A stretch of DNA of 64,000 nucleotides, taken from positions 18,941,401 through 19,005,400 of the forward strand of contig NC_087082.1 of NCBI RefSeq assembly GCF_026151205.1, written 5' to 3'. Shown here in pieces: positions 1-64,000 of this stretch (position 1 is its first letter; each line of letters opens with the position of its first letter). The stretch comes from Bolinopsis microptera. Taxonomy: Eukaryota; Ctenophora; Tentaculata; Lobata; Bolinopsidae. Under the pieces are notes generated by a model. That model had not been told where the DNA came from. It saw nothing but the letters and a program-made list of their open reading frames with translations, and made no database searches. A program made the position numbers and the translations under genes.

Positions 1-975
1 TCCCATGGGTTGAGTTGTAAGCTGAGTATATGTTCAAATCGCCTTACTTCGTATGGTGAAACATCGACAGGTTTGCCTTGACCTTTCGGACGAGTGTTTG
101 CCCACCGGGGATCAAAAAATATGATCACCATGAACATTACTTTGACACGTGAACTTATCAAACGACTGTAATGATTCCATTAAATTTTCTTAGTATATTT
201 AGCTAGTTTATAGTAGATACACACGATCACAGAATAGAAGAGCACAATTGGGCTCTTTGTTCTGCGACCGTGTTTCCTCGGTGGGCCGACAGGTTTTTGT
301 TGTGTAGTAGTGCTGGGGAAAAAACACGCTTTAAATATCAATGAATGTAAATATTGTTAATTGACATTAGTGCCACAGTTTATGTGGTAAAAACAAATTT
401 ATGGTCAAACATTATATATCGTAGAAGGGCATGATTTACCCACATCACTAAGCATCTGGATGGATAATTAGCACACAAGGATAAACTGACCTTTAAACAT
501 GACCACCAGCTATACCACGTAATCATAGCTCCAAAATAAATAAATTGCTCTACATAGAAACATCTGGCCTGATCTTATCACATTGTGGTCCCCTGGGGTT
601 CGGTAAAGCCCTTACAGGCAACTGGGTCCTTTTACCAGCCACAATAAAACTAGTCATGCCAGTACTGTCATAAACTGTAACCAACTATTTAAAAATAAGA
701 TATCTTTTGCTAGAATTTTACATTTTAAGCCATAGAGCAATCTTCTCAATTTTAAAATTTAAAAATAACATTTTACCCTAACTATGATGTGGTGGCATTT
801 CATACTTAACTAAAATTCAACTTTGAAAGTCAATAGATTATTAGTCACAATGAAATTATAGTTTAAGACATCCATTTTGCATTGTGTTTCCAATATTAGA
901 ATTTATGATATGTATTGATTGAATAATTGGTAATAAATTTAACTTTTGTTTTATTAACTTTTGTTTTATTATTGA
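1..975. other. No gene seen; AT-rich flank
   Basis: I see no supportable exon, RNA gene or terminal repeat here. The only sizeable reading frame is a short AT-rich one without recognisable protein character. Confidence 0.5.
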
Positions 976-1705
976 TACACACAATTTCGCTGGTGTTTTG
1001 CAAGTATTGACAACTAACAGATAACAACTAATTAATATATTTTCTCTCAAGAGACATTTACCAAATAGTTATCAGTGTCTGTTGTGTGAATAATATTGGT
1101 ATTACCTGGCGACGTAATAGGCTTTTTTTACTTTTGGGTCGTTCTTCTTCACCACTCATTGCTTGCTAATTGAGTGATTGAATGAAAAATGAATGATTAA
1201 ATGAAATAGAACTTTAAACTTTTAAATGTTGGTGCAATAATACATTTTTCAAAGAGTTGATATATGGATACATTCTCAAAACACGTGTTTTGTCATTGTA
1301 TTGCATTCTACAGTTCAAGGGACCAATGGTTTAAGTACAAACCTGGCCTCATACATGCTGAGTGTGGGCCGATAAAACAAGAGCAATGTTTGCTACTTTT
1401 TATACAAAATATCAAGAGAATTTAGCCCTACACCATATTCTGAAGTTTTATAAAAAATACCTGTAACCCACATTTAGTTCATTTTTAGTTATTTGGGAAA
1501 ATACATTTCACTCCTACAATTAATGATATTTTTAAGTGCGGTTTTTTTAACCCATTTGATATTAAATTTTAATAGGTTTTTTTAGATAGAAAGGTTTTAA
1601 CCAACTATTTTTGGTTAGCCAAAATTAAAAGAATAAGTTCTGTCATAAAGTGTTATTGGTTAATTTATTAAGGTTTTATGACTGTAAGCCTGTAAGTTCT
1701 CATAA
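976..1705. repeat. Dispersed repeat R1, copy 1
   Basis: This roughly 730-bp AT-rich block recurs nearly base for base at 9000-9802 and 20850-21667. The other two copies carry extra tandem units ending in GTGTGGGCCGATAAAACAA, while this one has a single unit. No protein coding is evident. The block probably travels as part of larger segmental duplications. Confidence 0.8.
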
Positions 1706-1884
1706 AGGTTTTTGTCATAAAATGGCAGACACTATAAGTTATGCACTTATAGTTTCATAGTTATGTTGACCTTCTATAATTAACTTAAAACTGGTACGTA
1801 CCATTCCTGCAGGCTTTCGCCACGTACCATTCCTGCAGGCTTTCGCCAAGTGACCACTGCGAACATTACAGCAAAAATAATTGA

Positions 1885-3105
1885 CCGAAAGGAACCAATA
1901 AAAACCAATAAAAACCGCTACATATGCATGCCTTTTAAAACCTAAAATCACATAGTGTCTAGTCCAGGATGCATGCTCAGTCGTCATCCTCAGGACTTCA
2001 GGATCATAATGGGCTTGCAAGTCTACAGCATTAGAGACAGGTAAGTCTTTATAGAATAGCAGTCCGACCTGCTTCGAGTATGAGAGCATAATTCCATGAA
2101 ACTTTGTGTTTGTCCTTAGTCAATTGTTTCAATTGTACTTAGTTGCTAAAATCATAATGCATTAAACATTTAAGTGAAGAGACTGTGATTTCCACACAAA
2201 TGTAATTGATTTCACTTACATTCTGACGAAGATCTAGCATAATAACCTCCGAACGATCCCTTCTGCCGTTTCTTTTTCTTGCGGGTCGGGCCTGAAGGCA
2301 GAGGGACGATAATAAAGAGCATCACCAAACCCTGCAGGACTCGTAGTACTAAAAAGTAAAAACGGTAACGAGAAACTCGTTTTTGGAATGAATACACTGG
2401 AGGGGTGATTGCATGAATCCGAGTTCACAGGGGATAAAGATTAATATTGAAGTAACGCATGATCTTATTTTAAACGTAAACACACCTGAGCAATAATGTT
2501 GAAATCTTACTCCGTGATGGTTCTCTTGAAATATATGAGATCTTTAATATTTCCTTATGCATAAGATCGGCATAAAATGTATCTTCTATAGGACTCACAG
2601 AAACTAAACATATAGCTCAAAGCTGAACCCCTGAAGTTAATAAGTTAGTACAATACAATACTGAGAAAGATTTTCACTCAGATTGTATCCAATTGTCTTT
2701 GTCTCCTGATAACAGCAGCTACGGCAGCTCCTTCTAACGAAGTAACTTTGCCGCTGGTGATTTGTTTACAGGAACCTTTTGTATTGGAGTTTGGTATATG
2801 TATTTCACATAAGACAGTTAAATGGTGTGGTTAGATAAATATATATATGTATAAGATCGGCATAAAATTTATATCTTTGTTTTCACTGAGAATATTAGGT
2901 CTGATCTCTTGTATCAGGACATATTATCGTTAGTGACTTGTTCTCATGAAATTTCGAAACTTCACTTCCGGATCCGCAGGTATTTTAACAAAAGTCCGGC
3001 AGGCAAGGTGTCTGAAATGAATCAGAATTAAATTGACATTTCACAAACTGTTTTAGAAGAATAATCTGGATTATGCACGTATACGGTGCGATCTTTTTAT
3101 TTGTA
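1885..3105. repeat. Dispersed repeat R2, copy A
   Basis: This block is repeated at 24236-25575, where about 120 bp is inserted near its left end. It contains a stretch (about 2577-2663, starting TGTATCTTC) also found at 13662-13748, where it abuts a gypsy-type primer-binding site and gag start. That part may therefore be retrotransposon LTR sequence in reverse orientation. Confidence 0.75.
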
Positions 3106-3155
3106 ATATTATATATTTAAAACGGTTATTTTGTATTATGTTCCCGTTATGTTAA

Positions 3156-3580
3156 TTACCAATAACTTAAGCCAGCGACTCTGTTGGTGTCTGCTAGTAG
3201 CTCCGTTTCCAGTTTCTCCACCGTCTTGCTGGTTATCGATGCTCTATTAAGTACCTTCCTCTCATGAGCAACTGTGCAGCCAGAGTGGTCGATGTTGTAT
3301 TGTTTCACCGCATCTTTTAAGAATACCCTCCATGAGAAGTTGGTTGGGACTTTGGGAGCACACATTTTAGTGAACATCTCCCTTTGATACCGTTCGTCAT
3401 CATTGTCAGTGTAGCAGGTGTATCTCTGGAACATTGTCTCCATTACAGAGCCATACGACTCAATAATGGCCTCAGAAGCACAGGCGACTCGGCATTTTAG
3501 AAAGAGGAGAATATTATGTAAATATAGATTCCTATTAGTTCTTTGGGCGAATTTTGCCGCCGCTTCGCGAAAATGCGGTA
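3156..3580 (-). pseudogene. ASEAIIESYGS exon, copy A (unknown family)
   Basis: The minus strand encodes about 140 residues with normal amino-acid composition, including ACASEAIIESYGSVME and a conserved tail ending GLSYW before the stop. A second copy at 25596-26030 keeps the same protein with scattered substitutions, supporting past coding. I do not recognise the family. It is probably the 3'-terminal exon of a duplicated intron-containing gene, because more minus-strand exon-like segments lie at higher coordinates in the same order in both copies. The frame runs on into the adjacent 39-bp minisatellite, but that extension is probably not coding. Confidence 0.45.
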
Positions 3581-3584
3581 ATGG

Positions 3585-3830
3585 TATTACCGTAGTATTT
3601 GTACATCTAGCTACGAATACAACTAACACAATTATCTCCGTAGATCTAGTTACGAACATAACTAACACAATTGTTTTTGTACATCTAGTTACGAACATAA
3701 CTAACACAATTGTTTTCGTACATCTAGTTACGAATATAACTAACACAATTGTTTTCGTACATCTAGTTACGAATATAACTAACACAATTGTTTTCGTACA
3801 TCTAGTTACGAATACAACTTACTCTACCCC
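3585..3830. repeat. 39-bp minisatellite, copy A
   Basis: About six tandem units of 39 bp centre on TTTTCGTACATCTAGTTACG. The unit is 13 codons long, so it stays open in several frames on both strands and yields spurious repeat proteins. The paralogous array at 26035-26395 has about nine units. Confidence 0.85.
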
Positions 3831-3856
3831 ATTCATTACCCCTTGGTATGAATCTC

Positions 3857-4086
3857 CTACTTAAAGACCGCAAACCGATTGTGGAGGGTACACAACCTCG
3901 TCAGGCCCAGCATCCCTGATACTAACATCTCTGGCGGGATCCTTTCTGCCTCCTTCGCCGTTTCTCTCAGCACCCTTATCTCTTGTACGTACCATCCCAG
4001 AAACTTCCTATTGCCTCTCATGTCCGACTTGTAGTGACCATGAACTCTTCCTGGTAGCATCTTTCCCTCTCTCACCAATCTTTCAC
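3857..4086 (-). pseudogene. WYVQEIRVLRET exon, copy A
   Basis: This minus-strand exon-like segment reads VREGK..PGR.HGH, then WYVQEIRVLRETA, and closes with LTRLCTLHNRF near a plausible GTAGGA donor. Homologues lie at 9879-10096, 21736-21953 and 26430-26662. The copies at 9879 and 21736 have a different C-terminal end. At its start (right side) the frame is cut by the SINE-like insertion; the copy at 21736 shows the uninterrupted frame. Function unknown. Confidence 0.45.
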
Positions 4087-4318
4087 TTTGTTTGTTTGTT
4101 TTGAAACCCCACGGTGGAGGCTGACGTGTGCCGCAATTTATTAATCAATGGTAATTACATGATAAATGAAATTTATATAGAAGTCACACTAAAATAATAT
4201 AATAATATAAAATAAAATATATTGAAATAAAACCCCTACTAAAAGTACTATATAACTAACGGTCTGCAAAACTGGTAGGAATCGCAATTTGTAAACATGC
4301 TAATTACTATTTTTTCAC
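4087..4318 (-). mobile_element. SINE-like insertion with CAAA tail, copy 1
   Basis: This 232-bp insertion (counting one target copy) is bordered by the 6-bp direct repeat TTTCAC. On the minus strand it ends in an AAAC/CAAA run, as many retroposed SINEs do. The related locus near 21948 has a single TTTCAC and no insert. I see no convincing tRNA-type A and B boxes, so the class is an inference. Confidence 0.55.
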
Positions 4319-4479
4319 ACTCCTCCTTTATTCTCTCCGCCAGGTATGTTCTCTGATCTCCTATCTGAGTCTCGATGAACTTCATGATAGCAATCACGTC
4401 CTCCTTCTTTCTCGCCTAGTGTGGTCTCTGTCCTTCATAAGGTTCATATTCTAAGCTGAACAATTATTTGTATTATGTT

Positions 4480-4640
4480 CCCGTTATGTTAATTACCAAT
4501 AACTTAAGCCAGCGACTCTGTTGGTGTCTGCTAGTAGCTCTCAGCTCTGTCTCTAGTCTTTCTACTGTGGTGATTGGTGTTCTATTTATGACTTCCCCTC
4601 ATGGGTAAAAGTGCAGCCAGTGCAGGCCAGGGTGGACTAA
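4480..4640 (-). repeat. Fragment of C-terminal exon family R8
   Basis: This fragment resembles 8310-8530, 19925-20110 and 22870-23090, and more distantly the end of the ASEAIIESYGS exon. The shared minus-strand protein pattern is KTVErLETEL. It is truncated here after the CTCATGGGTAAAAGTGCAGC stretch. Probably a decayed sister exon. Confidence 0.4.
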
Positions 4641-5004
4641 CATACAAGGAGGATGGGGAGATCTTTCCTCCATCTGATTGATATAATCTCATTGCTTTGT
4701 ATTTCGTACTGAAAAAAAGTCCAATGGTGAGATACAGATTGCAGTATAAAATTATTCAGGGATCTGAATTAACTACTGCTTTTTAATGGGACTTAGTAGA
4801 TATAATATTCATCCTACTCACATACAGAATAATTTATTGACTAATGTCAAGTTTTAATCATGAAGTTTATTATAAAATTATGGTTAATCATACTAGGAAA
4901 CAGGTAAATAAAAATTATTATTATATCTCTTACTTTAATATCGTGTATCTCGACATATAATATTTTAAATTTCAATTAAACTCATTGTAAGATACATTGA
5001 ATCA

Positions 5005-5640
5005 CTTCAGGTCAGTTCTAGGGAGGTCGCCGGCTTTGAAGATTAATTTGTATCGGCGTCCCTGGGATACTTCTGGCATGGGACATATACTTAACAGTTG
5101 CTTTTTAGTCACCTCGGACTCTGGCTTGCCCCAAGGCTCAAAATGTAATTTACTAGTCAATGCAATTGACTTGTAAAATTACACGACAATTCCATTGACA
5201 ACAGACTCAGAAACGACTCTTTCAAGAACCAAAATTGACTCTAGTCTTATCACATAATAAGATCCACTAGCTGGAACGATAACACCTTCATTCGTGCTCT
5301 CTGCAACTTGACTAGCAATGGCTTCATCTGGTACAGAGCTTGAAGATTCATCAGGAATAATAGGATTCTTTCTTCTCTTTGTAGGTTGTGTTACAATATC
5401 TTCATCTGGTTCAGAGCGTGAAGATTCATCAGGAATAATAGGATTATTTCTTCTCTTTGTAGGTTGTGTTACAATATCTTCATCTGGTTCAGAGCGTGAA
5501 GATTCATCAGGAATAATAGGATTATTTCTTCTCTTTGTAGGTTGTGTTACAATATCTTCATCTGGTTCAGAGCGTGAAGATTCATCAGGAATAATAAGAT
5601 TATATTTTCTTCTTTTTTTAGGTTGTGTTACAATATCATT
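5005..5640 (-). pseudogene. 26-residue-repeat protein exon, copy A
   Basis: The minus strand encodes four near-identical 26-residue (78-bp) repeats built on DIVTQPTKRRNNPIIPDESS. A unique segment follows, with YYVIRLES and a C-terminal FEPWGKPESEV / MPEVSQGRRYKLIF region. The basic TKRR and acidic DESS blocks suggest a nuclear or nucleic-acid-associated protein, but the family is unknown. This copy has an in-frame TAA in the unique segment (within the codons before FYKSIA). The copy at 14076-14587 has CAA there. So this copy is broken. Confidence 0.45.
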
Positions 5641-5899
5641 GTGTGTTAGAAGACATGGTAAAAGTAAAATTTTAGCTATAAAAGGTAGTAAAAGATTGAT
5701 GAGTCGATGAAAAAAGATTCAGAAATACAATGATCTAAATAAACATAAAAGAAAAATGAAGACAAAAAAAAACAAGTAACATCAAAATAAAGATTAAGGT
5801 TTTTTTAATAAAGAAGATATAGTAGTTAAAAAAAGCGAGATTATAAAGGAAAAGATTCAGATTGAAAGATGTAAAGATATAATAAGATATAAAGATATC

Positions 5900-6155
5900 A
5901 GCAACCTACATTGTTCTACAAATACCCTCCAACAAACAGATCTAAAGTACTTAACTACAAAAAAATATATAATGAAGCTAACATTGACTCAGAAACATTG
6001 AAATGTAATTGTGCGTCAAATCGTTATACAGATCCTACTCATAAAAATTTCATTACAGGAGAGCTATCAATGATCAGTAACGTCTGGTAGTGGAAGTAGT
6101 TTACAACAATTATCAGTCTATCTTAGCATTTGTATTAAATCTATTGCCAGGTGGT
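5900..6155 (+). pseudogene. Penelope-like RT remnant, internally deleted
   Basis: The plus strand carries the N-terminal part of a reverse transcriptase (cysteine-bearing CNCASNRYTDPTH segment), then jumps from the codons before ISN straight to SGSGSSLQQL. The fuller copy at 31320-32170 has about 530 bp between these points. The deletion removes the PTDKA and TPKQHK regions. Assignment to Penelope-like elements rests on those motifs in the sister copies. Confidence 0.5.
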
Positions 6156-6159
6156 CCAA

Positions 6160-6920
6160 CAAAAACTTCCTCAGACTCAGATAGTTCGAGTCAGCTACAT
6201 TCTCCGGTGCACACAAAGCTTTTAACAGCTTGAATATTTCAGCGTCACATTTAGATATATGAACATCGCTACATTCTTTTTTATGATCAAGGTTCGCTCT
6301 GCTGCGTTACTGTTGTTGTCTGCTAGGTCCGGCACTGCCCCCATCCATGAATTAGCTAGGGCGTGAAATTCGAATCTTTCCACCCAGTTTATAACTTTTA
6401 AAAATTCAACTAAATGAAGGCAGGAAACTGCGATATTTTCAAAGTTTTAAAGGTCACAGCAATTGTTTCATTTAAAAGATCTACATTAAATATAAATCCC
6501 TTACTTGTAGAGTTCCATAGTCAGTGCCCGAATTTTATCTCTTTTGTCGTCCACAGGTAGTGAGTGGAGGACGCTCCCTATTTGGAGAATTAGCCCTTTT
6601 ATCTCTGGATCCTGAAATAAGACTTGTGAGGTGCTTATAATTAGTATTTACTGTGATTCCATTCAAATGATCTTCTAACTATATTATATATACTAGGGCC
6701 CGCCGCCCGGGAAAAGTATTCAACTTCAAGGCTGACTATCATGTATTGTCCCTACCTCTGAATCTGGTCCTGCCAGCTCAGTCCGGGCTGGCTGACTTGA
6801 AAGACTTGGCTTTGGCTTCAGCTCTTCTAGCGTCTCGTTTATGTTGTGCATGAACTCGCTATCAAGCCTATCACGCTTCTCTTCTCTATCTGATTCCCGC
6901 TTTCTCTTTGTCATCGTTCT
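6160..6920 (-). pseudogene. FEFHALAN gene remnant, copy A (three exons)
   Basis: In minus-strand order: an exon starting MTKRKRESD with a highly charged N-terminus (near 6914), an exon reading DPEIKGLILQIGSVLHSLP ending at a GTAAGG donor (near 6505), and an exon with NWVERFEFHALANSWMG and later CDAEIFKLLKALCAP. Homologues lie at 32120-32950, and partly at 16340-16790, with the same intron positions. The protein family is not recognised. The last exon runs into Penelope-like sequence of opposite strand, so the gene is truncated. Confidence 0.45.
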
Positions 6921-6989
6921 GTGGATAACATTAAAAAAAGGTTCAAAATCAAGTTTTAATTTAGGTTTTTAGTTTTTTAACTAAAATAA

Positions 6990-7835
6990 ATTAACGTTGG
7001 TAGAATAACAATAATTTATATTCAATATAACGTTAACAAGAGCCAAGGCAGATAAAGTTTTACCTAATTTATAATCACGTCGAGTGGAATTAATTCGGTA
7101 AGCTCAGTCAGTATCTGAGCGGATTCAGATGTACTCATTTGATAGTGATCAAGTGCATCCAAACAAAACTGGAATAATTCATAAAGTCATAACATAACAT
7201 AACTTACGTTATGTATAACCAGTTCCTCTGTATAATATATTATATTCCTTTTTGCAGTGGTCTTACTTCTTGTGGTTCTGTTAGGATCAAGCAAAGTTTG
7301 AAAAACAGATAAAGAAATACGATGATCTAAATAAACATAAAAGGAAAATGAAGACAAAAAATACAAGTAACATCAAAATAAAGATTAAGATTTTTAAATA
7401 AAGAAGATATGGAAGTTAAAAATAGCGAGATTATAAAGAAAAAGATTCAGATTGAAAGATATAAAGATATAATAAGATATAAAGATATTATATAAAGATA
7501 TAAATAATAATAATAAGAAAGATTATTATGTTCTGTCCACTCTCTAACATGGAAATGACACTATCGATGTTCATAATGGGACATGTGAATTTCCATGGCT
7601 GATTTATGACAGTATAATTCAGCTGACGACTTGATGTGGCTGCACTGAACATTCATTTATGATCGATGTCCTTGCACCTTACATGTCTTGACAGGGTGGT
7701 AGGTGTCTTGAATTCCTTTTGACATGAGGTGCATCTTAATGGCTTTTCAGCCCAATGCTTACAATCTAAATCAAGTACATACTTCAGTACGCTTCTGGAG
7801 GCTTCCCTGTAAAATAAATTTATCAAGAGCGACAT
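6990..7835. repeat. Dispersed repeat R5, copy 1
   Basis: This block recurs at 11845-12680 and 28400-29185, and partly at 32960-33245. It holds an AT-rich AAAGATATA-type simple region and, at its right end, a zinc-finger exon on the minus strand. Confidence 0.75.
7683..7806 (-). pseudogene. C2H2-like zinc-finger exon, copy 1
   Basis: A 124-bp minus-strand exon lies between a good acceptor (TTTTACAG) and a GTAAGG donor. It encodes KPLRCTSCQKEFKTPTTLSRH: the two cysteines, the hydrophobic core and the first histidine of a C2H2 finger. The second histidine would come from the next exon. Copies lie at 12545-12664 and 29051-29174. No flanking fingers are visible, so a single-finger protein or a decayed exon are both possible. 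Confidence 0.5.
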
Positions 7836-8309
7836 GTTTTATGTAAATGTCACTGTCATCAAGTTCAGTTGAATGAATCTGAGTGTATGAAATTGCGATT
7901 AGGGTTCAGATTAATAATAATAAACATCGCTTCGAAAATCTTTCTTCTGACAGTATTGGGCTCAATTCTTAGTGTTCATGGTATGAAACCCACCATAACC
8001 AAAGTGAAACCTATAGGTGTCGTCATCTTTTTCATTCTTTCTAGACGCCTGTACACTGACAAATCTGATTTCTGTAAGCTCATCACCACATGTACTTTCA
8101 TAGGTAATTGGGCTTTTCTTTAAGTGACTAGTCCTCATGAATTTTCGTAACTTCACTCCCGGATCTGCAAGTATTTTGACATAACACCGTACAGGTGACA
8201 GCCCGGCAGGCAAGATGTCTGAAATGATACACACAACAAGATTAGAATTAAATTGATATTTCACAATCTGTTCTAGAATAATAATCTGGATTTTAAAACG
8301 GTCATTTTG

Positions 8310-8530
8310 TATTATGTTCCTGTTATGTTAATTACCATTAACTTGAGCCAGCAACTCTGTTGGTGCCTGCAAGAAACTCTCAGCTCTGTCTCTAGTCTTT
8401 CCGCTGTCTTGCTGGTAATTGGTGTTCTATTTATAACCATCCCCTCATGGGTAAAAGTGCAGCCAGGGTTGACTGTACTGCTTTACTGCTTCTTTTAAGT
8501 GGTTTTCCTCCGAAATGTTATGTCGTATAT
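8310..8530 (-). repeat. C-terminal exon family R8, copy
   Basis: This is homologous to 19925-20110 and 22870-23090. On the minus strand it reads EAVKQY and later LETEL, matching the tail pattern of the ASEAIIESYGS exon but with a diverged middle. Part of a larger duplicated tract that continues through about 9800. Confidence 0.45.
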
Positions 8531-8999
8531 TAATTGACCTGGGCATTTGAATGCTCATATTATTTTTATATTTTCTGAATAGATAAGTAAAGCGATAAGA
8601 GTCACAAATAAATTTAGTGTTCTCGTCTTCGGTCCCCTTCACCGTGGTTTCCTGGGTGGTGGCCTCCTCCTCTACTCTGGGACCTTGGGTGGAGGAGGTA
8701 TGAAGGGCCTGCTCCTTGTTTACATTAACCTTGTATTTCACATAAGACAGTTGAATGTTTGAATGGAGTGGCTAGATATATATATATGATCTATTATATA
8801 TGTATAAGACCGGCATAACTATTAACCTTATAAACCTATTATATAATATAGGTATATAGATGAACAATGCGAATTTGACTGGTGAGCTGAAATATATTAT
8901 ATATCTTTTAGTTCTTACGTTCTTGTTGGATATTTGAACAACAGGGTTGTTTTTTATGTTATTTTCGTTTTTGATGTGCGAAGCCACAAACCTATTGTT

Positions 9000-9802
9000 A
9001 CACACAATTTCGCTGGTGTTTTGCAAGTATTGACAACTAACAGATAACAACTAATTAATATATTTTCTCTCAAGAGACATTTACCAAATAGTTGTCAGTG
9101 TCTGTTGTGTGAATAATATTGGTATTACCTGCCGACGTAAGAGACTTTTCTAACTTTTATGTTCTTCACCAGTCATTCCTTGCTAATTGAGTGATTGAAT
9201 GAAAAATGAATGATTGAATGAAATAGAACTTTAAACTTTTAAATGTTGGTGCAATAATACATTTTTCAAAGAGTTGATATATGAATACATTCTCAAAACG
9301 CGTATTTTGTCATTGTATTGCATTCTACAGTCCAAGGGACCAATGATTTAAGTGCAAAGCTGGCCTCATACATGCTGAGTGTGGGCCGATAAAACAAACC
9401 TGGCCTCAGCCACCCTTAGTGTGGGCCGATAAAACAAACCTGGCTTCAGTCACCCTTAGTGTGGGCCGATAAAACAAACAGCAATTTTTGCTACTTTTTA
9501 TACAAAATATCAAGAGAATTTAGCCCTACACCATATTCTGAAGTTTTATAAAAAAGACCTGTAACCCACATTTAGTTCATTTTTAGTTATTTGGGAAAAT
9601 ACATTTCACTCCTACAATTAATGATATTTTTAAGTGCGGTTTTTTTACCCCATTTAATATTATTTTAATAGGTTTTTTTAGATAGAAAGGTTTTAACCAA
9701 CTATTTTTGGTTAGCAAAAATTAAAAGAATAAGTTCTGTCATAAAGTGTTATTGGTTAATTCATTAAGGTTTTATGACAGTAAGCCTGTAAATTCTCATT
9801 AC
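9000..9802. repeat. Dispersed repeat R1, copy 2
   Basis: Near-identical to 20850-21667. It carries three tandem units of about 40 bp ending GTGTGGGCCGATAAAACAA near 9360-9480. The flanks on both sides also match the 20 kb copy, so this is one segment of a longer duplication (about 8310-10600 against 19925-22240). Confidence 0.8.
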
Positions 9803-9878
9803 AGGCAGGTATGTAATCACTGTCTAAAGTGGGAATGATGAGTAGCTTACCGTTATACTGGCAATCGCGCTTCTGATT

Positions 9879-10096
9879 CTATCGAAGTCTTTCTTTACGG
9901 GAGGTAAGAGGCTCGTAGGAAAAACCAGTACGCAGTATGATGACAGCCGCCGGGATTTGGTCCTCCGCCGTTTCTCTCAGCACCCTTATCTCTTGTACGT
10001 ACCATCCCAGGAACTTCTTATTGCCTCTCATGTCCGACTTGTTGTGACCATGACCTCTTCCTGGTGGAATCTTTCCCTCTCTCACCAATCTTTCAC
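9879..10096 (-). pseudogene. WYVQEIRVLRET exon, copy B
   Basis: This minus-strand segment has VREGKIPPGRGHGHNKSD and WYVQEIRVLRETAEDQ. Its C-terminus differs from the copies at 3857 and 26430 and matches the copy at 21736. The junction with the next exon is interrupted by the SINE-like insertion at its right side. Confidence 0.45.
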
Positions 10097-10325
10097 TTTG
10101 TTTGTTTGTTTTGAAACCCCACGGTGGAGGCTGGCGTGTGCCGCAATTTATTAATCAATGGTAATTACATGATAAATGAAATTTATATAGAAGTCACACT
10201 AAAATATAATAATGTAAAATAAAATATATTAAAATAAATGCCCTATTAAAAGTACTATATAACTAACGGTCTGCAAAACTGGTAGGAGTCGCAATTTGTA
10301 ACATGCTAATTACTATTTTTTTCAC
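10097..10325 (-). mobile_element. SINE-like insertion, copy 2
   Basis: The same 229-bp insertion as at 4087-4318, at the equivalent place in its host segment and bordered by TTTCAC. Sharing the same site means it was inserted once and then copied with the host. Confidence 0.6.
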
Positions 10326-10791
10326 ACTCCTCCTTTATTCTCTCCGCCAGGTATGTTCTCTGACCTCCTATCTGAGTCTCGATGAACTTCATGATAGCAA
10401 TCACGTCCTCCTTCGTTCTCGCCTCCCTCATCATTTGCTTCATCCATCCCCTCGAAACAGTCATCAGGTCTCTCCCGTGTTGCACCACATCTTTATTCTC
10501 GAACACGTCTCTCCTAATGCTTTCGTTAGCAGCCTTCTCCTTCCTAGACAGCTTGTCAACGTATCTGTCGAGAGAAAACTTCTCCACCTGCCTGCTGCTG
10601 TGATAGTGTGTAGGTGGAGGGGGAGGAGGCCCGAGGCCGTTCCCGATGGTACTGGTGGGTCCTTCTCCGCTGTGGTGGCTGCTGGTCTCCCTCACTATTA
10701 CTCTTCTCTTCTCTCCTCTCTGTTGTTCCCCTGCCACTGGTTCCTGTTTCTCTTCTTCTTTCTTTTTCTTTCTCACAGGACTTAAACTCAC
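10326..10791 (-). pseudogene. RQVEKFSLDRYV exon, copy A
   Basis: This minus-strand exon begins with a very basic, lysine/glutamate-rich stretch (SPVRKKKKEEEK). A proline-rich segment with six consecutive prolines follows, then RQVEKFSLDRYVDKLSRKEK and AIMKFIETQIGGQRTYLAERI. The duplicate at 26893-27325 has one internal deletion. The end of the frame is replaced by the SINE-like insert; the copy at 21736-22236 shows how it originally continued. No recognised domain; helical and charged. Confidence 0.45.
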
Positions 10792-10964
10792 CTCCTCTCA
10801 TTTTTGTGACTTATCTTGGCCCCAGTGGGACAGTGTTTGAATATGAGTACGAAGACAGATTTTTAGAGAAAATTATGTATGTGAATTATCACAAGTAATA
10901 TTTTGTTATACTATTTCTGTATAATTCATACTTAATAAAGGTATTCCTAATAAATGATAATGTA

Positions 10965-11144
10965 TTCATACCTTTGAGAAAAATCCTGTAATCTTCTTAG
11001 AGTTAGTGTCGTCTCGGCAGGCAGTCTCATTGCGGCGCAGATTGGTCTGGTTTCCGCAACGTCGCTCACATCTTGAACACTTGTAGTCTGGCTTTTCTGG
11101 CATCCTCGCGAAACAGCTTCACATACTTCACTACTGTTTTTCAA
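10965..11144 (-). pseudogene. RLQDFSQ exon, copy A
   Basis: This minus-strand segment of about 60 codons ends in LRRLQDFSQ just before a strong GTATGA donor. Duplicated at 27508-27687 with conserved frame. Four cysteines are spread through it without a recognisable motif. It sits between the coiled-coil exon and the RQVEKF exon in both copies. Confidence 0.4.
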
Positions 11145-11333
11145 CAGTAAAGTTCCTATTGAAAGCTTTTACATTCTCTGTAAAGATTCAAGACATTATG
11201 TTAATAAATCTTTGATAGAAATCATTGCGAATGTAAAACTTCTTAATTTCACCATATTCATTATTTTAAAACGTTTTTTTCCCTCAAAGTTAAAGCAATT
11301 TATTTATGATTAAAAATGTGTTGCTGAACAAAC

Positions 11334-11484
11334 CTGTCCTAACAGCGAGTCTGCGTCTTTTAACCTTCTCTTCTTTAAGCTCCAATCGAACAATTTTTAA
11401 TTCCTCCTTTAGTTGTTCGATTAAAGCTGCCAGCTCTTTGGCAGCCTCTTTCACCTTATCTTCTATCAACCTTTCTATTGACAC
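11334..11484 (-). pseudogene. Coiled-coil exon, copy 1
   Basis: This minus-strand exon encodes IERLIEDKVKEAAKE followed by EQLKEELKIVRLELKEEKVKRRR, a clear amphipathic coiled coil with leucines at heptad spacing and a basic end. It ends at a GTTTGT donor. Copies lie at 16973-17160 and 27874-28024; the one at about 17 kb has a weakened donor. Likely an oligomerisation segment of the duplicated unknown gene. Confidence 0.5.
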
Positions 11485-11844
11485 CCAGAGATAAGGTGAA
11501 AGATCAAAAAATCATTATTACCTTCATGAAAGTGTTCATGGTATGGAACCCACCATAACCAAAGTGAAACCTGATGTGGTTTTGGCAAATCAGACATTAA
11601 GTGACATTCCTACAAAATAGTATCATTAGATATAAATATAACATCACAAAACCTATGGGTGTCGTCATCTTTTTTGTTCTTTTTACACCCCTGTGCACTG
11701 ATAAATCTGTTTTCTGTAAGCTCATCACTAGTTACACAGGTTTCTGTCATCGGCAAAGTTTATTTTTGTCTAAGAAAAAAAAAACATTTATGTTCAATTA
11801 CAACTATATCATATCACTATTATAAACATGATAATATTGTTATT

Positions 11845-12680
11845 CTAGTACTATTAACGTTGGTAGAATAAAGATAATTTATATTCAATATAACGTTAAC
11901 AAGAGCCAAGGCAGATAAAGTTTTACCTAATTTATAATCATGTCAAGTGCAATTAATTCGGTAAGCTCAGTCAGTATCTGAGCGGATTCAGATGTACTCA
12001 TTTGATAGTGATCAAGTGCTTCCAAACAAAACTGGAATAATTCATAGTCATAACATAACTTACGTTACATGTATAACCAGTTCCTCTGTATAATATATTA
12101 TATTCCTTTTTGCAGTGGTCTTACTTCTTGTGGTTCTGTTAGGATCAAGCAAAGTTTGAAAAACAGATAAAGAAATACGATGATCTAAATAAACATAAAA
12201 GAAAAATGAAGACAAAAAATACAAGTAACATCAAAATAAAGATTAAGATTTTTAAATAAAGAAGATATATATGGAAGTTAAAAATAGCGAGATTATAAAG
12301 AAAAAGATTCAGATTGAAAGATATAAAGATATAATAAGATATAAAGATATTATATAAAGATATAAATAATAATAATAAGAAAGATTATTATGTTCTGTCC
12401 ACTCTCTAACATGGAAATGACACTATCGATGTTCATAATGGGACATGTGAATTTCCATGGCTGATTTATGACAGTATAATTCAGCTGACGACTTGATGTG
12501 GCTGCACTGAACATTCATTTATGATCGATGTCCTTGCACCTTACATGTCTTGACAGGGTGGTGTCTTGAATTCCTTTTGACATGATGTGCATCTTAATGG
12601 CTTTTCGGCCCAATGCTTACAATCTAAATCAAGTACATACTTTAGTACGATTCTGGAGGCTTCCCTGTAAAATAAGGGTA
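11845..12680. repeat. Dispersed repeat R5, copy 2
   Basis: Homologous to 6990-7835 and 28400-29185, including the AAAGATATA simple-sequence region and the zinc-finger exon at the right end. Confidence 0.75.
12545..12664 (-). pseudogene. Zinc-finger exon, copy 2 (4-bp deletion)
   Basis: The same exon as 7683-7806 but 120 bp long. Four bases are missing in the segment after the second cysteine (the other copies read GGTAGGTGTC, this one GGTGTC on the plus strand). The frame is lost before the histidine, so this copy is non-functional. Confidence 0.55.
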
Positions 12681-12717
12681 GGTTATTGATAAATATAAAT
12701 AGTGCCTTACTATCTTT

Positions 12718-13390
12718 TCAGCGATTTGAGCCCGTAGTCTTTCGAAGTCTTTTTTCTCTATCGGTAGTAGTTTTCGTGGAATTCAAGCACAAATAGCGTA
12801 CTCTCTTGGTTGGACGTGTTCCTCTTTTTCTGTGTACGAGCATCTTGCTAGACTTGCTGGCTCTATCTCCTAGTACATTCCTCTTCTGATTGAGATAATT
12901 CTCTATCATTGACTTTTTTTTCTTTATGCACAGATATGTCCACTTTTTTACAAAAAGCTTTGAAAAATTCAATCTCTTGTTTACTGCCGTTGACTTCAAC
13001 CCAGGCACATACTGGTATGAGGTGCTCTTTTATTCTGATTGATGGTTCTGGTAATACCTCCACAGGGTCCTCAGTCGGTAACGCCAACGAACTTGGAGTT
13101 GGTACGCCCAGTGCCTCATCGTGAGCCACCTGGCACTCCATCCTTGTGACCGTTTTCCTGAGCAGGAGATTCCGTTTTGGGTCCTTCATAGCCTCCTTTA
13201 GTGCGATATACATTTCAGCGGTTAGTGGTCTACGTTTGTCACGCTTCCGCTTAAAGACGTTGTTAACCTGGCTCTGAGTCAACTTAAGCCCATTTTGCGC
13301 GAATAATCTCTGCCAATCTTTACAAGAAATGTTTTTTGACAATGGAAATGCATTAATGGTCTTTATCATTTTTATAGCATCAAGTTGCAT
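12718..13390 (-). pseudogene. DWQRLF protein, frameshifted copy
   Basis: This is the minus-strand homologue of the open 217-codon frame at 29228-29881. The two proteins match closely, but this copy lacks two bases at a T-run near 12912 (the other copy has an extra TG), which splits the frame. No known domain is recognised. The N-terminal DWQRLFAQNGLKLTQSQVNN region looks like a helix-turn-helix-type segment, as an inference. Confidence 0.55.
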
Positions 13391-13410
13391 TCTTGCTAAC
13401 CTTCATCTTT

Positions 13411-13644
13411 TTATCTACCACGTTTCTTGCATGTTGTTCCATCCTCCTTTTTAGCTTTTGTCTTACTCTTATTTAGCATGTAGACTTCTTTCACCTTGGC
13501 TCCCCCGCAAGTGATAAATAGCCCCAACTTCCTAGTATCATCTGTCTCTCCCAGCCCCATCCCCATAATGTAGAACTCGTGATCTTCGACCCATTCCTCA
13601 TAATTCTGTCCCTCAGCAAATACTCTCATACCCACGTGTGCCAT
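13411..13644 (-). pseudogene. gag: Ty3/gypsy-like gag N-terminal fragment
   Basis: The minus-strand frame starts at an ATG and encodes NYEEWVEDHEFYIMGMGL, a later LFITCGGAKV and a lysine-rich end. The pattern (aromatic, W..., acidic helix, then a short hydrophobic helix with a G before an amphipathic segment) fits the start of Ty3/gypsy-type gag. Just upstream on the same strand is TTGGCGACGGGG, which resembles a tRNA primer-binding site, then sequence ending ...GATACA as an LTR 3' end would. The element is cut short: no protease, RT or integrase follows. Confidence 0.45.
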
Positions 13645-13654
13645 CTTTTCACCC

Positions 13655-13750
13655 CGTCGCCAATAATGTATCTTCTATAGGACTCACAGAAACTAAACAT
13701 ATAGCTCAAAGCTGAACCCCTGAAGTTAATAAGTTAGTACAATACAATAC
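13655..13750 (-). mobile_element. LTR 3' end plus primer-binding site
   Basis: On the minus strand an LTR-like end (…AGATACA) is followed by TTATTGGCGACGGGG and the gag-like ATG. About 87 bp of this end also occur at 2577-2663 and 25037-25125 without the gag part. Those may be LTR pieces carried in repeat R2. No matching 3' LTR is identified. Confidence 0.4.
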
Positions 13751-13802
13751 TAACCCTAACTGTAACCCCAACCCTTACTCTAACCAATTAAGCCGATTGG
13801 TT

Positions 13803-13880
13803 AGTGAGGCATCATGTCCCCTCTAATGTCGCCAAATGTCGACATATGTCGACATATGCCGACATTTGCCGACAATGTAC
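13803..13880. repeat. GTCGACAT palindrome cluster
   Basis: Overlapping self-complementary words (ATGTCGACATATGTCGACAT and variants with GCCGACAT) form a short cluster able to fold on itself. It follows a degenerate CTAACCCTAA-like run at 13750-13786. Confidence 0.6.
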
Positions 13881-14075
13881 GCTGTGTGGGGTACCGACTT
13901 TCGCAAGCATACAGATTTTGCTTTAATATAGGCAGAATATGCCAATCAAAAAGCCAAATCTCTATCTGCAGAGTTCAAGATTTTCTCATCGGTTTTTAAA
14001 AACAGTAAAAGACATATACTATTTTAAATTTCAATTAAACTCAATGTAAGATACATTGAATCACTTCAGGTCAGT

Positions 14076-14587
14076 TCAAAGGAGGTCGCCGGCTTTGAAG
14101 ATTAATTTGTATCGGCGTCCCTGGGATACTTCTGGCATGGGACATATACTTAATAGCTGCTCTTTAGTTACCTCGGACTCTGGCTTGCCCCAAGGCTCAA
14201 AATGTAATTTACTAGTCAATGCAATTGACTTGTAAAATTGCACGACAATTCCATTGACAACAGTCTCAGAAACGACTCTTCCAAGTACCAAAATTGACTC
14301 TAGTCTTATCACATATTAAGATCCACTAGCTGGAACGATAACACCTTCATTCGTGCTCTCTGCAACTTGACTAGCAATGACTACATCTGGTACAGAGCTT
14401 GAAGGTTTGAAGATTCATCAGGTATAATAGGATTCTTTCTTCTCTTTGTAGGTTGTGTTACAATATCTTCACCTGGTTCAGAGCGTGAAGATTCATCAGG
14501 AATAATAGGATTATTTCTTCTTTTTGTAGGTTGTGTTACAATATCATGGAGATGTTCTTCTTGGAGAAGTGTTTGGATGAACAGCAC
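14076..14587 (-). pseudogene. 26-residue-repeat protein exon, copy B
   Basis: The minus-strand homologue of 5005-5640, with two 26-residue repeats instead of four. The C-terminal region ends at its own stop after KLIFKAGDLL. Here the break is a TAA in place of a tyrosine codon before VIRLES; copy A has TAT at that site but a different stop further on. Confidence 0.5.
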
Positions 14588-14859
14588 TGACCCATTGTGT
14601 GTTAGAAGATGTGGTAAAAGTAAAATTGTAGCTGTAAAAGGTAGTAAAAGATTGATGAGTCGATGAAAAAAGATTAAGAAATACGATGATCTAAATAAAG
14701 AAAAATGAAGACAAAAAAAACAAGCAACATCAAAATAAAGATTAAGATTTTTTTAATAAAGAAGATACATAGAAGTTAAAAATAGCGAGATTATAAAGGA
14801 AAAGATTTAGATTGAAAGATGTAAAGATATAATAAGATATAAAGATATCAGCAACCTAC

Positions 14860-15336
14860 ATTGTCCTACAAATACCCTCCAACAATCAGATCTAAAGTAC
14901 TTAACTACAAAAAAGTATATAATGAAGCTAACATTGACTCAGAAACATTGAAATGTAATTGTGCGTTATACAGATCCTACTCATAGGTGTGCCCGAGATG
15001 TGCCCGAGGTGTGCCCCAGGTGGTTCTGCCTGAGGTGTGCCCCAGGTGTGCCCGAGTTTGTGCCCCAGGTGTGCCCGAGGTGTGCCCGAGATGTGCATCG
15101 GCAGATTACCGAGTTACCTGATAAACTTCGTAATCTCCTAATGAAAGGATTAAATAGAGACCAAGCTAAACCATGCACTGAAAAAGCTTTAAAATCAGTA
15201 ATGACGGCACTCAAAAGCTATTGCGATAAATTGTTTAATTTATGGCATAAACCTATAGAAGAGATTCAAGAGTGGAAAACACTAATCATAGATCAAGTGA
15301 AAATTCAACTGCAAAGAGCTAAACCATATCCCTATT
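14860..15336 (+). pseudogene. Penelope-like RT fragment, 5' part
   Basis: The plus strand encodes the N-terminal region seen more fully at 31320-32170 (DKLRNLLMKGLN, then LFNLWHKPIEE). It is interrupted by a 12-bp-unit minisatellite at 14985-15105 and ends where a pogo-like element intrudes at about 15338. The element's RT continues at 16060. Confidence 0.5.
14985..15105. repeat. 12-bp GC-rich minisatellite
   Basis: About ten imperfect units of the GTGTGCCCGAGG type lie inside the RT fragment. The sister copies at 6045 and 31470 lack them. High GC against an AT-rich background. Confidence 0.75.
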
Positions 15337-15337
15337 A

Positions 15338-16040
15338 GGGGAAAGATGCCTCGAACGGACCACCCTAAGCTTTTGGTATAATATCTTATTCAGTAATGCG
15401 TGATGATGCTAATTATTAAGCCAGTTATTGTTCTCTGGTTCATTTGACCATTATGTACAACCTAGACAACCATAATAACCGTTATTTAATGCGATACAAC
15501 GAAAGTCCATTTGACCCTTAGTGACAAATTTCTCAACAGCACTTCTACTAAACGGACCACCTCAAAAATTGGGTCAAACGGACTGGTCCATTTGACCCAT
15601 TCAGTGGTCCATTTTGACCTAAATAGACCAGCCTTTTTAGTATCTCTGTTGAAATTGTGGGGAACGTTGTTTCTCTCTGCCAACTTGAACACCATTGATC
15701 TCAAATCATCCTTGGTTAGACCAAAAAAGCGTTCCTCCATAGATATGATATAAGAATAAAGTTCATCCTCAATGTTTTTTGGAAGTATAGATTGTTTGTT
15801 ACCTAGGAATTTATTAACCCCCTTTGCGACCTTATTTTTCCCTTGAACTCTTTGTACCAACGTAGTTTAGGGAACATTATAGGTCTTGCTTGCTTTGAGA
15901 TACCCCATTTTGCTGTCTTTAATGCTTTTTATCGCAAGAGCCATTGATTGCTGGCTCCATGATTGTCGGTCCGTCTTCCTCGTCCGATGGTTAACCATGG
16001 TTACTTAGAAAATTTAACGTTAAATTCTACATTAGTACTA
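15338..16040 (-). mobile_element. pogo/Tigger-like DNA transposon fragment
   Basis: Sequence foreign to the surrounding RT begins with GGGGAAAGATGCC and runs to about 16040. It carries a transposase N-terminus and several copies of AACGGACCACC / GGTCCATTTGACC near the left end, which look like subterminal binding repeats. The catalytic core is missing, so it is a deleted copy. The left boundary directly follows the CCCTATTA of the RT; the right boundary is less certain. Confidence 0.5.
15486..15998 (-). pseudogene. pogo-like transposase N-terminus, broken
   Basis: From an ATG at 15998 the minus strand reads VNHRTRKTDRQSW, then an Ala/Lys helix with YNVP, then TTLVQRV, then an ILPKNIEDEL...MEERFFGLTKDDLR segment and PHNFN. 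Basic start, VP.TTL helix-turn-helix end and the acidic/aromatic second DNA-binding domain follow the CENP-B/pogo layout. An in-frame TAA (15867-15869) sits in the VP-TTL turn. No DDE core follows, so the gene is inactive. Confidence 0.55.
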
Positions 16041-16059
16041 TTGTTTGTAAAAAGTTCTA

Positions 16060-16345
16060 TATTAGTATGATTGAAAAGGAATTATCATCGAATACTTTTA
16101 CTAAAGTTAATCATTCAGAAGATTATATAATTAATGAGCATAAAGCATTCCTACTTAAACATCGTATTAAATTTGATGAAGATAATAGTAAATTGCCTTA
16201 TTTGTATATTACACCAAAACAGCATAAAAAGCCTGTCGGAGTTAGATATATAACGTCTGGTAGTGGAAGTAGTTTACAACAATTATTAGTATATCTTAGC
16301 ATTTGTATTAAATATATGCTTCACTCAGCTAAAAATAAATATATT
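16060..16345 (+). pseudogene. Penelope-like RT fragment, core start
   Basis: This resumes the RT interrupted at 15338. It reads ELSSNTFTKVNHSEDYI, then LPYLYITPKQHKKPVGVRYI and SGSGSSLQQL. The P-K-H-K-P..RYI block corresponds to the early finger motifs of Penelope-type RTs. No later catalytic motif follows; the sequence switches to the opposite-strand FEFHALAN exon. Confidence 0.55.
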
Positions 16346-16790
16346 GCCAGGTGGTCCAACAACAACTTCCTCAGACTCAGATAGTTCGAGTCAGCTACAT
16401 TCCCCGGCGCACACAAAGCTTTTAACAGCTTGAATATTTCAGCGTCACATTTAGATATATGAACATCGCTACATTCTTTTGTATGATCAAGGTTCGCTCT
16501 GCTGCGTTACTGTTGTCGTCTGCTAGGTCCGGCACTGCCCCAACCATGAATTAGCTAGGGCGTAAAATTCGAATCTTTCCACCCAGTTTATAACTTTTAA
16601 AAATTCAACTAAATGAAGGCAGGAAACTGCGATATTTTCAAAATTTCAAAGGTCACAGCAATTGTTTCATTTAAAAGATCTACATTTAATATAAATCCCT
16701 TACTTGTAGAGCGCCATAGTCAGTGCCCGAATTTTATCTCTTTTGTCCTCCACAGGTAGTGAGTTGAGGACGCTCCCTATTTGTAGAGTT
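16340..16790 (-). pseudogene. FEFHALAN gene remnant, copy B
   Basis: Minus-strand homologue of 6160-6600, covering the FEFHALAN exon and part of the DPEIKGLILQ exon. It ends abruptly near 16785, where sequence related to the 11.2 kb block begins. Small indels break the frame. Confidence 0.4.
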
Positions 16791-16972
16791 CCTATTCAAA
16801 GCTTTTTCATTCTCTGTAAAGATAGACATTATGTTAATAAAACTTTGATAGAAATCTTTGCGAACGTAAAACTTCTTAATTTCACCATATTCATTATTTT
16901 AAAACGGTTTTTCCTCAAAGTTAAAGCAATTTATTTATGATTAAAAATGTGTTGCTGAGCAAAACTGTCCTA

Positions 16973-17160
16973 ACAGCGAGTCTGCGTCTTTTAACCTTCT
17001 CTTCTTTAAGCTCCAATCGAACAATTTTTAATTCCTCCTTTAGTTGTTCGAGTGAAGCTGCCTGCTCTTTGGCAGCCTCTTTCACCTTATCTTCTATCAA
17101 CCTTTCTATTGACACCCAGACTCCAGAGATATGGTGAAAGATCTCGCGGTGATTCCGCCG
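16973..17160 (-). pseudogene. Coiled-coil exon, copy 2
   Basis: Homologue of 11334-11484. Its upstream end differs: the frame extends through a segment with HREIFHHISGVW. The donor position reads CAGTTTTG in place of CAGGTTTG, so splicing would be impaired. Confidence 0.45.
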
Positions 17161-17754
17161 AGAACACAAAATCAAATTATTATTATTACCTTCATGAAAG
17201 TGTTCATGCTATGGAACCCACCATAACCAAAGTGAAACCTATAGGTGTCGTCATCTTTTTCGTTCTTTCTAGACGCCTGTGCACAGATAAATCTGTTTTC
17301 TGTAAGCTCATCACCAGTTACACAGGTTTCTATCATCTGCAAAGTTTATTTTTGTCTAAGAAAAAAAAACATTTCTGTTCAATTACAACTAAATCATATC
17401 ACTATCATAAACAACAATACTGGAATAATTCATAACATAACTTACGTTATGTATAACCAGTTCTTCTGTATATATTATACTGAATTCATTTTTGCAGTGG
17501 TCTTACTTGTTGTGGTTCTGTTAGGATCAAGCAAAGTTTGAAAAAGATTAAGAAATACGATGATCTAAATAAACATAAAAGAAAAATGAAGACAAAAACA
17601 AGTAACATCAAAATAAAGATTAACCCATTAGGGTCAGCTATCAGGGAGGAGGAGTGGATAGGAGCTCCCATCTCGGATATCTCTGATAATCGTCTGTAGA
17701 AGGAATGGCGGGGGGATCGGGTACCAAGTGTCAGACATCACGTCGACTAAGTGT

Positions 17755-17925
17755 AGTTTTGGATATCATTCACTAGACACACCCACCCCATTTGCGGTAC
17801 TAACTGTTTTTTTGGATAATACGTAAGACACCCACCCCTTTTGCCGCCTTTTGCAGTACTAACTGTCGAAAAATCGTGGTAATAACTGTTTTTTGGTATA
17901 TAGAATAAGATAACCACCCAGAAAT
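17755..17925. repeat. Imperfect tandem repeat, ACCCACCCC/ACTAACTG
   Basis: Two to three diverged units of about 60 bp combine ACACCCACCCC, TTTGC.GTACTAACTG and TTTTTTGG. Nothing else is apparent between 17530 and 18060. Confidence 0.5.
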
Positions 17926-18103
17926 TGCTTAATTTTAAAAAGAGCTCATTTAAACTTTAAAGGAAGACTTTTTAGTTTCAGATATAACAGGATAGAATGT
18001 AGACAATTAAACAAAGAGTTGAAATAATATATCTGTAATTTAATAAGAGAGTCGATGATCCTCTGGGCCCCAGTCTGGGGCGCTCTGAGTTCTGTTACTC
18101 CGG

Positions 18104-18370
18104 TTACTCTTTAGCTGCACGAGCTTTAGCGCATCTATAGCATCTCTTCCTATTCTGAAATTATTGCAACCACAGCTGGCACATCCCCAATCGCCTGTTT
18201 TTCTGAGAAGGGATTCCCCGCTGGCTCCTGTCCTATTATCGTGTTATCATGCCCTACTCCACTCGGTCCTGGTTGCTGGTCTTTCAGCTCATCCCTGAGG
18301 GCTGAAATGTCCGTGTCTGGGGCAATGTACCCTCTTATACCTCGAACAGGGAGTTTGCCCCGAACAGGGA
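18104..18370 (-). pseudogene. Decayed RanBP2-type zinc-finger gene fragment
   Basis: On the minus strand, codons at about 18195 downward give GDWGCASCGCNNF. After a one-base frame change come CYRCAKARAAKE and a stop at 18104-18106. W-x-C-x2-C-x3-N and C-x2-C spacing fit a RanBP2-type zinc finger, which binds single-stranded RNA or ubiquitin. Upstream coding in another frame reads ISALRDELKDQQPGPSG. A second frame change at the A-run near 18198 separates it from the finger. With two shifts the gene is broken, unless a small unseen intron lies there. Confidence 0.45.
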
Positions 18371-18519
18371 GTTTGCCCCAATCTGAAAATAGCGAGATTA
18401 TAAAGAAAAAGATTCAGATTGAAAGATATAAAGATAAAATAAAATATAAATAATAATAATAAGAAAGATAGCTAATAAAGATAAAAATAAGTTTAGCTTG
18501 GTTTCTGCTCATTTCCTCA

Positions 18520-18825
18520 AGCGTCTGTCCCTGCACGCATCCACTGTAACAGTACAGACTCTGCCTGGTTGCCAGGGGTTACCTCATCGCCTATATAAAA
18601 CACCATACAACCATAGAATGCCGTGAATCCCCCATCATTGTCATCTTCATCATCGGTTGTCATATAATGACATATCTCTTCATTACTAAATTACCGTATT
18701 TTACTCACTACTATATAACAATAGGGTTGCATCATCGCCCATATAACACCAAACAACCATAGAATGACATCTATAATATTACATTGTATTACACAGGGGA
18801 TATTTTTGTAATTTTTAAAATAAAT
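18520..18825. repeat. Dispersed repeat with TATA-like core, copy 1
   Basis: This matches 33260-33610 in pieces: a GTCCCTGCACGCATCCACTG start, CATCGCCTATATAAAACA, and GGGGATATTTTTGTAATTTTT. The CTATATAAAA word could be a promoter TATA box, possibly within a retroelement LTR. No associated gene is proven. Confidence 0.5.
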
Positions 18826-18929
18826 AAAATAAAAAATAAATAATAATTATAACATATTATAATAATTATTTGGATGTTATTTTTTCTCCGAACTTGTGCA
18901 GGTGAATGCCCTGCCACAGTGTAGAGTAA

Positions 18930-19396
18930 TTAACGTGTCTCAAAGTAACTTCCTCCACCTCCTAAAATACAATGATTACGTTTCAGAAGTGGGTCGTTGC
19001 TATTTGAGAAACATGTTGTGACCCATGTAATGAGTCTATAGCGCTGAATCCTTGCCCCAGCAATGACGCAAATCTTGTGGCCAGCTGCATGTACTCCCTT
19101 CTTCCTGCCATTTTTACAGCTTGTGTGCCAATGCCCAATAAGCTTTAGGTTGAGGGTAAAGTCTTGAGGTAGTTTGACCGGCCCTGGTATTTTATCATTG
19201 GTGAATTTCACCATGTTTTTGTGATAGGCCAGTCTGTCTGTTTGTACCTCAACAGACGCTGAAGTTTGTACAATTGAGTCCACTTTTTTAGGTGATGGTG
19301 TTAAGGGCACCTGGGTCTGGGTGGCTGATGAGACTCCAGGTTTTGAATACCCAGTTTGGGTTTGCGGTGTATTTCTTCCTCGTCCCCCTCCTCTTA
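18930..19396 (-). CDS. Unknown gene, 3' exon
   Basis: This minus-strand exon starts at an acceptor ending AACAG and reads RGGGRGRNTPQTQTGYSKPG, then VQTSASVEVQTDRLAYHK. A globular part with IGHWHTSCKNGRKKG and GHKICVIAGARIQRYRLI follows, then a stop. The arginine-glycine start is RGG-like. It joins in frame (phase 1) to the exon at 19483-19945. Family unknown; the frame is open throughout. No second copy of this exon was noticed, unlike its neighbours. Confidence 0.5.
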
Positions 19397-19482
19397 CTGT
19401 TCTTGAGATTGAAGTGAAATTGTATTGTAAATCAAACAGTGTACTGTCAGCGTCATAACGCCTTATAAAATATAATACTTAC

Positions 19483-19945
19483 ATTTTTCTAAATTGTGAG
19501 TGAGAAGCTTCAAAGCCTCCTTGCCCTTCCTTGCTTCCCTCCGGACGACGGCGAGGGCATCCAGGACAATTTCCCTATTTTGCTGAAATGTTTTTGAGGG
19601 GAATATCCTCGACAGTGCCTGGGTTGAACTGCCCATCAGTTTGGTTGGGAGGTTGTTCAACCCCTCGACACAGCCGAGTCCCGCGAATTTCATGTCCTCT
19701 GGCACTAAGTTTTGTATTGCAGGCATCAGGACATGAACCTTAATGACCTCCCTGGCTTTGTTCGTATTGAAGCTTTCATCCTTCCCTGGATGACGATTGC
19801 TCTCAAGCTTCTCCTTAATGTCCCTCACAAGGTCAGGATCAGCCCCCAGGTTGTACTGATCCTGCCTGAACTTTCCTCTGTCTCCGGCAGGACGAGGACC
19901 AGTCCATTCTCTTGGCGTGTCAGGAGACGATGTTGGTGCCTGCAA
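19483..19945 (-). CDS. Unknown gene, upstream exon
   Basis: This minus-strand open exon of about 150 codons has a Pro/Gly/Arg-rich start, then DLVRDIKEKLESNRHPG, CVEGLNNLPTKLMGSST and EIVLDALAVVRREARKG. It ends at LLTHNLEK before a consensus GTAAGT donor. It joins the exon at 18930-19396. Its right end meets sequence of the R8 family at about 19930, so the true 5' limit is unclear. No domain recognised; mostly helical. Confidence 0.5.
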
Positions 19946-20845
19946 GAAGCTCTCAGCTCTGTCTCTAATCTTTCTACTGTGGTGATTGTGGTAATTGGCG
20001 TTCTATTTATAACCTTCCCCTCATGGGTAAAAGTGCAGCCAGGGTGGACTGTACTGCTTTACTGCATCTTTTAAGTGGTTTTCCTCCGAAATATTATGTC
20101 ATATATTAATATGCAAAATACGATATTGACCTGGGCATTTGAATGTTCATATTATTTTTACATTTTCTGAATTAAGTGGTTTTTGTTATTAACGCTAAAT
20201 AGGGAGAATAGTTATCAAAAAAACCAAGTCAAACTCTCTGGGATAAAGGTTGTATTAAAATAGATTTATAACAAGGTTAGATAACTCTCTAGTTATAACT
20301 CTCAGATGTTCTTGGTTGATCAGTGATATGAGTGTGTATGATTATTACGCTGAGTGATCTGTGTTCAATATCCGAAATGTTATGTCGTATATTAATATGC
20401 GGAATATGAAATTGACCTGGGCATTTGAATGCTCATATTGTTTTTATATTTTCTGAATAGATAAGTAAAGCGATAAGAGTCACAAATAAATTTAGTGTTC
20501 TCATCTTCGGTCTCCTTTACCGTGGTGTCCTGGGTGGTGGCCTCCTCCTCTGCTCTGGGACCGTGGGTGAAGGGCCTGCTCCTTGTTTACATTAACCTTG
20601 TATTTCACACAAGACAGTTGAATGGAGTGGCTAGATAGATATATCTATTAAGTATGTATAATATCGGCATAACTATTAACCTTATAAACCTATTATATAA
20701 TATAGGTATATAGATGAACAATGCGAATTTGACTGGTGAGCTGAAATATATATCTTTTAGTTCTTACGTTCTTGTTGGATATTTGAACAACAGGGTTGTT
20801 TTTTATGTTGTTTTCGTTTTTGATGTGCGAAGCCACAAACCTATT
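19925..20845. repeat. Segmental duplicate of the 8.3-9.0 kb tract
   Basis: This matches 8310-9000 but carries an extra segment of about 300 bp (20090-20390). Part of that segment (20185-20350) is a diverged relative of 35765-36000 (shared CTCTCTGGGATAAAGGT and AACAAGGTTAGATAACTCT-type words). Confidence 0.6.
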
Positions 20846-20849
20846 GTTA

Positions 20850-21667
20850 CACACAATTTCGCTGGTGTTTTGCAAGTATTGACAACTAACAGATAACAAC
20901 TAATTAATATATTTTCTCTCAAGAGACATTTACCAAATAGTTGTCAGTGTCTGTTGTGTGAATAATATTGGTATTACCTGCCGACGTAAGAGACTTTTCT
21001 TACTTTTATGTTCTTCACCAGTCATTCCTTGCTAATTGAGTGATTGAATGAAAAATGAATGATTGAATGAAATAGAACTTTAAACTTTTAAATGTTGGTG
21101 CAATAATACATTTTTCAAAGAGTTGATATATGAATACATTCTCAAAACGCGTATTTTGTCATTGTATTGCATTCTACAGTCCAAGGGACCAATGATTTAA
21201 GTGCAAAGCTGGCCTCATACATGCTGAGTGTGGGCCGATAAAACAAACCTGACCTCAGCCACCCTTAGTGTGGGCCGATAAAACAAACCTGGCTTCAGTC
21301 ACCCTTAGTGTGGGCCGATAAAACAAACAGCAATTTTTGCTACTTTTTATACAAAATATCAAGAGAATTTAGCCCTACACCATATTCTGAAGTTTTATAA
21401 AAAAGACCTGTAACCCACATTTAGTTCATTTTTAGTTATTTGGAAAAATACATTTCACTCCTACAATTAATGATATTTTTAAGTGAGTAAGTGCGGTTTT
21501 TTTACCCCATTTAATATTATTTTAATAGGTTTTTTTAGATAGAAAGGTTTTAACCAACTATTTTTGGTTAGCAAAAATTAAAAGAATAAGTTCTGTCATA
21601 AAGTGTTATTGGTTAATTCATTAAGGTTTTATGACAGTAAGCCTGTAAGTTCTCATTACAGGCAGGT
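20850..21667. repeat. Dispersed repeat R1, copy 3
   Basis: Near-identical to 9000-9802, including the three ~40-bp GTGGGCCGATAAAACAA units. Confidence 0.8.
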
Positions 21668-21735
21668 ATGTAATCACTGTCTAAAGTGGGAATGATGAGT
21701 AGCTTACCGTTATACTGGCAATCGCGCTTCTGATT

Positions 21736-22236
21736 CTATCGAAGTCTTTCTTTACGGGAGGTAAGAGGCTCGTAGGAAAAACCAGTACGCAGTATGATGA
21801 CAGCCGCCGGGATTTGGTCCTCCGCCGTTTCTCTCAGCACCCTTATCTCTTGTACGTACCATCCCAGGAACTTCTTATTGCCTCTCATGTCCGACTTGTT
21901 GTGACCATGACCTCTTCCTGGTGGAATCTTTCCCTCTCTCACCAACCTTTCACACTCCTCCTTTATTCTCTCCGCCAGGTATGTTCTCTGACCTCCTATC
22001 TGAGTCTCGATGAACTTCATGATAGCAATCACGTCCTCCTTCGTTCTCGCCTCCGTCATCATCTGCTTCATCCATCCTCTCGAAACAGTCATCTAATCAG
22101 GTCTCTCCCGTGTTTCACCACATCTTTATTCTCGAACACGTCTCTCCTAATGCTTTCGTTAGCAGCCTTCTCCTTCCTAGACAGCTTGCCAACGTATCTG
22201 TCGAGAGAAAACTTCTCCACCTGCCTGCTGCTGTGA
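21736..22236 (-). pseudogene. RQVEKF-WYVQEIRV exons without insertion
   Basis: On the minus strand the RQVEKFSLDRYV region runs into AIMKFIETQIGGQRTYLAERI and straight on through EECERLVREGKIPPGRG to WYVQEIRVLRETAED, with no SINE-like insert. This is the undisturbed arrangement, showing the two segments were one exon. A small insertion near 22092 adds a stop (HGRDLIR*), so this copy too is broken. Confidence 0.55.
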
Positions 22237-22237
22237 T

Positions 22238-22850
22238 AGATATTCAAAATAACCCAATTTCTGTTAATTCCTGTTACTTTAAATAGCATCTTAGTATAAC
22301 GACAAGTTTCCGAATATACAGCTTTAAGAGCTAATGTGACTTTAACAGCCAACGGTCTAAGACTACTGCAATTGGCATAAGAGATAACATATCTGAACTT
22401 CAATTTAGGCTCATGAAACTTAGGACACGAAAACATATGAGGCAAGGAATCTGTTTCCGTCTCGACTTTCATCCCTGTAACTTTCATAAAATCATAAATT
22501 ACTTTATTAATATCACTCACAATACATTGATCACCAACATCTTCTATCCCCTCATTTGTCTGACATTCTTTTACAATATCATTCAAATAATAATTATTAC
22601 AGATTATTGCTACATTCTTAGTCGCTTTATCAACGGGGCACAACACAAAATGCTGTTTAATAAACTCTAATTCCTCACAAGCCTCGTTGTCTTTAAATAC
22701 TGACTTCCGTTTAGTCTTATTAGGGTATTTTAAGTTTAATAATTCAGTTTCCTTCTTAACCAAATTACAAAACTCATTAAACCATCCAACAAAACACACA
22801 ATATAGACAATATCTAACTTCTCCTTCTTACTCCATTTCTCACATATCAA
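22238..22850 (-). pseudogene. Penelope-like RT N-terminal fragment (second subfamily)
   Basis: The minus strand reads FIKQHFVLCPVDKATKNVAI, then YYLNDIVKE, then LPHMFSCPKFHEPKLKFRYV. The DKA...N and P-K-x-H-x-P..RYV blocks match the plus-strand RT at 31320-32170 but with clearly different sequence, so this is another Penelope-like lineage. It fuses abruptly at 22237 to the RQVEKF exon, making a chimeric frame with no functional meaning. Confidence 0.5.
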
Positions 22851-23463
22851 TTCAACATTACTGATAACATTGTGTCCCTGTTATGTTAATTACCATTAAC
22901 TCAAGCCAGCAACTCTGTTGGTGTCTGCAAGAAGCTCTCAGCTCTGTCTCTAGTCTTTCTACTGTCTTGCTGGTAATTGGTGTTCTATTTATAACCTTCC
23001 CCTCATGGGCAAACGTGAAACCAGGGTGGACTGTACTGCTTTACTGCATCTTTTAAGTGGTTTTCCTCCGAATTTCCGAAATGTTAAGTGTTCAGCATGA
23101 TCATATAATGATAAATAATTAAAGGCTATTGAACAACTAAAGGAGTAATAAGGTATAAAATTATCATGATCCATGCGGTTTCTATGCGGTTTGGGGTATT
23201 CAAAATGCTATCTTCATAAATTCTATCGAACCTCAGAAGCTCCAGGACGGCAATCCTAGATCAATTTGACAAAATTGCGGGTCTGTACGTGAAATTAAAA
23301 ATCGAGTAATTGAGGAACTCTAAACTTTTACATATTCAAATCAAGATTAAGATATTCACAAACAACGAAATGCAACGTAAAAATGGTTTCAAAACAACGA
23401 ATTTGTTAATAAATTACCCTCGCCCCGAATAACATGAAAAATGATACATCCACTCACAAATAT

Positions 23464-23929
23464 CTAAGACTTCTTTCTTCGTGTTACTTTTCTCATACCG
23501 GCTTTATCTCGAGATAACTTTCTCTTACTGGCTCTAACTTCACTAGCGCTAGACTTGCTGGGTACAACTTCACTAGAGCTAGACTTGCCGGATACAACTT
23601 CACTAGAGCTAGACTTGCCGGATACAACTTCACTAGAGCTAGACTTGCCGGATACAACTTCACTAGAGCTAGACTCACTGGGTAAAACATCAATAGAGCT
23701 AGACTTGCTGGGTATTTTGCGCGAATAATCTCTGCCAATCTTTACAAGAAATGTTTTTTGACAGTGGAAATGCATTAATGTTCTTTATCATTTTTATAGC
23801 ATCAGCCTGCACTTCTTCTTTACTTTTAGATAAGTTCACTTGGTCTAAAGGACGACCCTTCTTTTTTTTCCCCTTTGAGTCAGCCATTGTCCTGCAACAA
23901 GCTAAGATAACGTCATTCTGATAATGCAA
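23464..23929 (-). pseudogene. DWQRLF protein, N-terminal copy with SSSSEVV repeats
   Basis: From an ATG at 23887 the minus strand reads ADSKGKKKKGRPLDQ, an AT-hook-like KKKGRP stretch, then AIKMIKNINAFPLSKN and DWQRLFAQN. The reading frame then changes into five 10-residue SSSSEVVSGK repeats (30-bp units) and a basic end. It shows the N-terminus missing from the copies at 12718 and 29228, but most of the body is deleted. Whether the serine repeats belong to the original protein is unclear. Confidence 0.45.
23535..23715. repeat. 30-bp minisatellite
   Basis: Five to six units of 30 bp (GATACAACTTCACTAGAGCT core). The unit is ten codons, so it keeps the frame. Confidence 0.85.
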
Positions 23930-24235
23930 AACTATAAAACCATATAAGCTAGAAACTCGTTAGTTAATTTATTTCGCAATACATGCATAAACAAACCATA
24001 ATCCAATCAATCTTATTCTCAATCAAAAGTTTGGTAAGTTCTGAATCGATCAGCAAGTTCAGAATTCATTACTTCATTAGCAAGTTCATATTGGGTTCAT
24101 ATTTGATCAGAAAGATTATAGGGAAATCAGGAGAATAAGACAGCCAGTGAAGATGAACATCAATATTTCAATGTATTTGAATGATAAATAATAAATCAAT
24201 AATAATTTAGTCAATATATAAAAACATGCTCAGGG

Positions 24236-25575
24236 AAAGGAACCAATAAAAACTGATACATAAATACATCTGCATGCCTTTTAAAACTTAAAATCATGCA
24301 TAAAAATGCTAAAATAATATACATCTTATAGAATGGAATCACTTTTAAAACAGCTTTCTACAGGTAAGTTTATCATAAGTTTTTTATATTTGATAAACAT
24401 TTGTTTGCCATATATACGATACACATAGTGTCTAGCTCAGTCGTCATCCTCAGGACTTCAGGATCATCATGGGCTTGCAAGTCTACAGCATTAGAGACAG
24501 GTAAGTCTTTATAGAATAGCAGTCCGACCTGCTTCGAGTATGAGAGCATAATTCCATGAAACTTTGTGTTTGTCCTTAGTCAATTGTTTCAATTGTACTT
24601 AGTTGCTAAAATCATAATGCATTAAACATTTAAGTGAAGAGACTGTGATTTCCACACAAATGTAATTGATCTCACTTACATTCTGACGAAGATCTAGCAT
24701 AATAACCTCTGAACGATCCCTTCTGCCGTTTCTTTTTCTTGCGGGTCGGGCCTGAATGCAGAGGGACGATAATAAAGAGCATCACCAAACCCTGAAAGGA
24801 CTCGTAGTACTAAAAAGTAAAAACGGTAACGAGAAATTCGTTTTTGGAATGAATACACTGGAGGGATGATTGCATGAATCCGAGTTCACAGGGGATAAAG
24901 ATTAATATTGAAGTAACGCATGAGCTTATTTTAAACATAAACACATCTGAGCAATAATGTTGAAATCTTACTCCGTGATGGTTCTCTTGAAATATATGAG
25001 ATCTTTAATATTTCCTTATGCATAAGATCGGCATAAAATGTATCTTCTATAGGACTCACAGAAACTAAACATTTAGCTCAAAGCTGAACCCCTGAAGTTA
25101 ATAAGTTAGTACGATACAATACTGAGAAAGATTTTCACTCAGATTGTATCCAATTGTCTTTGTCCCCTGATAACAGCAGCTAATGCAGCTCCCTCTTACG
25201 AGGTAACTTCGCTGCTGGTGATTTGTTTACAGGAACCTTTTGTATTGGAGTTTGGGATATGTATTTCACATAAGACAGTTAAATGGTGAGGTTAGATAAA
25301 TATATATATGTATAAGATCGGCATAAAATTTATATCTTTGTTTTCACTGAGAATATTAGGTCTGATCTCTTGTATCAGGACATATTATCTTTAGTGACTT
25401 GTTCTCATGAAATTTCGAAACTTCACTTCCGGATCCGCAGGTATTTTAACAAAAGTCCGGCAGGCAAGATGTCTGAAATGAATTAGAATTAAATTGACAT
25501 TTCACAAACTGTTTTACGTAGAAGAATAATCTGGATTATGCATGTGTATACGGTGCGATCTTTTGTAATATGATT
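24236..25575. repeat. Dispersed repeat R2, copy B
   Basis: Homologous to 1885-3105, with about 120 bp inserted near 24300-24420. It continues without a break into the copy-B exons at 25596 onward, as in copy A. Confidence 0.75.
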
Positions 25576-25595
25576 TTTAAAACGGTTATTTTGTA

Positions 25596-26030
25596 TTATG
25601 TTCCCGTTATGTTAATTACCAATAACTTAAGCCAGCGACTCTGTTGGAGTCTGCTAGTAGCTCCGTTTCCAGTCTCCACCGTCTTGCTGGTTATCGGTGC
25701 TCTATTAAGTACCTTCCTCTCATGAGCAAATGTGCAGCCAGGGTGGTCGATGTTGTATTGTTTCACCGCATCTTTTAAGAATACCCTCCATGAGATGTTG
25801 GTTGGGACTTTGGGAGCACACATTTTAGTGAACATCTCCCGCTGATACCGTCCGTCATCATTGTCAGTGTAGCAGGTGTATCTCTGGAACATTATCTCCA
25901 TTACAGAGCCATACGACTCAATAATGGCCTCAGAAGCACAGGCGACTCGGCATTTTAGAAAGAGGAGAATATTATATAAATATAGATTCGTATTAGTTCT
26001 TTGGGCGAATTTTGCCGCCGCTTCGCAAAA
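25596..26030 (-). pseudogene. ASEAIIESYGS exon, copy B
   Basis: Minus-strand homologue of 3156-3580, with the same core and its own substitutions. The C-terminal frame shifts after KTVE (a short deletion relative to copy A near 25672), so the LETELLADTN tail is lost. Confidence 0.5.
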
Positions 26031-26034
26031 ATTA

Positions 26035-26395
26035 CCGTAGTATTTGTACATCTAGTTACGAATACAACTAACACAATTATCTCCGTAGATCTAGTTACGA
26101 ACATAACTAACACAATTGTTTTCGTACATCTAGTTACGAACATAACTAACACAATTGTTTTCGTACATCTAGTAACGAATATAACTAACACAATTGTTTT
26201 CGTACATCTAGTTACGAATATATAACTAATCAACACAATTATTTTCGTACATCTAGTTACGAACATAACTAACACAATTGTTTTCGTACATCTAGTTACG
26301 AATATAACTAACACAATTGTTTTCGTACATCTAGTTACGAATGTAACTAACACAATTGTTTTCGTACATCTAGTTACGAATACAACTTACTCTAC
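26035..26395. repeat. 39-bp minisatellite, copy B
   Basis: About nine units of the same 39-bp repeat as 3585-3830. One unit near 26220-26235 has an extra seven bases (TATAACTAATCAACAC). Confidence 0.85.
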
Positions 26396-26429
26396 CCCAT
26401 TCATTACCCCTAGGTATGAATCTCCTACT

Positions 26430-26662
26430 TAAAGACCGCAAACCGATTGTGGAGAGTGCACAACCTCGTCAGGCCCAGCATCCCTGATACTAACATCTCT
26501 GGCGGGATCCTCTCTGCCTCCTCCGCCGTTTCTCTCAGCACCCTTATCTCTTGTACGTACCATCCCAGGAACTTCCTATAATCCTATTGCCTCTCATGTC
26601 CGACTTGTAGTGACCATGACCTCTTCCTGGTGGCATCTTTCCCTCTCTCACCAATCTTCCAC
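26430..26662 (-). pseudogene. WYVQEIRVLRET exon, copy D
   Basis: Minus-strand homologue of 3857-4086, with the same LTRLCTLHNRF end. A short duplication (CTATAATC) near 26578 shifts the frame inside the KFLGWY region. Confidence 0.45.
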
Positions 26663-26892
26663 TTTGTTTGTTTGTTTTGAAACCCCACGGTGGAGGCTGG
26701 CGTGTGCCGCAATTTATTTATCAATGGTAATTACATGATAAATGAAATTTATATAGAAGTCACACTAAAATATAATAATGTAAAATAAAATATATTAAAA
26801 TAAATGCCCTACTAAAAGTACTATATAACTAACGGTCTGCAAAACTGGTAGGAGTCGCAATTTGTAAACATGCTAATTACTATTTTCTTCAC
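26663..26892 (-). mobile_element. SINE-like insertion, copy 3
   Basis: The same insertion as 4087-4318 and 10097-10325. Its flanking 6-mers have drifted (CTTCCA / CTTCAC). Confidence 0.55.
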
Positions 26893-27325
26893 GCTCCTCC
26901 TTTATTCTCTCCGCCAGGTATGTTCTCTGACCTCCTATCTGAGTCTCGATGAACTTCATGATAGCAATCACGTCCTCCTTCTTTCTCGCCTCCCTCATCA
27001 TCTGCTTCATCCATCCCCTCGAAACAGTCATCAGGTCTCTCCCGTGTTGCACCACATCTTTATTCTCGGACACGTCTCTCCTAATGGTGTCAACGTATCT
27101 GTCGAGAGAAAACTTCTCCACCTGCCTGCTGCTGTGATAGTGGGTAGGTGGAGGGGAAGGAGGCCCGAGGCCGTTCCCGATGGTACTGGTGGGTCCTTCT
27201 CCGCTGTGGTGGCTGCTGGTCTCCCTCACTATTACTCTTCTCTTCTCTCCTCTCTGTTGTTCCCCTGCCACTGGTTCCTGTTTCTCTTCTTCTTTCTTTT
27301 TCTCTCTCACAGGACTTAAACTCAC
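26893..27325 (-). pseudogene. RQVEKFSLDRYV exon, copy C
   Basis: Minus-strand homologue of 10326-10791. An in-frame deletion of about 12 residues removes KLSRKEKAANES; the rest stays open. Confidence 0.45.
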
Positions 27326-27507
27326 CTCCTCTCATTTTGGTGACTTATCTTGGCCCCAGTGGGACAGTGTTTGAATATGAGTAGGAAGACAGATTTTTAG
27401 AGAAAATTATGTATGTGAATTATCACAAGTAATATTTTGTTATACTATTAATATTTCTGTTTAATTCATACTTAATAAAGGTATTCCTAATAAATGATAA
27501 TGTATTC

Positions 27508-27687
27508 ATACCTTTGAGAAAAATCCTGTAATCTTCTTAGAGTTAGTGTCGTCTCGGCAGGCAGTCTCATTGCGGCGCAGATTGGTCTGGTTTCCGCAAC
27601 GTCGCTCACATCTTGAACACTTGTAGTCTGGCTTTTCTGGCATCCTCGCGAAACAGCTTCACATACTTCATTGATACTGTTTTTCAA
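27508..27687 (-). pseudogene. RLQDFSQ exon, copy B
   Basis: Minus-strand homologue of 10965-11144, with an intact frame and the same GTATGA donor. Confidence 0.4.
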
Positions 27688-27873
27688 CAGTAGAGTTCTT
27701 ATTGAAAGCTTTTACATTCTCTGTAAAGATTGACATTATGTTAATAAATCTTTGATAGAAATCATTGCGAATGTAGAACTTCTTAATTTCACCATATTCA
27801 TTATTTTAAAACGTTTTTTTTTCTCAAAGTTAAAGCAATTTATTTATGATTAAAAATGTGTTGCTGAACAAAC

Positions 27874-28024
27874 CTGTCCTAACAGCGAGTCTGCGTCTTT
27901 TAACCTTCTCTTCTTTAAGCTCCAATCGAACAATTTTTAATTCCTCCTTTAGTTGTTCGATTAAAGCTGCCTGCTCTTTGGCAGCCTCTTTCACCTTATC
28001 TTCTATCAACCTTTCTATTGACAC
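27874..28024 (-). pseudogene. Coiled-coil exon, copy 3
   Basis: Homologue of 11334-11484, intact, with the CAG|GTTTGT donor preserved. Confidence 0.5.
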
Positions 28025-28399
28025 CCAGAGATAAGGTGAAAGATCAAAAAATTATTGTTACCTTCATGAAAGTGTTCATGGTATGGAACCCACCATAACC
28101 AAAGTGAAACCTGATGTGGTTTTGGCAAATTAGACATTAAGTGACATCCCTACAAAATAGTATCATTAGATATAAATATAACATCACAAAACCTATGGGT
28201 GTCGTCATCTTTTTCGTTCTTTTTACACGCCTGTGCACTGATAAATCTGTTTTCTGTAAGCTCATCACCAGTTACACAGGTTTCTATCATCTGCAAAGTT
28301 TATTTTTGTCTAAGAAAAAAAAAAACATTTATGTTCAATTACAACTATATCATATCACTATTATAAACATGATAATATTGTTATTCTAATATTCTAGTA

Positions 28400-29185
28400 C
28401 TATTAACGTTGGTAGAATAAAGATAATTTATATTCAATATAACGTTAACAAGAGCCAAGGCAGATAAAGTTTTACCTAATTTATAATCATGTCGAGTGCA
28501 ATTAATTCGTTAAGCTCAGTCAGTATCTGAGCGGATTCAGATGTACTCATTTGATAGTTATCAAGTGCTTCCAAACAAAACTGGAATAATTCATAGTCAT
28601 AACATAACTTACGTTATGTATAACCAGTTCCTCTGTAGCTGTATAATATATCATATTCTTTTTTGCAGTGGTCTTACTTCTTGTGGTTCTGTTAGGATCA
28701 AGCAAAGTTTAAAAAAGATTAAGAAATACGATGATCTACATAAATATAAAAGAAAAATGAAGACAAAAAATACAAGTAACATCAAAATAAAGATTAAGAT
28801 TTTTTTAATAAAGAAGATATATGGAAGTTTAAAAAATTGAGATTATAAAGAAAAAGATTCAGATTGAAAGATATTGAAAGATATAAAGATATTACGTATA
28901 TAAAGATATAAATAATAATAATAAGAAAGATTATTATGTTCTGTCCACTCTCTAACATGGAAATGACACTATCGAAGTTCATAATGGGACATGTGAATTT
29001 GATGTGGCTGCACTGAACATTCATTTATGATCGATGTCCTTGCACCTTACATGTCTTGACAGGGTGGTAGGTGTCTTGAATTCCTTTAGACATGAGGTGC
29101 ATCTTAATGGCTTTTCAGCCCAATGCTTACAATCTAAATCAAGTACATACTTTAGTACGCTTCTGGAGGCTTCCCTGTAAAATAA
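28400..29185. repeat. Dispersed repeat R5, copy 3
   Basis: Homologous to 6990-7835 and 11845-12680, with a deletion of about 40 bp near 29000. Confidence 0.7.
29051..29174 (-). CDS. Zinc-finger exon, copy 3 (intact)
   Basis: This 124-bp minus-strand exon has acceptor and GTAAGG donor intact, the C-x2-C pair and the first histidine. One change gives SKEF for QKEF. It lies just downstream of the open DWQRLF exon, so the two may belong to one transcript. Confidence 0.45.
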
Positions 29186-29227
29186 GGGTAGGTTATTGAT
29201 AAATATAAATAGTGCCTTACTATCTTT

Positions 29228-29881
29228 TCAGCGATTTGAGCCCGTAGTCTTTCGAAGTCTTTTTTCTCTATCGGTAGTAGTTTTCGTGGAATACAAGCAC
29301 AAATAGCGTACTCTCTTGGTTGGACGTGTTCCTCTTTTTTTGTGTACGAGCATCTTTCTAGACTTGCTGGCTCTATCTCCTAGTACATTCCTCTTCTGAT
29401 TGAGATAATTCTCTATCATTGACTGTTTTTTTTCTTTATGCACAGATATGTCCACTTTTTTACAAAAAGCTTTGGAAAATTCAATCTCTTGTTTACTGCC
29501 GTTGACTTCAACCCAGGCACATACTGGTATGAGGTGCTCTTTTATTCTGATTGATGGTTCTGGTAATACCTCCACAGGGTCCTCAGTCGGTAACGCCAAC
29601 GAACATGGAGTTGGTACGCCCAGTGTCTCATCGTGAGCCACCTGGCACTCCATCCTTGTGACCGTTTTCCTGAGCAGGAGATTACGTTTTGGGTCCTTCA
29701 TAGCCTCCTTTAGTGCGATATACATTTCAGCGGTTAGTGGTCTACGTTTGTCACGCTTCCGCTTAAAGACGTTGTTAACCTGGCTCTGAGTCAACTTAAG
29801 CCCATTTTGCGCGAATAATCTCTGCCAATCTTTACAAGAAATGTTATTTGACAATGGAAATGCATTAATGGTCTTTATCAT
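29228..29881 (-). CDS. DWQRLF protein, longest open copy (217 codons)
   Basis: The minus-strand frame is open from MIKTINAFPLSNN to a stop after RLRKTTGSNR. A DWQRLFAQNGLKLTQSQVNN segment comes first, then a very basic KRKRDKRR patch, a helical region, an acidic/proline middle (LPTEDPVEVLPEPS), VCAWVEVNGSKQEIEF, and a strongly basic C-terminus with TRPTKRVR. Charge pattern and basic patches suggest a nuclear DNA-binding protein. The copy at 23464-23929 supplies an AT-hook-like N-terminus, so an upstream exon is expected. Frame conservation against 12718-13390 argues for past coding. Family unknown. Confidence 0.5.
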   Translation of the reverse strand: MIKTINAFPLSNNISCKDWQRLFAQNGLKLTQSQVNNVFKRKRDKRRPLTAEMYIALKEAMKDPKRNLLLRKTVTRMECQVAHDETLGVPTPCSLALPTEDPVEVLPEPSIRIKEHLIPVCAWVEVNGSKQEIEFSKAFCKKVDISVHKEKKQSMIENYLNQKRNVLGDRASKSRKMLVHKKRGTRPTKRVRYLCLYSTKTTTDREKRLRKTTGSNR

Positions 29882-30137
29882 TTTTATAGCATCAAGTTGT
29901 ATTCGTGCTCACCTTCATCTTCTTATCTACCACGTTTCTTGCATGTTGGTATTCTGAAACATCAGTTGTTCCATCCTCCTTTTTAGAAAAACCGTTATTT
30001 CTATGCCACGTAAGTTTTACAAAACATCACGTAAGTCTGAAAGCTCAATATAAATTTAAAATCAGGTTAAAAATGTATCAAATTTGTCATTAAATGCATC
30101 TTATAAATATTAGTTAAAAGTTGATACAACTTTAAAT

Positions 30138-30878
30138 TTATCTCTCATCATAGAAATCAGTTTGTTTTTGTTCATCAACTCCATAAAAAGTTGGTTTACA
30201 CACAATTCTACCTGACGAGCGAACTGTACTTTCTGAAGTAGGTTGTGGAGTAGTTGGAGAAGCAGCGTGTTGAATAGTCGGAGAAGCAGAGTGTTGAGTA
30301 GTTGGAGAAGTAGGGTGTTGAATAGTCGGAGAAGCAGAGTGTTGAATAGTCGGAGAAGTAGGGTGCGAGATGTTTTCACTAAAAGCTGCCATATCTTCTT
30401 GTGGAATATTTATAACATTGTTTCTAAATGCAGTCATATCCACTTGTACTTTGTTGAAAGGCAATTTCAGAGCTCTAGTTAAAGGTGATACTTCACTGGG
30501 ATCTGCTCGAGATGCTAAATTTTCGTCTAAGTTCTGCTCAGAGTTAATTTGAGGCATAGCAGGAGTAGATTCAATCAATTCTTCTTGGGGCTCCGTTGTC
30601 ATATTATAGCTTGCGGTTTTCAGGTCCCAAAACTCATTCACACTTGATACTCTTCCCACTGTCCCATCTATCAATTCTTCTAAAAGACTAAGTGCTTTGT
30701 CTAGGGTATCTTCTTTGATCGCAGTTTCGGCTAAGAGAACATAGCTGCTGAATACATAAGCCGGTATCATGCTCTTCTTCTGAGCCTCTGTCAGCGTCGC
30801 TGTAGCAGCCAGGTATCTCCTCCTCCATTCTCTCACAGACTGTCCCACTGTTAGGTGTGGTATTGGAGTTTGTGCCAT
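30138..30878 (-). CDS. Retroelement gag-like / unknown 246-codon ORF
   Basis: This open minus-strand frame has an ATG start (AQTPIPHLTVGQSV). The first 90 residues are helical (VREWRRRYLAATATLTEAQKK, then LDKALSLLEELIDG). A linker follows, then five 8-residue SPTIQH-type repeats (24-bp units, 30240-30370), then RSSGRIVCKPTFYG near the end. The first part could be gag-like, and the RS.GR..KP..Y tail resembles the end of gypsy-type pol proteins. An internally deleted retroelement frame would explain both, as an inference. No protease, RT or integrase is present. Confidence 0.4.
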   Translation of the reverse strand: MAQTPIPHLTVGQSVREWRRRYLAATATLTEAQKKSMIPAYVFSSYVLLAETAIKEDTLDKALSLLEELIDGTVGRVSSVNEFWDLKTASYNMTTEPQEELIESTPAMPQINSEQNLDENLASRADPSEVSPLTRALKLPFNKVQVDMTAFRNNVINIPQEDMAAFSENISHPTSPTIQHSASPTIQHPTSPTTQHSASPTIQHAASPTTPQPTSESTVRSSGRIVCKPTFYGVDEQKQTDFYDER

Positions 30879-31319
30879 CTTTACTTTATAACGAGAGGAT
30901 GTTAATGTCAGTTGGTTACAATGGTCTTTTACAAATGATACACACTGATTCCAGATACAGATAACATCCTGTATAAGTTAATTGTTAGAATGTATTATCA
31001 ATGATATCATTAGATTACTCAATCACAATATTATCAAATATATCATTAGATCAATCAATCACAATATGTCCTTGACAAAAGTAAAATTGTAGCTATAAAA
31101 GGTAGTAAAAGATTGATGAGTCGATGAAAAAAGATTCAGAAATACGATGATCTAAATAAACATAAAAGAAAAATGAAGACAAAAAAACAAGTAACATCAA
31201 AATAAAGATTAAGATTTTTTTAATAAAGAAGATATGGAAGTTTAAAATAGCGAGATTATAAAGAAAAAGATTCAGATTGAAAGATGTAAAGATATAATAA
31301 GATATAAAGATATCAACAA

Positions 31320-32170
31320 CCTACATTGGCCTACAAATACCCTCCAACAATCAGATCTAAAGTACTTAAATTATACAAAAAAGTATATAATGAAGCTAAC
31401 ATTGACTCAGAAACATTGAAATGTAATTGTGCGTCAAATCGTTATACAGATCCTACTCATAAACATGTCATTACGGGAGAGCTGAGCTATCAATGATCAA
31501 TAATGATAAACTTCGTAATCTCCTAATGAAAGGATTAAATTATAGAGACCAAGCTAAACCATGCACTGAAAAAGCTTTAAAATGAGTAAAGACGGCACCC
31601 AAAAGCTATTGCGATAAATTGTCTAATTTATGGCATAAACCTATAGAAGAGTTTCAAGAGTGGAAAACACTAATCATAGAGCAAGTGAAAATTCAACTGC
31701 AAGGAGCTAAACCATATCCCTATTATTCAGTATTATCAGATGTTGAAGTCTTAGCAGATTTAGATGAGCTTCATAAAGATTTTGTATTGGTTCCTACCGA
31801 TAAAGCCAAAAATAATATTACTATTGTTTGTAAAAAGTTCTATATTAGTATGATTGAAAAGGAATTATCATCGAATAATTTTACTAAATTTAATCATTTG
31901 CAGAAGATTATATAATTAATGAGCATAAAGCATTCTTACTTAAACATCGTATTAAATTTGATGAAGGTAATAGTAAATTACCTTATTTATATATTACACC
32001 AAAACAGCATAAAAAGCCAGTCGGAATTAGATTATATAACGTCTGGTAGTGGAAGTAGTTTACAACCATTATCAGTCTATCTTAGCATTTGTATTAAATC
32101 TATGCTTCACTCAGCTAAAAATAAATCTATTGCCAGGTGGTCCAACAACAACTTCCTCAGACTCAGATAG
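31320..32170 (+). pseudogene. Penelope-like RT, fullest N-terminal copy
   Basis: The plus strand encodes in order CNCASNRYTDPTH, a DKLRNLLMKGLN block, LWHKPIEEFQEWK, DFVLVPTDKAKNNITIVCKKFY, and PYLYITPKQ...KP and SGSGSSL. These follow the order of N-terminal and finger motifs of Penelope-like RTs. The frame is broken by a stop in the N-terminal block (near 31495), a one-base shift near 31905 and another near 32030. It ends at about 32150 at the opposite-strand FEFHALAN exon, as in the other two copies. The YxDD core and endonuclease are absent. Confidence 0.55.
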
Positions 32171-32950
32171 TTCGAGTCAGCTACATTCCCTGGTGCACAC
32201 AAAGCTTTTAACAGCTTGAATATTTCAGCGTCACATTCAGATATGAACATCGCTACATTCTTTTTTATGATCAAGGTTCGCTCTGCTGCGTTACTGTTGT
32301 CGTCTGCTAGGTCCGGCACTGTCCCCATCCATAAATTAGCTAGGGCGTGAAATTCGAATCTTTCCACCCAGTTTATATATTTTAAAAATTCAACTTAATG
32401 AAGGCAGGAAACTGCGATATTTTCAAAGTTTCAAAGGTTGCAGCAATTGTTTCATTTAAAAGATCTACATTTAATATAAATCCCTTACTTGTAGAGCGCC
32501 ATCGTCAGTGCCCGAATTTTATCTCTTTTGTCCTCCACAGGTAGTGAGTTGAGGACGCTCCCTATTTGGAGCATTAGCCCTTTTATCTCTGGATCCTGAA
32601 ATAAGACTTGTGAAGTGCTTATAATTAGTATTGACTGTGATTCCATTCAAATGATCTTCTAACTATATATTATATACTAGGGCCGCCGCCCGGGAAAAGT
32701 ATTCAACTTCAAGGCTGACTAACATGTATTGTCCCTACCTCTGAATCTGGTCCGGGCTGGCTGACTTGAAAGACTTGGCTTTGGCTTCAGCTCTTCTAGC
32801 GTCTCGTTTATCTTGTCCATGAACTTGCTATCAAGCTTATCACGCTTCTCTCCTCTATCTGATTCCCGCTTTCTCTTTGTCATCGTTCTGTGGATAACAT
32901 TTTTAAAAAGGTTCAAAATCAAGTTTTAATTTCGGTTTTTAGTTTTTTAA
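32120..32950 (-). pseudogene. FEFHALAN gene remnant, copy C
   Basis: Minus-strand homologue of 6160-6920: an MTKRKRESD exon (32883 down), the DPEIKGLILQ exon and the FEFHALANLWMG exon. The first exon has lost residues around the ARTELAGP segment. The FEFHALAN exon is open for 86 codons. Confidence 0.45.
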
Positions 32951-33259
32951 CTAAAATAAATTAACGTTGCATTGGTAGAATAACGATAATTTATATTCGA
33001 TATAACGTTAACAAGCGCCAAGGCAGATAAAGTTTTACCTAATTTATAATCAGTTCGAGTGGAATTAATTCGGTAAGCTCAGTCAGTATCTGAGCGGATT
33101 CAGATGTACTCATTTGATAGTTATCAAGTGCTTCCAAACAAAACTGGAATAATTCATAAAGTCATAACATAACATAACTTACGTTACATGTATAACCAGT
33201 TCCTCTGTATAATATATTATATTCCTTTTTGCAGTGGTCTTACATCTTGTGGTTCTGTC

Positions 33260-33940
33260 CCTGCACGCATCCACTGTACAGACGCTGCCTGGTCACCATG
33301 GGTTGCCTCATCGCCTATATAAAACAAGACATTGAATTGTTGGTAAAGTCACTGTGTTGAGTCGTGTTGGTGGTGGTGGTGGGCCGTGGGGTTGATGGAG
33401 GGGTTCTTCTGGAGTTGGCGGCGCTGTCACAAGCTAACATGTCCGTGATACACTCTTACGCTGCCGCTATTGACTCTGTTAGTTGTCCAATAATCCTTAC
33501 ATGATGGCCTAGCCTCATTGCCTATTATAACACCATACAACCATATGATGACATCTATCATACATCTATATCAGGTGCAGGGGATATTTTTGTAATTTTT
33601 GGGGTATTATAGGGAATGCCTCCATAATAAGGTCCCCATAATACCCCAATAATAATGCTGTAGTGGAATGAACTGACTGACACTAGAAATTTTAAAACTC
33701 GATGTTCTCATACCCTGGTTGTCTACACTATAACTTTTTCCACATTTGGTGTAATGTTTTGTGACACGAAGGCAATTAAAAGCAGTGTAAGTTTTACATT
33801 TGTTGCAATTAAAGTGATTGTCTGCTTTGTCTTGCGCTGGTGGTTAATAGGCCGGTGGGGGTGGTTTGTTTATCATTCTTCTTCGTCTGACACCAAGTTA
33901 GAAAATGAAAACAGGATTCATGTGCTAAATCTGTAATGCA
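33260..33940. other. Repeat fragments, no gene
   Basis: Pieces of the 18520-18825 repeat (TATATAAAAC and GGGGATATTTTTGTAATTTTT words), a GGT-rich stretch near 33370-33420 and otherwise unassigned sequence. No exon is supported. Confidence 0.5.
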
Positions 33941-33946
33941 GGAATA

Positions 33947-35394
33947 CGGGTATCGGCCTTACAAAATGACACGAAAAAGGAGACGGCTCTGAAATGCACA
34001 AAAAATGAGTTTTGTTCATGTTTTATTATCCAGATAGGTAGTTCAACAGGTATATTTTTCTTTCCGGGGGTTGATTTGATTGAAAAACCGAAAATTTTGC
34101 GATAAAAATTGTCATCTTTTAAATCTTCCAAAAAAACATGCCTTACAAAATGACAATTTCGTCACGGCTGTCATTTTTTAACAGCAGCCTATAGAAATTT
34201 GATTTCACCTAGGACAGTTAGATAAATATAATAGATTGAAGATTAGAATAGCTTTTACAGGGAAAAGGATGATTTAAAAAAGTTGGGCAATTTCGCGTGA
34301 GATAGTGCCTTACAAAATGACAACCCAAAACGGCATCACTTCAAATCCGATTTGGGAAAAAGTTTCATTATTCTTTCACGTGTCTTACTGTTAGATATAT
34401 ATGTTGTTTATATTATACCAGTTCTGTTTTTACCAAAATATATTTAAAAAGGAACATTTTTTATACTTTGAAAAAATTTTAAAAATGTCATTTTGTGAGG
34501 CGTAAAAATAATTTTTGTTTTCATACTTGAACACAGTATTTGGTTATATTTTTCAAACTTTTTAAAACTTTTCAGTGTTTAGTTAACGTTTGACATGTTT
34601 TAGGAGTTGTTATTACTCTCTGCTTTCACAAAATAGAAGCTTTATTTCGTTGAGTTTTGAAATCTGAGTTTGAAATCAAAGAGTTTGAAATCAAAGTTTT
34701 GATATCAGAACTGCATTTTTTTAATGCTACTTGATTGTTAACTGTCAGATTATGATTATTTTTAACTCCTTCTTGTATTGACTGTCTCTGATCCATTTTA
34801 GATGATGAAAATAATTCAATCTGAAACATTGTCATTTTGTAAGGCTTTTCGGTGTCATTTTGTGAGGCATTTTGATCAAAATTGATGATCAAACAAACAC
34901 ATTTATGCTCATCATCAGCTTACTGGGTTTAAGAATATCAATAATTAGGCAAAGGGCATCCAATATAAATATGCCATCTTTGTATCATAAAATAAAACTG
35001 TCATTTTGTGAGGCATAACACTGTCATTTTGTGAGGTCATTTTTTTGTCATTTCTTCTACCAAAGTCACTAAATCAGTTTTTTTTATTTGACCAGAGTAG
35101 TCTTTGATTGACATAAGTCATGGTAGTACCTGGTTTTCTGGGGTTAAATTCAAAACTTTCGTCTCCATTCTGGGTAACAGTTAGGCGGGGCAATGACTGA
35201 ACAGCAAAAACGTCCATATTTATGTAAGAAATATAGATTCTATGTCATTATCATTCCTTGGGAAGTGTTAATTAATGCTTTTTCTTTCATACAGTAAAAG
35301 GAATAGGGTTCAATGTATAGGGAACCTAAGCTACAGCATGGTCTATGTGGGCTGTCATTTTGTGAGGCCTGTCATTTTGTAAGGCCGATACCCG
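33947..35394. mobile_element. Non-autonomous DNA transposon with 15-mer array
   Basis: A 1448-bp element has perfect 25-bp terminal inverted repeats starting CGGGTATCGGCC and is flanked by TA on both sides, consistent with a TA target duplication. Inside, and overlapping each terminus, are ten copies of GCCTTACAAAATGAC or its complement. Three lie on the left in one orientation (33956, 34140, 34307) and seven on the right in the other (34487, 34831, 34854, 35000, 35023, 35353, 35371). No transposase frame exists. TA duplication suggests the Tc1/mariner/IS630 side, but the superfamily is not certain. Confidence 0.75.
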
Positions 35395-35396
35395 TA

Positions 35397-38447
<3,051 letters not shown>

Positions 38448-38634
38448 ATAATACTTGGTTTCCGGAGAATGTTTCTTACTAAAAGTAGACTTCTAAATCG
38501 AAAAAGCTCATATTTTCATATATTTTAAGCCAAATTCAGAAATTTGGCAAACTGAAGTTCCACGATTGTTTTTGCTCTTAACGTTTCAGTTATCGAACAG
38601 TGCAGATTATTATTATTTTCGTTAATTTTAGCAG

Positions 38635-38883
38635 TGCAGAAAGACGGTGAGCATGACCAGATTCCAACTGAGTCAATGAGCTCCATTGTTAGCCCAACAC
38701 TGGGTGATGCTATCCCCACAGAGGACTCTAGAGTAGCCCAGTTTGAAGATTACCTGATTTATATCCTTCCACCTCTGGCGACGATCGTACTACCTTTCTC
38801 TTTGTTTAACGTCTATCTTCTGAATGTAACCAATAGATTGGGAAGTTCGTCACATTTTCTCTACCTCAACTTACTTTCTACAG
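38635..38883 (+). CDS. 7TM receptor exon 1 visible (N-tail, TM1, TM2 start)
   Basis: The exon follows a TTTTAGCAG acceptor and ends ACAG|GTACCAG in phase 1. It encodes an acidic extracellular tail (DGEHDQIPTESMSS), TM1 (YLIYILPPLATIVLPFSLFN) and the first half of TM2 (FLYLNLLST). Splicing to the next exon creates an aspartate codon across the junction, giving the L-x3-D arrangement typical of TM2 in rhodopsin-like receptors. No start ATG is in this exon, so a leader exon lies upstream, possibly beyond the GT repeat. Confidence 0.65.
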
Positions 38884-39211
38884 GTACCAGGTTGTTGGAG
38901 TTTGATTAATTTAGTAAATAATTCGCAAACTGTCCTAAGACGTTGATATAATCGTTAAGATTTTATAGTATAATAGATGATATAATAGCTAAAATGATAC
39001 TCATTGCTGTATCAAAGTACTCAGCATATTGTTCAAGGAGTGTTTTTGTGATTGGTGCAGTTATAAAATATTAGTCGATTGCTTCGTCTGAAAAACCTAT
39101 CATATATAGTTTTATTATATAGTTTTACTTGATACTTCAAGCAACAGTTATTGAATGACCATAATATTATGTTTTTACTTTGTAACCATCATACATATAT
39201 AATATTTCCAG

Positions 39212-39354
39212 ATATTCTAACAGCATTATCTGGGATATTTATAGTTATTCACATCAAAAACCAAGACGAACTCAGCTTCTGGCTATTTAAAAACATGATC
39301 TGGCTCTCCTTCTACACAGCTGTACCGCTTCTCTTCAGCTTAGTTACCATCAGG
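39212..39354 (+). CDS. 7TM receptor exon 2 (TM2 end, TM3)
   Basis: Acceptor ATTTCCAG, donor AGG|GTTAGT, phase 1 to 0. It encodes the end of TM2 (ILTALSGIFIVIHI), a short extracellular loop and TM3 (MIWLSFYTAVPLLFSLVTIR). The usual DRY motif after TM3 is replaced by TIR joined to VLSRH, and the disulfide cysteine normal at the start of TM3 is absent. The exon's last bases are the first bases of the 43-bp satellite unit. Confidence 0.7.
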
Positions 39355-42300
39355 GTTAGTTATAACTTAGTATAACTCTTTTACTGTTACCATCAGAGTT
39401 AGTTATAACTTAGTCTAACTCTTTTACTGTTACCATCAGAGTTAGTTATAACTTAGTCTAACTCTTTTACTGTTACCATCAGAGTTAGTTATAACTTAGT
39501 CTAACTCTTTTACTGTTACCATCAGAGTTAGTTATAACTTAGTCTAACTCTTTTACTGTTACCATCAGAGTTAGTTATAACTTAGTCAAACTCTTTTACT
39601 GTTACCATCAGAGTTAGTTATAACTTAGTATAACTCTTTTACTGTTACCATCAGAGTTAGTTATAACTTAGTATAACTCTTTTACTGTTACCATCAGAGT
39701 TAGTTATAACTTAGTCTAACTCTTTTACTGTTACCATCAGAGTTAGTTATATCTTAGTATAACTCTTTTACTGTTACCATCAGAGTTAGTTATAACTTAG
39801 TCTAACTCTTTTACTGTTACCATCAGAGTTAGTTATAACTTAGTATAACTCTTTTACTGTTACCATCAGAGTTAGTTATAACTTAGTCTAACTCTTTTAC
39901 TGTTACCATCAGAGTTAGTTATAACTTAGTCTAACTCTTTTACTGTTACCATCAGAGTTAGTTATATCTTAGTATAACTCTTTTACTGTTACCATCAGAG
40001 TTAGTTATAACTTAGTATAACTCTTTTACTGTTACCATCAGAGTTAGTTATAACTTAGTCTAACTCTTTTACTGTTACCATCAGAGTTAGTTATATCTTA
40101 GTATAACTCTTTTACTGTTACCATCAGAGTTAGTTATAACTTAGTCTAACTCTTTTACTGTTACCATCAGAGTTAGTTATAACTTAGTCTAACTCTTTTA
40201 CTGTTACCATCAGAGTTAGTTATAACTTAGTATAACTCTTTTACTGTTACCATCAGAGTTAGTTATAACTTAGTATAACTCTTTTACTGTTACCATCAGA
40301 GTTAGTTATAACTTAGTCTAACTCTTTTACTGTTACCATCAGAGTTAGTTATAACTTAGTATAACTCTTTTACTGTTACCATCAGAGTTAGTTATAACTT
40401 AGTCTAACTCTTTTACTGTTACCATCAGAGTTAGTTATATCTTAGTCTAACTCTTTTACTGTTACCATCAGAGTTAGTTATAACTTAGTCTAACTCTTTT
40501 ACTGTTACCATCAGAGTTAGTTATATCATAGTCTAACTCTTTTACTGTTACCATCAGAGTTAGTTATATCTTAGTCTAACTCTTTTACTGTTACCATCAG
40601 AGTTAGTTATATCTTAGTATAACTCTTTTACTGTTACCATCAGAGTTAGTTATATCTTAGTCTAACTCTTTTACTGTTACCATCAGAGTTAGTTATATCA
40701 TAGTCTAACTCTTTTACTGTTACCATCAGAGTTAGTTATATCTTAGTCTAACTCTTTTACTGTTACCATCAGAGTTAGTTATAACTTAGTCTAACTCTTT
40801 TACTGTTACCATCAGAGTTAGTTATATCATAGTCTAACTCTTTTACTGTTACCATCAGAGTTAGTTATATCTTAGTCTAACTCTTTTACTGTTACCATCA
40901 GAGTTAGTTATATCATAGTCTAACTCTTTTACTGTTACCATCAGAGTTAGTTATATCTTAGTCTAACTCTTTTACTGTTACCATCAGAGTTAGTTATATC
41001 TTAGTCTAACTCTTTTACTGTTACCATCAGAGTTAGTTATAACTTAGTCTAACTCTTTTACTGTTACCATCAGAGTTAGTTATAACTTAGTCTAACTCTT
41101 TTACTGTTACCATCAGAGTTAGTTATATCTTAGTCTAACTCTTTTACTGTTACCATCAGAGTTAGTTATAACTTAGTCTAACTCTTTTACTGTTACCATC
41201 AGAGTTAGTTATATCATAGTCTAACTCTTTTACTGTTACCATCAGAGTTAGTTATATCTTAGTCTAACTCTTTTACTGTTACCATCAGAGTTAGTTATAT
41301 CATAGTCTAACTCTTTTACTGTTACCATCAGAGTTAGTTATATCTTAGTCTAACTCTTTTACTGTTACCATCAGAGTTAGTTATATCTTAGTCTAACTCT
41401 TTTACTGTTACCATCAGAGTTAGTTATAACTTAGTCTAACTCTTTTACTGTTACCATCAGAGTTAGTTATATCTTAGTCTAACTCTTTTACTGTTACCAT
41501 CAGAGTTAGTTATAACTTAGTCTAACTCTTTTACTGTTACCATCAGAGTTAGTTATATCTTAGTCTAACTCTTTTACTGTTACCATCAGAGTTAGTTATA
41601 ACTTAGTCTAACTCTTTTACTGTTACCATCAGAGTTAGTTATAACTTAGTCTAACTCTTTTACTGTTACCATCAGAGTTAGTTATATCTTAGTCTAACTC
41701 TTTTACTGTTACCATCAGAGTTAGTTATAACGTAGTCTAACTCTTTTACTGTTACCATCAGAGTTAGTTATATCTTAGTCTAACTCTTTTACTGTTACCA
41801 TCAGAGTTAGTTATATCTTAGTCTAACTCTTTTACTGTTACCATCAGAGTTAGTTATAACTTAGTCTAACTCTTTTACTGTTACCATCAGAGTTAGTTAT
41901 AACTTAGTCTAACTCTTTTACTGTTACCATCAGAGTTAGTTATATCTTAGTCTAACTCTTTTACTGTTACCATCAGAGTTAGTTATATCTTAGTCTAACT
42001 CTTTTACTGTTACCATCAGAGTTAGTTATAACTTAGTCTAACTCTTTTACTGTTACCATCAGAGTTAGTTATAACGTAGTATAACTCTTTTACTGTTACC
42101 ATCAGAGTTAGTTATATCTTAGTCTAACTCTTTTACTGTTACCATCAGAGTTAGTTATATCTTAGTCTAACTCTTTTACTGTTACCATCAGAGTTAGTTA
42201 TAACTTAGTCTAACTCTTTTACTGTTACCATCAGAGTTAGTTATAACTTAGTCTAACTCTTTTACTGTTACCATCAGAGTTAGTTATAACTTAGTCTAAC

Positions 42301-43598
42301 TCTTTTACTGTTACCATCAGAGTTAGTTATAACTTAGTCTAACTCTTTTACTGTTACCATCAGAGTTAGTTATAACGTAGTATAACTCTTTTACTGTTAC
42401 CATCAGAGTTAGTTATATCTTAGTCTAACTCTTTTACTGTTACCATCAGAGTTAGTTATATCTTAGTCTAACTCTTTTACTGTTACCATCAGAGTTAGTT
42501 ATAACTTAGTCTAACTCTTTTACTGTTACCATCAGAGTTAGTTATAACGTAGTATAACTCTTTTACTGTTACCATCAGAGTTAGTTATATCTTAGTCTAA
42601 CTCTTTTACTGTTGCCATCAGAGTTAGTTATATCTTAGTCTAACTCTTTTACTGTTACCATCAGAGTTAGTTATAACTTAGTCTAACTCTTTTACTGTTA
42701 CCATCAGAGTTAGTTATAACTTAGTCTAACTCTTTTACTGTTACCATCAGAGTTAGTTATAACTTAGTCTAACTCTTTTACTGTTACCATCAGAGTTAGT
42801 TATATCTTAGTCTAACTCTTTTACTGTTACCATCAGAGTTAGTTATAACGTAGTATAACTCTTTTACTGTTACCATCAGAGTTAGTTATAACGTAGTCTA
42901 ACTCTTTTACTGTTACCATCAGAGTTAGTTATATCTTAGTCTAACTCTTTTACTGTTACCATCAGAGTTAGTTATAACTTAGTCTAACTCTTTTACTGTT
43001 ACCATCAGAGTTAGTTATAACTTAGTCTAACTCTTTTACTGTTACCATCAGAGTTAGTTATATCTTAGTCTAACTCTTTTACTGTTACCATCAGAGTTAG
43101 TTATATCTTAGTCTAACTCTTTTACTGTTACCATCAGAGTTAGTTATATCTTAGTCTAACTCTTTTACTGTTACCATCAGAGTTAGTTATAACTTAGTCT
43201 AACTCTTTTACTGTTACCATCAGAGTTAGTTATAACGTAGTCTAACTCTTTTACTGTTACCATCAGAGTTAGTTATAACTTAGTCTAACTCTTTTACTGT
43301 TACCATCAGAGTTAGTTATAACGTAGTCTAACTCTTTTACTGTTACCATCAGAGTTAGTTATAACTTAGTCTAACTCTTTTACTGTTACCATCAGAGTTA
43401 GTTATAACTTAGTCTAACTCTTTTACTGTTACCATCAGAGTTAGTTATAACTTAGTCTAACTCTTTTACTGTTACCATCAGAGTTAGTTATATCATAGTC
43501 TAACTCTTTTACTGTTACCATCAGGGTTAGTTATATCTTAGTCTAACTCTTTTACTGTTACCATCAGAGTTAGTTATATCATAGTCTAACTCTTTTAC
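39355..43598 (+). repeat. 43-bp intronic satellite, about 98 copies
   Basis: The array fills intron 2 of the receptor, starting at its first intronic base. The unit GTTAGTTATAACTTAGTCTA + ACTCTTTTACTGTTACCATCAGA repeats with very few indels. Variant positions are AACTTA/ATCTTA/ATCATA/AACGTA and GTCTAACT/GTATAACT. The first unit overlaps the exon end (TTACCATCAG), so the founder spanned the exon-intron boundary. Each unit holds a TCTAAC word, a pyrimidine run, CAG and then GTTAGT, which are the parts of both splice sites. Confidence 0.97.
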
Positions 43599-43705
43599 TG
43601 TATAGCTCTTCAAGGTAAATTTAAGCACAAGCCATCTAAGAATACCTTGCAATTCAGAAGAATAAACAGTATTCTTCTGATTTGCTAACTTAAACTCCCT
43701 TGTAG

Positions 43706-43841
43706 GTACTCTCTCGTCATCTAGAGATATCAAAGTGGCTGTCGTACGGACTCAGAATTGCTAAAATAATGGCAGTATTATCCTGGTGCACTGGGCTAGG
43801 AGTAGCTGTCCTGCACAACTGTTATACATTTGGGAGAGTAG
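43706..43841 (+). CDS. 7TM receptor exon 3 (intracellular loop 2, TM4)
   Basis: Acceptor CTTGTAG and a donor GTAG|GTGATT, phase 0 to 1. It encodes VLSRHLEISKWLSYGLRIAK and TM4 (IMAVLSWCTGLGVAVLHNC), with the conserved TM4 tryptophan, then the start of the second extracellular loop with one cysteine. Confidence 0.65.
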
Positions 43842-43965
43842 GTGATTGATTGGGGACCAGATTTGCTTACTGGCCTATGTTTAATTCAAATATAATATAT
43901 TATTATAGAATACAAAATTGATGTAAAAAAGTAGCACAAAATACTTAATAACTCCTTACCTTTTA

Positions 43966-44024
43966 TATGACTGATAAATGATAGACATGACTGATAAATG
44001 ATAGACATGACTGCTAAATGATAG
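43966..44024 (+). repeat. 20-bp triplication at the exon 4 acceptor
   Basis: Three tandem copies of ATGACTGATAAATGATAGAC (the last with CTGCTAAATGATAG) end exactly at the exon 4 acceptor. Each copy holds a branch-point-like CTGATAA/CTGCTAA and a GATAG that could act as a 3' splice site. Confidence 0.8.
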
Positions 44025-44237
44025 GTTCGGAGATAAAGAATGTTCTGATAATGTGCGTTGTGATCCTAACCTGTGGCATGAACCTGTACGTGTGGTTAAC
44101 GTTAAAACGGGTACGATATGAGTCTAGTAGGGTGTACAAAGCAACTGTCACTGCTCTCTTCCTCTTCCTTAACTTCATGTTGTACTATGCTTATGTCACT
44201 GCTGTCAACATCTTCTCAATCTATGCCCTGGCTACAG
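44025..44237 (+). CDS. 7TM receptor exon 4 (TM5, TM6)
   Basis: Phase 1 to 1, donor ACAG|GTATAG. It encodes TM5 (IKNVLIMCVVILTCGMNLYV), a basic third intracellular loop (LTLKRVRYESSRVYKA) and TM6 (VTALFLFLNFMLYYAYVTAV). The FxxCWxP motif common in TM6 is missing. Confidence 0.7.
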
Positions 44238-44783
44238 GTATAGATATTTTAAAATATAAATATAATGTAAGCCGTGTTTCACTTTCGGTTGTGCTCATTT
44301 ACCATGTTTACAATATAATCATAGCACGTGGTTCTTTTAGGTTTAATCGTGTTATATATATATAATCATCATTATATTATATATCATCATTATATATATA
44401 TCATCTAATTTGCTGTTTTTTCTCTTTTCCTTTTTCTTCGATCCATGGCTAAAACATGGCATGACATAATAAGGTTGTATATCATTATAAACTTATGATC
44501 AGATTAAATATTGGTAATGAATAAAATCTTGATAGTAAAACAAATGTTCATGTTATTTACAGTACAATCAATCAATATCAATACAAATTATTTAAGCACC
44601 CAGAACATGCTTCTGTTTTGTGTTAGCTTTGATTATAAATGAAAATGCGTTCGTGATTTTGTGTACGAATGAAATTAGAATATTGAAAGAATCAAAACAT
44701 CTAATATGTACTTTGATGCAAAAGAACTAATTAACTCCCTGGCAATTGCGTCCTTATCAATATCACGTGTTTCTGATCCTCAG

Positions 44784-45076
44784 GCAGCAGTGCATGTTCG
44801 ACCTCATCATGGGTAGGACTCCTGCTCTGCAGTAACAAAGGTAGACACGAGCTAGGCAACTGCTTGCTCATGTTGCACGGGATTGGGAACAACCTGATCC
44901 TGGTGACCATGAATATCAGGATGGCGAGGATAGTGGTGCAGTATCACGTCAGAACAGTTAGAGGTCACGTGAGAACAGCTAGAGGTCACGTGGGAACAGC
45001 TAGAGATCATGTGAGAACCGCTAGAGATTGGTTCAGTGGAGCTGAGGGAGATGAGGGACAGCCGCTAATTTCTTGA
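44784..45076 (+). CDS. 7TM receptor exon 5 (TM7, C-tail)
   Basis: Acceptor TCCTCAG, phase 1, ending at a TGA. It encodes the third extracellular loop, TM7 (ELGNCLLMLHGIGNNLILVT) and an intracellular tail. GNNLILV stands where rhodopsin-like receptors have NPxxY. The tail holds four 7-residue repeats of the RTARGHV type (21-bp units at 44945-45030), each with a threonine next to arginine. AATAAA follows at 45239. The whole gene fits a divergent class A GPCR; ligand unknown. Confidence 0.7.
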
Positions 45077-45508
45077 TATTATTTCTTTAAGAATTATGTT
45101 GGACTAGTTAGTGTTACAAAATGGCATGGGTTGTTCTGTACCTCTAAAGTTTATCAGTATAAAATATGAATATTTTACAACTTTAATTGTTGAACGGCAA
45201 CGGCAAATTTTAGAATTTTGATCGAATTTTTAACGTAAAATAAACCAGTTAGTATATTGCCAAATTTACTCTCCAACTCAACTAGTAAACTTACTTTCTT
45301 TGTCTTCTTTCCATGATTTACCTACGATATAATCCTGGTTTTATCCTCTTTTGTGGCAAAGATAATGTGTCCCAATTTCATGTGTTCTTCTTATACTGTT
45401 AGTGTAGGACCAAAAATATAACAGTGTGCTTTACCTTGTTGATTGCAAAGTTATACTTATGATAATCTTGCTAACACATTATATTATGCACAATAACTAT
45501 AATCGTAT
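45077..45508. other. Short region between convergent genes
   Basis: 3' untranslated region of the receptor and probably of the convergent gene. An AATAAA at 45239-45244 on the plus strand is the likely receptor polyadenylation signal. Confidence 0.5.
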
Positions 45509-45654
45509 TTACTTGTTTTTGTGTCTTCTTTTTCTTCGTCGGGGGCTGTGGTCAATATCACTAATGGTAAGATCGTGGCCACTGTAAGATAGAGCATTGG
45601 AGTCTGAACGCGTATCGTCGCTGAACGAGTCCAGTTCCGACTGTAAGGTCAGTC
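45509..45654 (-). CDS. SGNH-like gene, probable last exon
   Basis: This minus-strand exon has an acceptor ending GGGTACAG and encodes LTLQSELDSFSDDTRSDSNA, then LTISDIDHSPRRRKRRHKNK and a stop. An acidic/serine-rich stretch is followed by a basic nuclear-localisation-like end. Its phase 1 start matches the phase 1 end of the exon at 50521-50690, across the Penelope-like insertion. The join is inferred from phase and orientation only; another acceptor at TCTTACAG (near 45720) is possible. Confidence 0.4.
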
Positions 45655-46149
45655 CTGTACCCGAGCAGCTCCGTCACAGCGCTCTGTGAACCGTCGTCGT
45701 TACAGACTGTGCAACTGTAAGATTAAAAATTATATGTACCATAATAGATCAAACATTTATAATTATATGCTCAGTAACTGATGATATGTATCACTACCCC
45801 AATGAAATGTATTTCACTGATCGTTTGTTTTACGCTCGTTTGAAAAATGAAATGTATTTCACTGATCGTTTGTTTTTCGCTCGTTTTAGTCTTAGTATTC
45901 CTTCCATGATATCCGTTTCCCGACAATCCGGCTGTCTCTCAGTGAGACAGTATCACACTGATGACAGTCTGATGACTGACAAGCTTAACCTCTGCTTCAC
46001 AGTTCTCTTGTTTTTTAATGTTGTTTCGGCCACCGCATGACCGCAAACAGCCTTTACCTTTTTGCTCATGCAGTACTGAAATTGTAGCAACGGTTTTGAT
46101 AAAAGAATTTCAGATGCCTGGCATCGAACTTTCGGATAGAAAGTTCGAA
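45655..46149. other. Intronic region with a short tandem duplication
   Basis: A segment of about 44 bp (GAAATGTATTTCACTGATCG core) is present twice in tandem at about 45800-45891. No exon is supported. Confidence 0.5.
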
Positions 46150-46163
46150 CAATTCCATGTTCA
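46150..46163. repeat. 14-bp direct repeat, left side of Penelope-like pair
   Basis: CAATTCCATGTTCA; the identical word is at 50425-50438. The two bracket the whole inverted structure and are probably a target-site duplication. Confidence 0.7.
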
Positions 46164-46204
46164 TGAAATGAGAGTCTCCACTCAGTGTGTTAAAACATAA
46201 TTCT

Positions 46205-46250
46205 TTGTCGACGTTTCGGCTACATGCCTTTGTCATAAACAGGACGTACT
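46205..46250 (-). other. Possible degenerate hammerhead-like core, PLE copy 1
   Basis: On the minus strand, ATGACAAAGGCATGTAGCCG runs into AAACGTC. The GGC...GCC stem and GAAAC-GTC segment resemble the catalytic core of hammerhead ribozymes known in Penelope-like elements. The first core box is imperfect (ATGACAA for CTGANGA), so activity is doubtful. Confidence 0.25.
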
Positions 46251-46518
46251 GAAAACTTACATAGCTGCAAAGATACAATGTTAAAATAATCTATTAAATT
46301 AATCTATTAATACTACGAAATATAACAACAACAAATAACATCTTGAAACACAACAACAATCACAAATTTATCCAAAAGAAACATAAAATATAACGGCTAA
46401 AAGAATCCAAACCGCAACAAGCCGTGAACAATTCTTCATAATACTACAAACATTTTACCAAGATAGCTCCTTCATAAAACTGATTAATCAAAAATTATCT
46501 AGGTTTATAAGTTCAATA

Positions 46519-47577
46519 TTACATTAACTTCCAAGTATATTTTATCCAATCACCTTCATTTACGGACTCAGACAATTGAGTATTTATTTCTGGGTTTTCA
46601 CGTTTTATTAGAACCGACTGCCACAATTGACGGTCCACATAGTCTTTACATCTTTTTCGAACTATAAACCGAAACGGTATGTTTGGCATTGAAATGTCTG
46701 CATGCTCCTCTAGGTAGTGCTTCCCCATGGCCGTAGATTTGTTGCCATCCCTTACTGATTTGTAGTGTTCCCAGGCTCTACTTCTTTTAAACCTACCAGT
46801 TTCCCCAATGTAGGACTTATTACATATTTGGCATATTAATTGGTAGCAAATGTTTTTGATCATGCAGGATTTATCGCACTGGTAGCATTTGCTGTCACTT
46901 TGTTTATTGCATTTTGTTTGCTGTAGGCTAGATCTTGTTAAAGCTTCCATGAGACGTTGACCTGATGTGAATGTTACCCTGGTGGAATCCAAGAGGTTTT
47001 GATTTCTTAGGGTATAGTAGACTTTTCGACACGTCTGTTCATTTATATAAGGTAATGATAAGTAAGCTATTTTTGAGTTCTTTTTAGGCGCATTTTGTTT
47101 ATCCAGTGTATTCTGTGTTTCTCGAATAAGTTTCTTGACAATATTAGGAGGGAAACTATTCTTCTTTAGCATATCAGCTATTCTGTTGACACTCAGATCT
47201 TGTAGTTCAGGTGTGGAGCTGTTATTGATAGCCCTTCTGATCTCATTTTTGGCTGAGTTCAGAATCGTTCTACGAGGGTGAGCAGAGGCATAATTTAGGA
47301 ATATGTCCTGGCTGGTTGGTTTAACAAATAATGAAAAATCTAACCTCTTGTCCACCGTATTCATATAGATGTTCAGGTCCAAAAATGCAACACAATCTTT
47401 GGAGCACTCATATGTGAACTGTATATCCCTGTTCAACGAGTTAATGTAGTTAAACAGCAATAGTACTGTGTCTTCATCTCCCTCGATTATGCTGAAGCAG
47501 TCATCTACATATCTATCCCACATATCTATGATTGGGAGTCCTACTGGTTTGGGGGGAGCTTCTGGTATGTAGGAATA
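46519..47577 (-). pseudogene. Penelope-like RT palm end plus GIY-YIG endonuclease
   Basis: This minus-strand frame contains APPKPVGLPIIDMWDRYVDD, the catalytic YVDD of the RT palm, then the DLNIYMN segment of the thumb side. A cysteine-rich linker follows (CNKQSDSKCYQCDKSC), then CYQLICQICNKSYIGET with downstream R...EH, the GIY-YIG nuclease core of Penelope-like elements. It ends WIKYTWKLM and a stop. The frame is open but lacks the N-terminal RT fingers, so it cannot be a complete polymerase. Confidence 0.85.
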
Positions 47578-47580
47578 GTT

Positions 47581-49203
47581 TGGGCATTTTTTTTTGTGAC
47601 TTACATTACCGAGATAGCAAATTTTTACCTTTGAGGAGTCATGACTCGGTAACCATGCATGATGAGATGATATTTTGGTATTTATTTCCGTATCCGGAAT
47701 CTCTTCAGAACAATGCAGGTATAATTTAGTCTGTGTCTTAAGGAAATTTTACACAATCGCCTGCCAAAAAAGTGTGACTTACATTACAGGATAGACTTTG
47801 ATTTTCGGACTTAGGTGTATTCAAACTGCAATTCTATCTCGAATATGTCAGATAGCAGCTTTCATCTAGAATTTCTGCAAATTTGAGGCCTTAAGCTGCT
47901 AAAAAATGCTAAGTTTAAGATTCGTTCATTCGTTTATTACGTACATCACCCTCATACATTTGTGACTTACATTACAGACATTTGTGACTTACATTACTTT
48001 ATCTCCTGAAACCAAGATAATAATTCATTTTCGTGTGATATTAACTTGGAATACAAAATTTTTTTGATTCTACATGCTCATTTGGTAATAACATAACACA
48101 TAAATGTAATAATCCCCAATAACTTGAAATCATATTTTAATAATATCGACGAAATACATCATTGCCTTTAACTCAAAAATTAAAGGTTCTAGGCATATAG
48201 TTGATTGATAAGTTGAATATAAACTTGGCTATTCCGGTTCTTTTAAGCTATAACACAGTTCTCTAAGTGGTATGGTTCTCCAGATATGAATTTAATTGAA
48301 CAGTAAACGCGACCGCGACAGAGTGGTTACCATGGAAACGAAAAATACCACGATATAAGGTTGGAGTTGAACTCTAAATTTTTTTTCCAAACTCACAATG
48401 ACCTAATGCAACTTTTTTGAAGGTGCATCAATTATTGGACCATGTTTGTGTTTTTTGATACAGCCTAATCGACAATCTTAGACAGCAACACAACACAGCA
48501 AAGACAGTTCACAAATAGGAAGTTTTTTCAACTTCCTAGTTCGCGTTCTTTTACAGGTGAATTTGTATGAAACAGAACAGTCGAACAACATTAAGTCTGA
48601 ACTGTATTGTTGCTCAGCAGGGATTTTAAGGTGTCGTTTTGGTATGTGTGACATACATTACATTGTGACTTACATTACACTGTGACTTACATTACTACTT
48701 TATACACTTAATTACAGGCACATTTAACCCACTAGCAATCATGCAGTAATTGATCTATCGTCCTTGAAGGTAGTAGAGATAGGTCTGAGAATTCGGTTGT
48801 GGCTAGATTCGATTATTTGTCGGGAAAAAAACTTTTGTGGCAATATTGTGACTTACATTACATACTTTTGAAGGTAGATTTTTTTCTATGAATTAATACT
48901 TGTCACAAGTTTATCACTTGATTAATACTTATACACTAAAAGTACAAACCAAATTGCGGTAAATTTAAATCGATAGTATTAATCCTACTTGTCGAAGTAA
49001 GACTTGAGAAAAAGGTAAATAATTGGAGCAAAATTTACAGCAGACTTCAGCTGCACTTTTCATGAACTAAAATTTGCATTTAACGGTAAACCCTTATCGA
49101 GTCTGGCATTTGAGACCTTTTTAAACAACAAACAATCATTTTTTGATGCTTTCTATTGATTTAAAATTTTCACCAAAGTGGAAGTTTTAGAAAAAAATGC
49201 CCA
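47581..49203. mobile_element. Spacer element with GTGACTTACATTAC repeats
   Basis: The 1623 bp between the inverted Penelope-like copies begin TGGGCATTTTTTT and end with its complement, a 13-bp inverted repeat. It holds eight copies of GTGACTTACATTAC (one with a mismatch) at 47596, 47774, 47962, 47984, 48648, 48665, 48682 and 48848, all in the same orientation. No protein frame is present. It looks like a separate non-autonomous element; no clear target duplication is seen. Confidence 0.55.
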
Positions 49204-50013
49204 TTTGTTAAACCAACCAGCCAGGACATATTCCTAAATTATGCCTCTGCTCACCCTCGTAGAACGATTCTGAACTCAGCCAAAAATGAGATCAGAAGGG
49301 CTATCAATAACAGCTCCACACCTGAACTACAAGATCTCAGTGTCAACAGAATAGCTGATATGCTAAAGAAGAATAGTTTCCCTCCTAATATTGTCAAGAA
49401 ACTTATTCGAGAAACACAGAATACACTGGATAAACAAAATGCGCCTAAAAAGAACTCAAAAATAGCTTACTTATCATTACCTTATATAAATGAACAGACG
49501 TGTCGAAAAGTCTACTATACCCTAAGAAATCAAAACCTCTTGGATTCCACCAGGGTAACATTCACATCAGGTCAACGTCTCATGGAAGCTTTAACAAGAT
49601 CTAGCCTACAGCAAACAAAATGCAATAAACAAAGTGACAGCAAATGCTACCAGTGCGATAAATCCTGCATGATCAAAAACATTTGCTACCAATTAATATG
49701 CCAAATATGTAATAAGTCCTACATTGGGGAAACTGGTAGGTTTAAAAGAAGTAGAGCCTGGGAACACTACAAATCAGTAAGGGATGGCAACAAATCTACG
49801 GCCATGGGGAAGCACTACCTAGAGGAGCATGCAGACATTTCAATGCCAAACATACCGTTTCGGTTTATAGTTCGAAAAAGATGTAAAGACTATGTGGACC
49901 GTCAATTGTGGCAGTCGGTACTAATAAAACGTGAAAACCCAGAAATAAATACTCAATTGTCTGAGTCCGTAAATGAAGGTGATTGGATAGAATATACTTG
50001 GAAGTTAATGTAA
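49204..50013 (+). pseudogene. Penelope-like GIY-YIG endonuclease, truncated copy
   Basis: Plus-strand frame from FVKPTSQDIFLNYASAHPRR to the same stop as the minus copy. Over the shared last 217 residues I see one difference (WIEYTW against WIKYTW). The YVDD palm motif is absent, so only the linker and nuclease remain. Confidence 0.8.
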
Positions 50014-50424
50014 TATTGAACTTATAAACCTAGATAATTTTTGATTAATCAGTTTTATGAAGGAGCTATCTTGGTAAAATGTTTGTAGTATTATGAAGAA
50101 TTGTTCACGGCTTGTTGCGGTTTGGATTCTTTTAGCCGTTATATTTTATGTTTCTTTTGGATAAATTTGTGATTGTTGTTGTGTTTCAAGATGTTATTTG
50201 TTGTTGTTATATTTCGTAGTATTAATAGATTAATTTAATAGATTATTTTAACATTGTATCTTTGCAGCTATGTAAGTTTTCAGTACGTCCTGTTTATGAC
50301 AAAGGCATGTAGCCGAAACGTCGACAAAGAATTATGTTTTAACACACTGAGTGGAGACTCTCATTTCGTCAACTACAATTAAAAATAAATGATTGACCCA
50401 CTCATAAGAGCAAAACAAGATTAC
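49204..50424 (+). mobile_element. Penelope-like element, copy 2 (plus)
   Basis: The inverted partner of 46164-47580, starting later in the RT (at the FVKPTSQD codons) and running through the endonuclease and 3' region to about 50370. About 50 bp of extra sequence follows before the right 14-bp repeat. Confidence 0.8.
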
Positions 50425-50438
50425 CAATTCCATGTTCA
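50425..50438. repeat. 14-bp direct repeat, right side of Penelope-like pair
   Basis: CAATTCCATGTTCA, identical to 46150-46163. Confidence 0.7.
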
Positions 50439-50520
50439 GTTGATGAATTGCTTTGTTCATGATGTTGAATCTATCGGCATTCATGGAAAGAGGTGAAATT
50501 GAATCAAAAGTGAACGTTAC

Positions 50521-50690
50521 CTGTGTTTTTAGACTGATCTACTGAACGTCCGATAAAGTTATGTAGAGTCGAGGGGTGGGCATGATATTTCATGAGGTCG
50601 TCGATGCCCGCAGAGAGGAGAACAACATCAGCCTGCTCAATGGATCTGTAGTGCTGGTGCAGATACCACAGATGAAATATATAATCATCT
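50521..50690 (-). CDS. SGNH-hydrolase-like exon (block III)
   Basis: This minus-strand exon, with donor ACAG|GTAACG, encodes HLWYLHQHYRSIEQADVVLL followed by SAGIDDLMKYH. DVVLLSAGxDDL corresponds to the GxND block of SGNH/GDSL-type hydrolases, with an aspartate in place of the asparagine. Its phase fits the preceding exon (phase 2, using acceptor CTTCAGAG). SGNH proteins are esterases or lipases with a Ser/His/Asp triad. The catalytic D-x-x-H block is not located here. Confidence 0.5.
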
Positions 50691-50894
50691 CTCTGAAGGC
50701 AACAAATGGCTCAGTGTGAAGCAGTCAAACGACTTAATCTTGGAATCCGAAAGAATTAACGCCCTTTTCGGCTGAGCAGGACTAGGTAAGATGTCACTCT
50801 GTCTTTACTATTAATAGATTAACAATCAGGTAACCAGAAGCGTATATTGTGTTCCTTGCTTGAGACGACACCAGAAATTTATTGTGCGTCTTAC

Positions 50895-50975
50895 TGATAC
50901 CCATCATTCTCTTTCTTGAAGAGTTTTACTTTTTCTCTTCCAAGTTGTTCGTTATACCACTTGCTATTCCCAATC
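50895..50975 (-). CDS. SGNH-like gene, short exon
   Basis: An 81-bp minus-strand exon between acceptor AACATCCAG and donor CA|GTAAGA. It encodes IGNSKWYNEQLGREKVKLFK and KENDGY. It keeps phase with both neighbours (phase 2 in and out). Confidence 0.45.
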
Positions 50976-51217
50976 CTGGATGTTTAAAAATTATGAATTA
51001 GCCATATTATATCGATCCCATCAATCAAATGAATCCGGCTGCAAAGAGCAAAGTTGCCATTTCTATTTTGTTTGTTACTCGCTTTTACACTTATTGATAT
51101 CAACTATAAATAAATCTCTAAATCGGCGATCATGTAGGTAATAATAAACACGGAATTCGATTGATAATGTTTCCCACACTAGCTTTTATTAGTTCATTAA
51201 AGTGAGTACTTACTGAC

Positions 51218-51323
51218 CTGTACCGTCATTTATTAGGCAAGACCCCAAACATTTCTTCCCCGGGTACCCCACCAACGCCAAGGTAGTGGGAGCTGTCCCC
51301 TACCTTTCCATCAAAGTAAAGCC
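51218..51323 (-). CDS. SGNH-like gene exon with GDS motif and an in-frame stop
   Basis: This minus-strand exon has acceptor TTTCGTGCAG and donor ACAG|GTCAGT. It encodes LYFDGKVGDSSHYLGVGGVP, with GDS as the candidate nucleophile block I and the following glycine-rich turn like block II. A TGA at 51226-51228 lies in frame near the exon end, but the frame downstream continues in phase into the next exon. A single CGA-to-TGA change would explain it. The gene may be a pseudogene, or the real splice donor may be elsewhere. Confidence 0.4.
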
Positions 51324-51431
51324 CTGCACGAAAGTTAAAATTAATTTACACTAATACTTACTCATTACTCAAATATATATTTTATTAACTTGCTAACTTG
51401 GTAAGGTTTATCCTCGTAGCAGGAAGGGTCA

Positions 51432-52508
51432 TCAGATGTCTGACCACCGTGATGGCGTGTAGTCTACCAAGGAATTCGACCAGCTGCAGTTGCACGTATA
51501 ACCGGAAACCGGAGGGTTATCCGGTATCAAAGCAAGAAACTTCGACAAACTGACTTTGAAGCTGGCAAACGTTTTCTCGGCTTTCACTTCACTCGGCACC
51601 TTATTCCACAGTTTGGATCCTCTTACTTCGAACGAGCTATCGTACAGTGTCTGGTTTCTCATCGAACTCGACTTTGATAGAGAATGAACAACTGCTTTAG
51701 TGCCATATCTGGATGTTTCCACAAACTCGATGCTACAGCTATTTGGAACAACGTTATTGTACGTTTTCCACATCATCAAGATGATGTATCTCTCTCTTCT
51801 CCGTTGCAGGGACATCAACTTCAAATGAGCTAGCCTCTCCCAGTAGTTTAAGCTGTATAGACCACCAATGCGGTTTGTAAAGGTACGCTGGACCCCCTCC
51901 AAAAGCTGAATCTCTGTCGTCTTGACTGGGTCCCACAGCAGACAACAGTACTCCAATAAGCTTCTGACTAGAGACTTGTAGAGGGTCATCATAACCACTT
52001 TATCCCGTGTCTTAAACACACTGAGCACCCAAGACAGTTTACTTCTAGCTTTGGTGACCATATCCCCGACGTGTTTAGACCAGCTCAGATCGCTTGACAC
52101 TTTTACACCAAGGTCTCTAACGTTTTCTACGGGATAAAGAGTGACGTCACTAGAAACCTTGTAGAGGAGACTTTCTACGTAGAAGGGAAGTTCACTTGAT
52201 AAGTTCCTCTTATTGTGTAGGTGGTTTAGGAGTTCGAACTTCTGCTCGTGTAACTTCATGTTGTTACATAGGGACCAATCTTTAATGCTGTAAAGATCAG
52301 TCTGAAGAAGTTGGCAGTCTTCAAGGCAGCTAATTTGCTTGGAAACCCTAGTATCGTCTGCAAAGAAGCTCACTCTAGAATGCTTAACCACGTCCTCTAG
52401 GTCGTTGATGAACAACAGGAAAAACAGTGGACCTAAAACACTGCCCTGAGGCACCCCGCTGAACACCTTAGCGCTGTCTGAATGCACACCGTTCACAACA
52501 ACAACTTG
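51432..52508 (-). pseudogene. Non-LTR reverse transcriptase, C-terminal half
   Basis: The minus-strand frame reads QVVVVNG, then SGVPQGSVLGPLFFLLFINDL-type palm start, SFFADDT (the catalytic ADD), DLGVKVSSDLSWSKHV, LLEYCCLLWDP, and a tail with GSKLWNKVPSEVKAEKTFASFK. This order is that of the CR1/Jockey-type RT C-terminal half and tail. The reading continues beyond the MITE (52674 up) as SFLTGRDQ, showing where the element split the gene. No endonuclease is present. Confidence 0.8.
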
Positions 52509-52516
52509 GTCACGAC

Positions 52517-52665
52517 CAGGGACAAAAGGATTTCGCGGCATGTACGAAATCGCGAAATTTCCCATTCTCCGCGACAAATTTTATGTATAGTTTAATGTAT
52601 AGCCTGTTAAATTTCGCGGTACCGCGATTTTTGGCCAAAATAATCGCGAAATCCTTTTGTCCCTG
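52517..52665. mobile_element. hAT-type MITE, 149 bp
   Basis: Perfect 21-bp terminal inverted repeats begin CAGGGACAAAAGGATTTCGC. They are flanked by an 8-bp duplication GTCACGAC (52509-52516 and 52666-52673). CAGGG ends and an 8-bp duplication are typical of hAT elements. The inside has no frame and more internal CGCGAAAT words. It sits within the LINE RT codons, so it came later than the LINE. Confidence 0.9.
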
Positions 52666-52940
52666 GTCACGACCAGTTAAGAAGGACGTCACTCCTACAC
52701 TCTACATATATACTAATATATTACATATTTTATTGAATATTATTTTACACTATTTACACGGGATAAAGGGCGGCTTAACAAGGTTAAACTTGAATTGATG
52801 TCATATTTCAAATCAGTATGAGAACTTTCTAGATTAGATCATCGCATCATGGGACTGGGAGACCTATATAGTATGTAGTGCTCACAACGTATTATCTTTC
52901 TTTGGTAATAACTTATTTGACTCTTACTGCACTGTATAGT

Positions 52941-55900
52941 TCGGGGAGTACTGGTGCGCTACTGTTCATAGGATAGTACTGGTGCTTTACTGTTCATAGG
53001 AGAGTACTGGTACTCTACTGTTTATAGGAGAGTAATGGTGCTCTACTGTTCATAGGAGAGTAATGGTGCTCTACTGTTCATAGGAGAGTACTGGTGCTCT
53101 ACTGTTCATAGGAGAGTACTGGTACTCTACTGTTTATAAGAGAGTACTGGTGCTCGACTGTTTATAGGAGAGTACTGGTGCTCTACTGTTCATAGGAGAG
53201 TAATGGTGCTCTACTGTTCATAGGAGAGTACTGGTGCGCTACTGTTCATAGGAGAGTACTGGTGCTCGACTGTTTATAGGAGAGTACTGGTGCTCTACTG
53301 TTCATAAGAGAGGACTGGTGCTCTACTGTTCATAGGAGAGTACTGGTGCTCTACTGTTCATAGGATAGTACTGGTGCGCTACTGTTCATAGGAGAGTACT
53401 GGTGCTCTACTGTTCATAGGAGAGTACTGGTGCTCTACTGTTCATAGGAGAGTACTGGTGCTCTACTGTTCATAGGAGAGTACTGGTGCTCTACTGTTCA
53501 TAGGAGAGTACTGGTGCTCTACTGTTCATAGGAGAGTACTGGTGCTCTACTGTTCATAGGAGAGTACTGGTGCTCTACTGTTCATAGGAGAGTACTGGTG
53601 CTCTACTGTTCATAGGATAGTACTGGTGCGCTACTGTTCATAGGAGAGAACTGGTGCTCTACTGTTCATAGGAGGGTACTGGTGCTCTACTGTTCATAGG
53701 ATAGTACTGGTGCTCTACTGTTCATAGGAGAGTACTGGTGCTCTACTGTTCATAGGAGAGTACTGGTGCTCTACTGTTCATAGGAGAGTACTGGTGCTCT
53801 ACTGTTCATAGGAGAGTACTGGTGCTCTACTGTTCATATGAGAGTAGTGGTGCTCTACTGTTCATAGGAGAGTACTGGTGCTCTACTGTTCATAGGAGAG
53901 TACTGGTGCTCTACTGTTCATAGGAGAGTACTGGTGCTCTACTGTTCATAGGATAGTACTGGTGCCCTACTGTTCATAGGAGAGTACTGGTGCTCTACTG
54001 TTCATAGGATAGTACTGGTGCCCTACTGTTCATAGGAGAGTACTGGTGCTTTACTGTTCATAGGATAGTACTGGTGCTCTACTGTTCATAGGAGAGTACT
54101 GGTGCTCTACTGTTCATAGGAGAGTACTGGTGCGCTACTGTTCATAGGAGAGTACTGGTGCTCTACTTTTCATAGGAGAGTACTGGTGCTCTACTGTTCA
54201 TAGGAGAGTACTGGTGCTCTACTGTTCATAGGAGAGTACTGGTGCTCTACTGTTCATAGGATAGTACTGGTGCGCTACTGTTCATAGGAGAGTACTGGTG
54301 CTCTACTGTTCATAGGAGAGTACTGGTGCTCTACTGTTCATAGGAGAGTACTGGTGCTCTACTGTTTATAGGAGAGTACTGGTGCTTTACTGTTCATAGG
54401 AGAGTACTGGTGCTCTACTGTTCATATGAGAGTACTGGTGCTCTACTGTTCATAGGAGAGTACTGGTGCTCTACTGTTCATAGGAGAGTACTGGTGCTCT
54501 ACTGTTCATAGGAGAGTACTGGTGCTCTACTGTTCATAGGATAGTACTGGTGCCCTACTGTTCATAGGAGAATACTGGTGCTCTACTGTTCATAGGATAG
54601 TACTGGTGCTCTACTGTTCATAGGAGAGTACTGGTGCTCTACTGTTCAAAGGAGAGTACTGGTGCGCTACTGTTCATAGGAGAGTACTGGTGCTCTACTG
54701 TTCATAGGAGAGTACTGGTGCTCTACTGTTCATAGGATAGTACTGGTGCTCTACTGTTCATAGGAGAGTACTGGTGCTCTACTGTTCATAGGAGAGTACT
54801 GGTGCGCTACTGTTCATAGGAGAGTACTGGTGCTTTATTGTTTCTAGGATAGTACTGGTGCTTTACTGTTCATAGGAGAGTAATGGTGCTCTACTGTTCA
54901 TAGGAGAGTACAGGTGCTCTACTGTTCATAGGATAGTACTGGTGCTCTACTGTTCATAGGAGAGTACTGGTGCTCTACTGTTCATAGGAGAGTACTGGTG
55001 CTCTACTGTTCATAGGATAGTCTGGCGCTCTACTGTTCATAGGAGAGTACTGGTGCTCTACTGTTCATAGGAGAGTACTGGTGCGCTACTGTTCATAGGA
55101 TAGTACTGGTGCTCGACTGTTTATAAGAGAGGACTGGTGCTCTACTGTTTATAGGAGAGTAATGGTGCTCTACTGTTCATAGGAGAGTAATGGTGCTCTA
55201 CTGTTCATAGGAGAGTAATGGTGCTCTACTGTTCACAGGATAGTACTGGTGCTCTACTGTTCATAGGAGAGTACTGGTGCTCTACTGTTCATAGGAGAGT
55301 ACTGGTGCTCTACTATTCAGATTAGAGTAATGGTGCTCTGCTGTTCACAGGATAGTACTGGTGCTCTACTGTTCATAGGATAGTACCGATGCTCTACTGT
55401 TCATAGGATAGTACTGGTGCTCTAATGTTCATAGGATAGTACTGGTGCTCTACTCTTCATAGGAGAGTACTGGTGCTTTACTGTTCAGATGAGAGTAATG
55501 GTGCTCTGCTGTTCATAGGAGGGTACTGGTGCTCTACTGTTCATAGGAGGGTACTGGTGCTCTACTGTTCATAGGATAGTACTGATGCTCTACTGTTCAT
55601 AGGATAGTACTGGTGCTCTACTGTTCATAGGAGAGTACTGGTGCTTTACTGTTCAGATGAGAGTAATGGTGCTCTGCTGTTCATAGGAGAGTACTGGTGC
55701 TCTACTGTTTATAGGAGAGTACTGGTGCTTTACTGTTCATATGAGTGTACCGGTGCTCTACTGTTCATAGGAGAGTTATGGTGCTGTACTGTTCATAAGA
55801 GAGGACTGGTGCTCTACTGTTCATAGGAGAGGACTGGTGCTCTACTGTTCATAGGAGAGTAATGGTGCTCTACTGTTCATAGGAGAGTAATGGTGCTCTA

Positions 55901-56872
55901 CTGTTCATAGGAGAGTACTGATGTTCTACTGTTCATAGGAGAGTACTGGTGCTCTACTGTTCATAGGAGAGTACTGGTGCTCTACTGTTCATAGGAGAGT
56001 ACTGGTGCTCTACTGTTCAGATGAGAGTAATGGTGCTCTGCTGTTCATAGGAGAGTACTGGTGCTCTACTGTTTATAGGAGAGTACTGGTGCTTTACTGT
56101 TAATATGAGTGTACCGGTGCTCTACTGTTCATAGGAGAGTTATGGTGCTCTACTGTTCATAAGAGAGGACTCCAGTGCTCTACTGTTCATAGGAGAGTAA
56201 TGGTGCTCTACTGTTCATAGGATAGTACTGGTGCTCTACTGTTCATAGGAGAGTAATTGTGCTCTACTGTTTATAGGAGAGTAATGGTGCTCTACTGTTC
56301 ATAGGAGAGTAATGGTGCTCTACTGTTCATAGGAGAGTAATGGCGCTCTACTGTTCATAGGAGAGTAATGGTGCTCTACTGTTCACAGGATAGTATTGGT
56401 GCTCTACTGTTCATAGGAGAGTACTGGTGCTCTACTGTTCATAGGAGAGTACTGGTGCTCTACTGTTCAGATGAGAGTAATGGTGCTCTGCTGTTCATAG
56501 GAGAGTACTGGTGCTCTACTGTTTATAGGAGAGTACTGGTGCTTTACTGTTCATATGAGTGTGCCGGTGCTCTACTGTTCATAGGAGAGTTATGGTGCTC
56601 TACTGTTCATAAGAGAGGACTGATGCTCTACTGTTCATAGGAGAGGACTGGTGCTCTACTGTTCATAGGAGAGTAATGGTGCTCTACTGTTCATAGGAGA
56701 GTAATGGTGCTCTACTGTTCATAGGATAGTACTGGTGCTCTACTGTTCATAGGAGAGTAATGGTGCTCTACTGTTCATAGGAGAGTAATGGTGCTCTACT
56801 GTTCATAGGAGAGTAATGGTGCTCTACTGTTCATAGGAGAGTAATGGTGCTCTACTGTTCATAGGAGAGTAG
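52941..56872. repeat. 28-bp minisatellite, about 140 copies
   Basis: The unit AGGAGAGTACTGGTGCTCTA + CTGTTCAT is repeated about 140 times with point variants (TAGTACT, GTAATGG, TTTATAGG) and a few changes such as CAGATGAGAG near the right end. Three units make 28 codons, giving spurious repeat frames. The left two thirds are more uniform; the right third has more variants. Confidence 0.97.
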
Positions 56873-57639
56873 GGATGAGAATGCATCTGATGGTAACTCA
56901 TGACTAAACATGATCCATTTTACTTTTAGTTTATTAACACTATCAAACAATTTTTTCGTTTCACAGAGCTTATACAGTTCGTTGTTACTGATTAATCCAG
57001 TAAATGACAAATTTTATTCGTTCATAGTTTTGATAGACAACTTTGGCTTACAATGTCGTTGAAATGAGAAAATTGTGTCTATATTGTTTTAATCGCAATG
57101 AATAAGTATTAATAATGGCTTGTACTGATATAAAAATGTGTCATGTTGACCGACCGTTGCAATTGTATATTAAAGTCACTATTGTGACGGTACATTATAG
57201 AACTAGACAGAAACATATGGTGTGAGGCTGACATGAAATCAGGTAACGGCATGTATTGCGACATTTCAGTCCGAAACGTAATTATTATCTTATAATGTAA
57301 ACGTTAAAGCGATTTTTGATTCTAAATATTTCAGTAACAATATGTAGCGACCAACCGATCATGAATATTTGGAAAATATGTTTGACGACTCTGTTTTGTT
57401 TACACATTCAAGGTTAATTTTCAACTATACCATCTCGAAGCAGAAGTCTGTGTTTTCTATTTTAAGTCATAAATAGGATACTTATTGTTTCGTTATTATA
57501 ATGATTTTAACAGAATTAAGAGGCGTTCAGAATAATTGAATCAAACCGAGTCCTATATCATATATAGCTATATTTACAAAAGCTGTAAGTGTTTATATTT
57601 CTAATCGCTAAAACAATATTTATCGTTGTTATATTTCAG
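56873..57639. other. No gene seen before the galactose-binding-like exon
   Basis: AT-rich, probably intronic or upstream sequence of the SRCR gene. It ends in a TTATATTTCAG acceptor. Confidence 0.5.
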
Positions 57640-58077
57640 GTTACATTTTATATGCAGTAAATAACGAGATATCACCTGTATCCGTCTCTTTATCATCAAC
57701 GCGGGAGACTCTTGTGGCAACTAATGGCATAGACAAGGATACTAACACACGAGCTCATACATCATCTGAGTCTGACCCCTGGTTTAAAGCTAAGCTAGGA
57801 AAGACCTACTGTGTAGAGGAGGTGCGCCATTACATGTACTCTGACAAACTCGCGTATAACAAGCACACATGCTCGAGAGATGTGTGTACTGCTAGTGGTC
57901 GGTACTACAGAAGCTATCCTACTCGGTTCCCCGTGTCAGTGTACTCTGAGGATGGAACAGTACCTGACAACGTTCCTTCTGATTGTAAGATTGGAGACAC
58001 AGTGGTTATTAGTGGGGGTGATTTAGATTATCCCTGGGTCCACTTATTCGAGATAGTTATCATCGGAAGAGATATAG
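57640..58077 (+). CDS. Galactose-binding-like (F5/8 or fucolectin type) exon
   Basis: This 438-bp exon is phase 1 on both sides (acceptor ATTTCAG, donor ATAG|GTAAGA). It reads VSLSSTRETLVATNGIDKDT, then AHTSSESDPWFKAKLGKTYC and VEEVRHYMY, then FPVSVYSEDG and a final HLFEIVIIG. The A-x-DG..., T.AHT, DPWxxxxLG and V..V order is that of discoidin/fucolectin-type carbohydrate-binding jelly rolls. Four cysteines are present. The domain would be extracellular and ligand-binding. The exact subfamily is uncertain. Confidence 0.65.
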
Positions 58078-59616
58078 GTAAGATTTTATACCAGATTAGT
58101 TATCACTTTTCTCGATTATGCTAAAATTAACACAAACCTACGCCTACAAAATAAAAGATGATTTAAACAAACTTTTCATAAATCTGTTCATAAATCACCT
58201 TGAACTGTTCCAAGTTAAAAACAATTTGTGGATATGGTTGCCGGACAGTTGCCCCCCTTCTCACCCAATCTAGATTAAGTAACCATGTAATAGGAAGATG
58301 ACGAATAAAAAGTGCTTAATTCAGATACGACAGTTCCGCCCTGTTAATCATGATATCCTATTCTGTGAAATTCAGATCATATTTATTTAGAGCCACATAG
58401 AGTTTAAAGTGTTTCCGGGGCACAAATGTCGTTTTGAAAATCTGGCATGACGAATCAGCTATCAGTATCACGTCGCTGATTGGGAACCTGTAAATGCGTG
58501 GGAACAGGATCTGAAGGGGTGCAGCTCACAGTTATCGGCCGTGAATATACAGGGTGTCCCAAACAACAACCATTTGATCGGTGTTAACAACTCAAGAACG
58601 GTTTGAGAACGAGATTTATTAATAACTGGAGCGGAAGGGAGACCCGTGGTGTCCAGGAAAAATGTTTTCTTTGGTTCATTCGAGTAGGGTGTGGCAGCCA
58701 GTGAGCCTCATCACGCTATTTTACAAATTGTCTTATATCTCACTCATTTGTTATGTCATCGGTTTGTTGTGAAGATCATATTGTGATAATTGATCTAGAA
58801 ATGGGCTAGATGTGGGGTAGAGTTCACATGAGAACTCTGTTATAGTAGCTATAAATTAAGAAGTGAACATTATTTGGTTCCAGCCGCCGATACGCCGCCG
58901 CCGCCGAGTGAAACACGGCCTCACGCCGCCGCTGCAGCATTTTCGGCGGCGCCCACGTCTGTGCGCTACAACATACAAACATCTCGTTTTGTTGTGAGTG
59001 CTTGGTGCAACCACCGACTTGGCCCCCGATAATGATATTAGTAATCCGTTATATTGTTGAACAAATTATGATGCTGATATTATGTTGAACATGATTGTTA
59101 AGTGATTGGTTTGTTATACTTATACGAAATGGAAAATGGACCATAAGGCATAAATGTTATTATGACTATGAGTTACATTACCTAGTACTACAGATTTCAC
59201 GACTACCATTTTATTTAATCTAACAACTTATGTAAACTTGTAAACAACCATTCCTTTGCAAACTAGCATTCTTGCTTTGCATCAATCGATCTGGAAGAGT
59301 TGACATCGTCCATCAACCATTCCTTCACATAGCTTTTTTTCTTCAAAGTTTTAACTGTATATCACCACACAGGCGCAGGCTACGGTGTCCAGTCATTCAA
59401 CTTTTAAAATTTAAATAATTGACAATGGCAACCCCTCCATTTTGTGCTCTGTAGCGCCCCAAGAATGATGAATAAAGAACCATTATTTGATATTTTGACC
59501 AACATGAAACGATCGTTAATCGTAATTTTACATTTTAAAGGCAATGCCTACGGTTGATGGAAATATAGCGTCCGCTAACCGGTGCAATTATTCTTGTTAA
59601 TGAATTCAACTCACAG
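58078..59616 (+). other. Intron with a CCG-rich patch and transposon-like end
   Basis: Phase 1 intron between the galactose-binding-like exon and the first SRCR exon. TATACAGGGTGTCCC at about 58546 resembles a DNA-transposon terminus. Bases 58880-58960 are a CCG/GCC-rich island with the weakly palindromic GCCGCCG / CGGCGGCGCC. From about 58966 on the intron belongs to the unit repeated with each SRCR exon. Confidence 0.5.
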
Positions 59617-59922
59617 ATTTTAGTCTGGTGGACTCTCATGGTGATACTATTGGAGCTGGCATTCTTGGGTTACTAATCAGCGATGGAGGAACAGTTTGTA
59701 ACGATTATTTCACTGAAGATTCAGCTGATGCTATTTGTCGTGAAATGGGATACATGGGTCAAATGAGTTGGACATCCGGTAATAAGTGGGGCATCCAGTC
59801 AAATTATGATATTACCCTGGACGACGTTTCATGTCGCAGCGGTGAATGGAGTTTGTGTACATTTTCACTATCGAACAATTGTGATCACAGTAAAGATGTG
59901 TTTTTACAGTGTGATGCAACTG
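59617..59922 (+). CDS. SRCR domain exon 1
   Basis: A 306-bp exon, phase 1 on both sides (AACTCACAG acceptor, CTG|GTGAGT donor), holds one scavenger-receptor cysteine-rich domain. It reads GLLISDGGTVCNDYFTEDSA, then AICREMGYMGQMSW, YDITLDDVSC, CTFSLSNNC and DVFLQC. Six cysteines are conserved, as in group A SRCR domains. SRCR domains are extracellular and often bind microbial or protein ligands. Symmetric phase lets the exon be duplicated without breaking the frame. Confidence 0.9.
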
Positions 59923-60551
59923 GTGAGTCAACATCATAAATTAAAGGAAACCCTGTATAATTGGGTTAAACTTAAAAGTAATTTGATACCATAATACTTC
60001 ATCTTATACATGTGTTAAGTAGTTCAAGCTTTTCTTTACTTGATCATTGATCATGATGCGCTACAACATACAAACATCTCGTTTTGTTGTGAGTGCTTGG
60101 TGCAACCACCGACTTGGATCCCGATAATGATATTAGTAATCCGTTATATTGTTGAACAAATTATGATGCTGATATTATGTTGAACATGATTGTCGAGTGA
60201 TTGATTTGTTATAAAAAATGGACCATAATTGTTAATATGAGTTACACCTACTACAAATTTCACGACTACCATTTTCTTCAAAGTTTTAACTGCATATCAC
60301 CACACAGGCGCAGGCTACGGTGTCCGGTCATTTAACTTTTCAAATTTAAATAATTGACAATGACAACCCCTCCATTTTGTGCTCTGTAGCACCCCAAGAA
60401 TGATGAATAAAGAACCATTATTTGATATTTTGACCAACATGAAACGATCGTTAATTGTAATTTTACATTTTAAAGGCAATGCCTACGGTTGATGGAAATA
60501 TAGCGTCCGCTAACCGGCGCAATTATTCTTGTTAATAAATTCAACTCACAG

Positions 60552-60857
60552 ATTTTAGTCTGGTGGACTCTCATGGTGAGACTATTGGAGCTGGCATTCT
60601 TGGGTTACTAATCAGCGATGGAGGAACAGTTTGTGACGATTATTTCACTGAAGATTCAGCTGATGCTATTTGTCGTGAAATGGGATACATGGGTCAAATG
60701 AGTTGGACATCCGGTAATAAGTGGGGCATCCAGTCAAATTATGATATTACCCTGGACGACGTTTCATGCAGCAGCGGTGAATGGAGTTTGTGTACATTTT
60801 CATTATCAAACGATTGTGGTCACAGTAAAGATGTGTTTTTACAGTGTTATGAAATTG
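60552..60857 (+). CDS. SRCR domain exon 2
   Basis: Almost identical to exon 1. It has the more usual GGTVCDD and VSCSSG where exon 1 has VCND and SCRSG, plus NDCGHSKD. It ends in YEIG before the donor. The flanking introns are also duplicated. Confidence 0.9.
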
Positions 60858-61642
60858 GTGAGTCAACATCATAAATTAAAGGACACCCTGTATAAATGTG
60901 TTAAAAGTAATTTGATACCATAAAATATTGTCCAGCAAACAAGTCGAAGCACCTTCCGTTTCTAACCCTAATATAACCCTTAATTGTACCAAACTGATAA
61001 CCATGAAACGTTACTTCATTTTATAAATGTGTTAAGTAGTTCAAGCTTTTCTTTACTTGATCATTGATCATGATGCGCTACAACATACAAACATCTTGTT
61101 TTGTTGTGAGTGCTTGGTCATTGGTGCAACCACCGACTTGGCTCCCGATAATGATATTAGTAATCCGTTATATTGTTGAACAAATTATGATGCTGATATT
61201 ATGTTGAACATGATTGTCGAGTGATTGATTTGTTATACGGAATGGACGATAAATGTTATTATGAGTTATATCACCTGCCTACTACAAATTTCACGACTAC
61301 CATTTCATTTAATCTAACAACTTATGTAAACTTGTAAACAACCATTCCTTCACTTGGCTTTTTTTCTTCAAAGTTTTAACTGCATATCACCACACAGGCG
61401 CAGGCTACGGTATCCGGTCATTCAACTTTTAAAATTTGAATAATTGACAATGGCAACCCCTCCATTTTGTGCTCTGTAGCACCCCAAGAATGATGAATAA
61501 AGAACCATTATTTGATATTTTGACCAACATGAAACGATCGTTAATCGTAATTTTACATTTTAAAAGGCAATGCCTATGGTTGATGGAAATCTAGCGTCCG
61601 CTAACCAGCGCAATTATTCTTGTTAATGAATTCAACTCACAG

Positions 61643-61945
61643 ATTTTAGTCTGGTGGACTCTCATGGTGATACTATTGGAGCTGGCATTCTTGGGTTACT
61701 AATCAGCGATGGAGGAACAGTTTGTGACGATTATTTCTCTGAAGATTCAGCTGATGCTATTTGTCGTGAAATGGGATACTTTGGTCAAATGAGTTGGACA
61801 TCCGGTAATAAGTGGGGCATCCAGTCAAATTATGATATTACCCTGGACGACGTTTCATGCAGCAGCGGTGAATGGAGTTCGTGTACATTTTCACTATTGA
61901 ACAATTGTGGTCACAGTAAAGATGTGTTTTTACAGTGTGATGGAG
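61643..61945 (+). CDS. SRCR domain exon 3
   Basis: 303 bp, one codon shorter at the end (CDG). It has GYFGQMSW and WSSCTFSLLNNCGH. Frame and splice sites intact. Confidence 0.9.
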
Positions 61946-62804
61946 GTGAGTCAACATCATAAATTAAAGGAAAACTTGTATAATTGGGTTAAAAGTAATT
62001 TGATACCATAAAATATTGTTCAGTAAACAAGTGGAAGCACCTTCCGTTTCTAACCCTAATATAACCCTTAATTGTACTAAACTGATAACCATGAAACGTT
62101 ACTTCATCTTATACATGTGTTAAGTAGTTCAAGCTTTTCTTTAGTTGATCATTGATCATGATGCGCTACAACATACAAACATCTCGTTTTGTTTTGAGTG
62201 CTTGGTGCAACCACCGATTTGGCCCCGATAATTTTTTTTATTGAAATCTTTCAAATCAGTCAATTACATACAAGTTTACACAATGAATTAGTTAAATATA
62301 ATATTGTCCTCTAAGCATGGAAATGATATTAGTAATCCGTTATATTGTTGAACAAATTATGATGCTGATATTATGTTGAACATGATTTTCGAGTGATTGA
62401 TTTGTTAGGTATACGAAATGGACCATAAATGTTATTATAAGTTACATTACCTACCTACTACGGATTTCACGACTACCATTTTATTTAATCTAATAACTTA
62501 TGTAAACTTGTAAACAACCATTCCTTCACATGGCTTTTTTTCTTCCAAGTTTTAACTGCATATCATCACACAGGCGCAGGCTACGGTATCCGGTCATTCA
62601 ACTTTTCAAATTTCAATAATTGACAACGGCAACCCCTCCATTTTGTGCTCTGTAGCGCCCCAAGAATGATGAATAAAGAACCATTATTTGATATTTTGAC
62701 TAACATGAAACGATTTTACATTTTAAAGGCAATGCCTACGGTTGATGGAAATCTAGCGTCCGGTAACCGGTGCAATTATACTTGTTAATAAATTCAACTC
62801 ACAG

Positions 62805-63110
62805 ATTTTAGTTTGGTGGACTCTCATGGTGATACTATTGGAGCTAACATTCTTGGGTTACTAATCAGCAATGGAGGAACAGTTTGTCACAATTATTTCA
62901 CTGATTACTCAGCTGATGCTATTTGTCGTGAAATGGGATACTTTGGTGAAATGAGTTGGACATCTGGTAATAAGTGGGGCATCCAGTCAAATTATGATAT
63001 TACCCTGGACGACGTTTCATGTAGCAGCGGTGAATGGAGTTCGTGTACATTTTCATTATCGAACGATTGTGATCACAGTAAAGATGTGTTTTTACAGTGT
63101 TATGTTATTG
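62805..63110 (+). CDS. SRCR domain exon 4
   Basis: 306 bp, the most divergent copy: GANILGLLISNGGTVCHNYF, TDYSADAIC and GYFGEMSW. All six cysteines and both splice sites are kept. The gene should continue to the right, past the poly-G and the window edge, because the donor is in phase 1 with no stop. Confidence 0.9.
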
Positions 63111-63132
63111 GTGAGTCAACATCATAAATTAA

Positions 63133-63161
<29 letters not shown>
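63133..63161. repeat. 29-base poly-G run
   Basis: An uninterrupted G run starts 22 bases after the fourth SRCR donor, at the point where the other units read AAATTAAAGG. It can form a G-quadruplex and is a likely sequencing or assembly weak point. Confidence 0.9.
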
Positions 63162-63163
<2 letters not shown>

Positions 63164-63649
63164 CACCCTAATTTTTTTGTGAAACTTGGTTTGGAGATAG
63201 CAGTTGACCAACAAACTAGGACCGGTGACCAAACTTTTGAGGGGGTCCCGGACCCCAACCGCCAAACGGTGCCCGTGGGGCAGCCACGCCCATATTTGGT
63301 CCAAATTAGGCCCAATTTAGCCAAATATCCTGAACATGCCAAAAACCAGATTTAGGTGCTTTACTTGTAGCTATTGGTCCCCTGAACTCGTATATGAAAT
63401 TTCATTAAGATTGGACAAAAAATAACCGAGTTATGAACCAAAATATGACCATATTTGGGCATAAGCACCAAATTTGATCGGTTTTGGCCCATAAATTGGT
63501 CAAATATCAATATTTTTGAATGAAACCAACTGTATATAATGGAAAATAAGCCTATATTACACATCCTCTATGATTATCAGCTCAGTATCTACCTAACTGT
63601 GGATTCTGTATTCAAATAATCGCAAAAAATGAACAAAATCGTCCATATC

Positions 63650-64000
63650 TCAGTTCGCGATATTTGCGAAACTGATTTTGCTCAAAACAATAGAACTCAA
63701 TAGAGTTTCAATATTTTTACATGAAATTTTCAGAATAAACGTAGAATCGCATTTCGACTTTAAGTTTTGTATTGGAATTTTGAGTTAGGCCTTTAAGTTT
63801 AAAAAAATTTGGCGGCCAAATTCTGAAAAATGCCAGGCAAATTATGGAATTTGGCCGCCAGATTTTTTTAAATTCCTAACTCAAAATTCCAATACAAAAC
63901 TTAAGGTCGAAATGCGATTCTACGTTGATTTTGAAAATTTCATGTAAAAATATTGAAACCCTATTGAGTTCTATTGTTTTGAGCGAAATCAGTTTTGCAA
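63650..64000. repeat. Foldback inverted repeat, cut by window edge
   Basis: The left arm (63660-63815) and right arm (63838-64000) are near-perfect complements over about 160 bp, around a loop near AAATGCCAGGCAAATTATG. Shared words include ATAGAACTCAATAG, TACATGAAATTTTC and GTAGAATCGCATTTCGA. The element probably extends left toward 63180, and its right part is outside the window. Probably a MITE or foldback transposon. Confidence 0.8.

Follow-up and report, generated by a model that had tools for sequence, protein, structure and literature searches.

A 43-bp minisatellite array copying an exon–intron junction in an intron of the ctenophore Bolinopsis microptera, with evidence of similar arrays elsewhere in the genome

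Amphioxus mirages are minisatellite-like tandem duplications of exon–intron boundaries, described in the genes Adh3, TnC and PGBD5 and in the globin genes BflGb6 and BflGb9 (PMC3087553, PMC3902484). According to the available parts of these two papers, AG/GT signals are present in many units, copy number varies and length is unstable, the units are homogenised within a cluster, and RT-PCR suggests that splicing is regular; mirages were described gene by gene in amphioxus and are suspected to be general there (PMC3087553, PMC3902484). Other systems share some of these features. In human segmental duplications, minisatellites of about 30 bp, with an average of 4 units, are found at the exon edges of recently duplicated genes (PMC2812944, in the sections available). 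Dual-specific splice sites have been identified in the tandem repeats of UBC and VCX3A, in a paper that, in its accessible part, defines recursive splice sites in passing (PMC10809524), and intron gain by tandem duplication is also on record (PMC4974935, in part). A possible precedent from Chlamydomonas does not, in the available part of the paper, describe junction arrays (PMC4938644). Among the titles and abstract openings of the literature matches listed, none reported such arrays in a ctenophore.

The array described here lies in a window of 64,000 nucleotides of B. microptera (contig NC_087082.1, positions 18,941,401 to 19,005,400), and window coordinates are used below for its host gene, which is on the forward strand. 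The five-exon model of this gene is based on open frames, on splice signals and on its paralogs. In this model, coding exon 1 (38635..38883), the first exon detected, has an open frame between a TTAGCAG/ acceptor and a /GTACCA donor (the slash marks the splice junction), and the same exon is found in L009, a paralog on the same chromosome. Exon 2 (39212..39354) ends in GTT ACC ATC AGG (V-T-I-R), with ATC AGG/GTTAGT as its true donor; the exon of a more distant paralog on C12 ends in LVLIR at the same place. Intron 2 (39355..43705) is 4351 bp long, and is followed by exon 3 (43706..43841; acceptor CCCTTGTAG), exon 4 (44025..44237) and exon 5 (44784..45076), which contains the stop codon and a 21-bp in-frame coding repeat at 44944–45026. 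Exons 3 and 4 match the C12 paralog. The modelled protein has seven hydrophobic segments, and its preliminary description as a receptor amounts to a guess from this topology: neither this protein (best E 0.36) nor any of four unspliced relatives has a significant Pfam match, and a PDB sequence search with the modelled protein returned no match up to E 1.

TRF reported a repeat at 39343–43601 with a period of 43, 99.0 copies, 97% matches and a score of 7972. When cut into units, positions 39343–43599 are exactly 99 × 43 bp, head-to-tail and without interruption. Unit 1 (39343..39385) is the authentic end of exon 2, with 12 exonic bases followed by the first 31 intronic bases, and the other 98 units (39386..43599) are copies of this exon 2/intron 2 junction inside intron 2. 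The initial estimate of about 98 junction copies thus stands, the real exon end being the remaining unit. The unit had also been recognised correctly as a junction, but it had been cut at the first intronic base, and the better cut lies 12 bp inside exon 2, before V-T-I-R. The extra copies represent 4214 bp, and intron 2 would measure 137 bp without them.

Only 6 of the 43 positions vary among the 99 units. CAG (unit positions 9–11) and GTTAGT (13–18) are present in every unit, so that acceptor-like and donor-like signals do lie one base apart throughout, as had been noted. TCTAAC, which had been assigned to all units, occurs in 82, and TATAAC is found at the same place in 16 (either one in 98/99). 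The base that separates CAG from GTTAGT is A in 97 units and G in units 1 and 98, in agreement with the earlier contrast between a true CAGG donor and CAGA repeats, and with the G regained at 43525, which belongs to unit 98. On average, units differ by 2.6% in this array and by 2.0% in that of L009, and by 3.0% between the two arrays. No clear higher-order structure was seen in the 43-bp array, with a repeat-type autocorrelation of 0.20–0.37 at lags 1–24 against 0.26 expected. There was likewise no sign of selection on the splice motifs within the units: the 7 positions that vary in either array are all outside the 9 splice-core positions, which has a chance probability of 0.17.

Judged by these features, the closest known kind is the amphioxus mirage, as far as the available descriptions go. 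The present array is minisatellite-like (43 bp × 99), and its unit spans the boundary of the modelled exon 2. Between paralogs, array length differs (99 vs 8 units), a possible sign of length instability, and the larger number compares with 3–6 units in the amphioxus globin haplotypes quoted. Mirages belong to a cephalochordate and there is RT-PCR evidence on their splicing, whereas this array is from a ctenophore and is described from its sequence; in addition, junction arrays are found here in several genes of one genome, unlike the mirages compared. The human boundary repeats, in the part of the report available, make new introns or alternative forms (PMC2812944), whereas here an existing intron is lengthened. 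The repeats of UBC and VCX3A are similar in that each unit has acceptor and donor signals, but UBC units are coding and join AG to GT with no intervening base, at least in the sections accessible (PMC10809524), whereas the units described here are intronic. As in the cases of intron gain, at least as presented in the part available (PMC4974935), a tandem duplication crosses a splice boundary; however, no new intron arises: exon 2 and intron 2 stay where they were, and the C12 paralog, which lacks the array, has its intron at the same position.

Closeness to the layout of a recursive splice site had also been proposed. In such sites, a pyrimidine-rich stretch, an AG and a donor stand side by side. 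They are zero-length, whereas one base intervenes here (CAG-A-GTTAGT in 97/99 units, CAG-G-GTTAGT in 2/99) in an intron of 137 bp without its copies, so that the layout is not that of a recursive site. The AGGT core of dual-specific splice sites is also missing from the units, which read CAGAGTT (97) or CAGGGTT (2).

L009 is located on C11, 318 kb away, with a frame of 392 residues that is open to its stop, and carries the same 43-bp array in 8 units. The two genes differ by 2.0% in exons 1–4 and by 7.1% in intron 1 (aligned bases). The 43-bp unit was found in two places only, these two C11 genes (two candidates scored), rather than at the many unrelated loci of a dispersed satellite. A search with a 22-base unit pattern that tolerated up to 3 mismatches located 107 forward matches and 2 reverse ones, against 2 for the control; the forward matches equal the summed units of both genes, and the 100 that were listed all lie there. 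Exon 2 of L009 ends in ATC AGA, the A form of the array, as predicted by an exchange between the true junction and the units of the array. Because this real exon ends in A, the A form CAGA/GTTAGT is probably a working donor, provided that the L009 gene is used.

The C12 gene is less similar, with 52–55% identity in its two longest matches and 65 of 118 residues matching over exons 3 and 4 together. Since its intron 2 has the same position, with ATCAGG/GTAGGT and no 43-bp array, the G before the donor is likely to be the ancestral base. This gene has an independent array of 21 units of 49 bp over its exon 4 donor, which reads TTACAG/GTGAGG in 20 units and has GTAAGG in 1. The sequence TTTACTGG is found at the unit edges, once in the exon and again in the intron, which suggests slippage between short direct repeats.

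Taken together, these data make it probable, in our view, that a splice junction was duplicated in tandem, that the duplication expanded, and that the copies are removed with the intron as harmless extra DNA, the locus being one of a recurring class. The end of exon 2 and the start of intron 2 would have been duplicated and then amplified; an origin by duplication is what the anatomy of the array, read unit by unit, directly suggests. Every unit comprises a complete exon end plus its donor, all in one register, so that the array could grow or shrink and would still leave an intact junction at its left edge. The extra copies fall in intron 2 and would be spliced out with it when exon 2 joins exon 3. 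Removal as a single intron and neutrality of the array are suggested in part by analogy with the amphioxus mirages. As would be expected of copies that do not code, 10 of 12 listed donor arrays of this genome have a period that is not divisible by 3. Among the roles first suggested for the array, simple tolerance is the best supported, given the apparently normal splicing of mirages and the similar arrays at other genes here.

Recurrence was assessed by a scan of the whole genome (265 Mb) for three AGGTRAGT motifs 15–45 bases apart, with the motif read backwards as control. Such triples numbered 2793, compared with 215 for the control (13-fold), whereas single motifs numbered 19232 and 15615, respectively (1.23-fold). 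Triples of CAGGTAAGT numbered 447, compared with 0. Among the matches listed, 5 arrays were counted in the first 2.51 Mb of C1 and 7 control arrays in approximately 39.7 Mb (binomial p 0.0004, or 0.003 when two related arrays count as one). The excess of triples is much greater than that of single motifs, and the frequent seeding of arrays by junctions goes beyond what tolerance by itself can account for.

The flanks of 16 arrays among the matches listed were examined (5 from AGGTRAGT triples, 9 from CAGGTAAGT triples and 2 from single motifs), with exons called by open frames and splice signals. For the 9 CAGGTAAGT-triple arrays, the upstream flank was inspected first and the other flank for 3; both flanks were inspected for 7 control arrays. 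In this small and partly motif-selected sample, 12/16 arrays straddle or abut an exon edge (11/15 independent), compared with 1/7 controls (Fisher p 0.02 with either count). Donor arrays are located at C1:36.5k, with a duplicate at C1:761k (no Pfam match for the C1:36.5k fragment), C1:400.8k (weak sushi match, Pfam E 0.029), C1:428.6k, C1:885k, C4:1.26M (abutting the exon without overlap; weak Pfam match, E 0.12), C4:3.73M and C10:1.535M (no Pfam match for either), C5:13.82M (WD40-type exon, Pfam E 1.7e-5, below the curated cut-off) and C10:4.507M. The last of these is at a homeodomain exon that passes the Pfam cut-off (E 2.7e-13) and whose profile match, positions 1–45 of 57, ends at the donor. 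Acceptor arrays are found at C1:2508k, at a copine exon (Pfam E 1.5e-4, below the curated cut-off), and at C8:7.269M, where the array abuts the exon without overlap. Some exons at these arrays are presumably, for example, dynein or importin exons.

The remaining four arrays are away from a recognised exon edge. That of L067 is about 16 bp from an acceptor, those at C6:20294637 and C10:17037541 have no coding flank on either side, and that at C8:17904441, with 11-bp units, was examined on one side. Three of the 16 (L064, L066 and L068) were detected by a motif that lies on the other strand from the assigned splice site, and L066 repeats the unit of L064. Two junction arrays found without the motif were left out of the 16: L065:3853-4014, over the donor of a sushi exon (Pfam E 2.7e-4, above the cut-off), and L064:5396-5635, with units copied from an acceptor located a short C-run further on. 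Among the 7 control arrays, one abuts an acceptor, one spans a stop codon (not counted as an exon edge), one is in-frame coding, one is away from the nearest exon seen, and three are without coding flank or ambiguous; neighbouring 9-bp arrays at C1:7912179-7914358 were counted as one. No junction was seen in the other window arrays (28 bp at 52946, 39 bp at 3601 and 26046, 30 bp at 23536), nor in many arrays of the window and of the examined stretches.

The Hormiphora spliced leader, as given in the available part of its report (PMC8527503), provided a further query: a pattern built from its 3' end had 643 matches in the genome with no more than 2 mismatches, and the control had 386. Five of the best matches are on one strand within 83 kb of C13; the three of these that were inspected all align with the leader, each with a GT donor after it. 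Such spliced-leader-like genes make a ctenophore the most likely source, in line with B. microptera.

Could the copies instead be used by the spliceosome? The array might act as a splicing ratchet and be removed stepwise, each unit serving as acceptor and then as donor, as in recursive splicing. Besides the TCTAAC or TATAAC, CAG and GTTAGT of the units, this is supported by the stretch preceding CAG, which is 75% pyrimidine compared with 44–69% at the five real acceptors of the host gene, by the use of dual AG/GT sites in the tandem repeats of human UBC, as reported in the part of the paper available (PMC10809524), and by the zero-base layouts of some sister arrays: TTACAG/GTGAGG on C12, where the AGGT core appears as ACAGGTGAG or ACAGGTAAG, and TATTTCAG/GTAAGT on C8. 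However, with acceptor and donor one base apart, every round of splicing would add a base to the mRNA and so change its frame, and any array donor kept in the mRNA would lead to the same stop, all 98 downstream donors predicting one truncated protein that ends in VTIRVSYNLV. A ratchet is therefore very unlikely here; array donors as part of a coding exon were rejected for the same immediate stop. Computed pairing with an assumed U1 sequence is also weaker for the unit donor (-4.5 kcal/mol) than for the true site (-6.1 kcal/mol), which itself ranks last among the four donors that the gene has. This pairing fits the earlier claim that A instead of G weakens the repeat donors, but the weaker-pairing form is the modelled donor of L009. 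A regulatory role as decoys, in which donor copies would titrate U1 or slow the splicing of intron 2 and so tune the product, perhaps with a truncated form if misused, appears improbable. It would be in line with the identical product predicted for all downstream donors and with the GTTAGT kept in 99/99 units, but such conservation needs no selection, as the chance probability given above indicates, and copy number is 99 vs 8 in near-identical paralogs. A donor-hiding hairpin also failed: most units have a local hairpin near -9 kcal/mol and unit 1 one of -5.0, and in context the first donor ranks 96/99 in openness. Donor shielding was likewise rejected in L009, where the first donor is the least open of its 8.

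A different question is whether junctions are preferred birthplaces of arrays, either because tandem duplication has its mutational hot spots at exon edges or because arrays are favoured there. This is compatible with a tolerated duplication, and we regard it as a serious possibility, short of probable. It is consistent with the excess of AGGTRAGT and CAGGTAAGT triples, the array density on C1 and the share of arrays at exon edges. Nevertheless, long arrays weight the match counts, the first Mb of C1 may be unusual, the reversed motif was the one control, selection by a donor motif favours donors, and, in introns of around 140 bp, many randomly placed units of 43 bp would touch a junction. An artefact of assembly or tools is extremely unlikely: long tandem arrays are prone to mis-assembly and the exact copy number is uncertain, but the variants are patterned along the array, a second array exists in the paralog, and different junction arrays are found in other genes. 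More speculatively, exon–intron junctions could be preferential minisatellite seeds in this ctenophore, with perhaps hundreds of introns lengthened by copies of their own junction, through a mutational process linked to the junction, such as one at R-loops or at a paused polymerase, or because donor repeats are either tolerated or favoured; exact AG/GT arrays might then be removed stepwise.

The junction array of B. microptera is a genuine and clear-cut case of a known kind, apparently in a new lineage, with many copies and evidence of recurrence across the genome; what seems new, in the literature covered, is the lineage that hosts it, its recurrence and possibly its copy number. For specialists, the surprise may lie in this recurrence and in the excess of donor motifs in arrays. 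Rows of 99, 21 and 8 near-identical donors are natural test cases for how the spliceosome chooses the first site among many equal ones, and the two C11 paralogs offer a ready-made comparison, with nearly the same gene carrying 99 or 8 units. More generally, mirage-like arrays over donors and acceptors of several genes in a ctenophore, a lineage only distantly related to amphioxus, suggest that introns grow by this route repeatedly.

On contig C12 (minus strand; L031:2663-3704), the exon 4 donor of a gene paralogous to the window gene is covered by 21 repeats of a 49-bp unit, an array independent of the 43-bp one in the window gene. With no bases separating the acceptor from the donor in its units (TTACAG|GTGAGG), it is a better candidate for recursive splicing than the 43-bp array. 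A 37-bp array of the same layout, with units TTACTCTTACCTTATTTCAG|GTAAGT, is found at C8:7268823-7269127 (L072, L095), and its final unit runs directly into an apparent coding exon. Spliced-leader-like genes, which end in AATTTGAG followed by GT, are located at C13:12811425-12894520 (L099-L101); they resemble the leader of Hormiphora (sequence read at three of five places).

The window gene and its close paralog in L009 also differ in other repeats. Ahead of its first exon, the window gene has 1.1 kb of GTGTCT/GTGTGT microsatellite (window 37303-38416) that is nearly missing in the paralog, and the in-frame 21-bp coding repeat of exon 5 (HVRTARG/D) has 4 units in the window gene (window 44944-45026) versus 11 in the paralog (L009:8104-8336). 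In addition, intron 3 of the paralog carries an insertion of about 1.35 kb (L009:4690-6041), which the window gene lacks.

Elsewhere in the window, two near-identical ORF ends in opposite orientation (46519-47748, minus; 49165-50013, plus) share the motif YIGETGR, which we take to be GIY-YIG-like; a Pfam search with the first of these ORFs returned no matches. A reverse transcriptase fragment lies at 51432-52580 (minus; RVT_1, E 2.4e-9). One or more genes at 57642-63127 include an F5/8C-like exon and a series of four frames that resemble one another, at intervals of about 1 kb; the first frame, the one scanned, matched SRCR (E 4.4e-14).

No exon edge was seen at the 28-bp array, which comprises 140 units in the window (52946-56871) versus 214 near the paralog (L033:941-7012). 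Eight 41-bp units (L067:440-773) lie within sequence that appears to be coding (WWANIWYINNLVPWKATEVCVGQTW) and may represent a damaged gene. On C1, sushi-like exons bear junction arrays in L065 (C1:398500-404500) and L092/L093 (C1:428130-431350); their unit lengths differ (34, 37, and 54 bp), and similar exon ends underlie two of them. Finally, a 53-bp array (C1:14760908-14761180; L084, L085) runs across the stop codon of a frame resembling a membrane receptor, and this stop-codon edge is a further boundary that survives tandem copying.
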